Origin: Rhodospirillales bacterium
GTDB lineage: Bacteria > Pseudomonadota > Alphaproteobacteria > Acetobacterales > Acetobacteraceae
Direction: 5' to 3'
Length of the DNA: 64,000 bases
Assembly (NCBI GenBank): GCA_025352565.1
Contig: JANXTF010000125.1
Span: forward strand, 1-64,000
Program-made: the position numbers and the translations under genes
Notes under the pieces: generated by a model
Databases searched by the model: none
Told to the model about the DNA's origin: nothing
Seen by the model: only the letters and a program-made list of their open reading frames with translations
Shown here: positions 1 through 64,000 of the stretch, in pieces
How positions within the stretch are numbered: position 1 is the first letter of the stretch
How the letters are laid out: each line of letters starts with the position of its first letter

Positions 1-260
1 ATGCGGCGATGATGCGACACGCCGTAGGCGGCCCAGTTGCGCTGCATCCCCCGCAGCGCATCCGCCGCGTCCTTCACCGAGCCCACTGCGATCTCGCGCG
101 GCGCCGTCCACACATCCTGCGCCCACACGCTCGCCACCGGCGCATCGGGCGACAAAGCCAGCCGCCCGTGCCAGCTTTCAATCGTCACGCCGAGCCGGGC
201 CAGCTCGCCCGTCAGCGCCGCCTCCAGCCCCTCGGGCGCCAGATACGCGGCCTGGATCAT
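1..260 (-). CDS. RlmM-like rRNA 2'-O-methyltransferase, N-terminal part (runs off the window)
   Basis: Only the first 86 codons lie in the window; the gene continues past base 1. It starts at ATG 260 (MIQAAYLAPEG), which overlaps the stop of the DUF423 gene by four bases (ATGA), so the two are translationally coupled. The visible part has the N-terminal pattern I associate with RlmM/FtsJ-type methyltransferases (an AQDVW stretch, then a conserved LRGMQRNWAAY region before HHRR); the SAM-binding domain is off the window. In E. coli a DUF423 gene (ygdD) sits directly next to rlmM (ygdE), and the same order here supports the call. RlmM methylates C2498 of 23S rRNA. The family assignment rests on the N-terminus and neighbourhood only. 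Confidence 0.5.
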   Translation of the reverse strand, partial: MIQAAYLAPEGLEAALTGELARLGVTIESWHGRLALSPDAPVASVWAQDVWTAPREIAVGSVKDAADALRGMQRNWAAYGVSHHRR

Positions 261-631
261 GCGCGCCGCAGCGCCGACGCGGCCAGCAGCAGCCATCCCA
301 AAATCAGCAGCGTGCCGCCGACCGGCGCCAGCGCCGCGATGTGCGGGCCGCCCAAGGCCCGCGAATACACCGCGCCGCAGAACAGCAGCAGCCCCAGCGC
401 GAACGCGACTCCCGCCGCATCCGCGAGGCGGCCCCCCGCCGGCGCCCACAGCCCCACGCCGAACAGGGCGAGAGCGTGCCACCCATGCATCTGCACCCCG
501 CTCCGCAGCGCGGCCAATGCAGCCGGGTCGAGCCGGTCGGCCACCCCGTGCGAGGCGCTCGCCGCCATCGCCACCGCCGACGCGCCCGCCAGCCCCGCCA
601 CGGCGATCCAGACGCGTGCCATCTCAGGCAT
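257..631 (-). CDS. DUF423 family small membrane protein (YgdD-like)
   Basis: A 124-residue protein made almost entirely of four hydrophobic helices, as expected for DUF423 (usual length 120-130). The family's AASASHG segment is visible near residues 23-29, and GVQMHGWHALALF near residues 45-57 also fits. It is predicted to sit in the inner membrane; its biochemical role is unknown. Its start overlaps the end of the upstream glycosyltransferase by 8 bases, and its stop overlaps the start of the RlmM-like gene, so the three genes form one minus-strand operon. Confidence 0.85.
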   Translation of the reverse strand: MPEMARVWIAVAGLAGASAVAMAASASHGVADRLDPAALAALRSGVQMHGWHALALFGVGLWAPAGGRLADAAGVAFALGLLLFCGAVYSRALGGPHIAALAPVGGTLLILGWLLLAASALRRA

Positions 632-1553
632 CGTCCATCGGCAGCGGCGGGATCGCCAGATAGGCCAGATGCTTCATCTCCCGCCGGCCCCGCGTCACGC
701 TGTCCAGCACCAGCCCGCAGGTCAGCGCGATCACGCCCAGCAGCACGAATCCGGTTGCCAGAGTGGCGGTCGGCAGCCGTGGCACCAGGCCGGTGCGGGC
801 GAACTCGATCACCACCGGCAGCCCGAGCCCCGCGCCAGCCGCGATGAACAGCAGCGCGCACAGGCTGAAGAACTGCAACGGCCGCTCTTCCTTCACCAGC
901 ATCAGGATGGTGCGGAGAATGCGCAAGCCATCCGAATAGGTCCGCAGCTTGGACGCGGAGCCCGCCGGGCGGTCACGATACGCCGTCCGCACCTCGGCCA
1001 TCGGCATCCGCAATTCCAGCGCGTGGATGGTGAACTCCGTCTCGGTCTCGAACCCGGTCGCGAGGGCGGGGAACGACTTCACGAAGCGGCGCGAGAACAC
1101 CCGGTAGCCCGATAATATGTCGTTCAGATGCGCGCCGAAGATGCGCGCCACGATCCCGGTCAGCACCCGGTTGCCAAGAAGATGCCCCCGGCGATAGGCG
1201 CCCTCCGCGCTGGTCGCCCGCGCGCCATTGACCATGTCGAGACCCCGGCTGGTCAGCATATCGACCATTTTCGGGGCCGCCGCCGCGTCGTACGTGTCGT
1301 CGCCGTCGACCAGCACATAGATGTCCGCGTCGATGTCGGCGAACATGCGCCGCACCACATGGCCCTTGCCCTGCAAGCCCGCCTCGCGCACCACAGCACC
1401 CGCCGTCGCCGCCGTCGCCGCCGTGCTGTCCGTCGAGTTGTTGTCGTACACATAGACCGTGGCGCGCGGCAGCGCCGCCCGGAAATCGGTCACCACCCGG
1501 CCGATCGCGACTTCCTCGTTGTGGCAGGGGATCAATACGGCGAGCTTGGGCAT
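624..1553 (-). CDS. Family 2 glycosyltransferase with C-terminal membrane helices (polyprenyl-phosphate glycosyltransferase type)
   Basis: 309 residues. The N-terminal GT-A domain begins with MPKLAVLIPCHNEE and shows the nucleotide-sugar binding motif VDGDDTYD near residues 82-89. LSGYRVFSR near residue 147 and the FETETEF block are typical of DPM1/GtrB-like enzymes that transfer a sugar from NDP-sugar to a polyprenyl phosphate. The last 90 residues contain two strong transmembrane segments (LFIAAGAGLGLPVV and LATGFVLLGVIALTCGLVL). ATG 1553 is the first gene of the small minus-strand operon. The sugar and lipid acceptor cannot be told from sequence. Confidence 0.85.
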   Translation of the reverse strand: MPKLAVLIPCHNEEVAIGRVVTDFRAALPRATVYVYDNNSTDSTAATAATAGAVVREAGLQGKGHVVRRMFADIDADIYVLVDGDDTYDAAAAPKMVDMLTSRGLDMVNGARATSAEGAYRRGHLLGNRVLTGIVARIFGAHLNDILSGYRVFSRRFVKSFPALATGFETETEFTIHALELRMPMAEVRTAYRDRPAGSASKLRTYSDGLRILRTILMLVKEERPLQFFSLCALLFIAAGAGLGLPVVIEFARTGLVPRLPTATLATGFVLLGVIALTCGLVLDSVTRGRREMKHLAYLAIPPLPMDDA

Positions 1554-1701
1554 TGCGGCGGACCATGGCCGAAGGCCAGGGGGCGGGCAACCCGCGCGTC
1601 ATTGCCGCGGGCAAGCGCGCGAGCTGAAATACATCGTCGCGCCGCCGCGATGGCGGCCTGGGATGCGTGGCGCTTTTCCCCAGCGCCGATATACTCCCGC
1701 C

Positions 1702-2652
1702 ATGCCCCGCGGCGACCTGTTCCCCGAGATCGGCCCCTACGAGACCGGCTACCTGCCGCTCACCGGCGGGCACGTCATGTACTGGGAGCAGGTCGGCAAC
1801 CCGCGCGGCCCGGCCGCCCTGTTCCTTCATGGCGGCCCGGGCGCGGGCGCGGGTGCCGTGCATCGCCGTTTCTTCGACCCGGCCTTCTGGCGCGTCGTGG
1901 TGTTCGACCAGCGCGGCGCCGGCCGCTCGCGCCCGCTGGGCAGCCTCGTCGACAACACCACGCCCGATCTGGTGCGCGACATCGAGGCCTTGCGCCAGCA
2001 TCTCGCCATCGACCGCTTCCTGCTGTTCGGCGGCAGCTGGGGCTCGACGCTTGCGCTGGCCTACGCGCAGGCCTACCCCGACCGCGTCGCGGGCTGCGTC
2101 CTGCGCGGCGTGTTCCTCGGGCGGCGGCAGGAGGTGGACTGGTTCCTCGACGGCATGGCGGCGGTGTTTCCCGATGCCCACGCGGCCTTCGTGGGCTTCC
2201 TGCCCGAAGCCGAACGTCATGACGTGCTCGGCTGCTACATGCGCCGGCTGAACGATCCCGACCCCGCCATGCACTTGCCGGCCGCTCGTGCCTGGTCGAT
2301 CTATGAAGGTTCGTGCAGCACGTTGCTGCCGAGCCCGGACACCGTCGCCTCGTTCGCGCAGGACCGCACCGCGCTGGGACTCGCCCGCATCGAGGCGCAT
2401 TACTTCCTGCACGACCTGTTTCTCGGGCCGGACGGGCTGCTTCCCGGCATGGCGGCCTTGTCGGGCATTCGCGCCGAGATCGTGCAGGGCCGCTACGACA
2501 TGATCTGCCCCGCCCGCACCGCCTTCGAACTCGCCGCCGCCTGGCCGGGGGCCCGCCTGACCATCATCCCCGATGCCGGCCACTCGGCGCTGGAGCCTGG
2601 CGTGCGGCGCGCCCTGATCGCGGCCGTGGAGCGTTTCAGGGTCGCCACATAG
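1702..2652 (+). CDS. pip: Proline iminopeptidase (alpha/beta hydrolase, peptidase family S33)
   Basis: 316 residues, the usual length for bacterial Pip, which removes N-terminal proline from peptides in the cytoplasm. The oxyanion-hole motif HGGPGAGAG follows the first beta strands, DQRGAGRS is present, the nucleophile elbow is GGSWGSTLAL, the acid lies in GRYDMICP, and the base is in DAGHSALEPG. I chose ATG 1702 because the conserved N-terminus (LFPEIGPYETGYL) starts there. No Shine-Dalgarno sequence precedes it, and a TATACT hexamer lies only 7 bases upstream, so the message may be leaderless. A longer in-frame start exists at 1663. It is flanked by non-coding DNA on both sides and is probably monocistronic. 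Confidence 0.9.
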   Translation: MPRGDLFPEIGPYETGYLPLTGGHVMYWEQVGNPRGPAALFLHGGPGAGAGAVHRRFFDPAFWRVVVFDQRGAGRSRPLGSLVDNTTPDLVRDIEALRQHLAIDRFLLFGGSWGSTLALAYAQAYPDRVAGCVLRGVFLGRRQEVDWFLDGMAAVFPDAHAAFVGFLPEAERHDVLGCYMRRLNDPDPAMHLPAARAWSIYEGSCSTLLPSPDTVASFAQDRTALGLARIEAHYFLHDLFLGPDGLLPGMAALSGIRAEIVQGRYDMICPARTAFELAAAWPGARLTIIPDAGHSALEPGVRRALIAAVERFRVAT

Positions 2653-2830
2653 GCGAGTTTTTCGACCCGCGCGCCACGCCCCACGGCGCGCCCCTGAGCA
2701 TAGGCGGACATTATAGACGACAGAAAAGAATCGATTTCGCCCTATGATGTTTTAGCCCTAGCTTGAGGCGACAAGTCATTTGGGACCCTCCGGGCCTCGA
2801 GCACGAAGCTACTGAAAGTAGAAGAGCACG

Positions 2831-3916
2831 ATGGCGGAAACGGCGCTTGAGCGAATGGGTGGGGCGCGAAGTTGGACCGGAGCGGTGATCGACTGCGACG
2901 TTCACGCGAATGTTCCGTCGCTCGATGTCCTCTTCAAATACCAGGATCCGCTTTGGGTTGAGTTCTCGCGGGAGCGCGGCTGGAAAGGGCCGGTGGTGGC
3001 CGTTGCCTATCCGCCGGGCGCCGAGACGACCGCGCGGGATCAGTGGCGGCCGGCGCAGGGTTTGCCATCCACCGACGTGTCGATGCTGCAATCGCACATC
3101 CTGGATCCCTGGAAGACCGAGACCGCGATCCTGAATTGCTACTACGCCGTCGATAGTCTGCGTCACCCGGATTGGGCCGCGGCGCTGGCGTCCTCGGTGA
3201 ATGATTGGATCATCGAAAACTGGCTCGAGAAGGAACCCCGACTGCGGGCCTCGCTCGTGATTCCGGCGCGCGACCCGGTCGCGGCGGCGCGAGAGATCGA
3301 CCGCGTGGGCGGCAATCCCGGCTTCGTTCAGGTTCTGCTGCCGGTGCGCACGGACGGGTTGTATGGGCAACGCTCGTTCTGGCCGATTTTCGAGGCGATC
3401 GCCCGGAACGACCTGGTCGCCGGCATCCATTGGGGCGGACAGTCGGAAGGTGCTCCCTCGCCGACCGGTTTTGCCTCCTATTATGCCGAGGAAATGGTCG
3501 CGGAGACCCAGGTCTTTGCCGCCCAACTGACCAGCCTGGTGATCGAGGGGACGTTCCAGAAGTTTCCCACGCTCCGGGTCGCGATGCTGGAAGGCGGGTT
3601 CGCCTGGATGCCGACCTGGGCGTGGAACCTGAACAAGAAGTGGAAGGGTTTGCGCCGTGAAATCCCGTGGGTGAACCGTCCGCCGACGGAGATCATCCGC
3701 GATCATGTCCGCTTCTCCACCGCGCCGACGGATATGGGGCCGCCGGAGCATATGCGGCAAATCATCGAGTGGCTCGGCAGCGATGACTTGCTGATGTTCG
3801 CCAGCGACTATCCGCACCTGCATGCCGATGACATCGACGCGCTTCTGGCGGTGATGCCGGAGACGATGCGGGCCAATGTGATGGCGGAGACGGCGCGCCG
3901 TTGGTACCGTCTGTGA
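2831..3916 (+). CDS. Amidohydrolase family 2 protein (ACMSD/LigI/LigJ-type metal hydrolase or decarboxylase), first copy
   Basis: 361 residues of the amidohydrolase-2 TIM barrel. Visible metal ligands are the D-V-H motif at residues 23-25, His200 in GIHWGGQ, and Asp326 in FASDYPH. Family members include ACMSD, gamma-resorcylate decarboxylase, PDC lactonase (LigI) and OMA hydratase (LigJ), so the reaction could be decarboxylation, lactone hydrolysis or hydration of a ring-derived acid. It is the first gene of the 2.8-16.6 kb catabolic block and lies 38 bases before a second, divergent family member. The 178-base upstream region is less GC-rich than its surroundings and contains TATGAT at 2743-2748, a possible -10 element. 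Confidence 0.85.
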   Translation: MAETALERMGGARSWTGAVIDCDVHANVPSLDVLFKYQDPLWVEFSRERGWKGPVVAVAYPPGAETTARDQWRPAQGLPSTDVSMLQSHILDPWKTETAILNCYYAVDSLRHPDWAAALASSVNDWIIENWLEKEPRLRASLVIPARDPVAAAREIDRVGGNPGFVQVLLPVRTDGLYGQRSFWPIFEAIARNDLVAGIHWGGQSEGAPSPTGFASYYAEEMVAETQVFAAQLTSLVIEGTFQKFPTLRVAMLEGGFAWMPTWAWNLNKKWKGLRREIPWVNRPPTEIIRDHVRFSTAPTDMGPPEHMRQIIEWLGSDDLLMFASDYPHLHADDIDALLAVMPETMRANVMAETARRWYRL

Positions 3917-3954
3917 TGTGTCACCGTTCCAAACACAGCTTTGGGAGATAGACC

Positions 3955-5133
3955 ATGACTCTCCAATCGAAGCCGCCTTCGGGCGCTGAAAAAATCCCGG
4001 TCGAAAAGATACCGGTCATCGACGTCGATTTCCACCCCATGCCGCGGCAATGGGACCAGGAGGTTTTGAAATTCCTGCCGCGGCGCTGGAAAGACTACAT
4101 CGCGAAATATGGCCTCGGAGCAGGCGGCGGGATCTACACGGGTTCGCCGCCGGCGCGAGAGTTCACCCATCGCCTCGATGCCATCGACATGAGCGGTCGC
4201 GTCGGCACCGACCCGCTTTTCGCGAAGAAGCAGGTGCTCGACGAGTACGATCTGACGGCAGCCGTGTTGACCTGCGTATCCTCCTTCCCGCCGTGCGGAC
4301 CAAATCGCCCGGCGGCGTTGGGACGGGCGCTGAACCAGGCGTTCAACGACTCGATCGCCGAGACGTGGCTGGGCGCGGACCCCCGCTATTACGGGTCGAT
4401 CGCGATCCCGCGCGATTTGCCGGATGTCGCCGGGGAGATACGCCGCTGCAAGGAAGGGCCGAACGGCGACCGTTTCGTGCAGGTCCTGATCTCTCCCGCC
4501 GGCGCTGAGCCGTTGGGCAAGGAAAAATACTGGCCGCTCTTCGAGGCGTGCGTCGAATATGACCTGCCGATCGCTTGCCATGTCCCGCCGATGGGTCCGA
4601 AGGGCACCGCGGGGGGGGCCACCACCTATTACTGCGAGCTGCACATGAATCTCGCGGCCTATCCGATGACGATCATACCGAGCATGATCTTCGAGGGCGT
4701 GTTCGACCGCTTCCCGACCTTGAAGGTCGCGCTAATCGAGCTCGGCTGGTCCTTCGCGCCGACTTTGGCCTGGCGGCTCGACGCGGTTTACGACCGGCTG
4801 CGCGCGGAGGTGTCGCACCTTCAGCGCCGGCCATCGGATTATATGCGGGAGCATTTCTGGTACGCGACACAGCCTATCGAGGAGCCCGAGAGGCCGAAAT
4901 ATCTGGAGAGCGTCTATCGGATATTCGAGGAGAGCGGCTTCGCCAACCAGCTCATGTACTCGTCCGACTATCCGCATTGGGACTTCGATGCGCCGACCGA
5001 GTTGATGTCGCAAAATCACCCTATGGCTCGCCGCCGCCGCATCCTCGGCGAGAATGCGAGCAGCCTCTACAAGATTCCGCTCAAGCTCAATTCCGGCCTT
5101 GCCGTCAACCCGCACGCGCTCGCCGCCGAATAA
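3955..5133 (+). CDS. Amidohydrolase family 2 protein, second copy
   Basis: 392 residues, same fold as the preceding gene but clearly diverged. Ligands are Asp25 and His27 in DVDFHP, His209 in ACHVPPMG, and Asp338 in SSDYPHWDF. A GGGAG ribosome-binding site lies 8 bases before ATG 3955. Two paralogous amidohydrolases beside a dioxygenase-like and a LigK-like gene recall LigI plus LigJ of the protocatechuate 4,5-cleavage pathway, though both could instead be decarboxylases. A run of eight G lies inside the gene at 4611-4618 without breaking the frame. The N-terminus carries a short internal repeat (KIPVEKIPV). Confidence 0.85.
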   Translation: MTLQSKPPSGAEKIPVEKIPVIDVDFHPMPRQWDQEVLKFLPRRWKDYIAKYGLGAGGGIYTGSPPAREFTHRLDAIDMSGRVGTDPLFAKKQVLDEYDLTAAVLTCVSSFPPCGPNRPAALGRALNQAFNDSIAETWLGADPRYYGSIAIPRDLPDVAGEIRRCKEGPNGDRFVQVLISPAGAEPLGKEKYWPLFEACVEYDLPIACHVPPMGPKGTAGGATTYYCELHMNLAAYPMTIIPSMIFEGVFDRFPTLKVALIELGWSFAPTLAWRLDAVYDRLRAEVSHLQRRPSDYMREHFWYATQPIEEPERPKYLESVYRIFEESGFANQLMYSSDYPHWDFDAPTELMSQNHPMARRRRILGENASSLYKIPLKLNSGLAVNPHALAAE

Positions 5134-5260
5134 GGCGCACAGGGCGTCGCGCCGAGAAACCGTGGACGGATCGAGGTCGCGGGGCGAATCGACGTCACGT
5201 CTTGACGGAGGGTCGTCACCCGCCGAATGAAAAAATCACCATAAGGAAGGGGCTTCTATC

Positions 5261-6478
5261 ATGTTCGCGAAAAGATTGCTTATGGCGTCGGTATTGGCGC
5301 TGTCCGTGCTCGGTTCGACCGCCATTCACGCCCAGGACAAGCTCAAGATCGGGATCATCAACCCCTTCTCCGGCTCTCTGGCGCTGTACGGCGACCAACT
5401 CGCGCGCGGCTACGAAATCGCGGCGGAGGAGCAAAACGCCCATGGCGGCGTGCTTGGCAAGCAGATCGAACTCATTCGCGGCGATGCCGGCACGCCCCAG
5501 CAAGCCATCGCGGCAGTGCAGCGGTTGCAGGATGCCGGCGTCAGCGCCTTCATCGGCACCTATATCAGCGCCGTATCCAATGCCGCCAGCGACGCGGCGG
5601 CGCAGTATGACAAAATCTACTGGGACACGAACGCGCTCGCGCAGGACCTGACCGATCGCGGACTGCCGAACTTCATCCGCAGCGGACCCAGTGCCGGGCT
5701 GTTCGGCGAGGTGGCGACCAAGGCAGTGGTCGAACTCGTCGCGCCGGCACTCGCAAAATCGCCGAAGCAGATCCGGGTTTGGATCGAGCACGAGGACTCC
5801 ATCTATGGCACCTCGATCGCCGATCGGGAGCGCCAGCTGCTCACCCAGGCCGGCGTTCAGGTGGTCGGCGTCGGATCGCACGCGGCGCGCGCCATCGACC
5901 TGACGGACTCCGTTCTGCGGGCGAAGGGCGCCACGCCGGATGTGTGGCTGAGCACCAGTTATCAGCCGGATGGAACCCTGCTGCTGCGCACCATGCGCGA
6001 TCAGGGGTTCAAGCCGCCCGCGATCGTCATGATCGGTGCCGGCGATAGCCCCGACGCGCTGCAGGCGCTCGGCGCGGATGGTCTGAGTGGCCTGTTGATC
6101 GTGACCTATCCGGCGGCCGAGCAGAACCAGGCCTACGGACCCGGCGGGCACGAATTCCTGGAAACCTACCGCAAGAAATACGGCCGCGACCCGCTGGTGC
6201 CCCATCCGCTGACCGCCTATGTCGGCGCCAAGATGCTGTTCGAAACGATTGCGGCGGCTGGCGGCACCGGGCCGGCCGCGGTGCGCGCCGCGGCGGCGAA
6301 ACTGAACCATCCGGTCGGCACCTACGCCAACGGCTTCGGGGCAAAGTTCGACGCGAACTTCCAGAACACGCTGGCGCTGCCGACCGTCGTGCAGTGGCAG
6401 TCAGGCAAGTTGCTGACCGTGTATCCGGTCCAGGCCAGCCTGCCCGGCACCAAAATCACCGATCTGCCGCGGAAATAG
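5261..6478 (+). CDS. Branched-chain-amino-acid/aromatic-acid type ABC transporter, periplasmic binding protein (Peripla_BP_6)
   Basis: 405 residues with a clear Sec signal peptide (positively charged start, hydrophobic core, cleavage near IHAQ). The mature protein begins KLKIGIINPFSGSLALYGDQ-like, the usual LivK/UrtA-type opening of Peripla_BP_6. It is followed 6 bases later by the LivH-type permease, and the order binding protein, two permeases, two ATPases is complete. In catabolic loci such binding proteins often carry aromatic acids or amides rather than amino acids; the neighbours favour this, but specificity cannot be read from the sequence. An AAGGAAGGGG ribosome-binding site precedes ATG 5261. 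Confidence 0.88.
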   Translation: MFAKRLLMASVLALSVLGSTAIHAQDKLKIGIINPFSGSLALYGDQLARGYEIAAEEQNAHGGVLGKQIELIRGDAGTPQQAIAAVQRLQDAGVSAFIGTYISAVSNAASDAAAQYDKIYWDTNALAQDLTDRGLPNFIRSGPSAGLFGEVATKAVVELVAPALAKSPKQIRVWIEHEDSIYGTSIADRERQLLTQAGVQVVGVGSHAARAIDLTDSVLRAKGATPDVWLSTSYQPDGTLLLRTMRDQGFKPPAIVMIGAGDSPDALQALGADGLSGLLIVTYPAAEQNQAYGPGGHEFLETYRKKYGRDPLVPHPLTAYVGAKMLFETIAAAGGTGPAAVRAAAAKLNHPVGTYANGFGAKFDANFQNTLALPTVVQWQSGKLLTVYPVQASLPGTKITDLPRK

Positions 6479-6484
6479 CTGGCG

Positions 6485-7375
6485 ATGGACACTTTCCTCA
6501 ACATCCTGGTGGCCGGGCTTCTCCTGGGGGGAATCTACAGCCTGGTGAGCATCGGTCTGAACCTGGTGTTCGGTGTCCTGCGCGTCGTCAATTTCGCCCA
6601 CGGCGCCGTCGTGATGGTGGCGCTCTACGTGACCTACTTCTTCTATGCCGTGTTCGGCCTCGATCCTTATATCGCGGTCGTCCTGGTCGTTCCGATCATG
6701 TTCGTGTTCGGCATGGGCATCTACTGGTTCATCCTGCGGCCGCTGCAGGATGAACCGATGATGCAGACCTTCGCGACGTTCGGGCTGCTGATCGTGCTGC
6801 AGAACACCGTCCTGGCGATCACGCGGGGCGAGCCGCACAGCATGAACACTGAGCTTTCCCGCCTGGTGTTCTCGATCGGCCCGCTGAACGTCAGCGCGGT
6901 CCGGGCGCTCAGCCTGGTGGTCGCCACCATCATCGCCGGAGGCCTCGCGGCCGCGCTGCGCTACACGCTCACCGGCAAGGCGATCCGGGGGCTGATCCAG
7001 GATCGCCCGGTCGGCGTGCTGATGGGGATCAACGTCCGCCAGATGTACACGTTGTGCGTCGGCATGTCGGCGGCCCTGGCCGGGGTGGCGGCGGCGCTGC
7101 TGGCGCCCATCTACTCGCTCTCGCCGGGTTTGGGCGACGACTTCATCCTCCCGGCCTTCGCCGTCGTGGTGCTGGGGGGGCTGGGCAGCACGATGGGCGC
7201 CTATTTCGGCGGCCTGCTGGTCGGCATCATCGAGGCGCTGGCCGGCTTTTACATCGATCCGACGCTCAAGCAGGCGATCTGGTTCCTGGTCTTCATCGCC
7301 GTCCTGATCCTGCGGCCGTCCGGGCTGATGGGACGGCTGGGCGCCGAAGAGGTCGGGCTTCGTGGGAACGCCTAG
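6485..7375 (+). CDS. livH: LivH-type ABC transporter permease
   Basis: 296 residues with about eight hydrophobic segments. It starts GGIYSLVSIGLNLVFGV, continues with LRVVNFAHGAVVM, and contains the conserved AFAVVVLGGLGSTMGAYFGG loop near residues 221-240, all typical of LivH inner-membrane permeases. It pairs with the LivM-like permease that follows almost immediately. It belongs to the importer at 5.3-9.9 kb and is presumably co-transcribed with the amidohydrolase genes. Confidence 0.9.
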   Translation: MDTFLNILVAGLLLGGIYSLVSIGLNLVFGVLRVVNFAHGAVVMVALYVTYFFYAVFGLDPYIAVVLVVPIMFVFGMGIYWFILRPLQDEPMMQTFATFGLLIVLQNTVLAITRGEPHSMNTELSRLVFSIGPLNVSAVRALSLVVATIIAGGLAAALRYTLTGKAIRGLIQDRPVGVLMGINVRQMYTLCVGMSAALAGVAAALLAPIYSLSPGLGDDFILPAFAVVVLGGLGSTMGAYFGGLLVGIIEALAGFYIDPTLKQAIWFLVFIAVLILRPSGLMGRLGAEEVGLRGNA

Positions 7376-7376
7376 A

Positions 7377-8417
7377 ATGGACACCGCGATTCCCCGCGCT
7401 GGCGAGGCGGATGCCCCGGCGCGGCAAACGCCCACGATACAGCGCACCGGTGGTCCGGCGTCCCGCCCGGTTTGGCCGCATCTGCTCGGCCTGCTGGTGC
7501 TGTTGCTGCCGATCTACCTGCTGCGGGGGAACCCGTTCTGGATTGGCATTCTCGCCTTCACCTATCTGTTTGCCGGCCTGGCCGCATCCTGGAACATCAT
7601 CGCCGGATTTGGGGGGCAGTTCTCGCTGGCGCATGGCGTGTTCTTCGGCGTCGGCGCCTACACCGTCGCGCTGCTGTATCTGCGCGCCGGCATTTCGCCC
7701 TGGCTGGGGCTGCTTCCCGCAATGCTGCTGGGCGCGGTCATCTCGGCCCTGATCTCTTGGCCGACCTTCCGGTTGCGCGGTCCGTTCTTCGCCATCGCCA
7801 CCATGGCCCTGAACGAGGTCGCGGCGGTGTTCGCGAATTATTTCGATCACCTGACGGGTGGCCCACGCGGCCTGCTGATCCCGTTCCGCGCTGGCCTGGC
7901 GAACATGATCTTCGTCGAGCGTTGGAAATATGCCCTGCTGACCGGCATGTTCATGGTGCTGGTCGTGATCGTGTCGCTCGTGCTGCTGCGCTCCCGGCTT
8001 GGCTATTATCTGCTGGCGGTGCGCGAGGATGAGGATGCGGCCCGGGCCGCCGGCATCCCCGCGTTGCGCGTGAAGATTCTCGGCATGATGATCTCCGCCG
8101 CGCTGACCGCGATGGGTGGCGGATTATTCGCCATGTTCGTCCGCGTCATCGATCCGCCGACCTTGTTCTCCCTGCAGGATGTGGGCGTGAAGTTCGCATT
8201 GCTGACCCTGATCGGTGGGATGGGGACGATCTGGGGCCCCGTCCTGGGCGCCATGTTGATCGTGCCGCTGGAAAATTTCCTGCGCACCTGGCTGAGCGAC
8301 GTGCTGCCGGGCGGGCATTACATCGTGCTCGGCCTGTTCATGATCCTGGCGGCCCGGTTTATGAAGCGGGGAGTCGTCGGGGCATATCTGACACTGATCC
8401 GCAGGCGCCGGGCGTGA
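7377..8417 (+). CDS. livM: LivM-type ABC transporter permease
   Basis: 346 residues. A hydrophilic N-terminal tail of about 30 residues precedes the membrane domain, which carries LivM hallmarks: FGGQFSLAHGVFFGVGAY, RLRGPFFAIATMAL, and GGMGTIWGPVLGA near the C-terminus. ATG 7377 lies one base after the livH stop; an in-frame GTG at 7362 would add five residues and overlap livH. The stop overlaps the following ATPase start, so these transport genes are tightly coupled. Confidence 0.9.
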   Translation: MDTAIPRAGEADAPARQTPTIQRTGGPASRPVWPHLLGLLVLLLPIYLLRGNPFWIGILAFTYLFAGLAASWNIIAGFGGQFSLAHGVFFGVGAYTVALLYLRAGISPWLGLLPAMLLGAVISALISWPTFRLRGPFFAIATMALNEVAAVFANYFDHLTGGPRGLLIPFRAGLANMIFVERWKYALLTGMFMVLVVIVSLVLLRSRLGYYLLAVREDEDAARAAGIPALRVKILGMMISAALTAMGGGLFAMFVRVIDPPTLFSLQDVGVKFALLTLIGGMGTIWGPVLGAMLIVPLENFLRTWLSDVLPGGHYIVLGLFMILAARFMKRGVVGAYLTLIRRRRA

Positions 8418-9139
8418 CCGGGGCCATGCTGGAAATCGCCGGGATCACGAAGAAATTCGCTGGGCTCACCGCGGTCAACCAGGTGTCGTTCGCCGTCGAC
8501 GCCGGGGAGATCGTCAGCATCATCGGGCCGAACGGGGCCGGGAAAAGCACGCTGTTCAACCTGCTGACGGGGAATCTACAGCCGACGATCGGCAGTGTGC
8601 GTTACTGCGGCAAACCGATCACCGGCTACTCGCCGGAGCGGCGGGCCCGGCTGGGCATGGGCCGCACTTTCCAGATCGCGAAGCCGCTGCTGGCATTGTC
8701 GGCGCTGGAAAACGTGCTGGTGGGTGCGTTCCTGCATCAGCGGAGGCTGGCGGACGCAGAGGCGGCGGCGTTCGACATTCTGGACGATGTGGGCCTTGCC
8801 GATCGAGCCGCCATCCCGGCTTCGGAACTGACACTGAGCGAGCGGCGGCGGCTCGAGATCGCCCGGGCGATCGCCACCCGCCCCAATCTGATCCTGCTGG
8901 ACGAGGTGATGGCCGGACTGAACCCGACCGAGGTGCATCTGGCGGTCGAACTGGTTCGCCGGGTCAATCAGCGGGGGATCACGGTCCTGCTGATCGAACA
9001 CAATCTCAAGGTCGTGCGCAGCTTTTCCCGGCGCGTCATCGTGCTCGATCGCGGCAAGCTGATCGCCGATGGCCAGGCGGAGAGTGTTCTGGCCGACACC
9101 GCTGTTATCGAGGCCTATCTCGGGGCGAGGCGTTCATGA
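8414..9139 (+). CDS. livG: LivG-type ABC transporter ATP-binding protein
   Basis: 241 residues. Walker A is GPNGAGKST at residues 38-46 and Walker B is LILLDEVMAGLNPTE. The ABC signature is unusual: LTLSERRRLEIARA instead of the LSGGQ/LSYGQ form, so the two conserved glycines are missing. The GTG start at 8414 overlaps the livM stop by four bases; an ATG four codons later is an alternative. It should energise import together with the LivF-like partner. The degenerate signature may be tolerated because the heterodimer retains one canonical signature in LivF. Confidence 0.88.
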   Translation: MTGAMLEIAGITKKFAGLTAVNQVSFAVDAGEIVSIIGPNGAGKSTLFNLLTGNLQPTIGSVRYCGKPITGYSPERRARLGMGRTFQIAKPLLALSALENVLVGAFLHQRRLADAEAAAFDILDDVGLADRAAIPASELTLSERRRLEIARAIATRPNLILLDEVMAGLNPTEVHLAVELVRRVNQRGITVLLIEHNLKVVRSFSRRVIVLDRGKLIADGQAESVLADTAVIEAYLGARRS

Positions 9140-9852
9140 GCGGCCATCTGAAGCTGGCGGGTGTGGCGGCGGGCTACGGTCAGGTTCGCGTGCTCCGTGA
9201 CATCGACCTGGAGGTCCCCGCCGGGGGGCTGGTCGCCGTCATCGGGGCGAATGGCGCGGGCAAGACGACGCTGCTACGGGCCATCGCCGGGCTGATCCCC
9301 TGTGCCGCGGGGACGATCGCCTTTGACGGCACCGTGCTTGCCAGACTTTCGGACTATCAGATCGTCGGCCGCGGCCTGGCGATGGTGCCGGAGGGCGGGC
9401 GGCTCTTCCCGTTCATGACCGTGCTGGAGAATTTGGAGCTCGGTGCCTACCACAGCGGGACGAAGCCGCACCGCAAGCGCGAACTGGCCGACATGCTGGA
9501 GCTGTTTCCGATCCTGGCGGACCGGCGGCGGCAGATGGCGGGAAGCCTGAGTGGGGGCGAGCGCCAGATGTGCGCCATCGCGCGCGCCCTGATGAGCCGC
9601 CCCACGCTGCTGATGCTGGACGAGCCGTCGCTGGGCCTGGCTCCGATGATGGTCGAAAAAGTCTTCACCCTGATCGCCGGCCTGCCCCGGCTGCGCGGCA
9701 TGAGCGTGCTGCTGGTCGAGCAGAATGTTCAGGATGCGCTGGAAATGGCGGACACGGCCTATGTGCTCGAGCGCGGCATGTTCGTGAAATGCGGAGCTGG
9801 CAAGGATCTGCTCGACGATCCCGAAGTCCAGGGCGCGTATCTGGGGCTTTAG
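9136..9852 (+). CDS. livF: LivF-type ABC transporter ATP-binding protein
   Basis: 238 residues. Walker A GANGAGKTT at residues 37-45, canonical signature LSGGERQMCAIARAL, Walker B LLMLDEPSLGLAP, and a LivF-like LLVEQNVQDALEMAD segment. It overlaps the upstream ATPase by four bases and closes the importer. The CoA-transferase gene follows after 42 bases, consistent with an enzyme acting on the imported compound. Confidence 0.9.
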   Translation: MSGHLKLAGVAAGYGQVRVLRDIDLEVPAGGLVAVIGANGAGKTTLLRAIAGLIPCAAGTIAFDGTVLARLSDYQIVGRGLAMVPEGGRLFPFMTVLENLELGAYHSGTKPHRKRELADMLELFPILADRRRQMAGSLSGGERQMCAIARALMSRPTLLMLDEPSLGLAPMMVEKVFTLIAGLPRLRGMSVLLVEQNVQDALEMADTAYVLERGMFVKCGAGKDLLDDPEVQGAYLGL

Positions 9853-9894
9853 GCAGCCGCCGGCTCGATCCACCTCACCCATTGGGAGTCCAAT

Positions 9895-11070
9895 ATGACT
9901 GCACCGTTCGAGGGAATCTCGGTACTCGACGCGACGCATGTGCTGGCCGGTCCGTATTGCAGCTACATGCTGGCCCTCCTCGGCGCGAGCGTGATCAAGA
10001 TCGAAGGGCCGGACATGCCCGACCCGGTACGCGGACGCGGCCCGGTACAGGCGCTGAACGACGCCGGGCTCGGCCTGAACTACGTGATCCAGAACGGCAA
10101 CAAGCGCGCCATGACGCTCGACCTGAAATCCGACGAGGGGAAGGCGATCTTCCGGACCCTGGCCGCCAAGGCCGACGTGGTGATCGAGAATTTCCGCACC
10201 GGCGCGTTCGACGCGCTCGGCCTTGGATACGATGATATCCGGGCGCTGAACGCGAAGGTGATCTACTGCTCGATCACCGCATTCGGGCATGAGGGGGAGT
10301 GGGCCGGGCGCACCGCCTATGACCCGGTCATCCAGGCGATGTCGGGTATCACGGAGCGGACGGGGGCGGCGTTCGACATGCCGGTGATGCCGGGCGCGCC
10401 GTTCGTGGACTACGCCACCGGCCTGAACGCGGCCTTCGCGGTCGCCAGCGCCCTGTTCCGGCGGGAGCGCACCGGGCAGGGCGAGCGGATCGACTGCACC
10501 ATGCTGGAAACCGCGCTGATCATGACCGGCCCGGCGATGGCCGCCGATGCCTACCAAGGCGAGAAACATGCCACGCCGCGGGAGGCCGGCACGGATTGCT
10601 ACGTCACGAAGGACGGCTATTTCCAGCTCGGCGCCTATAATTTCCGGCAGAATGCGAGGCTGTGGCAGGCCCTCGATGTGGCGGAGTTCGCGGCACTCAA
10701 CTCATGGCCCGAGATGTGGGACAACGCGCCGGCGATGCGCGCGAAGCTGACCGAGGTGATGACGACGCGAACGGCTGCGGAATGGGAGGCGTTCTGCGCG
10801 TCCATCGGCGTTCCGGGCGCGCGCGTGCAGAAATTGCAGGAGGTGATCGCGGCGGACCATCTTAAGACGCGCGGCTTCCTGCACGAATATTCGCCGATCC
10901 CCGGCATCGAAGGCGTGTCGATCCCGTTGGCGGCGTTTCGGTGCAATGAGGACGGGCCGAAGCTGACCTCCGAGCCGCCGAAATTCGGCGAGCATACGGA
11001 CGAGATCCTGGCGTCGATCGGATATTCGACGGGCGATATCGCACGGCTGCGCGCGGCCTCGGTGGTCTGA
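9895..11070 (+). CDS. Class III CoA-transferase (CaiB/BaiF family)
   Basis: 391 residues, normal for the family. It opens with GISVLDATHVLAGPYCSYMLALLGASVIKIE, a CaiB-type N-terminus, followed by NGNKRAMTLDLKSDEGKAIF and VIENFRTGAFDALGLGYD. The catalytic aspartate that forms the acyl-anhydride is expected at Asp172 in APFVDYATG. These enzymes move CoA from a donor thioester such as succinyl-CoA to a carboxylic acid. In this block it could activate the imported acid or a ring-cleavage product. Donor and acceptor are unknown. Confidence 0.9.
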   Translation: MTAPFEGISVLDATHVLAGPYCSYMLALLGASVIKIEGPDMPDPVRGRGPVQALNDAGLGLNYVIQNGNKRAMTLDLKSDEGKAIFRTLAAKADVVIENFRTGAFDALGLGYDDIRALNAKVIYCSITAFGHEGEWAGRTAYDPVIQAMSGITERTGAAFDMPVMPGAPFVDYATGLNAAFAVASALFRRERTGQGERIDCTMLETALIMTGPAMAADAYQGEKHATPREAGTDCYVTKDGYFQLGAYNFRQNARLWQALDVAEFAALNSWPEMWDNAPAMRAKLTEVMTTRTAAEWEAFCASIGVPGARVQKLQEVIAADHLKTRGFLHEYSPIPGIEGVSIPLAAFRCNEDGPKLTSEPPKFGEHTDEILASIGYSTGDIARLRAASVV

Positions 11071-11087
11071 ACGCGAGGGAGGCCGCA

Positions 11088-11723
11088 TTGCCTATCTACG
11101 AACTTGTCACGCTGACGCTGCTTCAGGGCAACATGCGGAACAAGACCCGCCTGGCCGAAGCTCTGGCCTCGATCGTGCTCTTCACCGGGGATGGCGCGGC
11201 CGGCGGCAAGCTGCTCGGAAGCTGGACCGCCGAGTTCGGCCCGCAGAACCGGATCGTGCTGATGCGGTCATTCGCGTCCGCGGACGAGCTTTACACCGAA
11301 CGCAACCGTGTTCTCCGCTGCTCCGACCCGTTCATTCCGTCGGCCATGCTGGCGGGGCTCAGCTTCGAGAGCTTCGTGCAGTTTCCCAGCCTGCCACCGA
11401 TCTCTCCGGGCCGGTACGGTCCGTACTACGAGTTCCGTACTTATGTGATGAGGATCGGTGGGCTGGCGCCGACGATCGACGCCTGGGCGGAGGCGATCCC
11501 GGGACGAACGCGGCTGTCGCCGCTGGTGAGTGCGATGCACGCGCTGGACGGGGAGCCCCGGTTCATCCATGTCTGGGGCTACCGCAATCTGGCCGCCCGG
11601 GAGAGGATACGGGCCGAGGCGTTCGCCACGGGCGTCTGGCCGGCGCGCGGCGCGCCGGAGTGGTTGTCGGAAAACCTCAAGACCGAGCTTTACGTCCCCA
11701 CCGCGATTTCCCGGCTGACGTGA
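11088..11723 (+). CDS. NIPSNAP family protein
   Basis: 211 residues containing the NIPSNAP-type ferredoxin-like motif YYEFRTYVMRIGG near residue 115 and the HVWGYRNLAARERIR segment near its end. Two half-domains are recognisable, the first starting YELVTLTLLQGN. Such proteins are frequent in catabolic operons, but their biochemical role is poorly defined; some resemble dimeric alpha-beta barrel oxygenases. The start is TTG 11088, 17 bases after the CoA-transferase stop, with a GGGAGG ribosome-binding site. The 160 bases that follow hold no gene I can support. Confidence 0.8.
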   Translation: MPIYELVTLTLLQGNMRNKTRLAEALASIVLFTGDGAAGGKLLGSWTAEFGPQNRIVLMRSFASADELYTERNRVLRCSDPFIPSAMLAGLSFESFVQFPSLPPISPGRYGPYYEFRTYVMRIGGLAPTIDAWAEAIPGRTRLSPLVSAMHALDGEPRFIHVWGYRNLAARERIRAEAFATGVWPARGAPEWLSENLKTELYVPTAISRLT

Positions 11724-11883
11724 GACATCCAGATTATGTCCTGCGAACGATAAACGATTGGTCTTTATGGCCAGCGCATGGCACTTGGGGATGCAAAGCT
11801 GAGACAATAGCCTGGCATCCATTCCGCGTCCGCGAACGGCGCGATGTCCAGGGTGGAACACGGGGAAGACCAGAGGCCGGGTG

Positions 11884-12423
11884 ATGGAACAGAATTTGCC
11901 TCGAGTGCCCAGGGGAATGAGCCGCTACGTCGTCGCGAAGGCCGCGGATATCCCCGAAGGCGGCCGCATCCTGGTCGAGATCGGCGGCCGGGAAGTCGGC
12001 ATCTTCCGGCTGAACGGCAAGTTCCATGCGCTGCTCAATCGGTGTCCGCATCTCGGCGGGCCACTGTGCAAGGGCGGGGTCGTCAGCGAGATCTATGCCC
12101 CGGTGCCCGGCGACGTGCGCAACAATCCGTCCCGGCTGTTCGTCACCTGTCCCTGGCACAACTGGGAATTCGACGTGACCACGGGGCAGTCGTACTGGAG
12201 CGCCGGAGGTCCGAGGGCGCGCATCTTCCCCGTCGGGGTCGAGCAGGGCCAGGCAGTCCGCGCCGCCCTGGAATCCGGCGGCGCGGAGCGGGTTCCCGGT
12301 CCCTACCAAGCCGAAACCGTGCCGGTATCCGTCGAGGACGATTATCTGGTGGTCGCGATGCGCCCCGTCCGGCCAACCAAGCCGGCGACATCGGACCCGG
12401 CGACATCGGACAAAGTGAGCTGA
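11884..12423 (+). CDS. Stand-alone Rieske [2Fe-2S] ferredoxin-like protein
   Basis: 179 residues. Both cluster-binding boxes are present: C-P-H-L-G-G near residues 54-59 and C-P-W-H near residues 89-92, with the intervening segment longer than in the shortest Rieske ferredoxins. There is no oxygenase catalytic domain, so it resembles the electron-transfer component of a ring-hydroxylating or related oxygenase, or a small Rieske protein of unknown partner. ATG 11884 has AGAGG seven bases upstream; a GTG one codon earlier is possible. The C-terminus carries a short repeated tail (TSDPATSD). No reductase is encoded nearby. Confidence 0.85.
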   Translation: MEQNLPRVPRGMSRYVVAKAADIPEGGRILVEIGGREVGIFRLNGKFHALLNRCPHLGGPLCKGGVVSEIYAPVPGDVRNNPSRLFVTCPWHNWEFDVTTGQSYWSAGGPRARIFPVGVEQGQAVRAALESGGAERVPGPYQAETVPVSVEDDYLVVAMRPVRPTKPATSDPATSDKVS

Positions 12424-12478
12424 ACGCACTGCCGAAGGGGCGTTGACCCGGCGGGCAAAAGAAACTGAGGGATGCGGA

Positions 12479-13456
12479 ATGGAAAAAATCGAAACGGCAC
12501 GCGGCCCGGTCGGCGTGGAGAAGATCGGTGCCACGCTGATGCACGAACATATTTTCGTGCGCAACCCGGAACTCGAGCAGAACTACAAGAACGCTTATTG
12601 GGACGATGAGACCTGTATCGCGCTCGCCTGCGATCAGTTCAAGCAGTTGAAGGCGCGAGGTATCGATTCGATCGTCGATCTGACGGTCCTGGGTCTCGGG
12701 CTTGACATAAGGCTAATCCAGAAGGTCTCCGACCGCCTGGATATCGATTTCAACATCGTCATGGCGACCGGGTATTACACCTACAAGGACGTCGCGCCCT
12801 ATTTCCGCATGCATGGTCCGGGGCGGCGCGTGGACGTGAGCGAACCGCTGGAAGAGATGTTCCGGTCGGACATCCTGAGCGGGATCGGCGGCACCACCAT
12901 CAAGGCGGCGCTGATCAAGATCGCCACCGACGAGTACGGCTTCACTGCGGATCTGGAGCGGGTCTTCGCGGCGGCGGCCCGGGTGCATTGCGAGACCGGC
13001 ACCCCGATCACCACCCATACCAACGCCAAGAAGAAAGGCGGGCTGGATCAGCAGAAATTCCTGAAGAGCCACGGTGTCGATCTGTCCAACGTTATCATCG
13101 GCCATTGCGGCGACAGCAACGATATCGACTACCTCCAGGCGGTGATGGATCAGGGCTCGATCATCGGGATGGACCGGTTCGGCAACGACAGCTATAACTC
13201 CCCGGAAAATCGCCTGGACACGGTCGTCACCATGTGCGGCCTGGGTTATGCCGACCGCATGATTCTGTCGCACGATGCGGCGGTGTTCAGCGTGAACACG
13301 GAACCGCACTTCCGGGCCAAGATCTTCCCGAACTGGCACTACAACTACGTGCCGGATACCGTCATCCCCGAACTTGAGAAGCGCGGCGTCAGCAAGGCGC
13401 AGGTGCGGCAGATGATGGTCGAAAACCCGAAGCGCATTCTCGGTCCGCGCCGATAG
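12479..13456 (+). CDS. Phosphotriesterase-family metal hydrolase (lactonase-like)
   Basis: 325 residues with every binuclear metal ligand of the PTE family visible: His22 and His24 (HEH), Lys147 for carbamylation (IKIATDEYG), His180 (TTHTNA), His209 (IIGHCGD) and Asp266 (LSHDAA). Members hydrolyse lactones, phosphotriesters or carboxyl esters in the cytoplasm; close to amidohydrolase and aldolase genes a lactonase role is the simplest inference. I chose ATG 12479 because the conserved GPVGVEKIG opening follows at once; longer TTG starts exist upstream. Confidence 0.88.
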   Translation: MEKIETARGPVGVEKIGATLMHEHIFVRNPELEQNYKNAYWDDETCIALACDQFKQLKARGIDSIVDLTVLGLGLDIRLIQKVSDRLDIDFNIVMATGYYTYKDVAPYFRMHGPGRRVDVSEPLEEMFRSDILSGIGGTTIKAALIKIATDEYGFTADLERVFAAAARVHCETGTPITTHTNAKKKGGLDQQKFLKSHGVDLSNVIIGHCGDSNDIDYLQAVMDQGSIIGMDRFGNDSYNSPENRLDTVVTMCGLGYADRMILSHDAAVFSVNTEPHFRAKIFPNWHYNYVPDTVIPELEKRGVSKAQVRQMMVENPKRILGPRR

Positions 13457-13469
13457 AGCGGATAATTCC

Positions 13470-14717
13470 ATGATCGTTTCAGGCTTCGATCTGCGGCTCC
13501 GGCCGGTCCATCGTTACGTGACGGTGGAGGATTACCGCCGCGCCGCCCGCGCCCGGCTGCCAAACTTCGTCTGGGCTTATCTTGACGGTGGGGCGGAGGA
13601 CTTGGTCACCTTGCGCGAGAACCGGACCGGGTTCTCCGCCTGGTCGCTGCGGTCGCGCGTGCTGACGGGGAAGGGCAAGCCGGATTTGTCGACCACAGTG
13701 GTTGGCAAGGACATCAAGTTTCCGGTGATGCTGGCGCCGACCGGCTATACCGGCCTCGCCCATTGGGAAGGCGAGCTCAGTGCCGCGCGCGCGGCGGAGG
13801 CGGCCGGGACACGCGTGGTGCTCAGCACCGTCTCATCCTGGTCGATCGAGGAAATCGCCGAGGCGACGACGGACGATCAGTGCTTTCAGCTCTATCCGCG
13901 CGAAGGCGACCTCACGACAAGACTGATGAACCGGGCGTGGCAGGCGGGCTACCGCACTTTGTTCGTGACGGTCGACGTTCCAGCCGTCGGCCTGCGCGAG
14001 GGCGAAAGGCGAATGGGTATGTCGATGCCCCCGTCATTGACACCCTCCCGCATGTTGAACATCGCCTGCCATCCGCTCTGGGCGTCCCGCGTCTTGCGGC
14101 ACAAGCGGATTTCCGGCCGCAACCTCGTCGACACCGGCAGGTTGCGAGACGCGGTGGAGTCGCTCGCGATCCAGACCCGTCACGTTGTCCAGTCGGCACT
14201 TTCCTGGGATGATTTCGCGTGGATGCGAGACCAGTGGAAGGGGCGCATCTATATCAAGGGCATCCTCGATCCGGCGGACGCGGACAAAGCGGTGTCGCTC
14301 GGCGCCGACGGCGTGGTCGTGTCCAACCACGGTGGCCGGCAGCTCGAATACGCGGTGTCCTCGATAGCGGCGCTGCCGGACGTCGTCGCGGCCGTGGGCA
14401 GCCGGGCGGAGGTGATCCTGGACAGCGGCATTCGGCGTGGCACGGACGTGATCAAGGCGCTGGCGCTCGGGGCCAAGGCCGTCCTGATCGGACGGCCTTA
14501 TATCTACGGGCTGGCCGTCGAGGGGCAACTCGGTGTCGAGCGCGTGCTCGAGATATTTCGCTCGGAGATCGAGCGCACTCTGCTGCTGATGGGTGTGGGG
14601 TCGGTGCGCGAGCTCGACCGGTCGTGGCTGATTCCCCGCGCGGGACGGGACGAAGATTCCGATAATCCCTCCACGCTGTTCGACCAAGCGGTGCGGCCGC
14701 ATTATCGGAGCGGGTAA
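13470..14717 (+). CDS. FMN-dependent 2-hydroxyacid oxidase/dehydrogenase (lactate/glycolate/mandelate family)
   Basis: 415 residues. The family signature SNHGGRQLE holds the active-site His287, with an FMN-phosphate region DSGIRRGTDVIKALALGAKAVLIGRP after it. The N-terminal RLPNFVWAYLDGGAED and LAPTGYTGLAHWEGE blocks are also typical. It oxidises an alpha-hydroxy acid to the keto acid. Fourteen bases separate it from the PTE-like gene, so a lactone opened there could feed this oxidase. The fourth hydroxyacid-binding residues fit the family, but the substrate is not deducible. Confidence 0.88.
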   Translation: MIVSGFDLRLRPVHRYVTVEDYRRAARARLPNFVWAYLDGGAEDLVTLRENRTGFSAWSLRSRVLTGKGKPDLSTTVVGKDIKFPVMLAPTGYTGLAHWEGELSAARAAEAAGTRVVLSTVSSWSIEEIAEATTDDQCFQLYPREGDLTTRLMNRAWQAGYRTLFVTVDVPAVGLREGERRMGMSMPPSLTPSRMLNIACHPLWASRVLRHKRISGRNLVDTGRLRDAVESLAIQTRHVVQSALSWDDFAWMRDQWKGRIYIKGILDPADADKAVSLGADGVVVSNHGGRQLEYAVSSIAALPDVVAAVGSRAEVILDSGIRRGTDVIKALALGAKAVLIGRPYIYGLAVEGQLGVERVLEIFRSEIERTLLLMGVGSVRELDRSWLIPRAGRDEDSDNPSTLFDQAVRPHYRSG

Positions 14718-14817
14718 ACGCGATCGCACGGCGCCTCCGACGAGCGCCCCGCGACCCGGTCGCGGGCGGTGAACGGTAATCCTGCCAAGCCCACCGAACC
14801 AGTCTGGACGAACGACC

Positions 14818-15567
14818 ATGGCAAACACCTGCACATTAGGGCTGCGGATCTACACCAAGATCGAGCGACCAACGCCAGAGGACATGTCCGCGCTGGCCAA
14901 TACCGGAGTAGGCGATATCTCCGACGTCCTCCGGGGCTCCGGTGTCGTCGGTGGCGGGCTTTCGCCGGTCTACGCCCCGATGGGCAGGATCTTCGGCCCA
15001 GCCATCACCGTGGATGTCAGCCCCGGCGACGGTCTGCTCCTGCGTGCGGCGATCGATGTCGCGCAACCCGGCGATGTCATCGTGGTCAATGCGCATGGCG
15101 TGACGACGCGGGCGGTGCTGGGCGGCGTCATCGGTATGCACATGGTCCATCGCGGGGTGGTTGGCCTGATCGTCGACGGCGCCGTGCGTGACATCGAGGA
15201 GTTCCGGGCGCTCGGATTGCCGGTCATGGCGCGGGCGGTCACGCCGCGATCCGGAACCTCGTCTTCCGGTTGGGGCGAGGTGAACGTGCCGATCGCGTGT
15301 GGCGGGGCGGTGGTCAGCCCAGGCGATCTCGTCGTCGGGGATAGCGAGGGCATCGTCATCGTTCCCCGCCGCTGGGTCCGCTCGGTGGCGCGCTCGATCG
15401 GTGACGCCGGGCACCCGCCCTACGCGCCGGAACGAATCCGCGAGATGCTGGCGGCGCTCGATCCGAAGGCGGAGGTGCTGGGGATGGATCGGGTGCGACG
15501 GGCCGTGCGGGAGCGCAATGGCGTCGTCGTCGATGATACGTTCGAGCGCCATGAGGCATCATTCTAA
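14818..15567 (+). CDS. RraA/LigK-like aldolase family protein (4-carboxy-4-hydroxy-2-oxoadipate aldolase type)
   Basis: 249 residues of the RraA-like fold. The HMG/CHA aldolase signature G-x-x-x-R-D is seen as DGAVRD with Arg124 and Asp125, and the substrate-binding GGVIGMHMVHRG loop precedes it. Enzymes of this group split 4-hydroxy-4-carboxy-2-oxoadipate or HMG to pyruvate plus oxaloacetate or pyruvate. Next to a ring-cleavage-type dioxygenase and two LigI/LigJ-family hydrolases this is the strongest pointer to a meta-cleavage pathway. Non-aldolase members (RNase E inhibitor, demethylmenaquinone-like) exist, but the context disfavours them. Confidence 0.82.
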   Translation: MANTCTLGLRIYTKIERPTPEDMSALANTGVGDISDVLRGSGVVGGGLSPVYAPMGRIFGPAITVDVSPGDGLLLRAAIDVAQPGDVIVVNAHGVTTRAVLGGVIGMHMVHRGVVGLIVDGAVRDIEEFRALGLPVMARAVTPRSGTSSSGWGEVNVPIACGGAVVSPGDLVVGDSEGIVIVPRRWVRSVARSIGDAGHPPYAPERIREMLAALDPKAEVLGMDRVRRAVRERNGVVVDDTFERHEASF

Positions 15568-15591
15568 ACCCGGCTTGGAGAGCAATCGAGA

Positions 15592-16572
15592 ATGGTTGGG
15601 GACACGCACATGGCTCCTGAGCCGATCATGGACATCGCCCATCTCGGGCATCTGGAACTGCTCACGCCCAAACCGGAGGAAAGCCTGCGGTTCTTCGTTG
15701 ATGTGCTGGGCATGACCGAGAGCGGCCGCCAGGGCGACAGCGTATATCTGCGTGGGTGGGACGATTACGAGCGTTATTCGCTGAAGCTCACCGCGTCACG
15801 CACCTCCGGGATGCAGCACATGGCGTTCCGCACGCGCAGCCAGCAGGCGCTGGAGCGGCGTGTGGCGGCATTGAAGGGGAGCGGCTTCGAGATCGGCTGG
15901 AACGAGGGCGATCTTGGCCATGGGCCGGCCTATGTCTGCCGCGATCCGGATGGGCATCAGGTCGAGCTGTACTACGAGACCGAATGGTATCGGGCGGAGG
16001 GCGCGCTGAAGCCCGCGTTGAAGAACCAGGCGCAGCGCTTCCCCGCCCGCGGGGTGAACGTGCGGCGGCTGGATCATCTGAACTGTCTTGCCGTGGACAT
16101 TCGCGCGAACCGGATTTTCTTCGAGGATTATCTCGGTTTCCGCCTCACCGAGCAGATCGTGCTGGACGACGGCACGGAAGCGGCGATGTGGATGACCTGC
16201 ACCAACAAGAGCTACGATTTCGCCTATTCGCGGGATCATAGCGGCACGAAGGGACGGTTCCATCATCTGACCTTCGCGCTCGACAGCCGCGAGGAGATTC
16301 TGCGTGCGGCGGATATCTTCCTCGAAGCCGGCGTGCATATCGAAACCGGGCCGCACAAGCACGCCATCCAGCAGACGTTCTTTCTGTATGTGTACGAGCC
16401 CGGCGGCAACCGGGTGGAGGTCGCCAATGCCGGGGCGCGGCTGATCCTGGCGCCGGACTGGAAGCCGATCCGCTGGAGCGAGGAGGAGCGCAGGAAGGGC
16501 CAGGCCTGGGGGCTCAAGACCATCGCGAGCTTTCACACGCACGGCACGCCACCCGTCGATGCGGCGCATTAG
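15592..16572 (+). CDS. VOC-family extradiol dioxygenase (catechol 2,3-dioxygenase-like)
   Basis: 326 residues in two vicinal-oxygen-chelate repeats: the first from HLGHLELLTP (near residue 20), the second from RLDHLNCLAVDI (near residue 158). Metal-ligand candidates are the histidine of LDHLN, the histidine of RFHHLTF and the glutamate of GNRVEV; YEPGGNRVEV is the usual extradiol ending. It probably opens a catecholic ring between or beside hydroxyls using Fe(II) and oxygen. ATG 15592 is used; ATG 15610 is an alternative. It ends the catabolic block; 243 bases follow before the next gene. Confidence 0.85.
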   Translation: MVGDTHMAPEPIMDIAHLGHLELLTPKPEESLRFFVDVLGMTESGRQGDSVYLRGWDDYERYSLKLTASRTSGMQHMAFRTRSQQALERRVAALKGSGFEIGWNEGDLGHGPAYVCRDPDGHQVELYYETEWYRAEGALKPALKNQAQRFPARGVNVRRLDHLNCLAVDIRANRIFFEDYLGFRLTEQIVLDDGTEAAMWMTCTNKSYDFAYSRDHSGTKGRFHHLTFALDSREEILRAADIFLEAGVHIETGPHKHAIQQTFFLYVYEPGGNRVEVANAGARLILAPDWKPIRWSEEERRKGQAWGLKTIASFHTHGTPPVDAAH

Positions 16573-16815
16573 CTGGGAAGCGCCAGGCTCGCTTCGTCGG
16601 CCAGCCGCCACGCCCGGCATGAGGCGCTGGCAACCCACGGCGCGCTTGACCGCCTCGTCGAAAGTAATTCAGTGTACAGTTCATCAAGTCGGTCGACGGC
16701 GCTTATCGAGCCGGCCGCGATCGGAGAAGCCGTCGCTCCGCACCCTCGGTCGGCGTTGCCAGACCAAGATCCTGCGATGCGCGCGGCAAGACACCAGAAA
16801 CGGGGGAAATTCCAA
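16573..16815. other. 243-base intergenic region, presumed promoter of the Ugp-like importer
   Basis: No convincing gene is visible on either strand. The part around 16660-16700 is less GC-rich than its surroundings and contains TGTACA at 16675-16680, which could be the core of an operator or a promoter element. The last bases before ATG 16816 (GGGGGAAATTCCAA) supply a ribosome-binding site. A promoter here is inferred from the change of operon. Confidence 0.3.
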
Positions 16816-18171
16816 ATGATGGATATGTCTGGGCAATGGCGGGCGTTGGCCGTCGCCGCGATGCTGGCCGTCTCGGCAGGCGCCGCGTCGGCCAAGGACG
16901 TGACGATCACCGTCTGGGCGGGGGGCACCGGGCCGACCGACGCGTATCGTCTCGATGCGATCGAGATCGCCGCCGGTCTGCTGACGCGGGAGGCGGCGCT
17001 TCAGGGCGAGGCCCTCACCATCAAGGTCGAGAAACGGGCCTATCCCGGCTGGGACGACTTCAAGCAGGCGCTGACGCTTTCCGCCGAGGCGGGCACCGCG
17101 CCCGACATCGTGGCCAGCGGTCACGAGGACATCGCGCCCTGGGCGCAATCCGGCCTCATCGTGCCGATCGAGAGCTACATCGATCTCGATTCCTGGCCGA
17201 TCAACGACATCTACCCGAACCTGATGCAGATCGCATCCTATGGCGGCGTGCTCTACGGCCTGCCGCAGGACGCCGAGTCGCGGCCGTTCTTTTTCTGGCG
17301 CCCGCATCTGAAGGCGATCGGCTATTCCGATGCCGAGATCGACGCGCTGCCGGCCAAGGTCAAGGCAGGCGCCTACACCCTCGCCAACGTGCTCGATGAC
17401 GCCAGGAAAATGCAGGATAAGGGGGTCGTGAAGCCCGGCTACGGCTTCTATCCGCGTCCCCTCAACGGCCCGGATTATTGGCAGTTCTATCGTAGCTTCG
17501 GCGGCGAGATGGACGATCCGAAATTGGGCAAGCTGGTGTTCGACAAGGCGGCGATGGGCAGGTTCTACAAATTCTTCGTCGATGCGGTCGCGGCCGGGGT
17601 CACGCGCAAGAACCACATCGGCACGCCGTTCGACCAGTGGTATACGGAGGTCGCGACCGGGAAGGCTGGGATATGGCAGGGCGGCACATGGCACTATGCC
17701 CGCTACACCGGCCAGGAAGGGCTGAAGGACTTCTTCGGCACCGTTCAATTCTCTCTCGTCCCGGCCGGGGACAAGGCGGGCAAACCGAACACCCTGACGC
17801 ACCCGATCGTCTATCTGCTCACCAAGCACAACGACAAGGCCAAGATGGAGATTGCCGCCAAGCTGATCGAGATCGCATCGGAGCCCCGCATCAACGCTCT
17901 GCACGCGATCAGGTCGGCGCACTTGGCCATTGCCAAGCAGGAATCGAACATCCCGCTCTACAGCAACGATCGCTGGACGCGGGAAGCGACCGCGCGGCTG
18001 CTTCCATTTGCCAACGCGATGCCCAACAATCCGAATTTCGGTGTCTACTGGAACGTCATGTGGAAGGGCCTCGAGAGCGCCTGGACCGGCCAGAAGACGG
18101 TCGAAGAGGCGATCGCTGACGACGAGACGGAGTTGCGAAGCAGCCTCGGCGACAAGATTGTGATCCGCTAG
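16816..18171 (+). CDS. Carbohydrate/glycerophospho-type ABC transporter, extracellular binding protein (family 1)
   Basis: 451 residues with a signal peptide (LAVAAMLAVSAGAASA, cleavage before KDVTITVWAGG). The fold is that of MalE/UgpB-type solute-binding proteins: YGGVLYGLPQDAESRPFFFW and FGTVQFSLVPAGDKAGK are recognisable blocks. Downstream are two MalF/MalG-type permeases, one MalK/UgpC-type ATPase and a glycerophosphodiesterase, which makes a glycerol-phosphate or glycerophosphodiester ligand plausible, although a sugar remains possible. Two stable hairpins separate this gene from the permeases, so the binding protein may be made in excess. Confidence 0.87.
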   Translation: MMDMSGQWRALAVAAMLAVSAGAASAKDVTITVWAGGTGPTDAYRLDAIEIAAGLLTREAALQGEALTIKVEKRAYPGWDDFKQALTLSAEAGTAPDIVASGHEDIAPWAQSGLIVPIESYIDLDSWPINDIYPNLMQIASYGGVLYGLPQDAESRPFFFWRPHLKAIGYSDAEIDALPAKVKAGAYTLANVLDDARKMQDKGVVKPGYGFYPRPLNGPDYWQFYRSFGGEMDDPKLGKLVFDKAAMGRFYKFFVDAVAAGVTRKNHIGTPFDQWYTEVATGKAGIWQGGTWHYARYTGQEGLKDFFGTVQFSLVPAGDKAGKPNTLTHPIVYLLTKHNDKAKMEIAAKLIEIASEPRINALHAIRSAHLAIAKQESNIPLYSNDRWTREATARLLPFANAMPNNPNFGVYWNVMWKGLESAWTGQKTVEEAIADDETELRSSLGDKIVIR

Positions 18172-18217
18172 TGGTCCAAACCTGACGCTCACTATCCGAG
18201 CGTCAGGGAATTTGGCC
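18172..18217 (+). terminator. Stem-loop just after the binding-protein gene (partial terminator or mRNA-stabilising hairpin)
   Basis: A perfect 10-bp stem (CCTGACGCTC at 18181-18190 with its complement at 18198-18207, loop of 7) is extended by an outer imperfect pairing of GGTCCAAA with TTTGGCCC. It begins at the stop codon of the binding-protein gene. There is no long T-run, so full termination is doubtful. Between the binding protein and the permeases such structures usually protect the upstream message. The 10-mer TGGTCCAAAC at its start also occurs at 32642-32651. Confidence 0.55.
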
Positions 18218-18237
18218 CATAAAATCAGGTTTTCGAG

Positions 18238-18271
18238 CCGGGTCGGCGGGACGCTCGTTCCGCCGACCCGG
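18238..18271 (+). terminator. Second strong stem-loop between binding protein and permease
   Basis: A perfect 12-bp GC-rich stem (18238-18249 with 18260-18271, loop of 10), 23 bases before the permease start. No T-run follows. Together with the hairpin at 18172-18217 it probably reduces read-through or blocks 3' exonucleases, giving less permease than binding protein. Confidence 0.5.
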
Positions 18272-18294
18272 TTCGTTCGATCGGAGGGACGAGC

Positions 18295-19599
18295 ATGAAC
18301 AGTTCTAAAAAGCTGGGCCTTCTCCTGATCACGCCCGCCGCGATCGTCGTGGTGATGCTCTTTCTGGTTCCCGTCGTGCTGACCGCGGTATTCGCGTTCA
18401 CAAACATGAGCACGTCGACCGGCATTTCGGGCGGCGCGTACCAAATTTCGCCCAATGCGCTGCAGGAACTGCGCGACCACTACGACATGCCAAGCGTGGC
18501 GGAACGCCTGTCCCAGTCGGGGTTCGCCGTCGATGAGCCAGGCCTCGCGGCACTCGGGAAAGCCGGCATCGATGCCGACATCGTCACCGAGCTCCGCGGA
18601 CATATAGGTGAAACCTTCGCTGCGCGCCGCGATGCCGAACGCGCCATCCGGAACCTGAACCACCGCCCATCGCTGCGGGAAGTCAAACAGATATCCGACC
18701 AGTTCAATCGTTCGATCATGAATGCGCGGTACGACAGCAAAGCCGCCTTGCTCGCCGCCGTGGCCTCGGTCATGCCAAATCTGAGTGGCGCGGAACACCA
18801 AGCCATCATCGCGGCAAGCTACACCGGGTGGACGTGGACGACCGGAAATTTCCGGAGGATGGCTTCCATCCCAGGCACCCAGCGAAGTCTGGTCAACACG
18901 ATGGTCTACGTCGCCTTCACGCTGACACTGTTCAACATCGGTTTCGCAATGGTGCTGGCGATCACCACCTTCTACATGCCAAGCCGCGCGGCTGGATTTT
19001 TCCGTGGGGTGTGGCTGTTGCCGCGCATCTCGCCGCCCGTGATCTATGTGTTGCTGTGGAAGTGGCTGGCCTGGGACACCGGCTTTCTTAGCGTGTTTCT
19101 CGGCCGGTTTGGAATCCACTCGCGCAACTGGATGTTGGATTCGGGGACCAACGCCTGGGTTTTCGTCGTCCTCATCAACGGCTTCGTCGGCGCGTCGATG
19201 GGCATGCTCATCTTTTCATCCGCGCTCCAGGCGATCCCCCGGCCCCTCCTCTATGCCAGCGAAGTGGATGGAGCGAGCCGCTGGCAGCAGATATGGCACA
19301 TCATCATGCCGCAGCTGCGCTGGCCGATCCTGTTCGTCACCTGCTACCAGACGCTTTCGCTGCTGACGTCGTTCGACCTCATCCTGCTTTCGACCAATGG
19401 CGGACCGGGCGGTTCGACGGAGGTGTGGGCGCTGGCGACCTACCATACGGCGCTCAACAACTATGCCGGCAATCTGGAATACGGCTACGGCGCCGCGATG
19501 GCGCTCGTCCTCGTTGTCGTCGGTGTGTTCCTGTCGTTGGCTTATCTGCGGCTGTTCAACTACCGCGACCTCGTCGCCAAACCCTTGATCGAGCACTAG
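18295..19599 (+). CDS. MalF/UgpA-type ABC permease with a large helical periplasmic insertion
   Basis: 434 residues, over 100 longer than most UgpA-type permeases. TM1 lies at about residues 8-34; the ordinary permease core begins near residue 195 (GTQRSLVNTMVYVAFTLTLF). Between them, residues about 45-180 form a hydrophilic, mostly helical domain with no cysteines. The EAA loop (SEVDGASRWQQIWHIIMPQLRWP) is near residues 320-342. MalF has an insertion at a comparable place (P2), but this one looks alpha-helical and I see no resemblance to it. It pairs with the MalG-like gene eight bases downstream. Confidence 0.85.
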   Translation: MNSSKKLGLLLITPAAIVVVMLFLVPVVLTAVFAFTNMSTSTGISGGAYQISPNALQELRDHYDMPSVAERLSQSGFAVDEPGLAALGKAGIDADIVTELRGHIGETFAARRDAERAIRNLNHRPSLREVKQISDQFNRSIMNARYDSKAALLAAVASVMPNLSGAEHQAIIAASYTGWTWTTGNFRRMASIPGTQRSLVNTMVYVAFTLTLFNIGFAMVLAITTFYMPSRAAGFFRGVWLLPRISPPVIYVLLWKWLAWDTGFLSVFLGRFGIHSRNWMLDSGTNAWVFVVLINGFVGASMGMLIFSSALQAIPRPLLYASEVDGASRWQQIWHIIMPQLRWPILFVTCYQTLSLLTSFDLILLSTNGGPGGSTEVWALATYHTALNNYAGNLEYGYGAAMALVLVVVGVFLSLAYLRLFNYRDLVAKPLIEH

Positions 19600-19606
19600 G
19601 CGGGCC

Positions 19607-20431
19607 ATGACGTCGAATTTTCGCGCATGGCCGGTGGTTCTGGCGCTGTCGATCGTCAGCGCGCCCTTGGTGCTGATGTACGTTTATCTTCTCGTGGACA
19701 CCGTCACCAGCACCGCGCCGGGCTCGCTGATCCCCTACGAGTTCACGCTCCGGCACTGGACCTTCCTATGGACCCCGGTTCCTGGACGGCCGGACATCTG
19801 GCGTGTCGCGCTCAACACGCTGGTGTTCGCCACCGCATCGAGCGCCATCGTGCTCAGCCTGTCATCGACCGCCGGCTACGTGCTGTCGCGGCTGAACGTG
19901 CCGTTCCGGCGCTTCTTCCTGGCGGGCGTGATGGTGCTGCATGCCTTTCCGTCAGTCACGCTTATCGTCGCGATCTTTCTCGTCTTGCAGATGGTCGGAC
20001 TGTACAACTCTCTGGCGGGGGTGATCCTGGTCAAGGCGGCGCTCGACATGCCGCTCGGCATCTGGATCATGAAGGGGTTCTACGACACAGTGCCCTGGGA
20101 GATCGAGATGGCGGGAATCCAGGACGGCGCCAGCCGGTTCACCGTCTGGCGACGCCTGGTATTGCCGCAGGTTCGTCCGGCGCTGCTGGCGCTTGGCCTG
20201 TTCGCGTTCCTGTCGGGATGGAGCGAGTTCATCCTGCCGCAGGTTCTGGCGCCGGATAACAGGGTGCAGGTGCTTTCGGTCTATCTTGCCGGCCTGATCG
20301 CCGACGACAACAATTTCGACATGGCGCTCTTCAAGTCGGTCGGCGTGTTTTACGTGGTTCCCGTCATTCTGCTGTTCCTGTTCTTTCAGAAGCACCTCAT
20401 GAACATCTATGGCGGAGGCACCAAGGGCTGA
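19607..20431 (+). CDS. MalG/UgpE-type ABC permease
   Basis: 274 residues with six predicted membrane helices and the EAA loop EMAGIQDGASRFTVWRRLVLP near residues 168-188, which docks on the ATPase. ILPQVLAPDN and a C-terminal LFLFFQKHLMNIYGGGTKG match MalG/UgpE proteins. It begins after a short 7-base gap and its stop overlaps the ATPase start by one base (TGATG). It is the partner of the long permease upstream. Confidence 0.88.
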   Translation: MTSNFRAWPVVLALSIVSAPLVLMYVYLLVDTVTSTAPGSLIPYEFTLRHWTFLWTPVPGRPDIWRVALNTLVFATASSAIVLSLSSTAGYVLSRLNVPFRRFFLAGVMVLHAFPSVTLIVAIFLVLQMVGLYNSLAGVILVKAALDMPLGIWIMKGFYDTVPWEIEMAGIQDGASRFTVWRRLVLPQVRPALLALGLFAFLSGWSEFILPQVLAPDNRVQVLSVYLAGLIADDNNFDMALFKSVGVFYVVPVILLFLFFQKHLMNIYGGGTKG

Positions 20432-21486
20432 TGCGCATCCTGCTCGACGGTTTCACCAAGAGCTTCGGCCCGATGACGGTCATCGACAAGATGACCCTCG
20501 AGATCAGGGACGGGGAGATGTTGGCCCTGTTGGGGCCGTCCGGCTGCGGCAAGTCGACGACGCTGTTCGCCATCTGCGGCATCCATAAGATAAGTGCCGG
20601 CCGAATCCTGTTCGGCGACCGGGATGTGACCAACGTCGCGTCGCAGCAACGCAATGTCGGCGTCGTGTTCCAGTCATACGCGCTCTACCCGCACATGACC
20701 GTCGCCGAGAACATCGCGTTTCCGCTCGAAGTGAAAAAGTTGAAGGCGGCGGAGATCAAGCGGCAGGTCGACCAGATGGCGGAACTGGTGCATATCGAGG
20801 AGTTGATGAAGCGCCGCCCGGCTGAACTTTCCGGCGGCCAACAACAACGCGTGGCATTGGCGCGCGCACTGGTGCGCAAGCCCGACGTGTTGCTTTTGGA
20901 CGAGCCGCTCGCCAATCTCGACTCGAAGCTGCGGCTCGAAATGCGCTCGGAGATTCGGCGCCTGCAACTGGCGACCGGCATCACGGCGATCCTGGTCACG
21001 CATGATCAGGTTGAGGCAATGAGCATGTGCGACCGTATCGCCATCATGAACGCGGGCGAGATTGTGCAGATCGCGACGCCGGGCGAGATGTACCGCAACC
21101 CACGAACCGAATTCGTGGCCGGCTTCCTCGGCAACCCGCCCATCGCCTTCCTGCACGGCGTCGCCACCTCGGGCGGGTTCGCGTCGGTTGGGGGCGAGGC
21201 GATCGCGCTGCCCGCCTCGGTGCCGCTGCCGCCACCGGGAAGTAAGCTGACACTCGGCATCCGTCCGGAACATTTCGGCCCGACCGGCAACATCCCGATC
21301 CGTGGCCGCATCTCCTTCATCGAGACGCAAGGCCGTGAAAACCTCTATGACGTCACCCTCCCGAGCGGCAGCATGCTGCGGTCGATCCAACCGCTGCGCG
21401 GAGACGTCGCGCTGAACGAGGAAATCGAATGGTCGATCGCAGGCGATCGGATCCTGGTGTTCGATGAACATGGAACCCGATTGTGA
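20431..21486 (+). CDS. MalK/UgpC-type ABC transporter ATP-binding protein
   Basis: 351 residues. Walker A GPSGCGKST at residues 35-43, signature LSGGQQQRVALARAL, Walker B VLLLDEPLANLDSKLRLEMR, and switch histidine in LVTHDQVEAMSM. The C-terminal OB-type (TOBE) domain of about 120 residues is present. It energises the importer at 16.8-20.4 kb. Its end overlaps the GDPD gene by four bases, which ties transport to phosphodiester hydrolysis as in the ugp operon of E. coli (ugpC-ugpQ). Confidence 0.9.
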   Translation: MRILLDGFTKSFGPMTVIDKMTLEIRDGEMLALLGPSGCGKSTTLFAICGIHKISAGRILFGDRDVTNVASQQRNVGVVFQSYALYPHMTVAENIAFPLEVKKLKAAEIKRQVDQMAELVHIEELMKRRPAELSGGQQQRVALARALVRKPDVLLLDEPLANLDSKLRLEMRSEIRRLQLATGITAILVTHDQVEAMSMCDRIAIMNAGEIVQIATPGEMYRNPRTEFVAGFLGNPPIAFLHGVATSGGFASVGGEAIALPASVPLPPPGSKLTLGIRPEHFGPTGNIPIRGRISFIETQGRENLYDVTLPSGSMLRSIQPLRGDVALNEEIEWSIAGDRILVFDEHGTRL

Positions 21487-22268
21487 CATCCTCGGACCCG
21501 AAGAGTTTTTCCGCAGGTTTCGGATGGCCCGTGGATGGCATGCGGTTCCCGCTGGCGATCGGCCATCGCGGGGCGAGCGGGCACGCGGTCGAGAACACGC
21601 TCGCGGGCTTCGCCATGGCATCCGATCTGGGCGCGGACATGTGGGAGCTGGACACCCAGTTGACGAAAGACGGTATCTGCGTCGTGAGCCACGACGATCA
21701 TCTGCGGCGTGTGTTCGGGCTCGATCGCCGTATCTCCGCGCTGACCGCCGCGGAACTCGCAGCACTGGAGGGCGCAAGCGTGCCCACATTCGCCGCGGTC
21801 GCGGAACTCGCGCGACGGCGCGGCGCCGGGCTCTACGTCGAGATCAAGGCGGCAGGAACTGGCGCGCTCGCCTGGGAGGAATTGCAGCGCCACGATCAGC
21901 GCTTCGCGGCATTCGGCTCGTTCGACCCGCGCCAGGTGCGCGAACTGCGCGATGCCGGCTGCGCGTATCCGCTATCGGTCCTCGTTCCGCTCGGGGCCGA
22001 CCCGCACGCGCTGGCGGCGGGCTGCGATGCCGACATCATCCACCTGTGCTGGGAACGCGCGAGTCCGCGCCCGCAGGATTTGGTCACAGCGGCGCTGATC
22101 GAGGCGGCGCAGCGTGCGGGACGCCAGATCGTGCTCTGGCACGAGGAACGCGCCGACGTGATCGCCGATATCATCGCACTCCCGGTCCTGGGCATCTGCT
22201 CGGATCTGCCGGAGATGCTGGCGCCGGAGATGCGGAGGCCGGCCGCGCGCGGAGCAGCGCCTGTATGA
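21483..22268 (+). CDS. Glycerophosphodiester phosphodiesterase (UgpQ-like)
   Basis: 261 residues. The GDPD catalytic set is complete: HRGASGHAVENT, the metal pair E-x-D in WELDTQ, SHDDHLRR, and the lysine in VEIKAAG. It hydrolyses glycerophosphodiesters to an alcohol and glycerol-3-phosphate. The start is taken as GTG 21483 (overlapping the ATPase stop by four bases), but ATG 21540, just before the HRG motif (MRFPLAIGHRG), is nearly as good and gives a more usual N-terminus. The stop overlaps the phosphatase gene. Confidence 0.9.
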   Translation: MTSSDPKSFSAGFGWPVDGMRFPLAIGHRGASGHAVENTLAGFAMASDLGADMWELDTQLTKDGICVVSHDDHLRRVFGLDRRISALTAAELAALEGASVPTFAAVAELARRRGAGLYVEIKAAGTGALAWEELQRHDQRFAAFGSFDPRQVRELRDAGCAYPLSVLVPLGADPHALAAGCDADIIHLCWERASPRPQDLVTAALIEAAQRAGRQIVLWHEERADVIADIIALPVLGICSDLPEMLAPEMRRPAARGAAPV

Positions 22269-23092
22269 GCACGCGGGAGCGGTTGTCGCTTGCGCAAGAC
22301 CTTGCCCGCCGCGTGGGGCGTGCCGCGTTTGAATTCAGGCGTGAAGCTGGCCGCGAAGCGCTCAAGGTTTCGGCCAAGGGGTTGCAGGATTTTGTGACCG
22401 TGGCTGACAAGCGCGCGGAAGCAACCATTCGCGCCGAACTTGCCGTGGCTTTTCCCCAGGATGACTTTCTGGGCGAGGAAACCGGGGGGCGCGTGACGAT
22501 GGACCGCTGTTGGGTGGTCGATCCGATCGACGGCACGTCGAACTACATCCGCGGACTTCGGCACTGGGGCGTCTCCATCGCCTTCGTCGCCGAGGGTGAG
22601 ATCCAGGTCGGCGCAATCTTCGACGCGGCGGCCGACCAAGTCTATTCCGCCGTGCGCGGCGGGGGCGCAATGCGGGATGGCATTCCGGTTCGGGTGTCGA
22701 CGGTGAACGACCCGTCCGAGGCGCTCGCCATCGTCGGCTACTCGCGGCGGACAAGCTTCGAGGACTACCAGACGATGACCCGGCGGTTGCATGACATGGG
22801 CGTGGACTACCGGCTCATCGGCTCGGCGGCTATCGGCCTCGTGCGCGTCGCCGATGGCGTGGCCGACCTGTATTACGAGCGCCATCTCAATTCGTGGGAT
22901 ATGCTCGCGGGCGTGCTGATCGCCAGAGAGGCGGGCGCGATCGTGCATGTCCCGCCGCTCGACGAGTTGCTGGCTGTCGGCGGACAGGTCGTGGCGTGCG
23001 CGCCGGGGCTGGCTGAACAATTTGCTTTCCTGCAAAGCGCGCCCACGCGCGGCCCGGAAGGCCCGCGTCAGCCGCCCGTGCGCCGCAGATAA
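22265..23092 (+). CDS. Inositol-monophosphatase family protein
   Basis: 275 residues with all Mg-site motifs: Glu71-Glu72 in GEETGG, DPIDGT at residues 86-91, and Asp212 in SWDMLAGVLIAREAGA. The family removes phosphate from inositol-1-phosphate, histidinol phosphate, fructose-1,6-bisphosphate or PAP. Coupling by ATGA to a glycerophosphodiesterase and an importer makes inositol phosphate from glycerophosphoinositol an attractive substrate, but this is inference. Its last 25 bases overlap the convergent second GDPD gene. Confidence 0.88.
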   Translation: MSTRERLSLAQDLARRVGRAAFEFRREAGREALKVSAKGLQDFVTVADKRAEATIRAELAVAFPQDDFLGEETGGRVTMDRCWVVDPIDGTSNYIRGLRHWGVSIAFVAEGEIQVGAIFDAAADQVYSAVRGGGAMRDGIPVRVSTVNDPSEALAIVGYSRRTSFEDYQTMTRRLHDMGVDYRLIGSAAIGLVRVADGVADLYYERHLNSWDMLAGVLIAREAGAIVHVPPLDELLAVGGQVVACAPGLAEQFAFLQSAPTRGPEGPRQPPVRRR

Positions 23093-24042
23093 GCGGCCTC
23101 GGTCGCGATTGCCTCGTCCGTGGTGATCTGATCCACGCCGAGATCGAGCAGACCCGAGAACCGATCCCATTCGCGGTCACTGAAGCCTGCGTCAGGGTTC
23201 GCCATGTTGAACGTCCACGCATCGACCGACGCCCCTTTGTCGTGGCACAGCCCGACGAGGTCCAACCCGTCCTCGCTCGCCTGGAGCAGGAGTCGCCATG
23301 CGAGATAGATCGTGCCTGGCCGGGTGGGTCCATCGAGAAACGTCCGCAGCGCGGCCTCGACCGCACCGGCGCCGGTCTGCCGATAGAGTTCAACGAGCTG
23401 GTCGGTCGGGTCGATGCCCCGCTGAAGGCCGGGCAGGCATCGGCCGATCTCCTCGATCAGCTCTAGGCTTTTCCCGCTGACGATGATGGGCGCTGGAATT
23501 CGCCCGAACAACGCGGTCAGATGCTTCAGCCCGCGTTCGCCGATGGCGTCGAGGCCGTCCTTCATGTCGAATTGGATCAGTGCGTCCGGGGAGGCCGATT
23601 GGAGCGAGCAGGCGAGATCCTCGGTCAGGAGCAGCGGCCGCGCAGCCGACGCCCCGGCCCCATTCGCCGCCTCGTTGAAGCAAAGCTCACGCAATTCCTT
23701 CCCGGTGTGGTCAATGATGTCTCCAGACCCGGTTGTCTCCTTCTCGAGAGCCGCCTCGTGGAGCACCACGAAGCCCCCGTCCTGTCGAACCCGGAGATCG
23801 AGCTCCATCGAGGCGCCGAGGCCCAGGCCGTTCCGAAGCACCTGCTCGCCGAACAGCGGATCGGCCATGCTCCGCCGCAATCGGTGCCATTTCAGACGGA
23901 CATAATGACCGTGGTTCGTGATCCCGAGGCCGCGATGCACCTGTTCCGCTGATCGGCCATGCGTTCCGACGTCCAGAACCGGGGCGTCGGCGCTACTCCT
24001 GCCAGATATCGCCATCTCCGGTCTTTCATGGGTGTACGCCAC
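23068..24042 (-). CDS. Second GDPD-like phosphodiesterase, diverged (HR-L instead of HR-G)
   Basis: 324 residues, minus strand, tail-to-tail with the phosphatase gene. The metal pair E-x-D (SMELDLRVRQDGG) and the catalytic histidine of VLHEAALEKETTGSG are plain. The first catalytic motif appears as KWHRLRRSMADP near residues 51-62, so the usual HRG is HRL. FDMKDG is the equivalent of the EIK lysine motif. The C-terminal VDAWTFN and GVDQITTDEA blocks are the usual end of GDPD domains. It may cleave a different diester from the UgpQ-like enzyme. Start ATG 24042; ATG 24015 is possible. Confidence 0.78.
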   Translation of the reverse strand: MAYTHERPEMAISGRSSADAPVLDVGTHGRSAEQVHRGLGITNHGHYVRLKWHRLRRSMADPLFGEQVLRNGLGLGASMELDLRVRQDGGFVVLHEAALEKETTGSGDIIDHTGKELRELCFNEAANGAGASAARPLLLTEDLACSLQSASPDALIQFDMKDGLDAIGERGLKHLTALFGRIPAPIIVSGKSLELIEEIGRCLPGLQRGIDPTDQLVELYRQTGAGAVEAALRTFLDGPTRPGTIYLAWRLLLQASEDGLDLVGLCHDKGASVDAWTFNMANPDAGFSDREWDRFSGLLDLGVDQITTDEAIATEAAYLRRTGG

Positions 24043-24087
24043 TAGGCATTCGGCCTCGATTTGCCTCGGCTGACGACGGGTTCCCGG

Positions 24088-26235
24088 TCAGGCCGCCGCT
24101 TTGGCCTCGCGGCGGCGGGCGTGCAGCACGAACTCCGTGTAGCCGTTCGGCTGCGCGCGGCCCTTGAACACGAGGTCGCAGGCGGCCTGGAAAGCGATGC
24201 CGGCATAGGTAGGGGCCATCGGGCGATACAATGTGTCGCCCGCGTTCTGCCGGTCGACCACGAGCGCCATCCGCTTCAGCGTCGCCATCACCTGCGCCTC
24301 GGTGGTGATGCCGTGGCGCAGCCAGTTGGCGATGTGCTGGCTCGAGATGCGCAAGGTGGCGCGGTCCTCCATCAGCCCCACGTCATGGATGTCGGGCACC
24401 TTCGAGCAGCCGACGCCCTGGTCGATCCAGCGGACGACGTAGCCCAGGATGCCTTGCGTGTTGTTGTCGAGCTCCTGCTGGATGTCGTCGGGCGACCAGT
24501 TGGGGCGGTCGGCCAGCGGGATGGTGAGGATGTCGGCGACTTTCGCCGGCGTGCGCGTGGCTAGCTCCATCTGCCGCGCGGTCACATCGACCTCGTGGTA
24601 GTGCAGCGCGTGGAGCGTGGCGGCGGTGGGGGAGGGCACCCAGGCGGTGTTGGCGCCGGCGCGCGGGTGGCCGATCTTCTGCGCCAGCATCTCGGCCATA
24701 CGGTCGGGGGCCGCCCACATGCCCTTGCCGATCTGGGCATGGCCGCGCAGGCCGCAGGCGAGGCCGACATCGACGTTGTTGTCTTCGTACGCCTTGATCC
24801 AGGCCATGCCGCGCATGTCGTTCTTGCGGATCATGGCGCCGGCTTCGATCGAAGTGTGGATTTCATCGCCGGTACGGTCGAGGAAGCCGGTGTTGATGAA
24901 GGCGACGCGCTCGCGGGCCGCGTGGATACAGGCGGCGAGGTTGATGGTGGTGCGGCGCTCCTCGTCCATGATGCCCATTTTCAGCGTGTTGCGCGGCAGG
25001 CCGAGCAGGTCTTCCACGGCGGCGAACAGGTCGTTGGCGAAGGCCACCTCGGCGGGGCCGTGCATCTTGGGCTTGACGATATAAACCGAGCCCGCGCGGC
25101 TGTTGCGGATCGGGCCGGTGGCGCGCAGATCGTGCATGGCGATCAGCGAGGTGACGACGGCGTCGAGGATGGTCTCGGGGATTTCAGCGCCCGAGGCATC
25201 GGTGACTGCGTCGGTGAACATGTGGTGGCCGACATTGCGGATCAGCATCAGGCTGCGGCCGGGGATGGTGAGGGTGCCGCCGTTGGGTGCGGTATACGCG
25301 CGGTCGGGGTTGAGGCGGCGCTGGAGCGTCTGGCCGTCCTTCTGGAAGGCGGCGCTGAGGGTGCCTTGCATGAGGCCGAGCCAGCAGCGGTAGACGTCCA
25401 CCTTGTCGGCCGCATCGACGGCGGCGATGCTGTCCTCGCAATCCATGATGGTGCTGACGGCGGATTCGAGCAGCACGTCGGCGAGGCCGGCGGGGTCGTC
25501 ACGCCCGATGAAGTGGCTGCGGTCGATCACCAGTTCCATGTGCAGGCCGTGGTTGCGCAGCAGGATGGCGGCGGGGCCGGCCGCGTCGCCGCGGTAGCCC
25601 GCGAATTTCTCCGGGCTCGCGAGGGCGGTGCGGCCGGTGGGGAGCTCGATCCAGAGCTTGCCGCCTTCGACCGCGTAGCCTTGCGCGTCGGCATGGCTGC
25701 CGGTGGCGAGGGGCGCCGCCTGGTCGAGGAGCGCGCGGGCGCGGGCGACGACGCGGGCGCCGCGGATCTTGTTGAAGCCTTTTCCACGTGCCGCACCGTC
25801 GTCGTCGGCGACGGCGTCGGTGCCGTAGAGGGCGTCGTACAGGCTGCCCCAACGGGCGTTGCCGGCGTTCAGCGCGTAGCGGGCGTTGCTGACCGGGACC
25901 ACGAGTTGCGGGCCGGCGATGTGGGAGATCTCGGAGTCGACGTTGGCGGTGGTGACGGCGAAGGGGGGGGGGGCCGGCAGGAGGTAGCCGATCTCGGTGA
26001 GGAAGGCGGTGTAGGCGGCGGCGTCGATTGGCTGGCTTCGATGTTGCTGGTGCCAGGAATCGATGCGCGCCTGCATCGCGTCGCGGGTGGCGAGCAGGGC
26101 CTGGTTGCGGGGCGCGAAGCGGGCGACGATCTCGGCGAAGCCGGCCCAGAATGCCGCCGGGGCAAGGCCGAGGCCGGGGAGCGCCTCGGTCTCGATGAAG
26201 GATTTCAGCACCGGCGCTATGGTCAGATCGGTCAT
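24088..26235 (-). CDS. glcB: Malate synthase G
   Basis: 715 residues, matching malate synthase G (about 720), which condenses glyoxylate with acetyl-CoA to malate in the glyoxylate and glycolate pathways. Blocks such as [49 protein letters not shown] and [17 protein letters not shown] are family-specific. I use ATG 26235 ([13 protein letters not shown]), preceded by AGGGGA; the longer open frame to 26322 has no family match. No isocitrate lyase is in the window, so glyoxylate may come from glycolate or purines. A LacI-type operator lies about 90 bases upstream. Confidence 0.95.
25963..25973. repeat. Run of eleven G (C on the coding strand) inside glcB
   Basis: The tract encodes part of a Pro-Pro-Pro stretch near residue 90 of malate synthase and leaves the frame intact as given. 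It is the longest homopolymer I noticed in the window. Slippage here would destroy glcB, so it is a possible error or phase-change site. Confidence 0.7.
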
Positions 26236-26326
26236 GGGTTCCCCTGCGGCTATTCTGGCCCGTGTTGTCGTGACCGGCGGCGGGTTTGTCGAGAGCCACC
26301 CTTGAAAGCGAGCCTTGCTCATGTAA

Positions 26327-26340
26327 TGGTATCGATAACA
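26327..26340. promoter_or_regulatory. LacI-family operator (TGGTATCGATAACA) upstream of glcB
   Basis: A 14-base near-perfect palindrome with central TATCGATA, of the form TGNTATCGATANCA that many LacI/GalR regulators bind. It lies between the LacI-family gene (ends at 26369) and glcB (starts at 26235), 92-105 bases before the malate synthase start. The adjacent regulator is the obvious candidate to bind it, repressing glcB; this is inference from family knowledge. Confidence 0.55.
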
Positions 26341-26368
26341 TCACTCGCGGGCGGAAGGTTGCCTCGTG

Positions 26369-27367
26369 TCAGGTTGTATCGCGTTCGACGATGCGGAACG
26401 GAACCAGCGCGCGGTGTGCGTGGCCTTCGGCACGACCGGCGAGGCGGGCGACCAGGTGTTCGGCGGCGAGCACGCCCATGGCGATGCCGTCTACATGGAC
26501 CGTGGTGATGGCGGGGCTGGCGCCTCGGCTGAGTTCGAAATCGCCGAAGCCGCAAACCGCGAGTTGGTCGGGCACGGATATCCCCATGGCGCGGGCCTCG
26601 GTGAGGACGCCGAAGGCGATCAGGTCGGAGCTGGCGAAGAGCGCGGTGCGGCTGGTGAGCTTCCGCGCCATGGCGCGGAAGGCCTGGCGGGCTTCCACGA
26701 TGGTGCCGGGGGCTTTCACCGTGGCCTGGGCGGCGAGGCCTCCTTGGGCGAAACCCCGGCCGCGCGCGGTGGCGCGGATGTCGGACGCGCCGAGGAAGGC
26801 GAATTGTGTGTGGCCCTGCGCCCTGAAATACGCGGCGACCTCGCGGCCGACTTCTTCGTGGTCGAAGCCGACCAGCATGTCGGTCGGCTGCTCGGCCGTG
26901 TCCCAGATTTCGACCACCGGCACGCGGGCGGTGGCGAGCAGGCGGCTTGCCTCGGGCGACCGGCGCGCGCCGGTGAGCAGCAATCCGTCCGGGCGGCGGG
27001 CCAGGACGGCACGGATCAGGGTGGCCTCGTCGGCTTCGCCGTAGCCCGAGAGGGCGAGCATCACGTGATAGCCGGCGCGGCCCATGGCGTCGGTGAAGCT
27101 CTGCACGGGTTCGGCGAACATCGGGCTCGCGATGGTCGGCACGATCGCCGCGATCATGCGGCTGCGGCGCGACGAAAGGCCGCCCGCGATCAGGTTGGGG
27201 ACGTAGCCAAGCGCATCGATGGCGGCGCGGACGCGCTCCGCGGTCCCTGGCGACACGCGCTCGGGGGTGTTGAGCACGCGCGACACGGTCATCGGCGCCA
27301 CGCCGGCGGCGGCCGCCACGTCAGTGATCTTGACGGCCGAGACCGGGGGAGTGGGCGCGCTCGCCAC
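26369..27367 (-). CDS. LacI/GalR-family transcriptional regulator
   Basis: 332 residues. The N-terminal helix-turn-helix is plain (VKITDVAAAAGVAPMTVSRVLN) with the hinge helix around YVPNLIAGGLSSRRS. The periplasmic-binding-like effector domain follows, ending with PAITTVHVDGIAMG. GTG 27367 is preferred over the longer open frame because it has GGAG eight bases upstream and sits directly before the DNA-binding domain. It is divergent from an ABC importer and upstream of glcB on the same strand; it may control both. Only one candidate operator was seen, before glcB. It resembles GntR (gluconate)-type LacI members; the effector is unknown. Confidence 0.9.
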   Translation of the reverse strand: MASAPTPPVSAVKITDVAAAAGVAPMTVSRVLNTPERVSPGTAERVRAAIDALGYVPNLIAGGLSSRRSRMIAAIVPTIASPMFAEPVQSFTDAMGRAGYHVMLALSGYGEADEATLIRAVLARRPDGLLLTGARRSPEASRLLATARVPVVEIWDTAEQPTDMLVGFDHEEVGREVAAYFRAQGHTQFAFLGASDIRATARGRGFAQGGLAAQATVKAPGTIVEARQAFRAMARKLTSRTALFASSDLIAFGVLTEARAMGISVPDQLAVCGFGDFELSRGASPAITTVHVDGIAMGVLAAEHLVARLAGRAEGHAHRALVPFRIVERDTT

Positions 27368-27458
27368 GTTGAGGTTGCTCCGTTGCTGGGGTGTAGGCGA
27401 CGAGCGTAGCGTGCCGGGTGGAACTGCATAAGCCGACAAACAAAAAGGGGACAACGAA

Positions 27459-27488
27459 ATGACCAGGAACGACATGACCAGGAACGAC
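27459..27488 (+). repeat. Perfect tandem duplication of a 15-mer at the start codon
   Basis: The unit ATGACCAGGAACGAC occurs twice in direct succession and codes MTRND-MTRND, followed by a related third unit beginning ATGACC. The duplication preserves the frame and creates extra start codons for the binding-protein gene. A similar event is seen at 56969-56998. Confidence 0.9.
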
Positions 27489-28646
27489 ATGACCCGGCGC
27501 GGCGTGCTGGGCGGCGCGATGCTGGCGGCGACGGCCGGGATGGCGCGGGCGCAGATGCCGGCGGCGCCGGTGACGCTGAACATCGTCGATGTGGCGGGCA
27601 ATCTGCAGCTGACCCAGGCGGCGTTCGAGAATTATCGCAAGGCCAAGCCGAACGCGGTAAGCCGCATCAGCTTCACCCAGGCGCCGGCACCGGAGATCCC
27701 CGGCAAAATCCGCGCTCAGCAGGATGCTGGCCGCGTCGATATCGACATGGTGCTGGCCGGCAACGACGCGCTGGCCGCCGGGATCGAGCAGAAATTATGG
27801 GCGCCACTGCTGACGGAGTATGCCGCCAAGCTGCCGAGGCTAGACGCCATCCTCAATCCGGCGGCGGCGAAGTTGCAGGGGGCCGCGAGCGGTCAGGCGG
27901 TGATCGTCGCGCAATGCCCGGGCGGGCCGATCCTGGAATACATGCCCGACAAGGTGAAGCAGGTTCCCGGCACGGCCGAGGAATTGCTCGCGTGGTGCAA
28001 GGCGAACCCGAAGCGGTTCATGTATGCGCGCCCGGCCAATTCTGGCCCCGGCCGCGCCTTCATGATGGGGCTGCCCTACATACTGGGTGACAGCAATCCG
28101 CGCGATCCGGAGAAGGGCTGGGACAAGACCTGGGCGTATCTGACCGAAATGAGTGCCACCATCGAATACTACCCGACCGGCACGGCGGCCGTGTTCAAGG
28201 AACTGGGCGAGGGCTCGCGCGACATGGTGGCCTCCCATGTCGGCTGGGACCTCAATCCGCGCATCCTTGGCATCGTGCCGAAGGAGGCGCGAATCGCGAC
28301 GCTGAAGGGGTTCCACTGGATCGGCGACAGCCATTTCATATGCGTGCCGAAGGGTCTGTCGGCCGAGAAGATGGCGGTGATCTGCGATGTCATCAGCTTC
28401 ATGATGCTCCCGGCGCAGCAGGCGCTGACGTATGACAAGGGTTATTTCTATCCGGGCCCCGCGGTGAAGGACGTGCCGCTGTCGATGGCGCCGCAGGCGA
28501 GCCAGGACGCCATCGCGGAGTTCGGCCGGGCGGAGTATGCCAAGCTGATCGCGGACACGCCGATGGAATTGCCGCTGGATGCGGACAAGCTGGTCTATGC
28601 GTTCAAGCGCTGGGACCAGCAGGTCGGGGCGAAGGTTGGTAAATAG
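27459..28646 (+). CDS. ABC transporter extracellular binding protein, polyamine/iron-type, probable Tat signal
   Basis: 395 residues. The N-terminus contains the twin-arginine pattern MTRRGVLGGAML, with cleavage near ARAQ, so export may use Tat. The mature part resembles PotD/FbpA-like (SBP family 1/8) binding proteins (FHWIGDSHFICVPKG, DVISFMMLPAQQALTYDKGYFYPG). It heads an operon with one ATPase and two permeases. Three in-frame ATG codons at 27459, 27474 and 27489 arise from a duplicated 15-mer; the third is the classical start of the signal. AAAAGGGGA lies 8 bases before the first. Confidence 0.85.
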   Translation: MTRNDMTRNDMTRRGVLGGAMLAATAGMARAQMPAAPVTLNIVDVAGNLQLTQAAFENYRKAKPNAVSRISFTQAPAPEIPGKIRAQQDAGRVDIDMVLAGNDALAAGIEQKLWAPLLTEYAAKLPRLDAILNPAAAKLQGAASGQAVIVAQCPGGPILEYMPDKVKQVPGTAEELLAWCKANPKRFMYARPANSGPGRAFMMGLPYILGDSNPRDPEKGWDKTWAYLTEMSATIEYYPTGTAAVFKELGEGSRDMVASHVGWDLNPRILGIVPKEARIATLKGFHWIGDSHFICVPKGLSAEKMAVICDVISFMMLPAQQALTYDKGYFYPGPAVKDVPLSMAPQASQDAIAEFGRAEYAKLIADTPMELPLDADKLVYAFKRWDQQVGAKVGK

Positions 28647-28673
28647 CGGCATGGCGTCGCCGGTTTGCCTTGC

Positions 28674-28699
28674 CGTCATTGCGAGGAGCCGCAATGACG
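28674..28699 (+). promoter_or_regulatory. Perfect hairpin holding the ribosome-binding site in its loop and the start codon in its stem
   Basis: The left arm CGTCATTGC (28674-28682) pairs perfectly with GCAATGACG (28691-28699). The 8-base loop GAGGAGCC contains the Shine-Dalgarno sequence of the next gene, and its ATG (28694) is inside the right arm. In RNA the start codon would be paired. It may tune translation of the ATPase or be a REP-like element that happens to sit here. Confidence 0.55.
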
Positions 28700-29743
28700 C
28701 ACGCTGATTTCCGTGCCCTGCACCTGCGCGGCATGAGCCGGGATTTCGGATTGCTGAACGCGCTGAAGGGCGTGGATCTCACGGTCGAGCGGGGCGAGTT
28801 CATCGCCCTGCTCGGGCCGTCGGGCTGCGGCAAATCGACGGCACTCAACTGCCTCGCTGGATTGCTGCCGCTCACGGCCGGCAGCATCTGGCTGGACGAC
28901 AAGCGGATCGACCGGCTGGGACCGGAGGATCGCGGGTTCGGGATGGTGTTCCAGAACTACGCGCTGTTCCCCCACATGAATGTGCGGCGGAACATCGGGT
29001 TCGGGTTGCGGATGCAGCGGCGCGTGAAGGCCGAGATCGACGCCAAGGTGGAGGAGGCGATCCGGCTGGTGCGGCTGGGCGCGCAGGCGGAGAAGCTGCC
29101 GGGGCAGATTTCCGGCGGCCAGCAGCAGCGCGTGGCAATCGCGCGCGCGATCGTGGTGGAGCCGCCGCTGGTGCTGATGGACGAGCCGCTTTCCAACCTC
29201 GACGCGAAATTGCGGCTGGAAATGCGGGCCGAAATCCGCCGCATCCACAACCTGCTCGGTTGCGCCACGATCTATGTGACGCACGACCAGGACGAGGCGC
29301 TGTCGCTGGCCGACCGGATCGTGGTGCTGCGCGACGGGCAGGTGCGCCAGATCGGCACGCCGGAAGTGCTGTATGCGCGGCCGGCGCATGCCGATGTGGC
29401 GGAGTTCATGGGCTACCGCAACGTCTTGCCGGCGCGCGCCATGCGCGATGGGGGCATAGTGCGGGTGTCCGTCGGGCAGGCGACTTTCGCGGGCACGCTG
29501 GTGGACGATGTGAACGACGGCCCGGCGCTGGCCGCGATCCGGCCCGAGGATCTGACGCCCCGCGACGGCGGGCCGTTGGCGGCGAACGTGCGTACCGCGG
29601 AATACCGGGGCCGGGACTTCTACGGCGTTGCCGTCACGGCGGATGGAACGGAGTTGTTCTTCCGGGCGGAACATCGCGTGGCCACCGGCGAGACGCTGCA
29701 TCTCGGCGCCGACGCTTCGCGCGTTCTCGTGTACGCCGCATGA
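28694..29743 (+). CDS. PotA/UgpC-type ABC transporter ATP-binding protein
   Basis: 349 residues. Walker A GPSGCGKST near residues 38-46, signature ISGGQQQRVAIARAI, Walker B LVLMDEPLSNLDAKLRLEMR, H-loop YVTHDQDEALSL, and a TOBE domain at the C-terminus. It is the only ATPase beside the three PotBC-like permease pairs of this window. ATG 28694 is embedded in the hairpin described at 28674-28699; a TTG at 28670 is an unlikely longer start. The stop overlaps the next permease by four bases. Confidence 0.9.
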   Translation: MTHADFRALHLRGMSRDFGLLNALKGVDLTVERGEFIALLGPSGCGKSTALNCLAGLLPLTAGSIWLDDKRIDRLGPEDRGFGMVFQNYALFPHMNVRRNIGFGLRMQRRVKAEIDAKVEEAIRLVRLGAQAEKLPGQISGGQQQRVAIARAIVVEPPLVLMDEPLSNLDAKLRLEMRAEIRRIHNLLGCATIYVTHDQDEALSLADRIVVLRDGQVRQIGTPEVLYARPAHADVAEFMGYRNVLPARAMRDGGIVRVSVGQATFAGTLVDDVNDGPALAAIRPEDLTPRDGGPLAANVRTAEYRGRDFYGVAVTADGTELFFRAEHRVATGETLHLGADASRVLVYAA

Positions 29744-30621
29744 GCGACCGGGTGCCGCTTTCGGTGCGGCTGTCGCAGCGCGGGCTCGATGGCGTGACGC
29801 TGCTGGCGTTGCCGGCCTTGCTGTTCGTGATCGCGCTGTTCGTTTACCCGTTCCTGTACGGCCTCGTGCTGTCGTTCAAGCCCAAGGTTGGCGGCTTGTT
29901 CGCCAATTACGTGACGTTCTTCAGCGACCCGTTTCTGTATTCCACCATCGGCAAGACGCTGTGGCTCGCGGTGCCTGTCACGCTGTTGAACGTGGCGCTC
30001 TCGGTGCCTGTGGCGCTGCGCGTGCGGCTGATGCGGCGGCAGCGGTTGCTGACCACGATATTGGTCATCCCGATCACGCTCGGAACCGTGCTGGTGGCGG
30101 AAGGGATGCTGAACTATCTCGGCCCGCGCGGCTGGCTCAATCGCTTTCTGCTGGAGTTCGGCCTGTCGTCGAGCCCGGTCCGGCTGATCCACAACTATTG
30201 GGGCGTGTTCCTGTCGCTGGTCATCACCGGCTTTCCGTTCACCTTCCTTCTCACGCTCAGCTACGTGACCGGCATCGACCCTTCGCTGGAGCAGGCCGGA
30301 GCGATGCTCGGCGCGCGGGCGCGGCAACGCTTCAACGAAATTCTCCTGCCGCTGCTGGTGCCGGGGCTGATCGTGACGTTCTGCCTGTCGTTCGTGCAGG
30401 CATTTTCCGTGTTCCCGTCAGCTGTTTTGCTGGGGGCGCCGGCCGGGGACACGCGGGTCATCTCGGTGGCGGCGTACACGGCGGCGTTCGAGGATTACGA
30501 CTACTCCATGGCGTCGGCGATCGCGATGATCATGGCGTTCGTGCAGGTGGCCATCGTGGTCGCGCTGCTGGGGGCGCAGAAGCTGGTGTACCGCGGCCCG
30601 GCCGGCGGGGGGAAAGGCTGA
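29740..30621 (+). CDS. PotB-type ABC transporter permease
   Basis: 293 residues, six predicted helices, starting at ATG 29740 that overlaps the ATPase stop (ATGA). The EAA loop EQAGAMLGARARQRFNEILLP is near residues 186-206. It belongs to the importer of 27.5-31.5 kb and pairs with the PotC-like protein that follows with a TGATG overlap. Confidence 0.87.
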   Translation: MSDRVPLSVRLSQRGLDGVTLLALPALLFVIALFVYPFLYGLVLSFKPKVGGLFANYVTFFSDPFLYSTIGKTLWLAVPVTLLNVALSVPVALRVRLMRRQRLLTTILVIPITLGTVLVAEGMLNYLGPRGWLNRFLLEFGLSSSPVRLIHNYWGVFLSLVITGFPFTFLLTLSYVTGIDPSLEQAGAMLGARARQRFNEILLPLLVPGLIVTFCLSFVQAFSVFPSAVLLGAPAGDTRVISVAAYTAAFEDYDYSMASAIAMIMAFVQVAIVVALLGAQKLVYRGPAGGGKG

Positions 30622-31457
30622 TGCGCGGAAGAATGCCTGCTGGGGAGCGCCTGTGGGCGACCGCCATATGGGTGATCGTCGGCTTCTTCGTCTTGAACCT
30701 GCTGGCGCTGATCGCGACCGTGGTGGTGAGTTCGTTCGGCACGCGCTGGCTCGGCACATGGCTGCCGGCGGGCTTCACCACGCGCTGGTATGCCTCCGCC
30801 TGGGAGGAATTCCAGCTGCCCGATGTGCTGCTGACGACGTTGGAGGTGGTGGGGGCCGTCGTGGTGCTGTCCGGCGTGCTCGGGGTGCCGGCCGCCTACG
30901 CCATGGCGCGGCGGGACTTTCCGGGCAAGGCGCTGCTGATGCTGGTGTTTCTGCTGCCGCTGCTGGTGCCGCCGATCACCTTCGGCATCCCGCTCGCCAC
31001 CGTGTTGTACCGCGCGGGGCTGGCGGGGGACATCGGCGGCGTGATCCTGGCCAACCTGGTGCCCACGGTGCCGTTCGTGATTCTCATCATGGTGCCGTTC
31101 ATCCAGCAGATCGACCCGCGCGTGGAGTCGGCCGCGCGCGTGTTCGGCGCGGGCACGTTCCGCATGTTCGTGCATGTGCTGCTGCCGTTGCTGGCGCCGG
31201 GCATCCTGGCGGCGCTGCTGCTGGTGCTGGTGCGGACGATCGCGATGTTCGAGCTGACGTTCCTGACGGCGGGGCCGACCAGCCAGACGCTGGTGGTGGC
31301 GCTGTACTACGCGGTGTTCGCGGCGGGGGTGCGTGCGGGACAGTCGATCGACGCGATGGCGGTGGTTTACATGGTGACGTCGCTGCTGTGGCTGCTGATC
31401 GCGCTGCGCTTCGTGAACCCGACGCAGATCGTGACGCGCGGCAAGCGGGCGGGTTGA
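30621..31457 (+). CDS. PotC-type ABC transporter permease
   Basis: 278 residues with six helices and the EAA loop ESAARVFGAGTFRMFVHVLLP near residues 170-190. It starts at ATG 30621, overlapping the stop of the partner permease by one base. It completes the operon that begins with the Tat-type binding protein. Substrate unknown: polyamine, iron and phosphonate/thiamine importers all share this architecture. Confidence 0.87.
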   Translation: MRGRMPAGERLWATAIWVIVGFFVLNLLALIATVVVSSFGTRWLGTWLPAGFTTRWYASAWEEFQLPDVLLTTLEVVGAVVVLSGVLGVPAAYAMARRDFPGKALLMLVFLLPLLVPPITFGIPLATVLYRAGLAGDIGGVILANLVPTVPFVILIMVPFIQQIDPRVESAARVFGAGTFRMFVHVLLPLLAPGILAALLLVLVRTIAMFELTFLTAGPTSQTLVVALYYAVFAAGVRAGQSIDAMAVVYMVTSLLWLLIALRFVNPTQIVTRGKRAG

Positions 31458-31538
31458 GCGCCGATGGCATTCGGTCCTTCGCGCCATCGCCCTCAATGAG
31501 TGCTTGCAAGTGGCCCCGATCTCGGGTCTGGCAGAGGC

Positions 31539-32669
31539 ATGCCGATCTTCCGCGCTCGCGCCGCCACCACGGCCTGCTTCGCCGCAAACGGCGTGGCGAT
31601 CGGTGCCTGGGCCGCCAGCGTGCCGGTGATACAGAGTGCGTTCGCGCTGTCCGCGCCGGCCCTCGGGGGGTTGCTGCTGGAACTCGCGGCTGGCGCCATC
31701 GCGGCCATGCTGCTGGCCGGGGGCATCGCCGACCGCATGGGTTCCGCGCGGGTCATGCGCGCGGCGACCTGGGCGATCGCGGTGGTTCTGCCGCTGCCGG
31801 CGTTCGCGCCGCACGCCCCGGCGCTTGGATTGTGCATCGTGCTGCTCGGGCTATCGACGGGCACGTCCGACGTGGCGATGAACGCGCAGGCAAGCGAGGT
31901 GGAACGCCGTTATGGCCGGCCCATCATGTCCTCGTTCCACGCCGGATTCAGCATCGCGGGCTTGGGCGGCGCCGTGTTCGCGAGTGCGTTCGGGCTGGCT
32001 CTCTCGGCGCTCCCGGTGGCCGGGCTGGCGCTCGCCGCGAGCCTGCTGGGAGGCGTGCCGGACCCTGGGCGGCCGCCGGGAGAGCGGCCGCCGCGCCTCG
32101 CGCTACCGAGCCGCTCCATGTTCGGGCTCTGTTTGCTCGCGGGTGCCTGCATGGCCGCGGAGGGCGCGATGGCGGATTGGTCGGGTATCTACATGCGCGA
32201 CTTCGCGAACGCCCCGGCACGCTTCGCCGGGCTCGGATTCGCCGCGTTCTCGCTGGCGATGACTCTGGGCCGCCTGGGCGGTGACGCGGTGGTGCGCCGC
32301 ATCGGACGCCAGGTCACGATCCGCCTTGGCGGTCTGGTAGCGGCGGTGGGCCTCGGGTTGGCGCTGGCGGTGCCCGCCATCGGGCCCGCCGCGGCGGGCT
32401 TCCTGCTGGTCGGCCTCGGCCTCGCGAACGTGGTGCCCGCCGTCTATTCCGCCGGCGCCGCCACTGGGCTGGTGCCGCCCGCCACCGGCATCGCGATGGT
32501 CGCGACGGTCGGGTATGGCGGCTTCCTGCTCGGCCCGCCCGCGATCGGCGGCGTGGCGGGCCTGCTGGGATTGCGCGCGGCCCTGGTGCTGGTGGTGGGC
32601 GCGTGCCTGCTCGTGGCCGCGCTGTCGCGGCGGGTGGCCAATGGTCCAAACTTGGTGGATGGAATCTGA
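31539..32669 (+). CDS. Major facilitator superfamily transporter (YbjJ-like)
   Basis: 376 residues with about twelve hydrophobic helices. GLSTGTSDVAMNAQASEVERRYGRPIMSSFHAGFSIAG-like content near the middle of the first half is typical of the YbjJ-type MFS group (I quote only the key words: DVAMNAQ, SSFHAGFS). ATG 31539 is preferred; GTG 31500 is in frame. The last residues (NGPNLVDGI) are encoded inside a sequence that shares TGGTCCAAAC with the repeat at 18172 and forms a terminator-like hairpin, so the extreme C-terminus may have been acquired with that element. Confidence 0.83.
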   Translation: MPIFRARAATTACFAANGVAIGAWAASVPVIQSAFALSAPALGGLLLELAAGAIAAMLLAGGIADRMGSARVMRAATWAIAVVLPLPAFAPHAPALGLCIVLLGLSTGTSDVAMNAQASEVERRYGRPIMSSFHAGFSIAGLGGAVFASAFGLALSALPVAGLALAASLLGGVPDPGRPPGERPPRLALPSRSMFGLCLLAGACMAAEGAMADWSGIYMRDFANAPARFAGLGFAAFSLAMTLGRLGGDAVVRRIGRQVTIRLGGLVAAVGLGLALAVPAIGPAAAGFLLVGLGLANVVPAVYSAGAATGLVPPATGIAMVATVGYGGFLLGPPAIGGVAGLLGLRAALVLVVGACLLVAALSRRVANGPNLVDGI

Positions 32670-32695
32670 CGGATGCTTTTGTCAGATTCCATCCA
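32656..32695. terminator. Bidirectional 15-bp stem-loop between convergent genes
   Basis: TGGATGGAATCTGAC at 32656-32670 pairs perfectly with 32681-32695; the 10-base loop ends in TTTT. The stop codon of the MFS gene is inside the left arm and the stop of the GST gene lies directly after the right arm. There is no U-run after the stem on either strand, but position and strength suit a shared terminator. Confidence 0.65.
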
Positions 32696-33322
32696 TCAGG
32701 TGATGGCGCCCGCGCAATGCGCCTTGTAGGCGGGACGCGCCAGCAGCCGCTCGTACCAGGCCCGTAGATGCGGCAATTCGGGCCGGGCCATCGCCATGTT
32801 GAACCAGCGATGGGCGTGGACCCCGAATGGGATGTCGGCCAGCGTGAAGTCCGGCCCCGCGAGGTAATCCCGGCGCACCAGACGCTGGTCGATAATGGCC
32901 CAGACGTCGCCCAGTTCGGCCAGCGCCGCCGCGACGGCGGCGCTGTCGCGCTGCTCGGGGGTTTTTCGCACGAGGTTCTGGAACACGACCGAACCCGGGC
33001 GGTTATGGGCGGTCTGCTGGAATTCCATCCAGCTCTCGATCGACGCTCTCGGTTGCACGGCCGATGGGTAGAGCGCGGTGCCGGGCGCGTGGGCCGCGCA
33101 GATGTAGCGGCAGATCACGTTGCTTTCGAACAGGTGGAAGCCGTCCGGCTCCTCCAGCGAGGGCACCACGCCAAGCGGATTCATCGCGCGGTATTCGGGC
33201 GTCGCGGTGCCGCCGAAGGGGCCGCCGACATCGACGCGGTGATAGGGCAGGCGCAGTTCCTCCAGCGTCCAGATCACCTTCATCACGTTGCTGGAATTGG
33301 CGCGGCCCCATAGCTTCATCAT
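32696..33322 (-). CDS. Glutathione S-transferase family protein
   Basis: 208 residues. The thioredoxin-like N-terminal domain shows KLWGRANSSNVMKVIWTLEEL and the glutathione-binding GVVPSLEEPDGFHLFESNVICRY (cis-Pro, then E-S). The all-helical C-terminal domain includes YLAGPDFTLADIPFG with the N-capping Asp. It should conjugate glutathione or act as a thiol isomerase in the cytoplasm. Start ATG 33322; the following ATG 33319 is equivalent. Convergent with the MFS gene and divergent from dsbB. Confidence 0.88.
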   Translation of the reverse strand: MMKLWGRANSSNVMKVIWTLEELRLPYHRVDVGGPFGGTATPEYRAMNPLGVVPSLEEPDGFHLFESNVICRYICAAHAPGTALYPSAVQPRASIESWMEFQQTAHNRPGSVVFQNLVRKTPEQRDSAAVAAALAELGDVWAIIDQRLVRRDYLAGPDFTLADIPFGVHAHRWFNMAMARPELPHLRAWYERLLARPAYKAHCAGAIT

Positions 33323-33388
33323 TGTAGGTCGTCCCCTTGGTTGGGCGCCAGACTGGCGGCACCGGCATCCGCGCGCAATATAGTCCCC

Positions 33389-33886
33389 ATGATCCGCTCG
33401 CCCCGCGCCGCCTGCTTGCTCGCCAGCCTCGCCGGTCTCGCGGCCTTGGCGGTCGCCTTCGGCTCGGAATGGTTCGTGGGGCTGGTGCCATGCGCGCTGT
33501 GCCTGGTGGAACGCTGGCCGTGGCGGTTGGCGATCGGCCTCGGCGTGTTGGGCGCGCTGCTGCCGCCTCGGCTCGCGCGGTTGGTGCTGGCGCTGATCGC
33601 GGCCGTGGTCTTCATCGGCGCCGTGGAGGCGGCGGTGCATGTGGGCGTCGAGGCGAAATGGTGGCCGAGCCCGCTGCCGGAATGCGCCGCCCCGCGCCTC
33701 GCCACCGGGAGCGCCGCGAGCCTGCTCGCGAGCATGCCGGACCGGCCTTCCAAACCATGCGACGACCCGACCTATCCGATCCCTGGACTGCCGGTGTCGA
33801 TGGCCGCGATGAACCTCGTGTTCGCCCTGGCCATCGCCGGGATCATGGCCATGTCGGCGGTGTCACGCGACAGGAGACTGCCATGA
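33389..33886 (+). CDS. dsbB: Disulfide bond formation protein B
   Basis: 165 residues, four transmembrane helices. The first redox pair C-A-L-C follows the first helix (VPCALCLVERWPW), and the second periplasmic pair is the Cys of PECAAP and the Cys of KPCDDP. DsbB re-oxidises DsbA and passes electrons to ubiquinone in the inner membrane. It is coupled by ATGA to coq7, a ubiquinone biosynthesis gene, which is a functionally sensible pairing. Confidence 0.92.
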   Translation: MIRSPRAACLLASLAGLAALAVAFGSEWFVGLVPCALCLVERWPWRLAIGLGVLGALLPPRLARLVLALIAAVVFIGAVEAAVHVGVEAKWWPSPLPECAAPRLATGSAASLLASMPDRPSKPCDDPTYPIPGLPVSMAAMNLVFALAIAGIMAMSAVSRDRRLP

Positions 33887-34440
33887 GCGATGCCCGCCAC
33901 CTCTCCCGCCACCTGCCGGGCGACCCGCCGCGGCGCGACCGGATCGCCCGCATGATCAGGGTGGATCACGCAGGGGAATATGGCGCCGGGCAGATCTATG
34001 CGGGCCAGTTGGCGGTGCTAGGGCGCGGCCCAAAGGGCGAGATCTTGCGGCATATGCAGGCGCAGGAGCAGGTGCATCTGGACACTTTCGCCCGCCTGAT
34101 CGGCGAGCGGCGCGTGCGGCCCACCGCATTGCTGCCGCTCTGGCGCATCGCGGGCTTCGCGCTGGGCGCCATCACGGCGGCACTCGGCGAGCGTGCGGCC
34201 ATGGCCTGCACGGTGGCGGTGGAGGAGACGATCGACGCGCATTACGCCGCGCAGTCGGCCGTGCTGGGCGATGACGAAAAGGCGCTGCGCGACACGATCG
34301 AGACGTTTCGCGCGGAGGAACTGGAGCATCGCGATATCGGGTTGGCCAACGAGGCGGAGCTGACGCCGGGCTATCGGGTGCTGGTGGGGGTCATCAAGGC
34401 CGGGTGCAGGATCGCGATCGCGGCGAGCGAGCGGGTTTAG
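33883..34440 (+). CDS. coq7: COQ7 family demethoxyubiquinone hydroxylase
   Basis: 185 residues, carboxylate-bridged di-iron protein. Ligand motifs are visible in both halves: RVDHAGEYGAGQIYAGQ, QAQEQVHLDTF, AVEETIDAHY and RAEELEHRDIG (E-x-x-H patterns). It performs the penultimate hydroxylation of ubiquinone synthesis at the membrane. It replaces UbiF of E. coli in many alphaproteobacteria. Starts inside the dsbB stop codon. Confidence 0.93.
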   Translation: MSDARHLSRHLPGDPPRRDRIARMIRVDHAGEYGAGQIYAGQLAVLGRGPKGEILRHMQAQEQVHLDTFARLIGERRVRPTALLPLWRIAGFALGAITAALGERAAMACTVAVEETIDAHYAAQSAVLGDDEKALRDTIETFRAEELEHRDIGLANEAELTPGYRVLVGVIKAGCRIAIAASERV

Positions 34441-34468
34441 CTGTCGGAATGCGTTCGCGGCCTTCGAA

Positions 34469-35029
34469 TCAGCTCTCCAACTCGCTGTCCCAATACAGGT
34501 AATCCCGCCAGCTTTCGTGCAGGTAGTTCGGCGGGAAGGCGCGTCCGTTCTCCTGCAACGCCCATGTCGAGGGCTGATCCGGCTTGAGGCGGGGGTGCAT
34601 ATGGCACTCGGTGGGGAGGCGGCTGCCTTTGCGCAGGTTGCAGGCGCCGCAGGCGGCGACGACGTTCTCCCACGTGGTGCGCCCGCCCCGGCAGCGGGGG
34701 ATGACATGGTCGAAGGTGAGGTCCGGGGCCGGCTTACGGTGGCCGCAATACTGGCACTCGAACGCGTCGCGCAGGAACACGTTGAAGCGGGTGAAGGCGG
34801 GCTTGCGGGCGGCGGGGATGTAGTCCTTCAGCGCGATCACGCTTGGCAGGCGCATCTTCATGCTGGGCGAATGCACCTCGGTGTCGTACTCGTTCAGCAC
34901 CGAGACGCGGTCGAGGAACACCGCCTTCACCGCGTCCTGCCAGGCCCAGACCGAAAGCGGAAAATAGGACAGGGGGCGAAAATCGGCGTTGAGCACGAGA
35001 GCTGGAAAGTATTGACCGCCGTCAGGCAA
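34469..35029 (-). CDS. HNH endonuclease domain protein
   Basis: 186 residues. The HNH core is clear: CQYCGHRKP, LTFDHVIPRCRGG, NVVAACGACNLRKGSR (two zinc-binding CxxC pairs and the catalytic His after Asp). The N-terminal part (ALVLNADFRPLSYFPLSVW) is the conserved extension of a widespread alphaproteobacterial HNH group of unknown role, not linked to a phage or restriction system here. The start is TTG 35029, with GGAG six bases before it; GTG 34996 is the alternative. Confidence 0.88.
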   Translation of the reverse strand: MPDGGQYFPALVLNADFRPLSYFPLSVWAWQDAVKAVFLDRVSVLNEYDTEVHSPSMKMRLPSVIALKDYIPAARKPAFTRFNVFLRDAFECQYCGHRKPAPDLTFDHVIPRCRGGRTTWENVVAACGACNLRKGSRLPTECHMHPRLKPDQPSTWALQENGRAFPPNYLHESWRDYLYWDSELES

Positions 35030-35126
35030 AGGCCACTCCGTCGCTTACGAGCCGGAACTCTCGCATCCGGCCGGACGTGTCGCAAGCGGGCGGCATCTGG
35101 TTTCACCGGTTCGTCATGAAGCGTTG

Positions 35127-35981
35127 ATGACAGTCACCCGCTTCGCCCCGAGCCCGACCGGCCACCTCCATCTCGGCCACGCCTTCGCGGCGCTCACCGC
35201 ATGGCGGCGGGCGCGCGACGCGGGCGGGCGTTTCCTGCTGCGGATCGAGGATATCGACCGCGCGCGCTGCCGGCCCGAATACACGGCCGATCTGCTGGAT
35301 GACCTCGCGTGGCTCGGCCTGGACTGGGACGGCGGGACGCGCCTGCAATCCGAACACATGGGCGACTATTCCGCGGTACTTGCCGATCTCCAGTCCCGCG
35401 CGCTGGTCTATCCCTGCTTCTGCACCCGGGCCGACATCGCCGCCGCGGGCAGCGCGCCGCAAGGGCCGGACGGTGCCTCGGTCTATCCCGGCATCTGCCG
35501 CGCGCTGCCGCCGTATGTCCGGACAGCCCGGATCGCGCGCGGTGCGCCGCATGCCTGGCGACTCGACATGGCGGCGGCGACGGCGCGCGCCGGGGCGCTG
35601 AGCTTCGTCGAGGAAGGGCAGGGCCGCCTCGCCTGCGCCCCCGAGCGGTTCGGCGATGTGGTGCTTGCCCGCAAGGACGCGCCCGCCAGCTACCATCTGT
35701 GTGTCACGCATGACGACGCGATGCAGGGCATCACCCTGGTCACGCGCGGGAACGACCTGTTGCCGGCGACCGGCATCCATCGCTTGTTGCAGGCGCTGAT
35801 GGGCTGGCCGGCGCCGATCTACGCGCATCATCGTCTGCTGACGGACGCGTCTGGCCGGCGTTTGGCCAAGCGGGATTTCGCGCAGACCTTGCGCGCGATG
35901 CGGGCAACGGGCATGGCGCCGGTGCAGGTTCGGGCGGCGGCGATGGCGCTAAGCCCGGCGGAAATGGGGAGTTCGGGATGA
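35127..35981 (+). CDS. gluQ: Glutamyl-queuosine tRNA(Asp) synthetase
   Basis: 284 residues: the catalytic domain of glutamyl-tRNA synthetase without the anticodon-binding part, as in GluQRS (YadB). The HIGH-type motif is HLHLGH near residues 13-18, the KMSKS-type motif is RRLAKRD, and the zinc site C-F-C with a distant YPGIC is present. It glutamylates queuosine at the wobble position of tRNA-Asp. ATG 35127; TTG 35124 one codon earlier. The stop overlaps the next gene start (ATGA). Confidence 0.93.
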   Translation: MTVTRFAPSPTGHLHLGHAFAALTAWRRARDAGGRFLLRIEDIDRARCRPEYTADLLDDLAWLGLDWDGGTRLQSEHMGDYSAVLADLQSRALVYPCFCTRADIAAAGSAPQGPDGASVYPGICRALPPYVRTARIARGAPHAWRLDMAAATARAGALSFVEEGQGRLACAPERFGDVVLARKDAPASYHLCVTHDDAMQGITLVTRGNDLLPATGIHRLLQALMGWPAPIYAHHRLLTDASGRRLAKRDFAQTLRAMRATGMAPVQVRAAAMALSPAEMGSSG

Positions 35982-37069
35982 GACACGTGAAAATTCTGCT
36001 GGCCGCCGCCTTCCTGGCGGGGCTCGCCACCGCCGCGCACGCGCAAAAACGCGAGGTGAACGTGTTCAATTGGTCGGATTACATCGACCCCAAGGCGCTT
36101 GAGCGCTTCGAGCGCGAGACCGGCATCCATGTGCGCTACGACGTGTACGACAGCCTGGAGACGCTGGAGGGCAAGATGCTGGCCGGGCATTCCGGCTACG
36201 ACGTGGTGGTGCCCACCAGCGAGCCGACCTTCTCGCGGCTGATCCGGGCGGGGGCCCTTCAGAAGCTCGACCGGGCGAAATTGCCGCATCTGGCCAATCT
36301 GGACCCGGCGCTGATGGCCCGCGTGGCATCGTCGGACCCGGGGAACGCGTACGGCGCCATCTATCTTTGGGGAACCACGGGGATCGGCATGGACCCGGTC
36401 AAGGTGGCGAAGCTGGCACCCGACGCCGCCCGCGACAGCTGGGACCTGCTGTTCAAGCCGGCGAACGCGAAACGCCTCGCCGCCTGCGGCATCACCATGC
36501 TGGACAGCGCGATCGACGTGATCCCGTCGGTTCTGCACTATCTGGGCCATGACCCGAACAGTGCCGCGCCGGCCGATCTCGCGGACGCCGAGCGCGCGTT
36601 GAAGGCGATCCGGCCCTATATCCGCAACTTCGCGAGCGGCGGGGCGATCGAGCAGATGGCGTCCGGCGAGACGTGCCTGGCACTCGACTATTCCGGCGAC
36701 GTGATCCAGGCCTCGGTGCGGGCCAAGGAGGCGGCCAAGGGCGTGAGCGTCAAGTATGTGCTGCCCCGCGAGGGCGCGCAGATCGCATTCGACATGCTCT
36801 CCGTGCCCAAGGATGCGCCGCATCCGGCCGAGGCGCTGGCGTTCATCGACTTCATGCTCCAGCCTGACGTGATGGCGGGTGTCACCAACATCGTGCGCTA
36901 CGCGAACGCGATCCCGGCCAGCCACGACAAGATCGCCGCCGAGATCGCCGGCGACACCGGCACCTACCCCACGCCCGATCTGATGGCCCGCACCTTCACC
37001 GTCCATGCCATCAGCGCGGACGCCACCCGTGCCCGGTCGCGGATGTGGGCGCGCTTCAAGGCCGGCTGA
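35978..37069 (+). CDS. Polyamine-type ABC transporter periplasmic binding protein (PotF/PotD-like)
   Basis: 363 residues, signal peptide ending near AHAQ. The mature start EVNVFNWSDYIDPKALERFERETG is a PotF/PotD signature, followed by YDVVVPTSEP. It binds putrescine, spermidine or a related amine in the periplasm. Two permeases follow, but no ATPase is encoded in this operon; the PotA-like protein at 28.7 kb may serve it. It overlaps gluQ by four bases, an unusual link between a tRNA-modifying enzyme and transport. Confidence 0.9.
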   Translation: MRHVKILLAAAFLAGLATAAHAQKREVNVFNWSDYIDPKALERFERETGIHVRYDVYDSLETLEGKMLAGHSGYDVVVPTSEPTFSRLIRAGALQKLDRAKLPHLANLDPALMARVASSDPGNAYGAIYLWGTTGIGMDPVKVAKLAPDAARDSWDLLFKPANAKRLAACGITMLDSAIDVIPSVLHYLGHDPNSAAPADLADAERALKAIRPYIRNFASGGAIEQMASGETCLALDYSGDVIQASVRAKEAAKGVSVKYVLPREGAQIAFDMLSVPKDAPHPAEALAFIDFMLQPDVMAGVTNIVRYANAIPASHDKIAAEIAGDTGTYPTPDLMARTFTVHAISADATRARSRMWARFKAG

Positions 37070-37878
37070 GCCCGCCCGGCTTGCGCGCGCTCGTCCCCGC
37101 CTGGGCCTGGCTGATCGGCTTCGTCGCGATTCCGGCGGGCCTGCTGGTGGCGATCGGGCTGGCGAGCCCGGATGATGGTGTGCCGCCTTACGTGCTGGGG
37201 CTGGATTTCGGCAATTTCGCGGCGATCCTGAGCGACTCGTTCTACCTTGGCGGTTTCCTGGGAAGCCTGAAGGTGGCGGCGGTCTCGTCGCTGATCTGCC
37301 TGGTGCTGGGGATGCCGCTGGCGCTGGGCATCGCGCGCAGTCCCCCGGCGCGCAGGCCCGTGCTGCTGCTGCTGCTGATGCTGCCGTTCTGGACCGGGTT
37401 CATGCTGCGCATCGCGGCACTTGTGGGATTGCTGCGCGATGACGGATGGCTCAACGCGGGGCTCGGCCTGGTAGGGGTAGCGCCGATCCCGATGCTGCAC
37501 AGCGACTTCGCGATGTATGTGGGCATCGTGTACGATTACATCGCGTTCCTGGTGCTGCCGCTCCAGGCGCGGCTCGCGGGCATCGACCCGGCCTTGCGGG
37601 AGGCCGCGCGCGACCTCGGCGCCTCGGGTTTCGCCGTGTTCCGCGAGATCACCTGGCCGCTGGCCCGGCCCGGCGTGCTGGCCGGGCTCGCCTTGGTGTT
37701 CGTGCCGGCGATGGGGGAATACGTGATCCCCGAATTGCTGGGCGGTGCGTCGTCGCAGACCATGGGGCGGGTGATCTGGGACGAGTTTTTCGGCAACCAT
37801 GACTGGCCGCGCGCCTCCGCACTGGCGGTGCTGCTGCTGGTGGCGCTGCTGGCCCCGGCGATTTTGGCGAGGCGATGA
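37045..37878 (+). CDS. PotH/PotB-type ABC permease
   Basis: 277 residues with six helices and an EAA loop REAARDLGASGFAVFREITWP near residues 188-208. GMPLALGIAR and PFWTGFMLRIAAL are typical PotB/PotH blocks. The start is uncertain: GTG 37045 overlaps the binding-protein gene by 25 bases, whereas TTG 37081 lies just after its stop; neither has a good ribosome-binding site. Confidence 0.86.
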   Translation: MGALQGRLSPPGLRALVPAWAWLIGFVAIPAGLLVAIGLASPDDGVPPYVLGLDFGNFAAILSDSFYLGGFLGSLKVAAVSSLICLVLGMPLALGIARSPPARRPVLLLLLMLPFWTGFMLRIAALVGLLRDDGWLNAGLGLVGVAPIPMLHSDFAMYVGIVYDYIAFLVLPLQARLAGIDPALREAARDLGASGFAVFREITWPLARPGVLAGLALVFVPAMGEYVIPELLGGASSQTMGRVIWDEFFGNHDWPRASALAVLLLVALLAPAILARR

Positions 37879-37916
37879 TCGGCTTGTCGATGGCGTTGTT
37901 GCTCATCCCACCCCGG

Positions 37917-37937
37917 CCCTCCCCACCAGGGGGAGGG
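37917..37937. repeat. Short GC-rich hairpin between the two permease genes
   Basis: CCCTCCCC (37917-37924) pairs with GGGGAGGG (37930-37937) around a five-base loop. The sequence class (CCCTCCCCACCAGGGGGAGGG) resembles dispersed intergenic elements known from high-GC proteobacteria; only one copy was noticed in this window. It may affect the relative level of the downstream permease. Confidence 0.45.
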
Positions 37938-37981
37938 GGACGTAAGCCCGGATGCCAGTCCGTCTCGCCCGGCTTTCCGCC

Positions 37982-40017
<2,036 letters not shown>

Positions 40018-40021
40018 CACC

Positions 40022-41224
40022 ATGCCCGCACTCGCCACCCGCCTCTCGCGCGTCCAACCCGCCGCCACCGTCCAGATGACCATCAAGGCGCGCGCGCTGC
40101 GCGACGCGGGCGTGGACGTGATCCAGCTCACCATCGGCGAGCCGGATTTCGCGACGCCGCCGCACGCGATCGAGGCGGCGCATCAGGCGGCGTTGCGCGG
40201 CGAGACGAAATATCCGGCGCAGGACGGCACCCGCGCGCTGAAAGAGGCGATCCAGCGCAAGTGGAAGCGCGACCGCGACCTCGATTTCGCGCTCGACGAG
40301 ATCATGGTCGGCAATGGCGGCAAGCAGGTGTTGTTCAACGCGCTGATGGCCACGCTCGACGAGGGCGACGAAGTCATCGTGCCCGCGCCGTACTGGGGCG
40401 CCTACACGCTGATGACGCGCATCTGCGGCGGCGAGGCGGTGGTGGTGAACTGCCCGCAGAACAACGGCTTCAAGCCGCGCCCCGAGGACATCGAGGCGGC
40501 CATCACGCCCCAAACCAAATGGGTTTTTCTCAACTTCCCGAACAACCCGACCGGCGCCGCCTGCTCGCGCGCGGAGTTGCGCGAGATCGCCGACATGCTG
40601 CTGCGCCACCCGCATGTCTGGATCATGTCCGACGACATGTACGAGCACCTGATCTATGGCGATATCGATTACGATACCATCGTGTCCGTCGAGCCGCGCC
40701 TGCGGGATCGGACGCTGACGATTTCGGGCGTGTCGAAGACCTATGCCATGACCGGCTGGCGCATCGGCTTCGGCGCCGGACCGCGCGACCTGATCCGTGC
40801 CATGGTGAACGTGCAGGGCCAGGCGACGGCCGGCGTTTCCAGCGTCGGCCAGGCGGCGGCGATCGCCGCACTCGACGGGCCACAGGAGCTGGTGGCGGAG
40901 CGGGCGGAACTGTACCGCCGCCGCCGCGACATGGTGGTGGATGCGCTGAACGCGATGCCGGGGATCACGTGCCATCGGCCGGAAGGGGCGTTCTATGTGT
41001 TCCCCAACATCGCGGGGCTGCTTGGGTTGACCACGCCCAAGGGCGCGCGCATCGAGACCGACGAGGATTTCGCTTTGGCGTGCCTCGACGAGGCGCATGT
41101 GGCGCTCGTGCATGGCGCGGCATTCGGCATGAGTCCGTATCTGCGTATCAGCTACGCGACCGACGAGGCGAGCCTGGTGGAAGCATGCCGGCGCCTGGAT
41201 TCCTTCACGCGCAGCCTGCGATGA
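40022..41224 (+). CDS. Class I aminotransferase, diverged tandem paralogue
   Basis: 400 residues, same length and motif order as the preceding gene: GNGGKQVLFNA, FPNNPTGAACS, MSDDMYEHLIYGD, and the PLP-lysine in [13 protein letters not shown]. It starts four bases after the first copy ends. Overall similarity is clear but substrate-contact regions differ (PAPYWGAYTLM against [11 protein letters not shown]), which suggests a different amino donor. The pair probably arose by tandem duplication. Confidence 0.9.
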   Translation: MPALATRLSRVQPAATVQMTIKARALRDAGVDVIQLTIGEPDFATPPHAIEAAHQAALRGETKYPAQDGTRALKEAIQRKWKRDRDLDFALDEIMVGNGGKQVLFNALMATLDEGDEVIVPAPYWGAYTLMTRICGGEAVVVNCPQNNGFKPRPEDIEAAITPQTKWVFLNFPNNPTGAACSRAELREIADMLLRHPHVWIMSDDMYEHLIYGDIDYDTIVSVEPRLRDRTLTISGVSKTYAMTGWRIGFGAGPRDLIRAMVNVQGQATAGVSSVGQAAAIAALDGPQELVAERAELYRRRRDMVVDALNAMPGITCHRPEGAFYVFPNIAGLLGLTTPKGARIETDEDFALACLDEAHVALVHGAAFGMSPYLRISYATDEASLVEACRRLDSFTRSLR

Positions 41225-42201
41225 TCCGCGCTGCGATCGACGCCGATGCGCCCGGCATCGTCGCGCTGATCGCGGCCTGCTGGGCGGAATATCCCGGCTG
41301 CGTCATGGATGATGCCGAAGTGCCGGAATTGCGGGCGCTTGGGACGCATTACGCCGCGAAGGGTGGGCGGGCCTGGGTGGCCGAACGCGATGGCGCGATC
41401 GTGGGGCTGGTCGGCGTGGCGCCGCTCAATGCCGGCGCGTGGGAAATCGGCAAGATGTATGTCTCTTCCGGCGCGCGCGGCACGGGACTCGCGCAAGCCC
41501 TGCTGGCCACCGCAGAGGACCACGCGCGGGCGGGTTGCGCGGCCGAATTGCGGCTCTGGAGCGACACGCGGTTCACCCGCGCGCACCGATTCTATGAGGC
41601 GGCAAGCTATGTGAGCGCCGGACCGATCCGCGCGCTGCATGATGTGTCCAACTCGATTGAGTTCGCCTACGCCAAGCCGGTTGCGGGCTGCGTCGTGCGC
41701 CGGCTGGACGCGGCCGGCGCCGCGTCGGCGGAGCGGCGGCTGGCGGCGATTCTGAAGGCCTGCGTCGATGGCGGCGCTTCCGTGTCGTATCTGCCGCCGC
41801 TCGACATCGAAGTTGCGCGGGGCTTTGCCCGCAAGACGGCGTCGGGCGTGGCCTTGGGCGGCCGCGTGTTGCTTGTGGCCTGGCTGGACGGGGTGCTGGT
41901 GGGAAGTGTGCAGCTCGATCTTGCGACGCCGCCGAACCAGCCGCACCGAACGGAACTGCAGAAGCTGCTGGTGCTCCCCCACGTACGGCGGCGGGGCGTG
42001 GCGCGGGCGCTGATGCTGGCAGCCGATGCCGAGGCGGTGAATGAGGGCCGTACGCTGATGACGCTGGACACCCGCGCGGACGATGCCGCCGAGCCGCTCT
42101 ATCGGTCGCTCGGATGGATCGAGGCGGGTCGGATTCCCGGCTACGCGCTGAATCCGGATGGCACCGCGCATGCGACGGTGCTGTTCTACCGGCTCGTGTG
42201 A
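41221..42201 (+). CDS. Fused double GNAT-domain acetyltransferase
   Basis: 326 residues made of two GNAT domains. The first (residues 1-150) has the acetyl-CoA loop VSSGARGTGLAQALL and ends with AHRFYEAASY; the second (from about residue 158) has LVLPHVRRRGVARALM and AEPLYRSLGW. It acetylates an amine or antibiotic-like molecule using acetyl-CoA. Its ATG overlaps the aminotransferase stop (ATGA), so it belongs to the same operon. Two-domain GNATs are less common; one half may be structural only. Confidence 0.85.
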   Translation: MIRAAIDADAPGIVALIAACWAEYPGCVMDDAEVPELRALGTHYAAKGGRAWVAERDGAIVGLVGVAPLNAGAWEIGKMYVSSGARGTGLAQALLATAEDHARAGCAAELRLWSDTRFTRAHRFYEAASYVSAGPIRALHDVSNSIEFAYAKPVAGCVVRRLDAAGAASAERRLAAILKACVDGGASVSYLPPLDIEVARGFARKTASGVALGGRVLLVAWLDGVLVGSVQLDLATPPNQPHRTELQKLLVLPHVRRRGVARALMLAADAEAVNEGRTLMTLDTRADDAAEPLYRSLGWIEAGRIPGYALNPDGTAHATVLFYRLV

Positions 42202-42223
42202 GGGGAATGGCGACCGGCTGACT

Positions 42224-42253
42224 AAAAAAAATGGCGGCACCCGAGGGGCCGCC
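42224..42253 (-). terminator. Strong Rho-independent terminator for the 42.4 kb minus-strand gene
   Basis: On the minus strand a GC-rich hairpin (arms 42248-42253 and 42233-42238) is followed after one base by eight consecutive T (complement of the A-run 42224-42231). It lies about 115 bases beyond the stop of the pyridoxamine-oxidase-like gene. It may also work weakly for the plus-strand GNAT operon that ends at 42201. Confidence 0.8.
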
Positions 42254-42369
42254 AAGTTTAGGGAGGAAACGTCTAACAAAGCAGAATGGCAAGCCATTGT
42301 GCTGCATTGCAATATGTCGTTTCTCCGGCGAACTGCAAGCCTATTCGCGGGAGATCACGGCGATGTGCT

Positions 42370-42873
42370 TCACGTAAGGGTGAGCTTCTCGTGATCGCCG
42401 GGCGCGGGCGAGCGGCCGGTGACGACTGCCTTCACATATCCATACAGGTAGACCATGGTCGAGGAGGGCGCGTCCCAGTATTCGGCCTGCGATACATCGA
42501 CGCGCAGCATGGCGATGTCCGGGTCGTTGGAGCCCTTCGGGAACCAGGTGCGCATCGCCTCGCTCCAATGCGCCTTGACGACGCCGGCGTCGGTGACGAC
42601 CGAGGCGCTGCCGGAGAGCGAGACGTAGTTGTGCTTGTGGCTGTCGGCATAGCTGACGTTGACGCGCTTCTCGTGCGCGACCTCGGACACCATGTGGGCG
42701 CCGGCGCGGGTGAAGAACCAGAGCACGCCGTCGAACTCCTTCTGGGCCGCCACCATCGGACGCGAACGCAGCGCGCCGCCGTCCTCGCTGGTGAGCATGG
42801 CCACCTGGATGCTCTTGATCATCTGCCAGACCTTCTGGGTCTGTTCGGGCGTGGCGGCGTGCGGTACGGCCAT
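42370..42873 (-). CDS. Pyridoxamine 5'-phosphate oxidase-like general stress protein (GSP26 type)
   Basis: 167 residues of the split-barrel flavin-binding fold. AMLTSEDGGALRSRPMVAAQ, GVLWFFTRAGAHMVSEV and VNVSYADSHKHNYVSLSGSASV are typical of the general stress protein 26 group, which binds FMN or FAD. ATG 42873 has a strong GGAGG ribosome-binding site; longer frames are not supported. An EcfG-like promoter (42910-42934) sits at the right distance upstream, consistent with general stress control in alphaproteobacteria. Confidence 0.88.
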   Translation of the reverse strand: MAVPHAATPEQTQKVWQMIKSIQVAMLTSEDGGALRSRPMVAAQKEFDGVLWFFTRAGAHMVSEVAHEKRVNVSYADSHKHNYVSLSGSASVVTDAGVVKAHWSEAMRTWFPKGSNDPDIAMLRVDVSQAEYWDAPSSTMVYLYGYVKAVVTGRSPAPGDHEKLTLT

Positions 42874-42909
42874 GAGGGCCTCCTTGCTGGTGTTCGCGTG
42901 GTGGTAATG

Positions 42910-42934
42910 AACACGCGAGGCAGAGGGGCGTTCC
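42910..42934 (-). promoter_or_regulatory. EcfG (general stress sigma factor) type promoter, GGAAC-N16-TGTT
   Basis: On the minus strand GGAAC (42930-42934) is followed by a 16-base spacer and TGTT (42910-42913). The alphaproteobacterial EcfG consensus is GGAAC-N16/17-cGTT, so only the least conserved base differs. The predicted transcript would start about 30 bases before the ATG of the stress-protein gene, leaving room for the visible GGAGG site. Confidence 0.6.
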
Positions 42935-42996
42935 CGGCTCTTTCCCTCGCTCCCCCCCAGCATGGCTACCGCATCCACGCATCGGCTTGCGGCCTT

Positions 42997-43110
42997 TCAG
43001 GCGTTTGCGAGAGCCACCTCCCGCGCCACCGCGTCGCGGAACTGCGCGGGAATGCCGATCGATTTGTTGGTCTTGCCATCTACGAACACGCAGACGTGGC
43101 CAGCGTCATC
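42997..43110 (-). pseudogene. C-terminal remnant of a 4HBT-type acyl-CoA thioesterase
   Basis: The minus-strand frame reads DDAGHVCVFVDG followed by KTNKSIGIPAQFRDAVARE and a stop. This is the usual last part of small 4-hydroxybenzoyl-CoA-thioesterase-like proteins (HVCVFVD, then IP..FR). No start or N-terminal hot-dog fold is found upstream: the frame beyond 43110 is unlike the family and a neighbouring frame (TLRRIIKETRG) is cut by a stop. I therefore read it as a degraded gene. The remaining DNA to 43341 contains nothing I can name. Confidence 0.45.
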
Positions 43111-43341
43111 CACGGGTCTCCTTGATGATGCGCCGTAGGGTGGCGTATCCCGGCCCCCGCCGCAACGGAGCCCGCCCTGCCCCCGCCCGACGCGCCGCTG
43201 CCGCTGGAAGCCGGACGGGGCGGAGGGACCGCGAACGTGCGCCTGCTGGCGCGGCTGGATGGGGTGGAATTTTTCGGGCGGTTGAAGAGGGTGTTGTTGG
43301 GGATGTGATGGTTTATCCCGTCTGGCATTCTGCATTGCGGC

Positions 43342-43632
43342 TCATCCGAACCGCCGAAAAGGCATCGCGGGCGCGGGCACGCGACCCAGATGCGCGTTCC
43401 AGTAGGCCCAGGAGCGCGGGTCGATAATGCCGGCGGGCGCGCGGTCGAGGGCGTGGCGGAGATCGTCGTCGTGCAGATGCGCCCGCAGCGTCTTCATGTC
43501 CGCATGGGTGGCGCGGGCAAAGGCGTAGGCCATGAAGCGCACCGGGTTGGCCAGCGCGGCCTCCGCGAGTTCGAACCAGACCAGGCGGGCGGCAATCGCC
43601 CTGGTCTCGTCGGTGAGCGGGATCGGCTTCAT
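43342..43632 (-). CDS. Conserved-looking hypothetical protein, 96 residues
   Basis: ATG 43632 opens a frame MKPIPLTDETRAIAARLVWFE with an amphipathic helical centre (FMAYAFARATHADMKTLRAHL) and a proline/arginine-rich end (VPAPAMPFRRF). I recognise no domain and no catalytic motif. Codon usage is similar to its neighbours, and the protein is compact and without low-complexity sequence, so it is probably real. It lies downstream of upp on the same strand, 118 bases apart. Confidence 0.55.
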   Translation of the reverse strand: MKPIPLTDETRAIAARLVWFELAEAALANPVRFMAYAFARATHADMKTLRAHLHDDDLRHALDRAPAGIIDPRSWAYWNAHLGRVPAPAMPFRRFG

Positions 43633-43750
43633 GCGAGCCGGTCCTGGTCGAACGCGGCGGCCGCACGAATTCGGGCGGCGTCTGCCCGAGTTCACCCCAA
43701 AAGGCGCAATTGCCGGGGCGGCAAAATATCGAGGCGGGGGGCGAACGCGG

Positions 43751-44380
43751 TCACCTGGTCCCGAACAGCCGATCTCCCGCATCGCCCAGTCCCGGCCTTA
43801 TATACCCGTGCGCGTCCAGGCAGCGATCCACGGCGGCGGTGAACACCGGCACGTCGGGATGTTCGCCGGTGAACAAGGCCAGTCCCTCCGGGGCTGCCAG
43901 CAGGCAGACGAACATGATCTGCGTGGCCCCAGCCTCCTTCAGCCGGCCCACGGCGGCGGTGGCGGAATGGCCGGTGGCGAGCATCGGGTCGATCACGATG
44001 ACCTGGCGTTCAGCCAGATCGGGGGGCAATTTCAGGTAGTATTCGACCGGAATCAGCGTCTCGGGGTCACGATAAAGCCCGATATGGCCCACTCTGGCAG
44101 AGGGTACCAGGTCCAGCATTCCGTCCAGGATGCCGAGGCCCGCGCGCAGGATAGGTATGAAGCATAACTTCTTTCCCGCCAGGACCGGCGCTTCCATCGC
44201 CTCGAGCGGCGTGTCGATACCGATCGTCTCGAGCGGCAGGTTGCGGGTTACCTCGTAGGCCATCAACAGACTGATTTCCCGTGCAATTCGCCGGAAATCG
44301 GCGGTCGGCGTCTCGCGGCGGCGGAGCAGGCTCAGCTTGTGCTGGACCAGCGGATGATCGACCAGGGTGACGCTGCTCAT
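43751..44380 (-). CDS. upp: Uracil phosphoribosyltransferase
   Basis: 209 residues, the standard length. The opening [21 protein letters not shown], the [16 protein letters not shown] block and the PRPP-binding loop [16 protein letters not shown] are diagnostic; [18 protein letters not shown] is the usual end. It converts uracil plus PRPP to UMP. The start overlaps the RibA-like gene by four bases. In the URC uracil-degradation pathway a UPRT (URC6) and a RibA-like protein (URC1) act together, and this pair fits that arrangement. Confidence 0.95.
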
Positions 44381-45654
44381 GACTCCAACCCGCGCCCCTT
44401 CGGCGCCGCCAACTCGGCGGCGTTCGGCACGTGGTCGGTGGTGAAATATCCTGCGGCCTTTTTCGCATCCATTTCCACGCTGGCATCGGCTGGAATGAGC
44501 GCGTCCGGGATCGGCACCCGCTCGATCACCTCGATGCCGCTGGCCACGATGGGGGCGTATTTCATGTTGCTCATCGACACCAGCCGGTCGATCCGGGCGA
44601 TGCCCAGCCAGTGCAGGACGTCGGGCATCAGCTCCTGGAACCGCATGTCGCTGACGCCGGCCACGCATTCCGTGCGCTCGAAATAGCTCTCCGCCCGGTC
44701 GCCTCCCTCCTGGCGCTTGCGGGCGTTGTACACCAGGAACTTGGTCACCTCGCCCAGCGCCCGGCCCTCCTTGCGGTTGTACACAACCACGCCCACGCCG
44801 CCCTGTTGCGCGGTCTCGATGCAGACCTCGATGCCGTGCGCCAGATACGGCCGGCAGGTGCAGATGTCGGAGCCGAACACGTCCGAGCCGTTGCACTCGT
44901 CATGGATGCGGCAGGCGATGCGCGTCGCGGGGCGGCCCAGTTTGGCAACATCGCCGAACAGATAGACGGTCATTCCCCCGATCGGCGGCAGGAACACGTC
45001 CAGATCGGGCCGGGTGACCAGTTCGGGGAACATCCCGCCCGTCTGCTCGAACAGCCCGCGCCGCAGGTCGTTCACGCCGATGCCGAAACGCCGCGCCACG
45101 CCCGGCAGGTGCCACACCGGCTCGATCGCGATTTTCGTCACCCGCGCGTCGCCGGAGGCACCCAGTATTTCGCCGTCGGGAACCAGCCGGCCCTCCCGCA
45201 AGGCGGCCACGATCTCGGGCATGTTGATATGCGCCTTGGTCACCGCGATGCTGGGGCGGATATCGGCGCCCGCCAGCCGGCGGTCGGCGTAAACCTGCCC
45301 CGCCATGTGCCCCCACGGATCGAGCGAGACGATCAATTCGGGGTCGGACCACTGCGGAAACGGCCCGATCGGCTCGGCGGGTGCGGTGTTGGTCAGGTCC
45401 GGCCGATGCCCCGCATCCAACTGCCCCGCCGCGATGGCGAGCGCCCGGTACAGCGAATATGCCCCCGAATGCGCCCCGATGGCGCTGCGGGCGGCGGTGT
45501 CGTTGGCCCCCGCGATCACCGGGCCGCGCGCCTCCGGGTCGGCCGCCCCCCAGGCGATGCGCCCGGCCCGGTCGGCCACGTTGCGGGGATGCGACGTCAG
45601 CACGATCGAGCGCGGCGGCTTGCGGTCGTTCGCCATCAGCGGGGAGGAGGTCAT
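44377..45654 (-). CDS. GTP cyclohydrolase II-like protein, URC1 type (uracil catabolism)
   Basis: 425 residues, twice the length of RibA: an N-terminal domain of about 200 residues precedes the RibA-like part. The zinc site is seen as [15 protein letters not shown] (three Cys), and [22 protein letters not shown] resembles the RibA substrate region. The N-terminal half ([20 protein letters not shown]) is typical of the long URC1 form rather than riboflavin enzymes. URC1 in yeast is needed for uracil use via a phosphoribosylated intermediate. Coupling with upp supports that role; a riboflavin role is possible but less likely. Confidence 0.78.
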
Positions 45655-45737
45655 GCGCGTCCCAGGCCAGTGAAGCGGTTGAGTCTAAGGACAGTTCGCG
45701 TCTGGCGCCAACCCTCACCTGCCCGTAGGCTTCGCGG

Positions 45738-46880
45738 GTGAGCCAATCGACCGAAACCGTCCTCATCGCGGGCGCCGGGCCCGTGGGCCTGGCCGCTGCC
45801 GCCAGCCTCATGCAACGCGGCATTCCCGTGCGTGTGCTGGAGCGGCGTGCCTCCCTCAACGCCGCCTCGCGGGCCTCCACCTTCCACTCCCCCACCCTCG
45901 AATTCCTCGACCGCCTCGGAATCGCGGCCGATCTCGCCGATCGCGGCCACCGCGTCGAGGCGATCCACTATTACGACCGCGCGGAAGGCCTGTTCGCGGC
46001 CTTCCCGCTCCGTCTGCTGGTTCAGGACACCCCGTTCCCCTACCGCCTCCACCTCGAACAAAGCGAACTCGCCGCCATCCTCGCCGGCCGGCTTGGCGAC
46101 GCCCTGGCACTGGACTCCGAGGTGGTGGGCGTCGAGAACACCCAATCCGGCGTCGCCGCCGCCATCCGGGCCGCCGATGGCACCATCCGCCACGAGCACG
46201 GAAACTTCCTGATCGCCGCCGATGGCGCGCGCGGCCCTGTTCGCGTGGCGCTCGGCATCGCCTTCGAGGGGGCCGATTACGACGACCGCGTGCTCCGGGT
46301 GATGACCGCCGAAGACCTCGCCGCCCGCATCCCCGGCCTCGCCTCCATCGCCTACATCTTCGACGGCGCCGCCTCGTGCAGCCTGCTGCGGATGCCCGAT
46401 CTGTGGCGCATCATCTTCCGCGTGCCGTCCGATGAGACCGACGCCGAGGCGCTGGAGCCCGCGCGCCTGCGTGCCCGCCTCGCCCGCTTCCTGCCCGAAG
46501 GCGCCGCCATCCGGATTGCCTCGACCGACATCTACCGCGTCAGCCGCCGCGTCGCCGCCACCTACCGTCAGGGCAACGTGCTGCTCGCCGGCGACGCCGC
46601 CCACGTCACCAACACGCGCGGCGGCATGAACATGAACGCCGGACTGCACGACGCCGAGGCCGCTGCCACCGCCATCGCGGCGGCGTGCGGCGGCGATGCG
46701 GCGGCGCTCGGCCGCTACGCGGCCACCCGCCGCCGCGTGGCCGTGGAGAAACTTCTCCCGCGCACCGACCGCGTGGTCGCCGCCGGTCCCGCATTCCTCG
46801 CCACCATCCGCGAAACCGCCGCCGACCCGGCGCAAGCGCGGGCCTTCGTGCTGGCCTCGTCGATGCTGGACATGGTTTAG
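45738..46880 (+). CDS. FAD-dependent aromatic-ring monooxygenase family protein (PHBH/UbiH fold)
   Basis: 380 residues. The N-terminal dinucleotide motif GAGPVGLAAAASLMQRG near residues 12-28, LIAADGARGPVR (the DG motif) and GDAAHVTNTRGGMNMNAGLHDA (the GD motif for the ribityl chain) are complete. It hydroxylates an aromatic compound with NAD(P)H and oxygen. The start is GTG 45738, divergent from the RibA-like gene across 83 bases. Its stop overlaps a small minus-strand frame by four bases. The protein is shorter than phenol hydroxylases and lacks a C-terminal domain. Confidence 0.86.
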   Translation: MSQSTETVLIAGAGPVGLAAAASLMQRGIPVRVLERRASLNAASRASTFHSPTLEFLDRLGIAADLADRGHRVEAIHYYDRAEGLFAAFPLRLLVQDTPFPYRLHLEQSELAAILAGRLGDALALDSEVVGVENTQSGVAAAIRAADGTIRHEHGNFLIAADGARGPVRVALGIAFEGADYDDRVLRVMTAEDLAARIPGLASIAYIFDGAASCSLLRMPDLWRIIFRVPSDETDAEALEPARLRARLARFLPEGAAIRIASTDIYRVSRRVAATYRQGNVLLAGDAAHVTNTRGGMNMNAGLHDAEAAATAIAAACGGDAAALGRYAATRRRVAVEKLLPRTDRVVAAGPAFLATIRETAADPAQARAFVLASSMLDMV

Positions 46881-47026
46881 AACCCGCCGACAGCCGCAGA
46901 GCGGAGGTAATTCAGGCTCTCAGCTGATGCGAGTGCGATCAGCGGGCCGTCGGTTGCATCCCCCTCGAATTCCAGTCGCTTGTGAAACGCGGGATGTTCA
47001 GGTGATGTTCGTGCAACTTTTGCCAT
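46877..47026 (-). CDS. Small hypothetical protein, 49 residues, codon use unlike neighbours
   Basis: ATG 47026 opens MAKVARTSPEHPAFHKRLEF and continues to a TAA at 46877 (last residues NYLRSAAVGGF). The frame fills almost the whole gap between two plus-strand genes. Codons such as GCA, AAA, GTT, ACA and TCA are much more frequent than in adjacent genes. No clear ribosome-binding site precedes it and no family is recognised. It may be a young or transferred small gene, or chance; the continuous, well-composed protein makes me report it. Confidence 0.4.
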   Translation of the reverse strand: MAKVARTSPEHPAFHKRLEFEGDATDGPLIALASAESLNYLRSAAVGGF

Positions 47027-47067
47027 AAGGTCGCCGGTTGGTTGCCTCAAACACAGGACCGGATTGC

Positions 47068-48039
47068 ATGAACACCGACATGCTGCATGTGCCTCATGGC
47101 CTCGATGCCGCCCACGCCGATTTCTCCCGCGCCATGGCCTTCATCGAGGGCGCTTACGTGCCGCTTGCCGAGGCGCGCATCTCGGTGCGGGATTTTGGCT
47201 TCACCCACGCGGATTCCACCTACGACGTGCTGCACACCTGGCGCGGCGGGTTCTTTCGGCTGGACGACCATATGGACCGCTTCGAGGCCTCCATGCGGGG
47301 AATGCGGCTCGACCCCGGCCTGTCCCGAGCCGAAATGGTAGGCGTGCTGGAAGAGCTGGTCCGCCGGACGGGTCTCGCCGACACCCTGGTCTCGTTCTAC
47401 TGCACGCGCGGCGCCCCGCCGCTCGGCTCGCGCGACGCGGCCCTGGCGCGCAACACCTTCTTTGCCACGGTCCAGCCGCTGGTGCTGCGCGGCACGCCGG
47501 AGCAGATGGCGCGCGGCCTCTCCCTGCTGATCCACCCGAGCATCCGCCGCTTCCCCGCCGACAGCCTCGATCCGCGCCTGAAGAACCTGCATTGGGGGGA
47601 TTTCACCCGCGCCCATTTCGACGCGGCGGACCAGGGCTTCGATACCGTGGTCCTGGCCGACCATGCGGGCCACGTCACCGAAGGCCCCGGCTTCAACATC
47701 GTCGCCGTGATCGACGGCGCGCTGCTGGCGCCAGACTGGAACGTGCTCGAGGGCGTTAGTTGCCGCACCATGATCGAATTGGCCGCCATCGCCGGCATCC
47801 CCGCGCGCTATGGCAAGCTCACGCCCGAGGCGCTGCGCGACGCCGACGAGGCGTTCATCACCTCCACCTCCTGCGGCCTGTTCCCGGTCACCCGCATCGA
47901 CGCCCGCGTGCTGGGCAACGGCGCGCCAGGCCCGCTCACCACGCGGCTGCTGAACCTGTACTACGGCAAAAAGGCCGAGGGCTGGCACATCACGCCGATT
48001 CCGGGCCTCGGCGGCGTCGTTTCCGCCCCCGTCCATTGA
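47068..48039 (+). CDS. Class IV aminotransferase (D-amino-acid / branched-chain type)
   Basis: 323 residues of fold type IV. The PLP-lysine is in DPRLKNLHWGDF near residue 180, and VTEGPGFNIVAVIDGALLAP plus LEGVSCRTMIELA are the cofactor-phosphate region. FIEGAYVPLAEARISVRDFGFTHAD is the usual start. Members act on D-amino acids, branched-chain amino acids or aminodeoxychorismate; the SVRDFGFTHAD start without BCAT-specific regions slightly favours the D-amino-acid or (R)-amine type. It leads the 47-50.7 kb plus-strand group that includes two permeases. Confidence 0.85.
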   Translation: MNTDMLHVPHGLDAAHADFSRAMAFIEGAYVPLAEARISVRDFGFTHADSTYDVLHTWRGGFFRLDDHMDRFEASMRGMRLDPGLSRAEMVGVLEELVRRTGLADTLVSFYCTRGAPPLGSRDAALARNTFFATVQPLVLRGTPEQMARGLSLLIHPSIRRFPADSLDPRLKNLHWGDFTRAHFDAADQGFDTVVLADHAGHVTEGPGFNIVAVIDGALLAPDWNVLEGVSCRTMIELAAIAGIPARYGKLTPEALRDADEAFITSTSCGLFPVTRIDARVLGNGAPGPLTTRLLNLYYGKKAEGWHITPIPGLGGVVSAPVH

Positions 48040-48044
48040 TCGGT

Positions 48045-49241
48045 GTGCGTGCGGTTGCGGATAACCGCGTGCGTTGCCCGAACCTGCTGGCCATCGGGCT
48101 GCTCTGCCCGGCGCTGCTGCTGATCCTGCTCGCGTTTCTGGGGCCGCTCGCGATCGATCTCGCGACGGCGGTGCGCGATCCGCAACTCTCCGCCGCGCTG
48201 CCGGAAAGTGCCGCGCTTCTGCGCGCGTGGCACGGCGGCGGCCTGCCCGACGAGGCGGTGTTCGCCTCCGTCGCGCACGAATTGGCGGCATCGGAAAGTG
48301 CCGGAAACATCGGCCCGCTCGCGCGGCGGCTCGAGTTCGAGCGGAGCGGTTCAGGCTCCCTGCTGCTGCTTACCGCGCGCGCCGAACTCGTGGCGCCCTA
48401 TGCCGCCGCCATGGCGGCGCTCGACCCGCGATGGGCCAACCCCACCCTGTGGCAGAGGCTGCGGCGCGACGCGGGCGGTGTCACGCCGCTCTATCTGCTG
48501 CGTGTCCTCGATCTCGATATCGGCGATGCGGGCAGTGTCGTGTCGGCGCCGCCCGATCGGGCCATCTTCCGCCGCCTGTTCGCCCGCACCTTCGGGATCG
48601 GCCTCGTGGTCACCGTGCTCTGCGTCATGCTCGGCTATCCCGCCGCCCACGCGCTCGCCACGCTGCCGCCGCGTTGGGCCGCGCCCGGCCTCGCCTTCGT
48701 GCTGGTGCCGCTCTGGATCTCCATCCTGGTCCGCGGCACGGCCTGGTTCATCCTGCTGCAACGCGACGGCCCGGTGAATGCGGCGCTGCTCGCGAGTGGC
48801 CTGGTCCCGCAGCCTTTGGCGCTGCTCTTCACCCGCTTCGCCATCATTCTCGCCATGGTTCATGCGCTGCTGCCGTTCATGATCCTGCCGCTGGTTGGCG
48901 CGATGCGCCGGATCGACCCTGCCTGTCTGCGCGCCGCCGCCAGCCTCGGCGCCACCGGTCCGCAGCGCTTCCTGCGCGTGTATCTGCCGATGACCATGCC
49001 GGGCACCGCGGCGGGCATGCTCATCGTGTTCATCCTGTCGGTCGGCCTCTACATCACCCCGGCGCTCGTGGGCGGCAGGCGCGACCAGATGGCCAGCGCG
49101 TTCATCGCCGAATACGCCAAGCTCGACGTCAACTGGGGCATGGCCGCGGCCCTGGCCATTGTGCTGCTGGTGGTCGCCGGCCTGATTGTCGGTCTCGCGC
49201 GGATGCTGCTGCCGCGTGGCGCCACGGCACGGCAATTCTGA
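48045..49241 (+). CDS. PotB-type ABC permease with long periplasmic loop; no partner ATPase nearby
   Basis: About 398 residues, roughly 100 longer than a standard PotB. After TM1 (LLCPALLLILLAFLGPLAI) comes a hydrophilic region of about 140 residues, then the regular core (FGIGLVVTVLCVMLGYPAAHALA) and EAA loop RAAASLGATGPQRFLRVYLP. The start is unclear: GTG 48045 is used, TTG 48036 overlaps the aminotransferase stop, and GTG 48069 is possible. Neither a binding protein nor an ATPase gene is adjacent, so this pair must borrow components. Confidence 0.83.
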   Translation: MRAVADNRVRCPNLLAIGLLCPALLLILLAFLGPLAIDLATAVRDPQLSAALPESAALLRAWHGGGLPDEAVFASVAHELAASESAGNIGPLARRLEFERSGSGSLLLLTARAELVAPYAAAMAALDPRWANPTLWQRLRRDAGGVTPLYLLRVLDLDIGDAGSVVSAPPDRAIFRRLFARTFGIGLVVTVLCVMLGYPAAHALATLPPRWAAPGLAFVLVPLWISILVRGTAWFILLQRDGPVNAALLASGLVPQPLALLFTRFAIILAMVHALLPFMILPLVGAMRRIDPACLRAAASLGATGPQRFLRVYLPMTMPGTAAGMLIVFILSVGLYITPALVGGRRDQMASAFIAEYAKLDVNWGMAAALAIVLLVVAGLIVGLARMLLPRGATARQF

Positions 49242-50026
49242 TGCGCGCGGCGCTCCGCTGCTACACCGCACTCCTCCTGCTGCTGCTGGTGGCGCCCGTT
49301 CTGGTGGTGCTGCCGCTGTCCTTTTCGTCGGGCACGCTGCTCGCGCTGCCGGTGCCGGGATGGTCGTGGCGCTGGTACGAGGATTTCTTCACCGGCGGAC
49401 CCTGGATGCTCGCCACCCGCAACTCCTTCGAGGTCGCGGCCATGACCGCGCTGCTCGCGACCCCGCTCGGGACCGCGGCCGCAATCGGCCTCCGCCTCGG
49501 CCGCTTCCGGGGCAGGGCAATCGTGCTCGCGCTGCTGACCGCGCCGCTCGCGGTGCCGATCGTCGTCACGGCGGTGGCGCTGTATTTCGCCTTCGCCCGC
49601 ATCGGGCTGAACGGCACGCTCGCCGGCCTGATCCTCGCCCATACCGTTCTGGCGCTGCCTTACGTGGTGCTGACGGTGCTGGCCGCCTTGCGCGATTTCG
49701 ACCCGCTGCTGCCGCGTGCCGCCGCCAGCCTCGGCGCCCCGGCGTGGTTCGCCTTCCGTGCCGTCACGCTGCCGCTGATCGCGCCGTCGGTCGCCGCCAG
49801 CGCGCTGTTCGCATTCGCCATCAGCTTCGACGACCTGATCGTCGCCCTGTTCGTCGCCGGGCCCGAGCAATTCACGCTGCCCCGCCGGATGCTCGCGGGG
49901 TTGCGCGAGTCGCTCGATCCGACCCTCTGCGCGGCCGCCGTTCTGCTGACGGCGGTGTCGCTGCTGCTGCTCGGCGCCGCGCGGATTCTGCGCCCGCGTG
50001 GTTTATTCATCACGGAGATTCGCTGA
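49241..50026 (+). CDS. PotC-type ABC permease, partner of the preceding gene
   Basis: 261 residues with six helices. EAA loop PRAAASLGAPAWFAFRAVTLP near residues 161-181 and ISFDDLIVALFVAGPEQFTLPRRM are PotC-like. It overlaps the upstream permease by TGATG and its stop directly abuts the next ATG, so transport and the maleate-isomerase-like gene are one transcription unit. Confidence 0.87.
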   Translation: MRAALRCYTALLLLLLVAPVLVVLPLSFSSGTLLALPVPGWSWRWYEDFFTGGPWMLATRNSFEVAAMTALLATPLGTAAAIGLRLGRFRGRAIVLALLTAPLAVPIVVTAVALYFAFARIGLNGTLAGLILAHTVLALPYVVLTVLAALRDFDPLLPRAAASLGAPAWFAFRAVTLPLIAPSVAASALFAFAISFDDLIVALFVAGPEQFTLPRRMLAGLRESLDPTLCAAAVLLTAVSLLLLGAARILRPRGLFITEIR

Positions 50027-50752
50027 ATGCCGCTGTTCCCCACCCATCGTGTCGGCCTCGTGACGCCGAGTGCCAATCCGAGCTACGAGCCGGAATTGCG
50101 GCTGCTGCTGCCCGACCGCATCGCCGTTCACGCCACCCGCCTGCCCTTGATGCCCGGCACCACGCTGCAGGAGCGCAATTCGCGCTACATCCCGGCCTAC
50201 ATGGAAGTGATGGCGGGCTTCGGCGCGCTGGCACTCAACCTGATCGCCATTGGCCTCACCGGGCCGTCCTATGCCCTCACCCCGGCCGAGGATCAGGGAT
50301 TGCAGGAGCGGCTTTCGCGCAATGCCGGGCGGCCGGTGGTGCTGCCGACGCTGGGCATCTCGCTGGCGATGCAGCGCGTCGGGGTGCGACGTGCCGTGAT
50401 CTTCTCGGCCTATCCGGGCTGGCTGACCGACCGGGCGGAGATCTATTGGCGGGCGGCTGGCATCGACGTGGTCGACGTGTTCAAGGTCTCCGAGGCGTTC
50501 CGTGCCTATGAGCTGACCACGGCCGAGATCGTGGCCGCCCTGCGCCGCGTGAGCGTGCCCGACGACGCGGCGCTCATCATGTCCGGCACCGGCATGTTCT
50601 CGCTCGATGCGCTCGACATCTGCCAGCCGGAAACCAAGGCGCTGCTGTTGCCCTCCAATCTGGCGACGGCCTTCGCCGCGCTGCGGATGCTCCGCCTGCC
50701 GCCATCGGACGTGTTCACCCGCATCTCGCCACGCCTCGCGGCGGCGATCTAG
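50027..50752 (+). CDS. Maleate isomerase/Asp-Glu racemase superfamily protein without the canonical cysteines
   Basis: 241 residues of the maleate cis-trans isomerase / arylmalonate decarboxylase type (RVGLVTPSANPSYEPELRLLLP at the start; FSAYPGWLTDRAEIYWRAAGIDVV in the middle). The two catalytic cysteines expected after the second and fifth strands are replaced: IGLTGPSY and MSGTGMFS stand where A/S-C-T/S-x motifs normally occur. The only cysteine is in DICQPE. Either the chemistry differs or the protein is a binding partner. It starts on the base after the permease stop. Confidence 0.78.
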   Translation: MPLFPTHRVGLVTPSANPSYEPELRLLLPDRIAVHATRLPLMPGTTLQERNSRYIPAYMEVMAGFGALALNLIAIGLTGPSYALTPAEDQGLQERLSRNAGRPVVLPTLGISLAMQRVGVRRAVIFSAYPGWLTDRAEIYWRAAGIDVVDVFKVSEAFRAYELTTAEIVAALRRVSVPDDAALIMSGTGMFSLDALDICQPETKALLLPSNLATAFAALRMLRLPPSDVFTRISPRLAAAI

Positions 50753-51987
50753 GGCAGGACCGTCCGCTGGATCGTTTCGGCATCTGGCAGGTGGCCGGCA
50801 TAGCGGTGGAACTTCGCGACCACGTCGGCCTCCGACATGGGGGTTGCCGGATCGCCGGGCACGGCGTCGATCATGGCGGACAGGCGGCCCGCATGGGTGT
50901 CTATCGTCAGGCGCGCGGCCCGGCGGCCGGCGGCGGTCATCGCCGGGTCCTCGACCAACTCCACCATCGCCTCAAGGCGCCGCAGCCCGGCATTCCGCAT
51001 GTCGCGATAGGCGCCCGGCCCAAGGTCGCCGAACGTCAGCCCGGCGGCGACCGCGAAGGAGAGGCTGAACTGCGCGGCAATGGGCGCCACCGGCGCACGG
51101 TTCCCGGCATAGCGCAGCGCCTCGCCATAGGTCTCGAGCCGGATGGCACGGATGGCGAGCGGATCGCTCACTTGCCCGCGCAACGCGATGGCGGCGGAGG
51201 CGGCGTAGTGGGCGTGGCGCACGGCGGCGAAGGGCTTGATGTAGGCCTCCAGGATCAGCCATCGCCCGGCCGGCGTGCGGGCGGCCGCAGTGGCGGGGTC
51301 GGCCAGCAGGGCGAGACGCCGGGCCTCGGCAAGCCCGCCCGCCGGCGCGGCGATGCCCGCCCCGGATGCGGCGGCGGCCAGCGCGCCCAGCAATGCCGCG
51401 TGGGCCGGATAGGTGTTCCGCCCGGTCATGCCGAACGCGATGGGGCGATACAGGCTGAACGGGATCTGGCACGCGGCCAGCCGGATCGCCTGCGCCGGGT
51501 CCGCTCCGGCGAGCGCGGCACACGCAGCCGCGGCACCCAGCGCGTGCCAGCTGCCATCCACGTGCATCCCCGGCCGGATGCGCCATATCTCGCCCGCCCG
51601 CGCCCCCACCTCGTAGCCCAGCGCCAGCGCCCGCAACCGCTGCTCGAGCGGCAGCCGGCTGGCCAGCACGGCCGGGATCACCGGCAGTCCAGGCCGGCCA
51701 TGGGCCAGGGCAAGCCCCTCGTTGGCCTCGTCCCAGCACATCGCGGCCGCCCCCAGGGCGGCGGCCCCGGCCGGGCCGAGCGAGACCGGCGCGCCCGGCA
51801 GCGTCACGTCGCCGGGAAACCACGCCGCCAGGGAATGCGCGAATTCCGCCACCTCGGCGTGCCGCATCCCGGCCGCGATGCAGGCAATGGCGTCGAGCAG
51901 CAGCAGCCGCGCGCGGCGCTCCACGGCTTCGGGCAAGGTGCCGGACGCCCAGGCGATCACATCGTCGAACTCGGTGGGGTCGCTCAT
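50749..51987 (-). CDS. MmgE/PrpD family protein
   Basis: 412 residues of the MmgE/PrpD fold, which includes 2-methylcitrate dehydratase, cis-aconitate decarboxylase and iminodisuccinate epimerase. ARLLLLDAIACIAAG, GMHVDGSWHALGAAAACAALAG and YIKPFAAVRHAHYA are recognisable. ATG 51987 is preferred because AGGAG lies nine bases upstream; ATG 51996 would sit directly on it. It is convergent with the maleate-isomerase-like gene (4-base overlap) and divergent from the flavin monooxygenase, suggesting a shared function. Confidence 0.87.
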   Translation of the reverse strand: MSDPTEFDDVIAWASGTLPEAVERRARLLLLDAIACIAAGMRHAEVAEFAHSLAAWFPGDVTLPGAPVSLGPAGAAALGAAAMCWDEANEGLALAHGRPGLPVIPAVLASRLPLEQRLRALALGYEVGARAGEIWRIRPGMHVDGSWHALGAAAACAALAGADPAQAIRLAACQIPFSLYRPIAFGMTGRNTYPAHAALLGALAAAASGAGIAAPAGGLAEARRLALLADPATAAARTPAGRWLILEAYIKPFAAVRHAHYAASAAIALRGQVSDPLAIRAIRLETYGEALRYAGNRAPVAPIAAQFSLSFAVAAGLTFGDLGPGAYRDMRNAGLRRLEAMVELVEDPAMTAAGRRAARLTIDTHAGRLSAMIDAVPGDPATPMSEADVVAKFHRYAGHLPDAETIQRTVLP

Positions 51988-52022
51988 CGGCCACATCTCC
52001 TTTCACCAGTGAGGCAGCGCGC

Positions 52023-53372
52023 ATGACCCGCCAGATACGGCTCAACGCCTTCGACATGAATTGCGTCGGGCATATCCAGCATGGCCTCTGGACCCATCCG
52101 CGCGACCGATCGAGCCAATACACCGACCTCGCCTATTGGACCTCGCTCGCCCGCACGCTGGAGCGCGGCCTGTTCGACGGGTTGTTTCTGGCCGACGTGG
52201 TCGGCATCTACGACGTGTTCGGCGGCGGCCCGGACGCGGCCCTGCGCCACGCGGTGCAGGTTCCGGTCAACGACCCGCTCCTGCTGGTCCCGGCGATGGC
52301 GGTGGTGACGGAGCATCTGGGGTTCGGGGTGACCTGCAACACGACGTACGAGCCGCCCTACCTGTTCGCGCGCCGCATGTCCACGCTCGACCACCTCACC
52401 CGCGGCCGCATCGGCTGGAACATCGTCACCGGCTATCTCGACAGCGCCGCCCGCGCCATGGGCCTAGCGGGGCAGGCCGCGCATGACGACCGCTACGCGG
52501 CCGCCGAGGAATACATGGACCTGCTGTACAACCTCTGGGAGCATAGCTGGGAGGATGGCGCGGTCGTGCGCGACCGTGCGCGCGGCGTGTTCACCGATCC
52601 GGCGCGGGTCCACGCCATCCGCCACACGGGCCGCTACGCGATGGAAGGCATCCACCTTTGCGAGCCCTCGCCGCAACGCACCCCGGTGCTGTTTCAGGCC
52701 GGTGCCTCGGACCGGGGCCGCGCCTTCGCCGCCCGCCACGCCGAATGCGTGTTCGTGAACGGAACCTCCAAGCCCATCGTGGCGGCCCTGGTCGCCGACC
52801 TCCGCGCCCGCGCCGCCGCCGCGGGGCGCAAGATCCTGGTGTTCGTCGGCGCCACCGTGGTGACCGGCCGCACGGATGCCGAGGCCCGCGCGCTGTTCGA
52901 GGATTATCGCGCCCATGCCAGCGCCGAGGCCGGCCTCGTGCATTTCTCGGCCTCCACCGGCATCGACTTCGCCGCCTTCGGCCTCGACGAGCCGATCCGC
53001 CACTACAAGACCGAGGCCAACCAGTCCAACGTGGAGGCCATCACCACGCGCGCCGACACCGCCTGGACCAAGCGCCGCCTGCTGGACTCCATGGTCCTGG
53101 GCAGCCGCCAGCCGCCGATCATGGGATCGGCGGAGCAAGTCGCGGACGAATTGATGGCCTGGGTCGAGCAGGCCGACGTGGATGGGTTCAACCTTTCGCG
53201 TACCGTGATGCCCGAATGCGTGGAGACATTCGTCGACCTCGTCGTGCCCCTGCTGCAGGAGCGCGGCGTGTACAAAAGCGGCTACCTGTCCGGCACCTTG
53301 CGCGACAAGCTGTTCGGCCATCCGCGCCTCCTGCCGCCGCATCCGGCCGCGCCGGCCAAACGTATCCAATGA
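52023..53372 (+). CDS. NtaA/SnaA/DszA-type flavin-dependent monooxygenase (LLM class)
   Basis: 449 residues, the size of NtaA/EmoA/DszA. Blocks include FDMNCVGHIQHGLWTHPRD, SLARTLERGLFDGLFLADVVG, LDHLTRGRIGWNIVTGYLDSAARAMG (quoted in part: TRGRIGWNIVTG) and PVLFQAGASDRGRAFAARHAE. It uses FMNH2 from a separate reductase, not found here, to oxidise substrates such as nitrilotriacetate, EDTA, dibenzothiophene sulfone or pristinamycin. The MmgE/PrpD neighbour makes an aminopolycarboxylate-like substrate worth testing. Confidence 0.87.
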   Translation: MTRQIRLNAFDMNCVGHIQHGLWTHPRDRSSQYTDLAYWTSLARTLERGLFDGLFLADVVGIYDVFGGGPDAALRHAVQVPVNDPLLLVPAMAVVTEHLGFGVTCNTTYEPPYLFARRMSTLDHLTRGRIGWNIVTGYLDSAARAMGLAGQAAHDDRYAAAEEYMDLLYNLWEHSWEDGAVVRDRARGVFTDPARVHAIRHTGRYAMEGIHLCEPSPQRTPVLFQAGASDRGRAFAARHAECVFVNGTSKPIVAALVADLRARAAAAGRKILVFVGATVVTGRTDAEARALFEDYRAHASAEAGLVHFSASTGIDFAAFGLDEPIRHYKTEANQSNVEAITTRADTAWTKRRLLDSMVLGSRQPPIMGSAEQVADELMAWVEQADVDGFNLSRTVMPECVETFVDLVVPLLQERGVYKSGYLSGTLRDKLFGHPRLLPPHPAAPAKRIQ

Positions 53373-53389
53373 GCCGACGTTAGGAGGTC

Positions 53390-53785
53390 ATGGAAGTGGA
53401 CCTGATTACCAACGTGCTCGTGATCGACGACCGCAAGGAGGTTGCCGCGACGCTCGCGGCGCTTTGCGAAGCCCTCGGAATGCCCGCATCGGTCTCGCGC
53501 GAAGGGGAGAGCGTTCGGGTCATGCTGGCGCGCGCGCAGCCCTCCGGCGTCATCGTCGATATCATGATGCCGGAAGAGGATGGCTACGAAGCCTTGCGCG
53601 AGATCGCGCATTTCAATCCGCGCACCCCCGTGATGCTTATCACCGGCCATGGCGAGACCTGGCTTCGCATGGGCGCCACCCTGGGCAGGGCCCATGGCCT
53701 GGAACTGGTGGAAACCGCGACCAAGCCGGTGCGCGCCGACACCATCCGGAAATTCCTCGATGTCGTCCGGGAGCGCGCGGCTTAG
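53390..53785 (+). CDS. Receiver-domain-only response regulator
   Basis: 131 residues forming one CheY-like domain and nothing else. The acidic pair is in VLVIDDRKE, the phospho-acceptor is Asp57 in VIVDIMMPEEDGYEAL, and the conserved lysine is Lys112 in ATKPVRAD. It would pass phosphate or act by protein contact. No histidine kinase is nearby. It is convergent with an EAL-domain gene, overlapping it by four bases, which hints at a c-di-GMP link. Confidence 0.9.
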   Translation: MEVDLITNVLVIDDRKEVAATLAALCEALGMPASVSREGESVRVMLARAQPSGVIVDIMMPEEDGYEALREIAHFNPRTPVMLITGHGETWLRMGATLGRAHGLELVETATKPVRADTIRKFLDVVRERAA

Positions 53786-55056
53786 ACTCCGGCGTCGCGA
53801 AGACGCGCGGCGAAAGCCGCCTCCGCCATGGGTTGCGCGAAGAAATAGCCTTGCCCGACCCGGCAGCCCGCCTCCAGCAGCTTGACGCGCTGGGTATCGG
53901 TCTCGATCCCCTCGGCGACGACCTCCAGTTTCAGCGCGCCGGCCATTGCCACGATCGCGCGCACGATCGAAAAATCCCGCGCGTCGTCGCCGATGTCGCG
54001 AATGAAATACTGGTCGATCTTCAGCCGCTTCACCGGCATGTCGCGCAGATATCGCAGCGACGAGAAGCCGGTGCCGAAATCGTCCACCGTGAGCGCGATC
54101 CCCATGCGCGAGAGCAGGCCAAGCTGCTCCAGCATCGCGTCGGTGGTCTCGATCAGCGTCCCCTCGGTCAACTCCAGCTCGAGGTCCTCGGGCCGCGCCT
54201 CGGCCTCGGCCAGCGCGCGGGTCGCCATCTCCACGAAGCCCGGCCGCTGCAACTGGTGCGCCGACACGTTCACCGCCACCGGCGGCGGGTCCAACCCGGC
54301 CCTGCACCACCCCTGCCGGTCCTTCAGCGCCCGGCGCAGCATCTGCTCGCCCAAGGCCACGATCATGCCGCTCGACTCGGCGGTCGGGATGAAATCGGCC
54401 GGCGACTGCGCGCCCAGTTCCGGATGGTTCCAGCGGGCCAGGGCCTCGATGGCCCGAGCCCGGCCGGTGACGAGATCGACGATCGGTTGGTAGTGTACGT
54501 GCAGCCCCTGCACGTCGATCGCGTACTGAAGGGAGCCGCGGAGCAGCATCCGCCGCCGCATCCGATCCTCCATATCGGGGCTGAACAGGCAGAATGCGCC
54601 GGGGCCATGCCGGCGCGCCTCGGCCAGCGCCGTCTCCGCCTGGTCGGCCAGTTCGGTCGCGGTCTCGCCGTGCCCCTCGCTGTAGCTGGCGCCGACGCAG
54701 AAGGTGGGGGCCAGGCGCACATCGCGCACCGTGATGGGGCGCGCCATCTCGCGGCACAGGCGGCGGGCGAGCCGGAACGCCATGTCGCGGTTGCCCAGGC
54801 CGGTGACGATGGCCGCGAACCGCGACTCGCCCAGCCGGGCGGTCAGATCGCCCGCACCCGGGCCGGCGATTTCAAGGAAGCGGTCCCCCGCTTCGCCGAG
54901 GATCGCGAGCGTGGTGTGGCTGCCATAGGTGCCGGCAAGGTCCGGCAGATCCATCAACTCGAGCACGATCACCGTCGTGTCCCCCGAGCGCCCTCGCAGA
55001 TGAACCGCGAGGGCAGCGTCGAAGCTCTCTCGATCTTGCAGCCAGGGTCCCCTCAC
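53782..55056 (-). CDS. Cyclic-di-GMP phosphodiesterase with degenerate GGDEF and intact EAL domain
   Basis: 424 residues. The C-terminal EAL domain is complete: [26 protein letters not shown] with [48 protein letters not shown] (the DDFGTG loop) and [10 protein letters not shown]. The N-terminal part (from about residue 25) has the GGDEF fold but no GGDEF motif at the active site ([11 protein letters not shown]). GTG 55056 has GGAG eight bases upstream; a TTG at 55149 is the longest frame. It probably lowers c-di-GMP. Soluble: no transmembrane segment. Confidence 0.88.
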
Positions 55057-55190
55057 GTCGCTGGCTCCACTTGCTGCCGCTTCGACGGAGGGTTTGCGCG
55101 ACTCCGCGGCGTCCTGCAACGCCCGACTTGGCTGGCGGTGCGCCGCCAAGGCGCGATAATGTCGGCGAAAGACCCAGGGGAGGCGTCACG

Positions 55191-56864
55191 ATGCGCATGA
55201 GCTACGTCAGCGGCGCCACCACGGAGCCCTTGGTCGGCCAGACGCTTGGCCAACGATTCGACGCCGTGGTCGCCCGGTGGCCCGCCCGCCCAGGCCTCGT
55301 GGTGCGCCAGCAGAATGTGCGGCTGACCTACGCCGAACTCGGCGCGCGGGTCGATGCCTTCGCCGCCGGATTGCTGGGCCTCGGCCTGCTTCCCGGCGAC
55401 CGCGTGGGCATCTGGTCGCCCAACAACGCCGAATGGATCGTCACCCAGTTCGCCACCGCCAAGGCCGGCCTCATCCTGGTCAACATCAACCCCTCCTACC
55501 GCCTGGCCGAACTGGAATACGCGCTGAACAAGGTCGGCTGTCGCGCACTGGTGACCGCCACCACCTTCAAGTCCAGCGACTATGCGGGAATGATCGCGAC
55601 GCTGGCTCCCGATCTGGCCACGATGGCACCTGGCGCCTGGCGCGCGCCACGGCTCCCCGCGCTCGAAATCGTGATCCAGATCGGGCCGCCCACGCTGTCC
55701 GGCGCCCATGGCTTCGACGCGGTGGCGGCGGCCGGCGCCACTTTCCATGGCCGTTTGGCCGAGATCGGCGCCGGGCTGCAATTCGACGACCCGATCAACA
55801 TCCAGTTCACCTCGGGCACCACCGGCACGCCCAAGGGGGCCACGCTCACCCACCACAACATCCTCAACAACGGCTTCTTCATCGGCGAGGCCATGCGGCT
55901 GACCGAGCAGGACAGCCTGTGTATCCCGGTGCCGCTGTACCATTGCTTCGGCATGGTGCTGGGCGTGCTCGCCTGCGTCACGCACGGGGCCGCCATGGTG
56001 TTCCCCGGCGAGGGCTTCGACCCGCTGGCCGTGCTGGAAACCGTCGAGGCGGAACGCTGCACCGGCCTGCACGGTGTGCCGACCATGTTCATCGCCGAAA
56101 TGGACCACAAGGAGTTCGCCCGCTTCGACCTCACCAGCCTGCGTACCGGCATCATGGCCGGCTCGCCATGCCCCATCGAGGTGATGCGCCGCGCCATCGC
56201 CACCATGCATCTGCGCGACATCACCATCTGCTACGGCATGACGGAAACCAGCCCGGTCAGCTTCCAGACCACGCTTGACGATCCGCTCGAACGCCGTGTC
56301 GCGACGGTGGGCCGGGTCCATCCGCATCTCGAAGTCAAGATCGTCGATGCCGAAGGCCGCGTGGTCCCGGTCGGCACGCCCGGCGAGCTTTGCACGCGCG
56401 GCTATTCGGTGATGCTCGGCTACTGGGATGCCGACTCGCAAACCGCCGAGGCGATCGACCGCGCCCGCTGGATGCACACCGGCGACCTCGCCACCATCGA
56501 CGCCGAGGGCTACTGTGCCATCGTCGGCCGCATCAAGGACCTGGTCATCAGGGGCGGCGAGAACGTCTATCCGCGCGAGGTCGAGGAATTCCTGTACCGC
56601 CACCCCAAGATCGCCGACGTACAGGTGTTCGGCGTGCCAGACCCGAAATACGGCGAGGAGATCTGCGCCTGGGTTCGACTGCGTGAGGGCGAGACGATGA
56701 ACGCCGAGGAACTCCGCGCCTTCTGCCGCGGCCAGATCGCCCACTACAAGGTGCCGCGCTACGTGCGCTTCGTGAGCGAATTCCCAATGACGGTAACAGG
56801 CAAGATGCAGAAATACCTGATGCGCGCCGCGATGGAGCAGGAGATCGAGGCGGCGGCGGAGTAG
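55191..56864 (+). CDS. AMP-dependent acyl-CoA synthetase
   Basis: 557 residues of the ANL superfamily. P-loop [30 protein letters not shown], the hinge [21 protein letters not shown], and the catalytic lysine in TGKMQKYLM are all present. It adenylates a fatty or aromatic acid and transfers it to CoA. ATG 55191 follows GGGGAGG by seven bases; the longer frame lacks support. The 40-residue-shorter N-terminus fits medium-chain (FadD3/AlkK-like) enzymes. Divergent from the EAL gene. Confidence 0.9.
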
Positions 56865-56968
56865 CGTTCTTCGTTCCTCGAAGCAGGCGATGCGTGAATC
56901 CGGTAGCCCGCAAAGGGGGGAGCCGAATGCCGTAAGAGACCCGGGTATGACCGAGCCGCGAGGACCGC

Positions 56969-56998
56969 ATGAACGCAATCAGAATGAACGCAATCAGA
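56969..56998 (+). repeat. Perfect tandem duplication of a 15-mer at the nhaA start
   Basis: ATGAACGCAATCAGA occurs twice in a row, giving MNAIR-MNAIR and two start codons. It mirrors the start-codon duplication at 27459-27488 in an unrelated gene. Confidence 0.9.
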
Positions 56999-58189
56999 TT
57001 GGCCATCGCGCGCCGCCTCGCCCGGATGGCCGGATTTTTCGGCACCGAAACCTCCGGCGGCGTGCTGCTGATCGGCGCGGCGGTGGTGGCCGTCATCTGG
57101 TCCAACTCGGCCTGGGCGCCGTCGTACCAGGCGTTCCTGGCTGCCCCCGTCGGCATCGCGATCGGGCCGTTCGCGCGCTCCGTGCATCTCGACCATTTCG
57201 TGAATGACGGGTTGATGGCGCTGTTCTTCCTGCTCGTCGGACTCGAAATCCGCCGGGAAATGACCCATGGCGCCCTGGCCAGCGTTGCGCGGATGGCCGC
57301 GCCCGGCGTGGCCGCGCTCGGCGGCATGGTGGTGCCGGCCGCGATCTACGCGGCACTCAACTGGCATGACGCCGAGGCGATCCATGGCTGGGCGGTTCCC
57401 GTCGCCACCGATATCGCGTTCTCTCTCGCGGTGCTGCGGGTGCTCGGCCGGCGGGTGCCGGCCAGCCTGCGGCTGTTCCTGACGGCGCTCGCGATCATCG
57501 ACGACCTGGGCGCGATCCTGGTGATCGCGATGTTCTATGCCGCCGGCCTCTCCGGCCCCGCGCTGACCGGCGCGGTGCTGCTCTGGCTGGGACTCATGGC
57601 GCTGAACCGGGGCGGCGTTCGCGTGCTGGCACCCTATCTGTTCGGCGGCCTCGCGCTGTGGGCGCTGGTCGCGGCCTCCGGCATCCACGCCACGCTGGCC
57701 GGCGTGGCGCTGGCCTTCGTCATCCCCACCGCCCCCGCGCCCGGGCGCACGCGCAGCGCCGCCTCGCGGTTGGAGCGTGGGCTTGCCGGGCTGGTTGGCT
57801 ATGTCGTCCTGCCGCTGTTCGGGCTGGCCAATGCCGGTTTGCCGCTGAACGCGCTGCCCGTCGGCCTGCTGACCGACCCACTCGTTTGGGGCATCGTCGC
57901 GGGGCTGTTCCTGGGCAAGCAGATCGGCGTGTTCGGCGTCACCTACCTTGCTGCCCGCGCCGGACTGATCCGGCTGCCGGGCAGCCTTTCCACCCGCCAC
58001 CTCTACGGCGCCTCGGTGCTGTGCGGGATCGGATTCACCATGAGCCTTTTCATCGCCGACCTCGCCTTTCGCGGCCATCCGCGCCTGGCCGACGTCAAGC
58101 TTGCCGTGTTCGCGGCCTCACTGATCTGCGCCGCCGGCGGCCTCGCCGTGTTGTGGCGGGCCCCCCGACAGCCTAGCCGAGCAGCGTGA
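56969..58189 (+). CDS. nhaA: Na+/H+ antiporter NhaA
   Basis: 406 residues, about eleven to twelve helices. The ion-binding aspartates are in FLTALAIIDDLGAILVIA (the two Asp of IIDDLG), and FFLLVGLEIRREMTHG plus WAVPVATDIAFSLAVL are NhaA-specific. It exchanges two protons for one sodium and serves pH/Na homeostasis. Two ATG codons (56969 and 56984) come from a duplicated 15-mer. The last 17 bases overlap the convergent epimerase gene. Confidence 0.94.
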   Translation: MNAIRMNAIRLAIARRLARMAGFFGTETSGGVLLIGAAVVAVIWSNSAWAPSYQAFLAAPVGIAIGPFARSVHLDHFVNDGLMALFFLLVGLEIRREMTHGALASVARMAAPGVAALGGMVVPAAIYAALNWHDAEAIHGWAVPVATDIAFSLAVLRVLGRRVPASLRLFLTALAIIDDLGAILVIAMFYAAGLSGPALTGAVLLWLGLMALNRGGVRVLAPYLFGGLALWALVAASGIHATLAGVALAFVIPTAPAPGRTRSAASRLERGLAGLVGYVVLPLFGLANAGLPLNALPVGLLTDPLVWGIVAGLFLGKQIGVFGVTYLAARAGLIRLPGSLSTRHLYGASVLCGIGFTMSLFIADLAFRGHPRLADVKLAVFAASLICAAGGLAVLWRAPRQPSRAA

Positions 58190-59042
58190 TGCTGTGCGTG
58201 GCCGTCCGCGCCTCGCCCGACCGCAGCAGCATGATCCCCGGCTTGTCGCGGAACTCGCCATCGAACCCGACCGGACTGGTGAACCCGATCCACGGCTCGA
58301 TGCACACGAGGTCGGCGTCCCGCCGCGACCAGATCGCCAGCTCCGCGAACCCGTCCCACGCCACCTGGATCATCGGATGGCCGACCGGCCCATAGGTCAA
58401 CGACCGGCTCGCGGGCGGGTGCAGGATGGTGGTGTCCTCGGTGGCGAGGCGCGAGCGGAGCGGCAAGCGGCGCTCGGCGATCGGCGACGGCACGTCCTCG
58501 CGGGTCAGCACGCTGTTGGAAACGTTCCACACCGGCGCGGTCTCGGCCTCGGAGAATACCAGCTCGTGCGCCTCTTTCGCGACGCCGGCCACCAGCGGCC
58601 AGTTGAACGCCGGGTGCGCGCCAAGCGAGGCCGGAAGCGCGGCGTCCCCGGTATTGGTCAAAGTGAAGGCGATGCGCAGCGTGGCCTCATGCAGCTCGTA
58701 TTCCACCTCCAGCAGGAAGGCGAACGGGAAGATGGCCCGCGTTCGCGCATCGTCCCCGAGCATGAGGCGGCACGCGGTATCGGTGCGGTACACCCACGAG
58801 AAATCGCGGTCCCGCGCGAAGCCGTGCTGGCCCATCGGATAATCGCGCCCGTCCACGCGCAACCTGTCGTTCGCGACCTTGCCGATGATCGGGAACAGGA
58901 TCGGCGCGTGACGGGTCCATGGATCGCCCGCCTGCCAGATCGCCTCGATCCCGTCGGTGCCCCGCAGCGAACACAGCTCCGCGCCACGCGCCAGAACGCC
59001 CACCGTGAGGTGGCCGTTGGTCATGCTATGCCTGTCGTCCAT
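58173..59042 (-). CDS. Aldose 1-epimerase family protein (LacX-like)
   Basis: 289 residues of the galactose-mutarotase beta-sandwich. [13 protein letters not shown] (His for the ring oxygen), [11 protein letters not shown] (second His) and the base glutamate in [12 protein letters not shown] are visible. It interconverts sugar anomers. ATG 59042 has GGAGAG six bases upstream; ATG 59024 is possible. Divergent from the truncated ATPase frame, with starts overlapping by two bases. Confidence 0.85.
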
Positions 59043-59229
59043 GTTTCTCTCCGCGCTCCGCCGCCGATCCGACCATGCGCCCGACCCGGCCCGCTTCCCA
59101 TGCCCGCTGCCGCTCGTGCGCGGCGTCACGGTGCTGGAATTCACCGCTCCCGTCACCTTCCTGGTGGGCGAGAACGGTTCCGGCAAGTCCAAGCTGCTCG
59201 AAGGCCTTGCCGCTGCTTTTCGTGAATGA
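59041..59229 (+). pseudogene. N-terminal remnant of a COG3910-type ATPase
   Basis: The 62-residue frame [15 protein letters not shown]... reads [32 protein letters not shown] and then stops. It matches the first quarter of small predicted ATPases (about 240 residues) and contains the full Walker A (GENGSGKS), but no signature, Walker B or remaining domain follows in any frame to 59338. I therefore interpret it as a truncated gene; translation into a short peptide is possible. Confidence 0.6.
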
Positions 59230-59338
59230 GCGTGAGGGAGCCAGCTCGTCCGGAGCGGCTCCGGGGTGGTGGGATACCAAGGAAATCGCATCCCACCCTG
59301 CAGCGCGGCATCCGGAAGTCGTTATTGTTGTGCGAAGT

Positions 59339-59590
59339 CTATCTGCGCGCGATGACAATCCCCAGGATCACGCCAAGGCCCACGGCTCCGAGCAGGGCAT
59401 TCATCGGGTTCTCCGCGGCGTAGGCTTTCACCTCCTCCACCGCATCGCCGCACATGCTTTGCGCCTGGCCGGCCGCCTGACGCATCTTGCCGCTCATCTG
59501 CGTCTTGGTGTCGCCGGTCAGGCCGCCCACCGCGTCCTCGATCTTGCCGCCCATGTTCTTCAGGCCGCCTTCGATCTGGTCTTCGTTCAT
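59339..59590 (-). CDS. CsbD-like stress protein with C-terminal membrane anchor (ElaB/YqjD-like end)
   Basis: 83 residues. The CsbD-type part is QIEGGLKNMGGKIEDAVGGLTGD; the second half (AYAAENPMNALLGAVGLGVILG) resembles the membrane-anchoring end of ElaB/YqjD ribosome-associated proteins. Such small proteins are general-stress induced. ATG 59590 has GGAGGGA nearby. Downstream on the minus strand an 8-bp hairpin (59268-59275 with 59290-59297) may act as terminator. Confidence 0.85.
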   Translation of the reverse strand: MNEDQIEGGLKNMGGKIEDAVGGLTGDTKTQMSGKMRQAAGQAQSMCGDAVEEVKAYAAENPMNALLGAVGLGVILGIVIARR

Positions 59591-59706
59591 GTCGCGATCC
59601 CTCCAGTGAAATGTCTGCGGGGCACTACGAAACGGCGAGGTTGAAGTTGCGCGCGGGCTTCGTGCCGCGATGAATTCCATACCCGCGGATGATGGCATCT
59701 CCTGCT

Positions 59707-59731
59707 GAACCGATCGCCACCGGCCGCGTTA
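59707..59731 (+). promoter_or_regulatory. EcfG-type promoter, TGAAC-N16-CGTT, before the stress cassette
   Basis: TGAAC (59707-59711), a 16-base spacer and CGTT (59728-59731) match the EcfG consensus GGAAC-N16/17-CGTT except for the first base. The predicted transcript would begin about 25 bases before ATG 59765, which has an AGGAGG ribosome-binding site. Confidence 0.55.
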
Positions 59732-59764
59732 GTCGTCACACACGGCTAACCAGGAGGACTTGAA

Positions 59765-60316
59765 ATGAACTCATTCGTCACCGGACTCGCAACGGCGGGC
59801 CTTTTTGTCGGCGTGGCCGCAGCCCAACCCACGACCGCCACGTCGCCGCCTTCCACCACGACCGCGCCCATGACTGCGCCCATGGCCACCATGCCCCGGA
59901 GCACGGCACCCATGACGACTGCGCCAATGAGCACGGCGCCCATGGCGACTTCGCCCATGACCACATCGCCCAACCCGACAGCGACCCGGCCGATGGGCGG
60001 TACCACGATGGGCGGCACCACGACGGGCGCCGGTTCCACCATGCCGATGAATTCAGGCACGAGCGCGGGCAAGGCCGCGGCGTCGGGCGACAATAACCAG
60101 GCGGTGGCGACCACGACCGCCAACGCGCCGGCCCCGGCCCGAGGCAAGAACAGCTTCACCATGAATCAGGCCCGCAATCGCATCCAGGCGCGCGGCTTCG
60201 CTCAGGTGGCTGATTTGAAGAAGGACGCGAACGGCGTGTGGCGCGGCCACGGCCAGAAAGACGGCAGCCCGGTCGAGGTGTGGCTCGATTACAAGGGCAG
60301 CGTCGGCCAGCAGTAA
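59765..60316 (+). CDS. Exported low-complexity protein with C-terminal PepSY-like domain
   Basis: 183 residues. A signal peptide (GLATAGLFVGVAAA) is followed by a long region rich in Thr, Pro, Met and Ala with A-P-M-T/A-T repeats. The last 50 residues (NQARNRIQARGFAQVADLKKD, GVWRGHG, VEVWLDYKG) form a PepSY-like alpha-beta unit common in alphaproteobacterial periplasmic proteins. Function unknown; the promoter suggests stress induction. A glycine-zipper protein follows 35 bases downstream. Confidence 0.8.
   Translation: MNSFVTGLATAGLFVGVAAAQPTTATSPPSTTTAPMTAPMATMPRSTAPMTTAPMSTAPMATSPMTTSPNPTATRPMGGTTMGGTTTGAGSTMPMNSGTSAGKAAASGDNNQAVATTTANAPAPARGKNSFTMNQARNRIQARGFAQVADLKKDANGVWRGHGQKDGSPVEVWLDYKGSVGQQ
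59864..59968 (+). repeat. Imperfect APM(T/A/S)T-type tandem repeats inside the exported protein
   Basis: Residues 34-68 consist of about six copies of a five-residue unit (TAPMT, TAPMS, TAPMA, TSPMT). The DNA repeats with a 15-base period around GCGCCCATG. The tract is expandable without frame loss. Confidence 0.75.
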
Positions 60317-60351
60317 TCGCGTCGTCCCAAACGGTATCAGGAGAAAACAAC

Positions 60352-60948
60352 ATGGCCATCCAGACTGTCAGCCACCTTTTCGACACCTACGAACAAGCCG
60401 CGCGCGCGGTCGCCGATCTTGAGGCGGCCGGCGTGCCGCACAGCGAAATCAGCCTCGTTGCCAACAACGTCGACGACCGCCACGTGGTGACCAACACGAC
60501 CACGGGCGGCAATGCCGGCACCGGCGCCAGCCTTGGCACGGTGCTCGGCGGCGGCGCGGGCCTGCTGGCCGGCATCGGCGCCCTGGCGATCCCCGGCGTG
60601 GGCCCGATCGTCGCCGCCGGCTGGCTGGTGGCAACCCTCGCCGGCGCGGGCGTGGGTGCAGCGGCGGGCGGCCTGCTCGGCTCGCTCACCGGCGCGGGAG
60701 TGACCGAGTCCGACGCCCATGTCTATGCCGAGGGCGTGCGGCGCGGCGGCACGCTGGTGACCGTCCGCACCGACAGCATGCAGGCGGCCCGCATCGACGC
60801 CATCATGTCTGGCACCGGCGCGGTCAACATCCGCGAGCGTGGCGCGGCCTATCGCGCAGCCGGCTGGGACAAGTTCGATCCCGCCGCCCCGGCCTACACG
60901 CCCACCGAGGTCGAGGCCGAACGCCTGCGCATGCGCGCCGGCATCTAA
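60352..60948 (+). CDS. General-stress glycine-rich membrane protein (YflT/DUF-type, heat-induced DUF1269-like)
   Basis: 198 residues. The N-terminal domain (VSHLFDTYEQAARAVADLEAAGVPHSEISLVAN) is the general stress protein 17M/YflT-like ferredoxin fold. The centre is a double glycine-zipper hydrophobic hairpin (GAGLLAGIGALAIPGVGPIVAAGWL, quoted only in part: GPIVAAGWLVATLAGAG). The end HVYAEGVRRGGTLVTVRT is the typical second strand pair. ATG 60352 has AGGAG upstream. Probably in one operon with the exported protein; both likely EcfG-controlled. Confidence 0.85.
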   Translation: MAIQTVSHLFDTYEQAARAVADLEAAGVPHSEISLVANNVDDRHVVTNTTTGGNAGTGASLGTVLGGGAGLLAGIGALAIPGVGPIVAAGWLVATLAGAGVGAAAGGLLGSLTGAGVTESDAHVYAEGVRRGGTLVTVRTDSMQAARIDAIMSGTGAVNIRERGAAYRAAGWDKFDPAAPAYTPTEVEAERLRMRAGI

Positions 60949-60966
60949 GGCCCGGCATCCAGGGTT

Positions 60967-60994
60967 GCCCCCCCGCCTCACACGGCGGGGGGGC
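60967..60994 (+). terminator. Perfect 11-bp GC-rich stem-loop after the stress cassette
   Basis: GCCCCCCCGCC (60967-60977) pairs exactly with 60984-60994 around a six-base loop, followed by TTGCTTGC. It is 18 bases after the stop of the glycine-rich protein and 40 before the DUF3108 gene. The T-run is interrupted, so termination may be partial. Confidence 0.7.
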
Positions 60995-61034
60995 TTGCTT
61001 GCACGCCCCCGAGACGCATGGCATCCCTGGCCGC

Positions 61035-61811
61035 ATGAATTCACCCGCTCGTGTCATTCTTTTCCTGGCATTGCCCCTCGTGTGGCAGTCGGCCTCGTTG
61101 GCGGCTGAGAGCCATCTCAGCTACGCGGCCTACGCCGCCGGGTTCAACGTCCTGAACATCGACGCAACCTTCGACCTCGGCGCGAAAAACTACCGCATCG
61201 AGTTGAATTCGCGCACCGCTGGCGCCTTCGGGTTGCTGGTGCATGGCGAGATCAAGACCGTCGTCACCGGCCTGCGGACGGAAAACACCGTGTCCCCCAC
61301 GCGCAATTTCAGTTTCGGCAGCTTCCGGGGCAGGCCCCGCCGCATTCAAATCGACTATGTCAACGGCCAGCCGGATCTGCGCGTTCTCGAACCAGCGGAC
61401 GAGGCGGACCGAGACCCCGTGCCGGCGGCGATGCAACGCGACACGATCGATCCCGAAAGTGCCATGGCGGCCCTCATCTACCGGGTGACCGCCACCGGAA
61501 AATGCGAGGGCAGCGCGCGTATTTTCGACGGAAGGCGGCTTTCCGAAATCCGCGCCGTCACGATCGGCCCCGAGACGCTACCGCCGGATTCCGACTCGAT
61601 CTACGCGGGGCCAACGCTGCGGTGCGATTTCGAGGGGCGCCAGCTCGCCGGGTTTTTGCACGATGCCGACGAGGCCGAACTCAAACGCATCCAGCGGGGC
61701 TCGGCCTGGTTCGCGCCGGCCGTTCCTGGCGGCCAGAGCCTGCCGGTTCGCATCAAGTTCTCCACGCGCTTCTTCGGCGCCGCGACCATGTATCTGACGA
61801 AATTCGACTGA
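61035..61811 (+). CDS. DUF3108 family exported protein
   Basis: 258 residues. A signal peptide (VILFLALPLVWQSASLA, cleavage near AAES) precedes a beta-rich domain with LSYAAYAAGFNVLNIDATFDL, the usual DUF3108 opening, and the conserved C-terminal Cys of TLRCDFEGRQLAG. The fold is thought to resemble outer-membrane-lipid related proteins; the function is not known. ATG 61035 is used; a GTG/ATG earlier frame start at 60999 would precede the signal peptide with 12 unlikely residues. Confidence 0.82.
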   Translation: MNSPARVILFLALPLVWQSASLAAESHLSYAAYAAGFNVLNIDATFDLGAKNYRIELNSRTAGAFGLLVHGEIKTVVTGLRTENTVSPTRNFSFGSFRGRPRRIQIDYVNGQPDLRVLEPADEADRDPVPAAMQRDTIDPESAMAALIYRVTATGKCEGSARIFDGRRLSEIRAVTIGPETLPPDSDSIYAGPTLRCDFEGRQLAGFLHDADEAELKRIQRGSAWFAPAVPGGQSLPVRIKFSTRFFGAATMYLTKFD

Positions 61812-61814
61812 AGG

Positions 61815-63950
61815 TCAGACCGCGCGCAGGCCGCCCCTCCGCAAGCCCTCGATGTAGATGTCCACGTCCGCGATGCGCCGCAACGGCGAACGCGCGCGCG
61901 CGGTTGCCAGCGTGAAATCCGGCTCCAGCCGTTCGAGGTGTCCGCGCACATCGTGCATATGGCCCCGGCCCGTGTCGGTGAGATATCCCAGTGCCGCGAG
62001 GTAACCCTTGTAGCTGGAGGACAACATCGGGTTCATCGTGGCAGCGCGCCGGCTCGCGGCGACGGACTCCGCGTGACGCCCGAGCATGAGCAGAGGCAGG
62101 CTCAGCGCCATATCGAAAAAGAAGCCGTGCGGATCGAACGGCGACAATTTCCGCGCCTGCTCGATGCGTCTCGCGGCAAGCTCATGTCCGCCGGCGTAGC
62201 ACTGGCACAAGCCCGCGAGGGCCCAGGCCAAAGGCAGGTTCGGATTGAGCTCCAAGGCGCGCTCGTGCAGCGCCAGCGCCTCGTCGATGCTGCAACGGTC
62301 GAAAGCGCGGGCATGTCCCGCGATCGCCAGGGCGCGGGCATCTGTCGGGTCGATCAGCACCGCCCGGTCGGCCAGCTTCCGCGCGCTCTCCATGGCGGCG
62401 GGCGCGTCGGCCGCCCAGCCCTGGCCGGCCAGAACCAGGTGCCAGTAGGCGAACCAGGCGTGAACCGGCGCGAGATTCGGGCCGCGTTCCATCGCTGTCG
62501 CCAGCACGTCGCCGGCTGCGCGAAAGCTGCTCTCCTCCAGTCGGTATAACGAGGGTATCGCGCGCAACAGAAGTTCGTGGGCGCCGGCGGAGGCGGGATC
62601 AGCCGATGCCGGATCGATCCCCGGCGGCCTGGCGGCACGCTTCATCAACTCGGGGTCCACCTGGGCCACGGTGGCCGAGGCGATCTCGTCCTGCAGGGCC
62701 AGAAGATCGATGGCGGGACGGTCGAACCGGCGGGACCAGACGACTTCACCCGCATTGCCGACGATATCCGGCTCCGCCACTCTCAAATCGAGCAGCCTCA
62801 CCATGACCCGGATCTGCCCGGCGCTTCGCTGCACCGTTCCGTCGAGCACGAAATCCAGCCGCAATTCCTGTCGCAACGCCGCCCAGTCGGCCGTCCTGCC
62901 GCGGGCTGCCAAGGCGGACAGCGAGGAACTCGCGATCAGGAAAATACCCCGGAAACGGGCCATCGCGGTGGTGATCTCTTCGGCCAGGCCGGCGCACAGA
63001 GCGACCTCGTCGGCGTTCTCACCGGTCGCTCCGAGCGGCCGGAACGCCATGACGCCGAGTCGGATCATCCCCCGGTCGGGCATCTGGTCGGGCATCCGTT
63101 CGGGCATCCGTTCGGGCGCTGGGGCAGCGACTTGCATATCGGCGTGGCGGATACGTTCGGCCAAATTCCTGGTCTCGGCCGACGCGGGCCCCAGCCGCGC
63201 GCGTCCCAGGGCCGCCGCACAGCGCTCGAAGGCGCGCGCGGCCTCGTCCTGGTCGCCCAGGGCCGCATGGGCCGACATCAGCGCCCGCCACGCCGGCTCG
63301 TGCCCGGGGGACAGCCGCAGCAGACGCTCGGCACGCGCCACGATCAACTCGGCCTGCCGCGCCGGGACCGCTTCCAGAGCGGCCCGCGCGGTTGCGGTCA
63401 GACGCTCCACGAAAAGCCGGCGCTGGCCGGCGAGCCACTCCGTGAACGCGTCATCGAGGCCGGCCAGATCCTCGAGCAGCGCCTCGCCGCCCGCGGAGAA
63501 TGCGCCATCGTCCAGGAGGTCCAGCGCCCACGGCGGGCAATCGGCATCCAGGCTCGGCACATCCATGACGAAGGCGCCCGCGCGGAGCACCAGATACGCC
63601 CGTTCCGCCACCAGCAGGTCGGGCACGCACCCGTGCAGCTGCTCCTGCAACTCGTGCAGGCATTGGCGCAAGGAGCCACGGGCCTGCTCCGGCTCGCGCT
63701 CGCTCCACAACAGCGAGGTGAGCGTCAGCCGCAACACAGGAGCCCCCCGCGACAGCGCAAGAATGGCGAGCAACGCCCGCGTCTTGCGGGTGCGAGGCAG
63801 GATATTGCGCCCGGTGCCGTCCTGGGCGCGCATTGGTCCGATCAAGGTCAGCCGCAGCGGCAGGATGTGCTGTCCGCCCGATGCCCGACGAGACCAAAGA
63901 TCAAGCAAGTTTGCAGAATCGATCGTGAAGCGAACGGTCCATGTATTCAT
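61815..63950 (-). CDS. Large SARP/BTAD-type transcriptional regulator with adenylate-cyclase-like and TPR regions
   Basis: 711 residues. Residues about 30-105 form an OmpR-like winged helix (RTRKTRALLAILALSRGAPVLR, LTSLLWSEREPEQARGSLRQCLHELQ). Residues 105-270 are the helical BTAD domain. Residues 290-430 (IRLGVMAFRPLGATGENADEVALCAGLAEEITTAMARF) match the TolB-N/CHASE-like part found before TPRs in CadC-type and adenylate-cyclase-associated regulators. The C-terminal 250 residues are TPR helices (ALALHERALELNPNLPLAWALAG). A 12-base tandem repeat (MPERMPERMPDQMPD) lies near residue 285. No transmembrane segment is evident. Start ATG 63950. Confidence 0.82.
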   Translation of the reverse strand: MNTWTVRFTIDSANLLDLWSRRASGGQHILPLRLTLIGPMRAQDGTGRNILPRTRKTRALLAILALSRGAPVLRLTLTSLLWSEREPEQARGSLRQCLHELQEQLHGCVPDLLVAERAYLVLRAGAFVMDVPSLDADCPPWALDLLDDGAFSAGGEALLEDLAGLDDAFTEWLAGQRRLFVERLTATARAALEAVPARQAELIVARAERLLRLSPGHEPAWRALMSAHAALGDQDEAARAFERCAAALGRARLGPASAETRNLAERIRHADMQVAAPAPERMPERMPDQMPDRGMIRLGVMAFRPLGATGENADEVALCAGLAEEITTAMARFRGIFLIASSSLSALAARGRTADWAALRQELRLDFVLDGTVQRSAGQIRVMVRLLDLRVAEPDIVGNAGEVVWSRRFDRPAIDLLALQDEIASATVAQVDPELMKRAARPPGIDPASADPASAGAHELLLRAIPSLYRLEESSFRAAGDVLATAMERGPNLAPVHAWFAYWHLVLAGQGWAADAPAAMESARKLADRAVLIDPTDARALAIAGHARAFDRCSIDEALALHERALELNPNLPLAWALAGLCQCYAGGHELAARRIEQARKLSPFDPHGFFFDMALSLPLLMLGRHAESVAASRRAATMNPMLSSSYKGYLAALGYLTDTGRGHMHDVRGHLERLEPDFTLATARARSPLRRIADVDIYIEGLRRGGLRAV

Positions 63951-64000
63951 TAGACCGCTAAAGATTGTTTTTGCGCAATCATCTAAATTAATAACGGAAT
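63951..64000 (-). promoter_or_regulatory. AT-rich upstream region of the SARP-type regulator (window edge)
   Basis: These 50 bases are markedly richer in A and T than the rest of the window and lie directly upstream of the minus-strand regulator start. They probably hold its promoter, but no consensus hexamer pair can be assigned with confidence and the region is cut by the window edge. Confidence 0.35.

Follow-up and report, generated by a model that had tools for sequence, protein, structure and literature searches.

The locus lies in a stretch of 64,000 nucleotides from a Rhodospirillales bacterium, analysed as a whole and referred to below as the window. Profile searches showed that every gene at the locus is a real open frame with a strong family match. 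The genes, and one ATPase gene elsewhere in the window, are as follows.

45738-46880, plus strand: class-A FAD monooxygenase (PF01494), start of the conserved unit
47068-48039, plus strand: class IV aminotransferase of the (R)-amine-transaminase type (PF01063)
48045-49241, plus strand: PotB-like ABC permease with a long N-terminal insertion (PF00528)
49241-50026, plus strand: PotC-like ABC permease (PF00528)
50027-50752, plus strand: isomerase-fold protein of the AMDase/EutA/maleate-isomerase family, lacking the active-site cysteines (PF17645)
50749-51987, minus strand: MmgE/PrpD-family protein of a separate clade (PF19305, PF03972)
52023-53372, plus strand: neighbouring FMN monooxygenase of the NtaA/DmoA family (TIGR03860)
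28694-29743, plus strand: ABC ATPase similar to PotA of related loci, a candidate energiser for the orphan permeases

The aminotransferase and PotB-like genes are separated by 5 bp, the two permease genes overlap by 1 bp and the isomerase-fold gene follows without a gap. The MmgE/PrpD gene meets the latter tail to tail, overlapping it by 4 bp, and its start lies 35 bp from the divergent FMN monooxygenase gene. These positions, contacts and orientations are as the first-pass annotation had described them. It overlooked the class-A FAD monooxygenase, whose gene lies 187 bp upstream of the aminotransferase gene on the same strand. The extent of the conserved unit was set by comparison with about 20 relatives; on this comparison it begins with that gene, one before the aminotransferase, and continues through the aminotransferase, PotB, PotC, the isomerase-fold protein and MmgE/PrpD. 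The earlier view of the last five as one catabolic-looking unit holds, the unit recurring in unrelated genomes, whilst the chemistry proposed for it was largely wrong. Uracil-catabolism (URC) genes adjoin the locus; they were considered as part of the module and set aside, as no relative links them to it.

The FMN monooxygenase is probably outside the module. It belongs to the broad NtaA/DmoA family, scoring 537.7 against a cut-off of 279.7 with TIGR03860. It is not, however, closest to NtaA and EmoA, but to DmoA and LadA (474 and 456 bits, against 186 for the NtaA-type and 181 for EDTA monooxygenase), and none of the related module loci has a counterpart. NtaA/EmoA-type C-N cleavage of an aminopolycarboxylate by this enzyme is rejected on these DmoA/LadA-like scores and the lack of conservation with the module.

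The FAD monooxygenase is probably the ring oxygenase of the module. No other gene accompanies the isomerase-fold gene so constantly, and the two adjoin in nearly all relatives. A domain search gave 170.7 bits for its FAD_binding_3 domain, the Rossmann and GD motifs are present (GAGPVGL and GDAAH being invariant in three members) and identity within the module is about 39-53%. Its closest solved relatives are PnpA and the 6-hydroxy-3-succinoylpyridine 3-monooxygenase HspB. The best solved relatives of the aminotransferase are mostly (R)-amine transaminases (E 3e-67 onward), with far lower scores against classical BCAT and D-aminotransferases, identifying it as a fold IV amine transaminase. This enzyme is found in the window and in two other module genomes, G312 (locus L193) and G120 (L171), with 65-68% identity; relatives use a class III transaminase in its place, orthologs of which occur in nine module genomes.

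The isomerase-fold protein has the fold of the Asp/Glu-racemase superfamily. It matches PF17645 at 36.8 bits (cut-off 25.9) and 2xec at E 5e-16, and its predicted structure (pLDDT 95.6) gives a TM score of 0.88 to the P. putida maleate isomerase Iso and of 0.78-0.79 to AMDase. Whilst fold and family are shared with AMDase and EutA, the protein differs from them at both cysteine positions and falls far below the equivalog cut-offs (33.6 against 318 for EutA, TIGR02990, placing it outside that equivalog, and 29.2 against 225 for AMDase). In all 14 module-type members aligned, the first active-site cysteine is replaced by Leu, Met or Ile and the second by Gly. The corresponding motifs are GLTGPSY and SGTGM; the latter stands where AMDase has its Cys-containing motif, and the C-terminal catalytic cysteine, a position assigned by motif, is absent. 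The label 'cysteine-less' is therefore right for the two active-site positions but not literally, since one cysteine lies elsewhere in the protein.

The PotB-like and PotC-like permeases share 47-57% and 53-62% identity, respectively, with module permeases. They were rightly called orphans: the locus has no ATPase gene, and the whole genome has no ortholog of the module's solute-binding protein (best match 35% identity, against 51-58% among relatives). The ATPase at 28694-29743 is the window's best match to the module PotA (42-50% identity) and could possibly energise them; a binding protein and permeases of its own already accompany it.

The MmgE/PrpD protein has both Pfam domains of its family, the N-terminal one at 52.9 and the C-terminal one at 89.1 bits (each over 32.1), and is thereby a member. 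Its placement was assessed by profile scores and a fold search. It scored 91 bits against cis-aconitate decarboxylase, 70 against iminodisuccinate epimerase and 63 against methylcitrate dehydratase; the fold matches cis-aconitate decarboxylase, iminodisuccinate epimerase and MmgE about equally, with 17-20% identity in structural match to every solved family member. Members of its clade share 43-63% identity. These scores and the separate clade firmly argue that the protein is none of the three characterised types. It lies outside the methylcitrate dehydratase equivalog PRK09425 (28.6 against 575 bits), and the earlier proposal of an iminodisuccinate epimerase is not supported, given 70 bits against 91 for cis-aconitate decarboxylase. 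The profile alignment retains the conserved histidines and tyrosine; the lysine of cis-aconitate decarboxylase aligns with an invariant arginine. Of two groupings that the first-pass annotation had named as telling against its own proposal, the one for the oxygenase was borne out, with an enzyme of sulfur/alkane type, and that of the PrpD protein with methylcitrate dehydratases was not.

Unrelated bacteria share a set of genes for a solute-binding protein, PotB, PotC, PotA, the FAD monooxygenase and the isomerase-fold protein, with PrpD placed tail to tail or divergently. The order in G312 is class IV aminotransferase, PotA, FAD monooxygenase, isomerase-fold protein and hemC. G120 has class IV aminotransferase, solute-binding protein, PotB and PotC, plus a locus of FAD monooxygenase, isomerase and PrpD; loci of Nonomuraea, Micromonospora and Streptomonospora carry the isomerase-fold gene, which the FAD gene accompanies in some cases only. 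The PrpD clade and an alternative set are mutually exclusive, the clade occurring in seven module genomes and being absent from all five records holding the aconitase/half-amidase/lyase set. The alternative set comprises an aconitase, an imidase-type hydantoinase nearest L-hydantoinase, a half-amidase nearest N-carbamoylsarcosine amidohydrolase, and a methylisocitrate-lyase-type enzyme nearest methylisocitrate and 2,3-dimethylmalate lyases. That an aconitase set takes the place of PrpD in other genomes favours (de)hydration of a substituted aconitate over epimerisation; the PrpD protein probably (de)hydrates a substituted, aconitate-like acid. In the stretch read of Antarctobacter the lyase-aconitase-imidase-amidase set accompanies an LLM oxygenase and lacks the FAD/isomerase pair, so that the set is not specific to the module's upper pathway. 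Tentatively, and with slightly less than even confidence, we regard the locus as a version of a rare catabolic module, spread by horizontal transfer, which imports and oxidatively dismantles an amine-bearing heteroaromatic acid.

A clue to the substrate comes from hemC, which lies within or adjoins the module in Chachezhania, Shinella, Hyphomicrobiales MAGs and G312. These copies score 294-336 bits with TIGR00212 (cut-off 164) and are thus hydroxymethylbilane synthases. The MAG and G312 copies group with actinobacterial hemC and have an altered lid loop; of the 310 genomes giving a match in a class-wide sample, only one has the MAG type, and that genome carries the module. The copy on the Shinella plasmid clusters with those of Rhodobacterales, is 51% identical to the hemC of a related Shinella and, like the Chachezhania copy, has Ser changed to Cys in the HS-KD motif of the active site. 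In Streptomyces NBC_00704, the isomerase-fold and FAD genes are followed by hemB, hemA and hemL. Several lineages thus have hemC within the module or next to it, in two instances as a phylogenetically foreign copy, and this, together with the Streptomyces genes, makes porphobilinogen the leading substrate candidate. The link is circumstantial, and a bacterial porphobilinogen catabolic pathway, whose substrate pool HemC would also use, is put forward as a rather unlikely identity for the module. There is no hemC near the window locus or near module loci L061, L069 and L070, and no hem genes were present in the stretches read of the Nonomuraea, Micromonospora and Streptomonospora loci. Many plasmids carry hemC without the module, for example beside methylamine dehydrogenase; in Streptomonospora a second hemC lies away from the isomerase-fold gene, and that of a Methylobacteriaceae MAG is on a contig of 3.4 kb, too short to tie it to the module. 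A literature search found no account of bacteria catabolising porphobilinogen.

Another heteroaromatic amine or acid, such as a pyridine or imidazole, may instead be degraded, the nearby hem genes being coincidental or a matter of local gene order. This is unlikely to a lesser degree: the nearest solved relatives of the FAD enzyme have nitrophenol and a hydroxypyridine as substrates, Iso of the nicotine-degrading P. putida S16 is the best match of the isomerase-fold model, and plasmid hemC is not rare whilst several module loci have none nearby. Coincidence has to contend, however, with two separate foreign or unusual kinds of hemC travelling with the module, and with hemA, hemB and hemL at a third, unrelated locus. 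A literature search on the homarine and trigonelline pathways gave no match to the module.

Decay of the window copy to a remnant without a working pathway is improbable. The genome lacks orthologs of the solute-binding protein, class III transaminase (41%), half-amidase (37%), lyase (42%) and aldehyde dehydrogenase, and no ATPase is in place, so the pathway would be incomplete unless unrelated enzymes substitute; all six frames are nevertheless intact and tightly packed, and clade-invariant residues are kept. Quite improbable also is removal of a toxic porphobilinogen-like antimetabolite, with the accompanying hemC as an insensitive target copy. The divergence of the Shinella plasmid hemC, the residue and lid-loop changes and an actinobacterial source, fitting a producer origin, would agree with it, but a dedicated importer and lower-pathway enzymes suit growth, not detoxification, and we know of no porphobilinogen-like antimetabolite inhibitor. 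That the locus serves to degrade an opine or an N-substituted dicarboxylic amino acid by FMN-dependent C-N cleavage and PrpD epimerisation, as first proposed, is very improbable: although some members of the broad NtaA/DmoA family do cleave C-N bonds and the PrpD fold also matches the epimerase, the FMN enzyme is DmoA/LadA-like and not conserved with the module, an aconitase set takes the place of PrpD elsewhere, and the conserved oxygenase is of the ring-hydroxylase type.

Parallels to the heteroaromatic module can be drawn amongst known systems. The nicotinate (nic) and nicotine (P. putida S16) pathways likewise combine an FAD-dependent ring hydroxylase, an isochorismatase-family half-amidase and a maleate-isomerase-fold protein. 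The module differs in the loss of both catalytic cysteines from the last of these, in its amine transaminase, PotBC importer and PrpD or aconitase-lyase lower part, and in that no ring-cleaving dioxygenase was seen in it. The MmgE/PrpD family shares both Pfam domains and the whole-chain fold with the module protein, which forms a separate clade. Methylisocitrate and 2,3-dimethylmalate pathways, like the relatives' sets, employ an aconitase-type hydratase and an isocitrate-lyase-family lyase on substituted acids; in the relatives, by contrast, these enzymes stand downstream of a heterocycle oxygenase and amidases, and the window genome has no lyase ortholog. By pathway logic alone, the module resembles histamine (hin) degradation in Pseudomonas putida U, which uses a transaminase, aldehyde dehydrogenase, monooxygenase and amidohydrolase, although PrpD or aconitase-lyase and hem genes have no place there.

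From the gene content, conservation, mutual exclusivity, fold and residue changes observed, we infer both the substrate and the following reactions. The substrate would be imported by the PotBC-type ABC transporter, and an amine transaminase, of fold IV in this locus and of class III in other genomes, would convert a CH2-NH2 side chain to an aldehyde, to be oxidised by aldehyde dehydrogenase where present. The class-A FAD monooxygenase would then hydroxylate the ring, and the cysteine-less isomerase-fold protein may carry out a cofactor-free decarboxylation or tautomerisation of the product. Hydrolysis of the ring C-N bonds, in relatives by the hydantoinase-type imidase and the N-carbamoylsarcosine/maleamate-amidase-type half-amidase, would yield a substituted cis-aconitate or maleate, for hydration by PrpD here and aconitase elsewhere and cleavage by the methylisocitrate/dimethylmalate-lyase-type enzyme. 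Were the substrate porphobilinogen, its aminomethyl arm would be the side chain so converted, and the FAD monooxygenase and isomerase-fold enzyme would lead to an imide, from which the amidases would release a carboxyethyl-substituted cis-aconitate; the ring carbons with the acetate and propionate arms would end as succinate and 2-oxoglutarate.

If right, this provides a gene-level hypothesis for bacterial breakdown of a heme precursor or similar pyrrole, by a route not yet described. A group of enzymes with the maleate-isomerase fold must then act without the catalytic cysteines of its family. An uncharacterised PrpD clade, too, gains a suggested function from its mutual exclusivity with the aconitase set.

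The window lies on a contig of 106 kb from a genome (G000) of 4.5 Mb, placed in the Alphaproteobacteria by its relatives. The genes recognised in the first-pass annotation are all present; their domain matches are strong and they are spaced as in an operon. A class-A FAD monooxygenase gene overlooked there lies 187 bp upstream of the aminotransferase on the same strand:

45738-46880 (+), class-A FAD monooxygenase
47068-48039 (+), aminotransferase
48045-49241 (+), PotB-like permease
49241-50026 (+), PotC-like permease
50027-50752 (+), isomerase-fold protein
50749-51987 (-), MmgE/PrpD protein
52023-53372 (+), FMN monooxygenase

The PotB-like permease has about 120 additional residues near its N-terminus; since its module relatives are similarly long (385-398 aa), this insertion appears to be conserved. 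Divergent to the FAD monooxygenase gene, 43751-45654 holds two overlapping genes, one for uracil phosphoribosyltransferase and the other for a URC1-like GTP cyclohydrolase II (PRK07198); the pair resembles part of a URC set for uracil degradation. At 35978-38782, a PotD-like binding protein and two PotB/C-type permeases form the window's second transporter lacking an ATPase gene. G000 encodes several further MmgE/PrpD proteins, three on one 27.6 kb contig (C54).

Loci were collected by searching 120 related genomes with the isomerase-fold and PrpD proteins and by a GTDB genome scan, and their neighbourhoods compared. In nearly all module-type instances the FAD monooxygenase gene is next to the isomerase-fold gene, as it is in several Actinobacteria (Micromonospora, Nonomuraea, Streptomyces). 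Both window permeases recur, clustered with a binding protein and an ATPase of their own, in Chachezhania, a Rhodobacteraceae MAG, Hyphomicrobiales MAGs, Rhizobiales IMCC20636 and a Methylobacteriaceae MAG. In the related genome G120 (locus L061), PrpD is divergent to the FAD-isomerase pair, and an operon elsewhere encodes the aminotransferase (68% identity), a binding protein and both permeases. G312 has the order GntR, aminotransferase (65%), ATPase, FAD monooxygenase, isomerase-fold gene, hemC. These shared neighbourhoods show that the aminotransferase, permeases, isomerase-fold protein, PrpD and FAD monooxygenase are a real unit. The module is rare: among 385 sampled genomes of the class, a close isomerase-fold protein occurs only in G312, besides G000.

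The co-occurrence comparison proposed earlier partly supports the first-pass interpretation: it favours a catabolic unit, enlarged by the FAD monooxygenase, but the chemistry suggested for it is not supported, namely C-N cleavage of an N-substituted dicarboxylic amino acid or opine-like molecule by an NtaA-type FMN enzyme and epimerisation by PrpD. The FMN enzyme is DmoA/LadA-like and has no counterpart in any compared module locus; LLM enzymes at only 33-34% lie near two actinobacterial isomerase-fold homologs. Distant isomerase-fold homologs on Rhodococcus and Streptomyces plasmids (loci L095, L096, L097) adjoin LysW/ArgC/RimK-type amino-group-carrier biosynthetic clusters, two of the three with NtaA/DmoA-type monooxygenases.

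The closest solved structures to the FAD enzyme are PnpA and HspB. The aminotransferase is nearest to (R)-amine transaminases, which take amines, not alpha-amino acids. The isomerase-fold model (pLDDT 95.6) matches maleate isomerase with a TM-score of 0.88 and arylmalonate decarboxylase with 0.78-0.79. That the protein lacks the active-site cysteines was correctly noted: the first gives way to Leu, Met or Ile across the 14 module-type members aligned, whereas gammaproteobacterial and actinobacterial homologs retain it, and the second position is a Gly-Thr-Gly motif throughout. The PrpD protein, about equally distant from all characterised PrpD types, retains the histidines and tyrosine at positions matching active-site residues of cis-aconitate decarboxylase, while the lysine of that enzyme is replaced by an invariant arginine.

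PrpD and an aconitase set appear to be alternatives. The PrpD clade (over 590 bits to its profile) occurs in G000, G120, G122, G124, G126, G127 and G129, and was not found with that profile in G121, G123, G128, G135 or a Shinella plasmid. Each of these five records instead has an aconitase plus an isochorismatase-family amidase, at 73-82% identity within each type, with an ortholog-level isocitrate-lyase-family lyase in all except G135 and a hydantoinase-type amidohydrolase in all except G123, a fragmented assembly. G120 retains a lyase ortholog alone. As G124, G126 and G127 belong to a single lineage and several of the genomes are MAGs, the exclusivity comes down to roughly five lineages on each side. 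A class III transaminase is found in nine, a fold-IV one in the window, G120 and G312, fold-IV absence being judged from the loci at hand. An Antarctobacter plasmid (L234, 11747-18705) has a lyase-GntR-aconitase-dihydroorotase-like-isochorismatase set adjoining PotABCD importers and an LLM monooxygenase, a pairing which suggests that the lower pathway is common to another heterocycle route.

Taken over all loci, the module comprises an amine transaminase, a ring hydroxylase, imidase-type and half-amidase-type hydrolases, aconitase or PrpD, and a lyase of methylisocitrate/dimethylmalate-lyase type, with an aldehyde dehydrogenase in relatives. On chemical grounds these would fit one consistent catabolic order: a side-chain amine would be converted to an acid by the transaminase (with the aldehyde dehydrogenase in relatives), the ring oxidised by the hydroxylase, and ring C-N bonds hydrolysed to give a substituted maleate, which would be hydrated and finally cleaved by a retro-aldol reaction. 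Orthologs of the aldehyde dehydrogenase, half-amidase, lyase and binding protein were not found in a search of G000, so other enzymes must stand in there, or the pathway is partial.

Porphobilinogen is the leading substrate candidate, though at low probability. Its substituted maleate would be cis-aconitate bearing a carboxyethyl group, and cleavage would yield succinate and 2-oxoglutarate. hemC lies between the binding protein and FAD genes in Chachezhania, adjoins the class III transaminase in Shinella and the Hyphomicrobiales MAGs, and adjoins the isomerase-fold gene in G312. In the hemC tree the copies of the MAGs and G312 fall with actinobacterial hemC in a single clade that excludes the other alphaproteobacterial copies, and the Shinella plasmid copy clusters with those of Rhodobacterales; a related Shinella carries a different hemC (51%). 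The MAG type occurs in one of 310 matching genomes of the class, and that one genome has the module. On a Streptomyces plasmid, the isomerase-fold and FAD genes are followed by a second racemase-family gene, hemB, hemA and hemL, the last three all over their equivalog cut-offs. Among the copies compared (loci L093, L062, L193 of G312, and L117-L122), those of Shinella and Chachezhania have HCVKD where HS-KD is usual, and the GGKGLF lid motif is altered in the MAG/G312 type.

We rate porphobilinogen low for several reasons. The hemC association was spotted post hoc, which weighs against it, and probably represents two independent associations, not four. Since no further hemC was found in the MAGs or G312, the module-linked gene may be their ordinary copy. 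hemC also occurs on 81 plasmid records in contexts of all sorts, one beside methylamine dehydrogenase and another beside hemE. In Antarctobacter, the lower set is accompanied by an LLM oxygenase instead. What is new is an arrangement of known enzyme families with one unusual member, a cysteine-less protein of the maleate-isomerase fold, and with a candidate substrate that can be tested.
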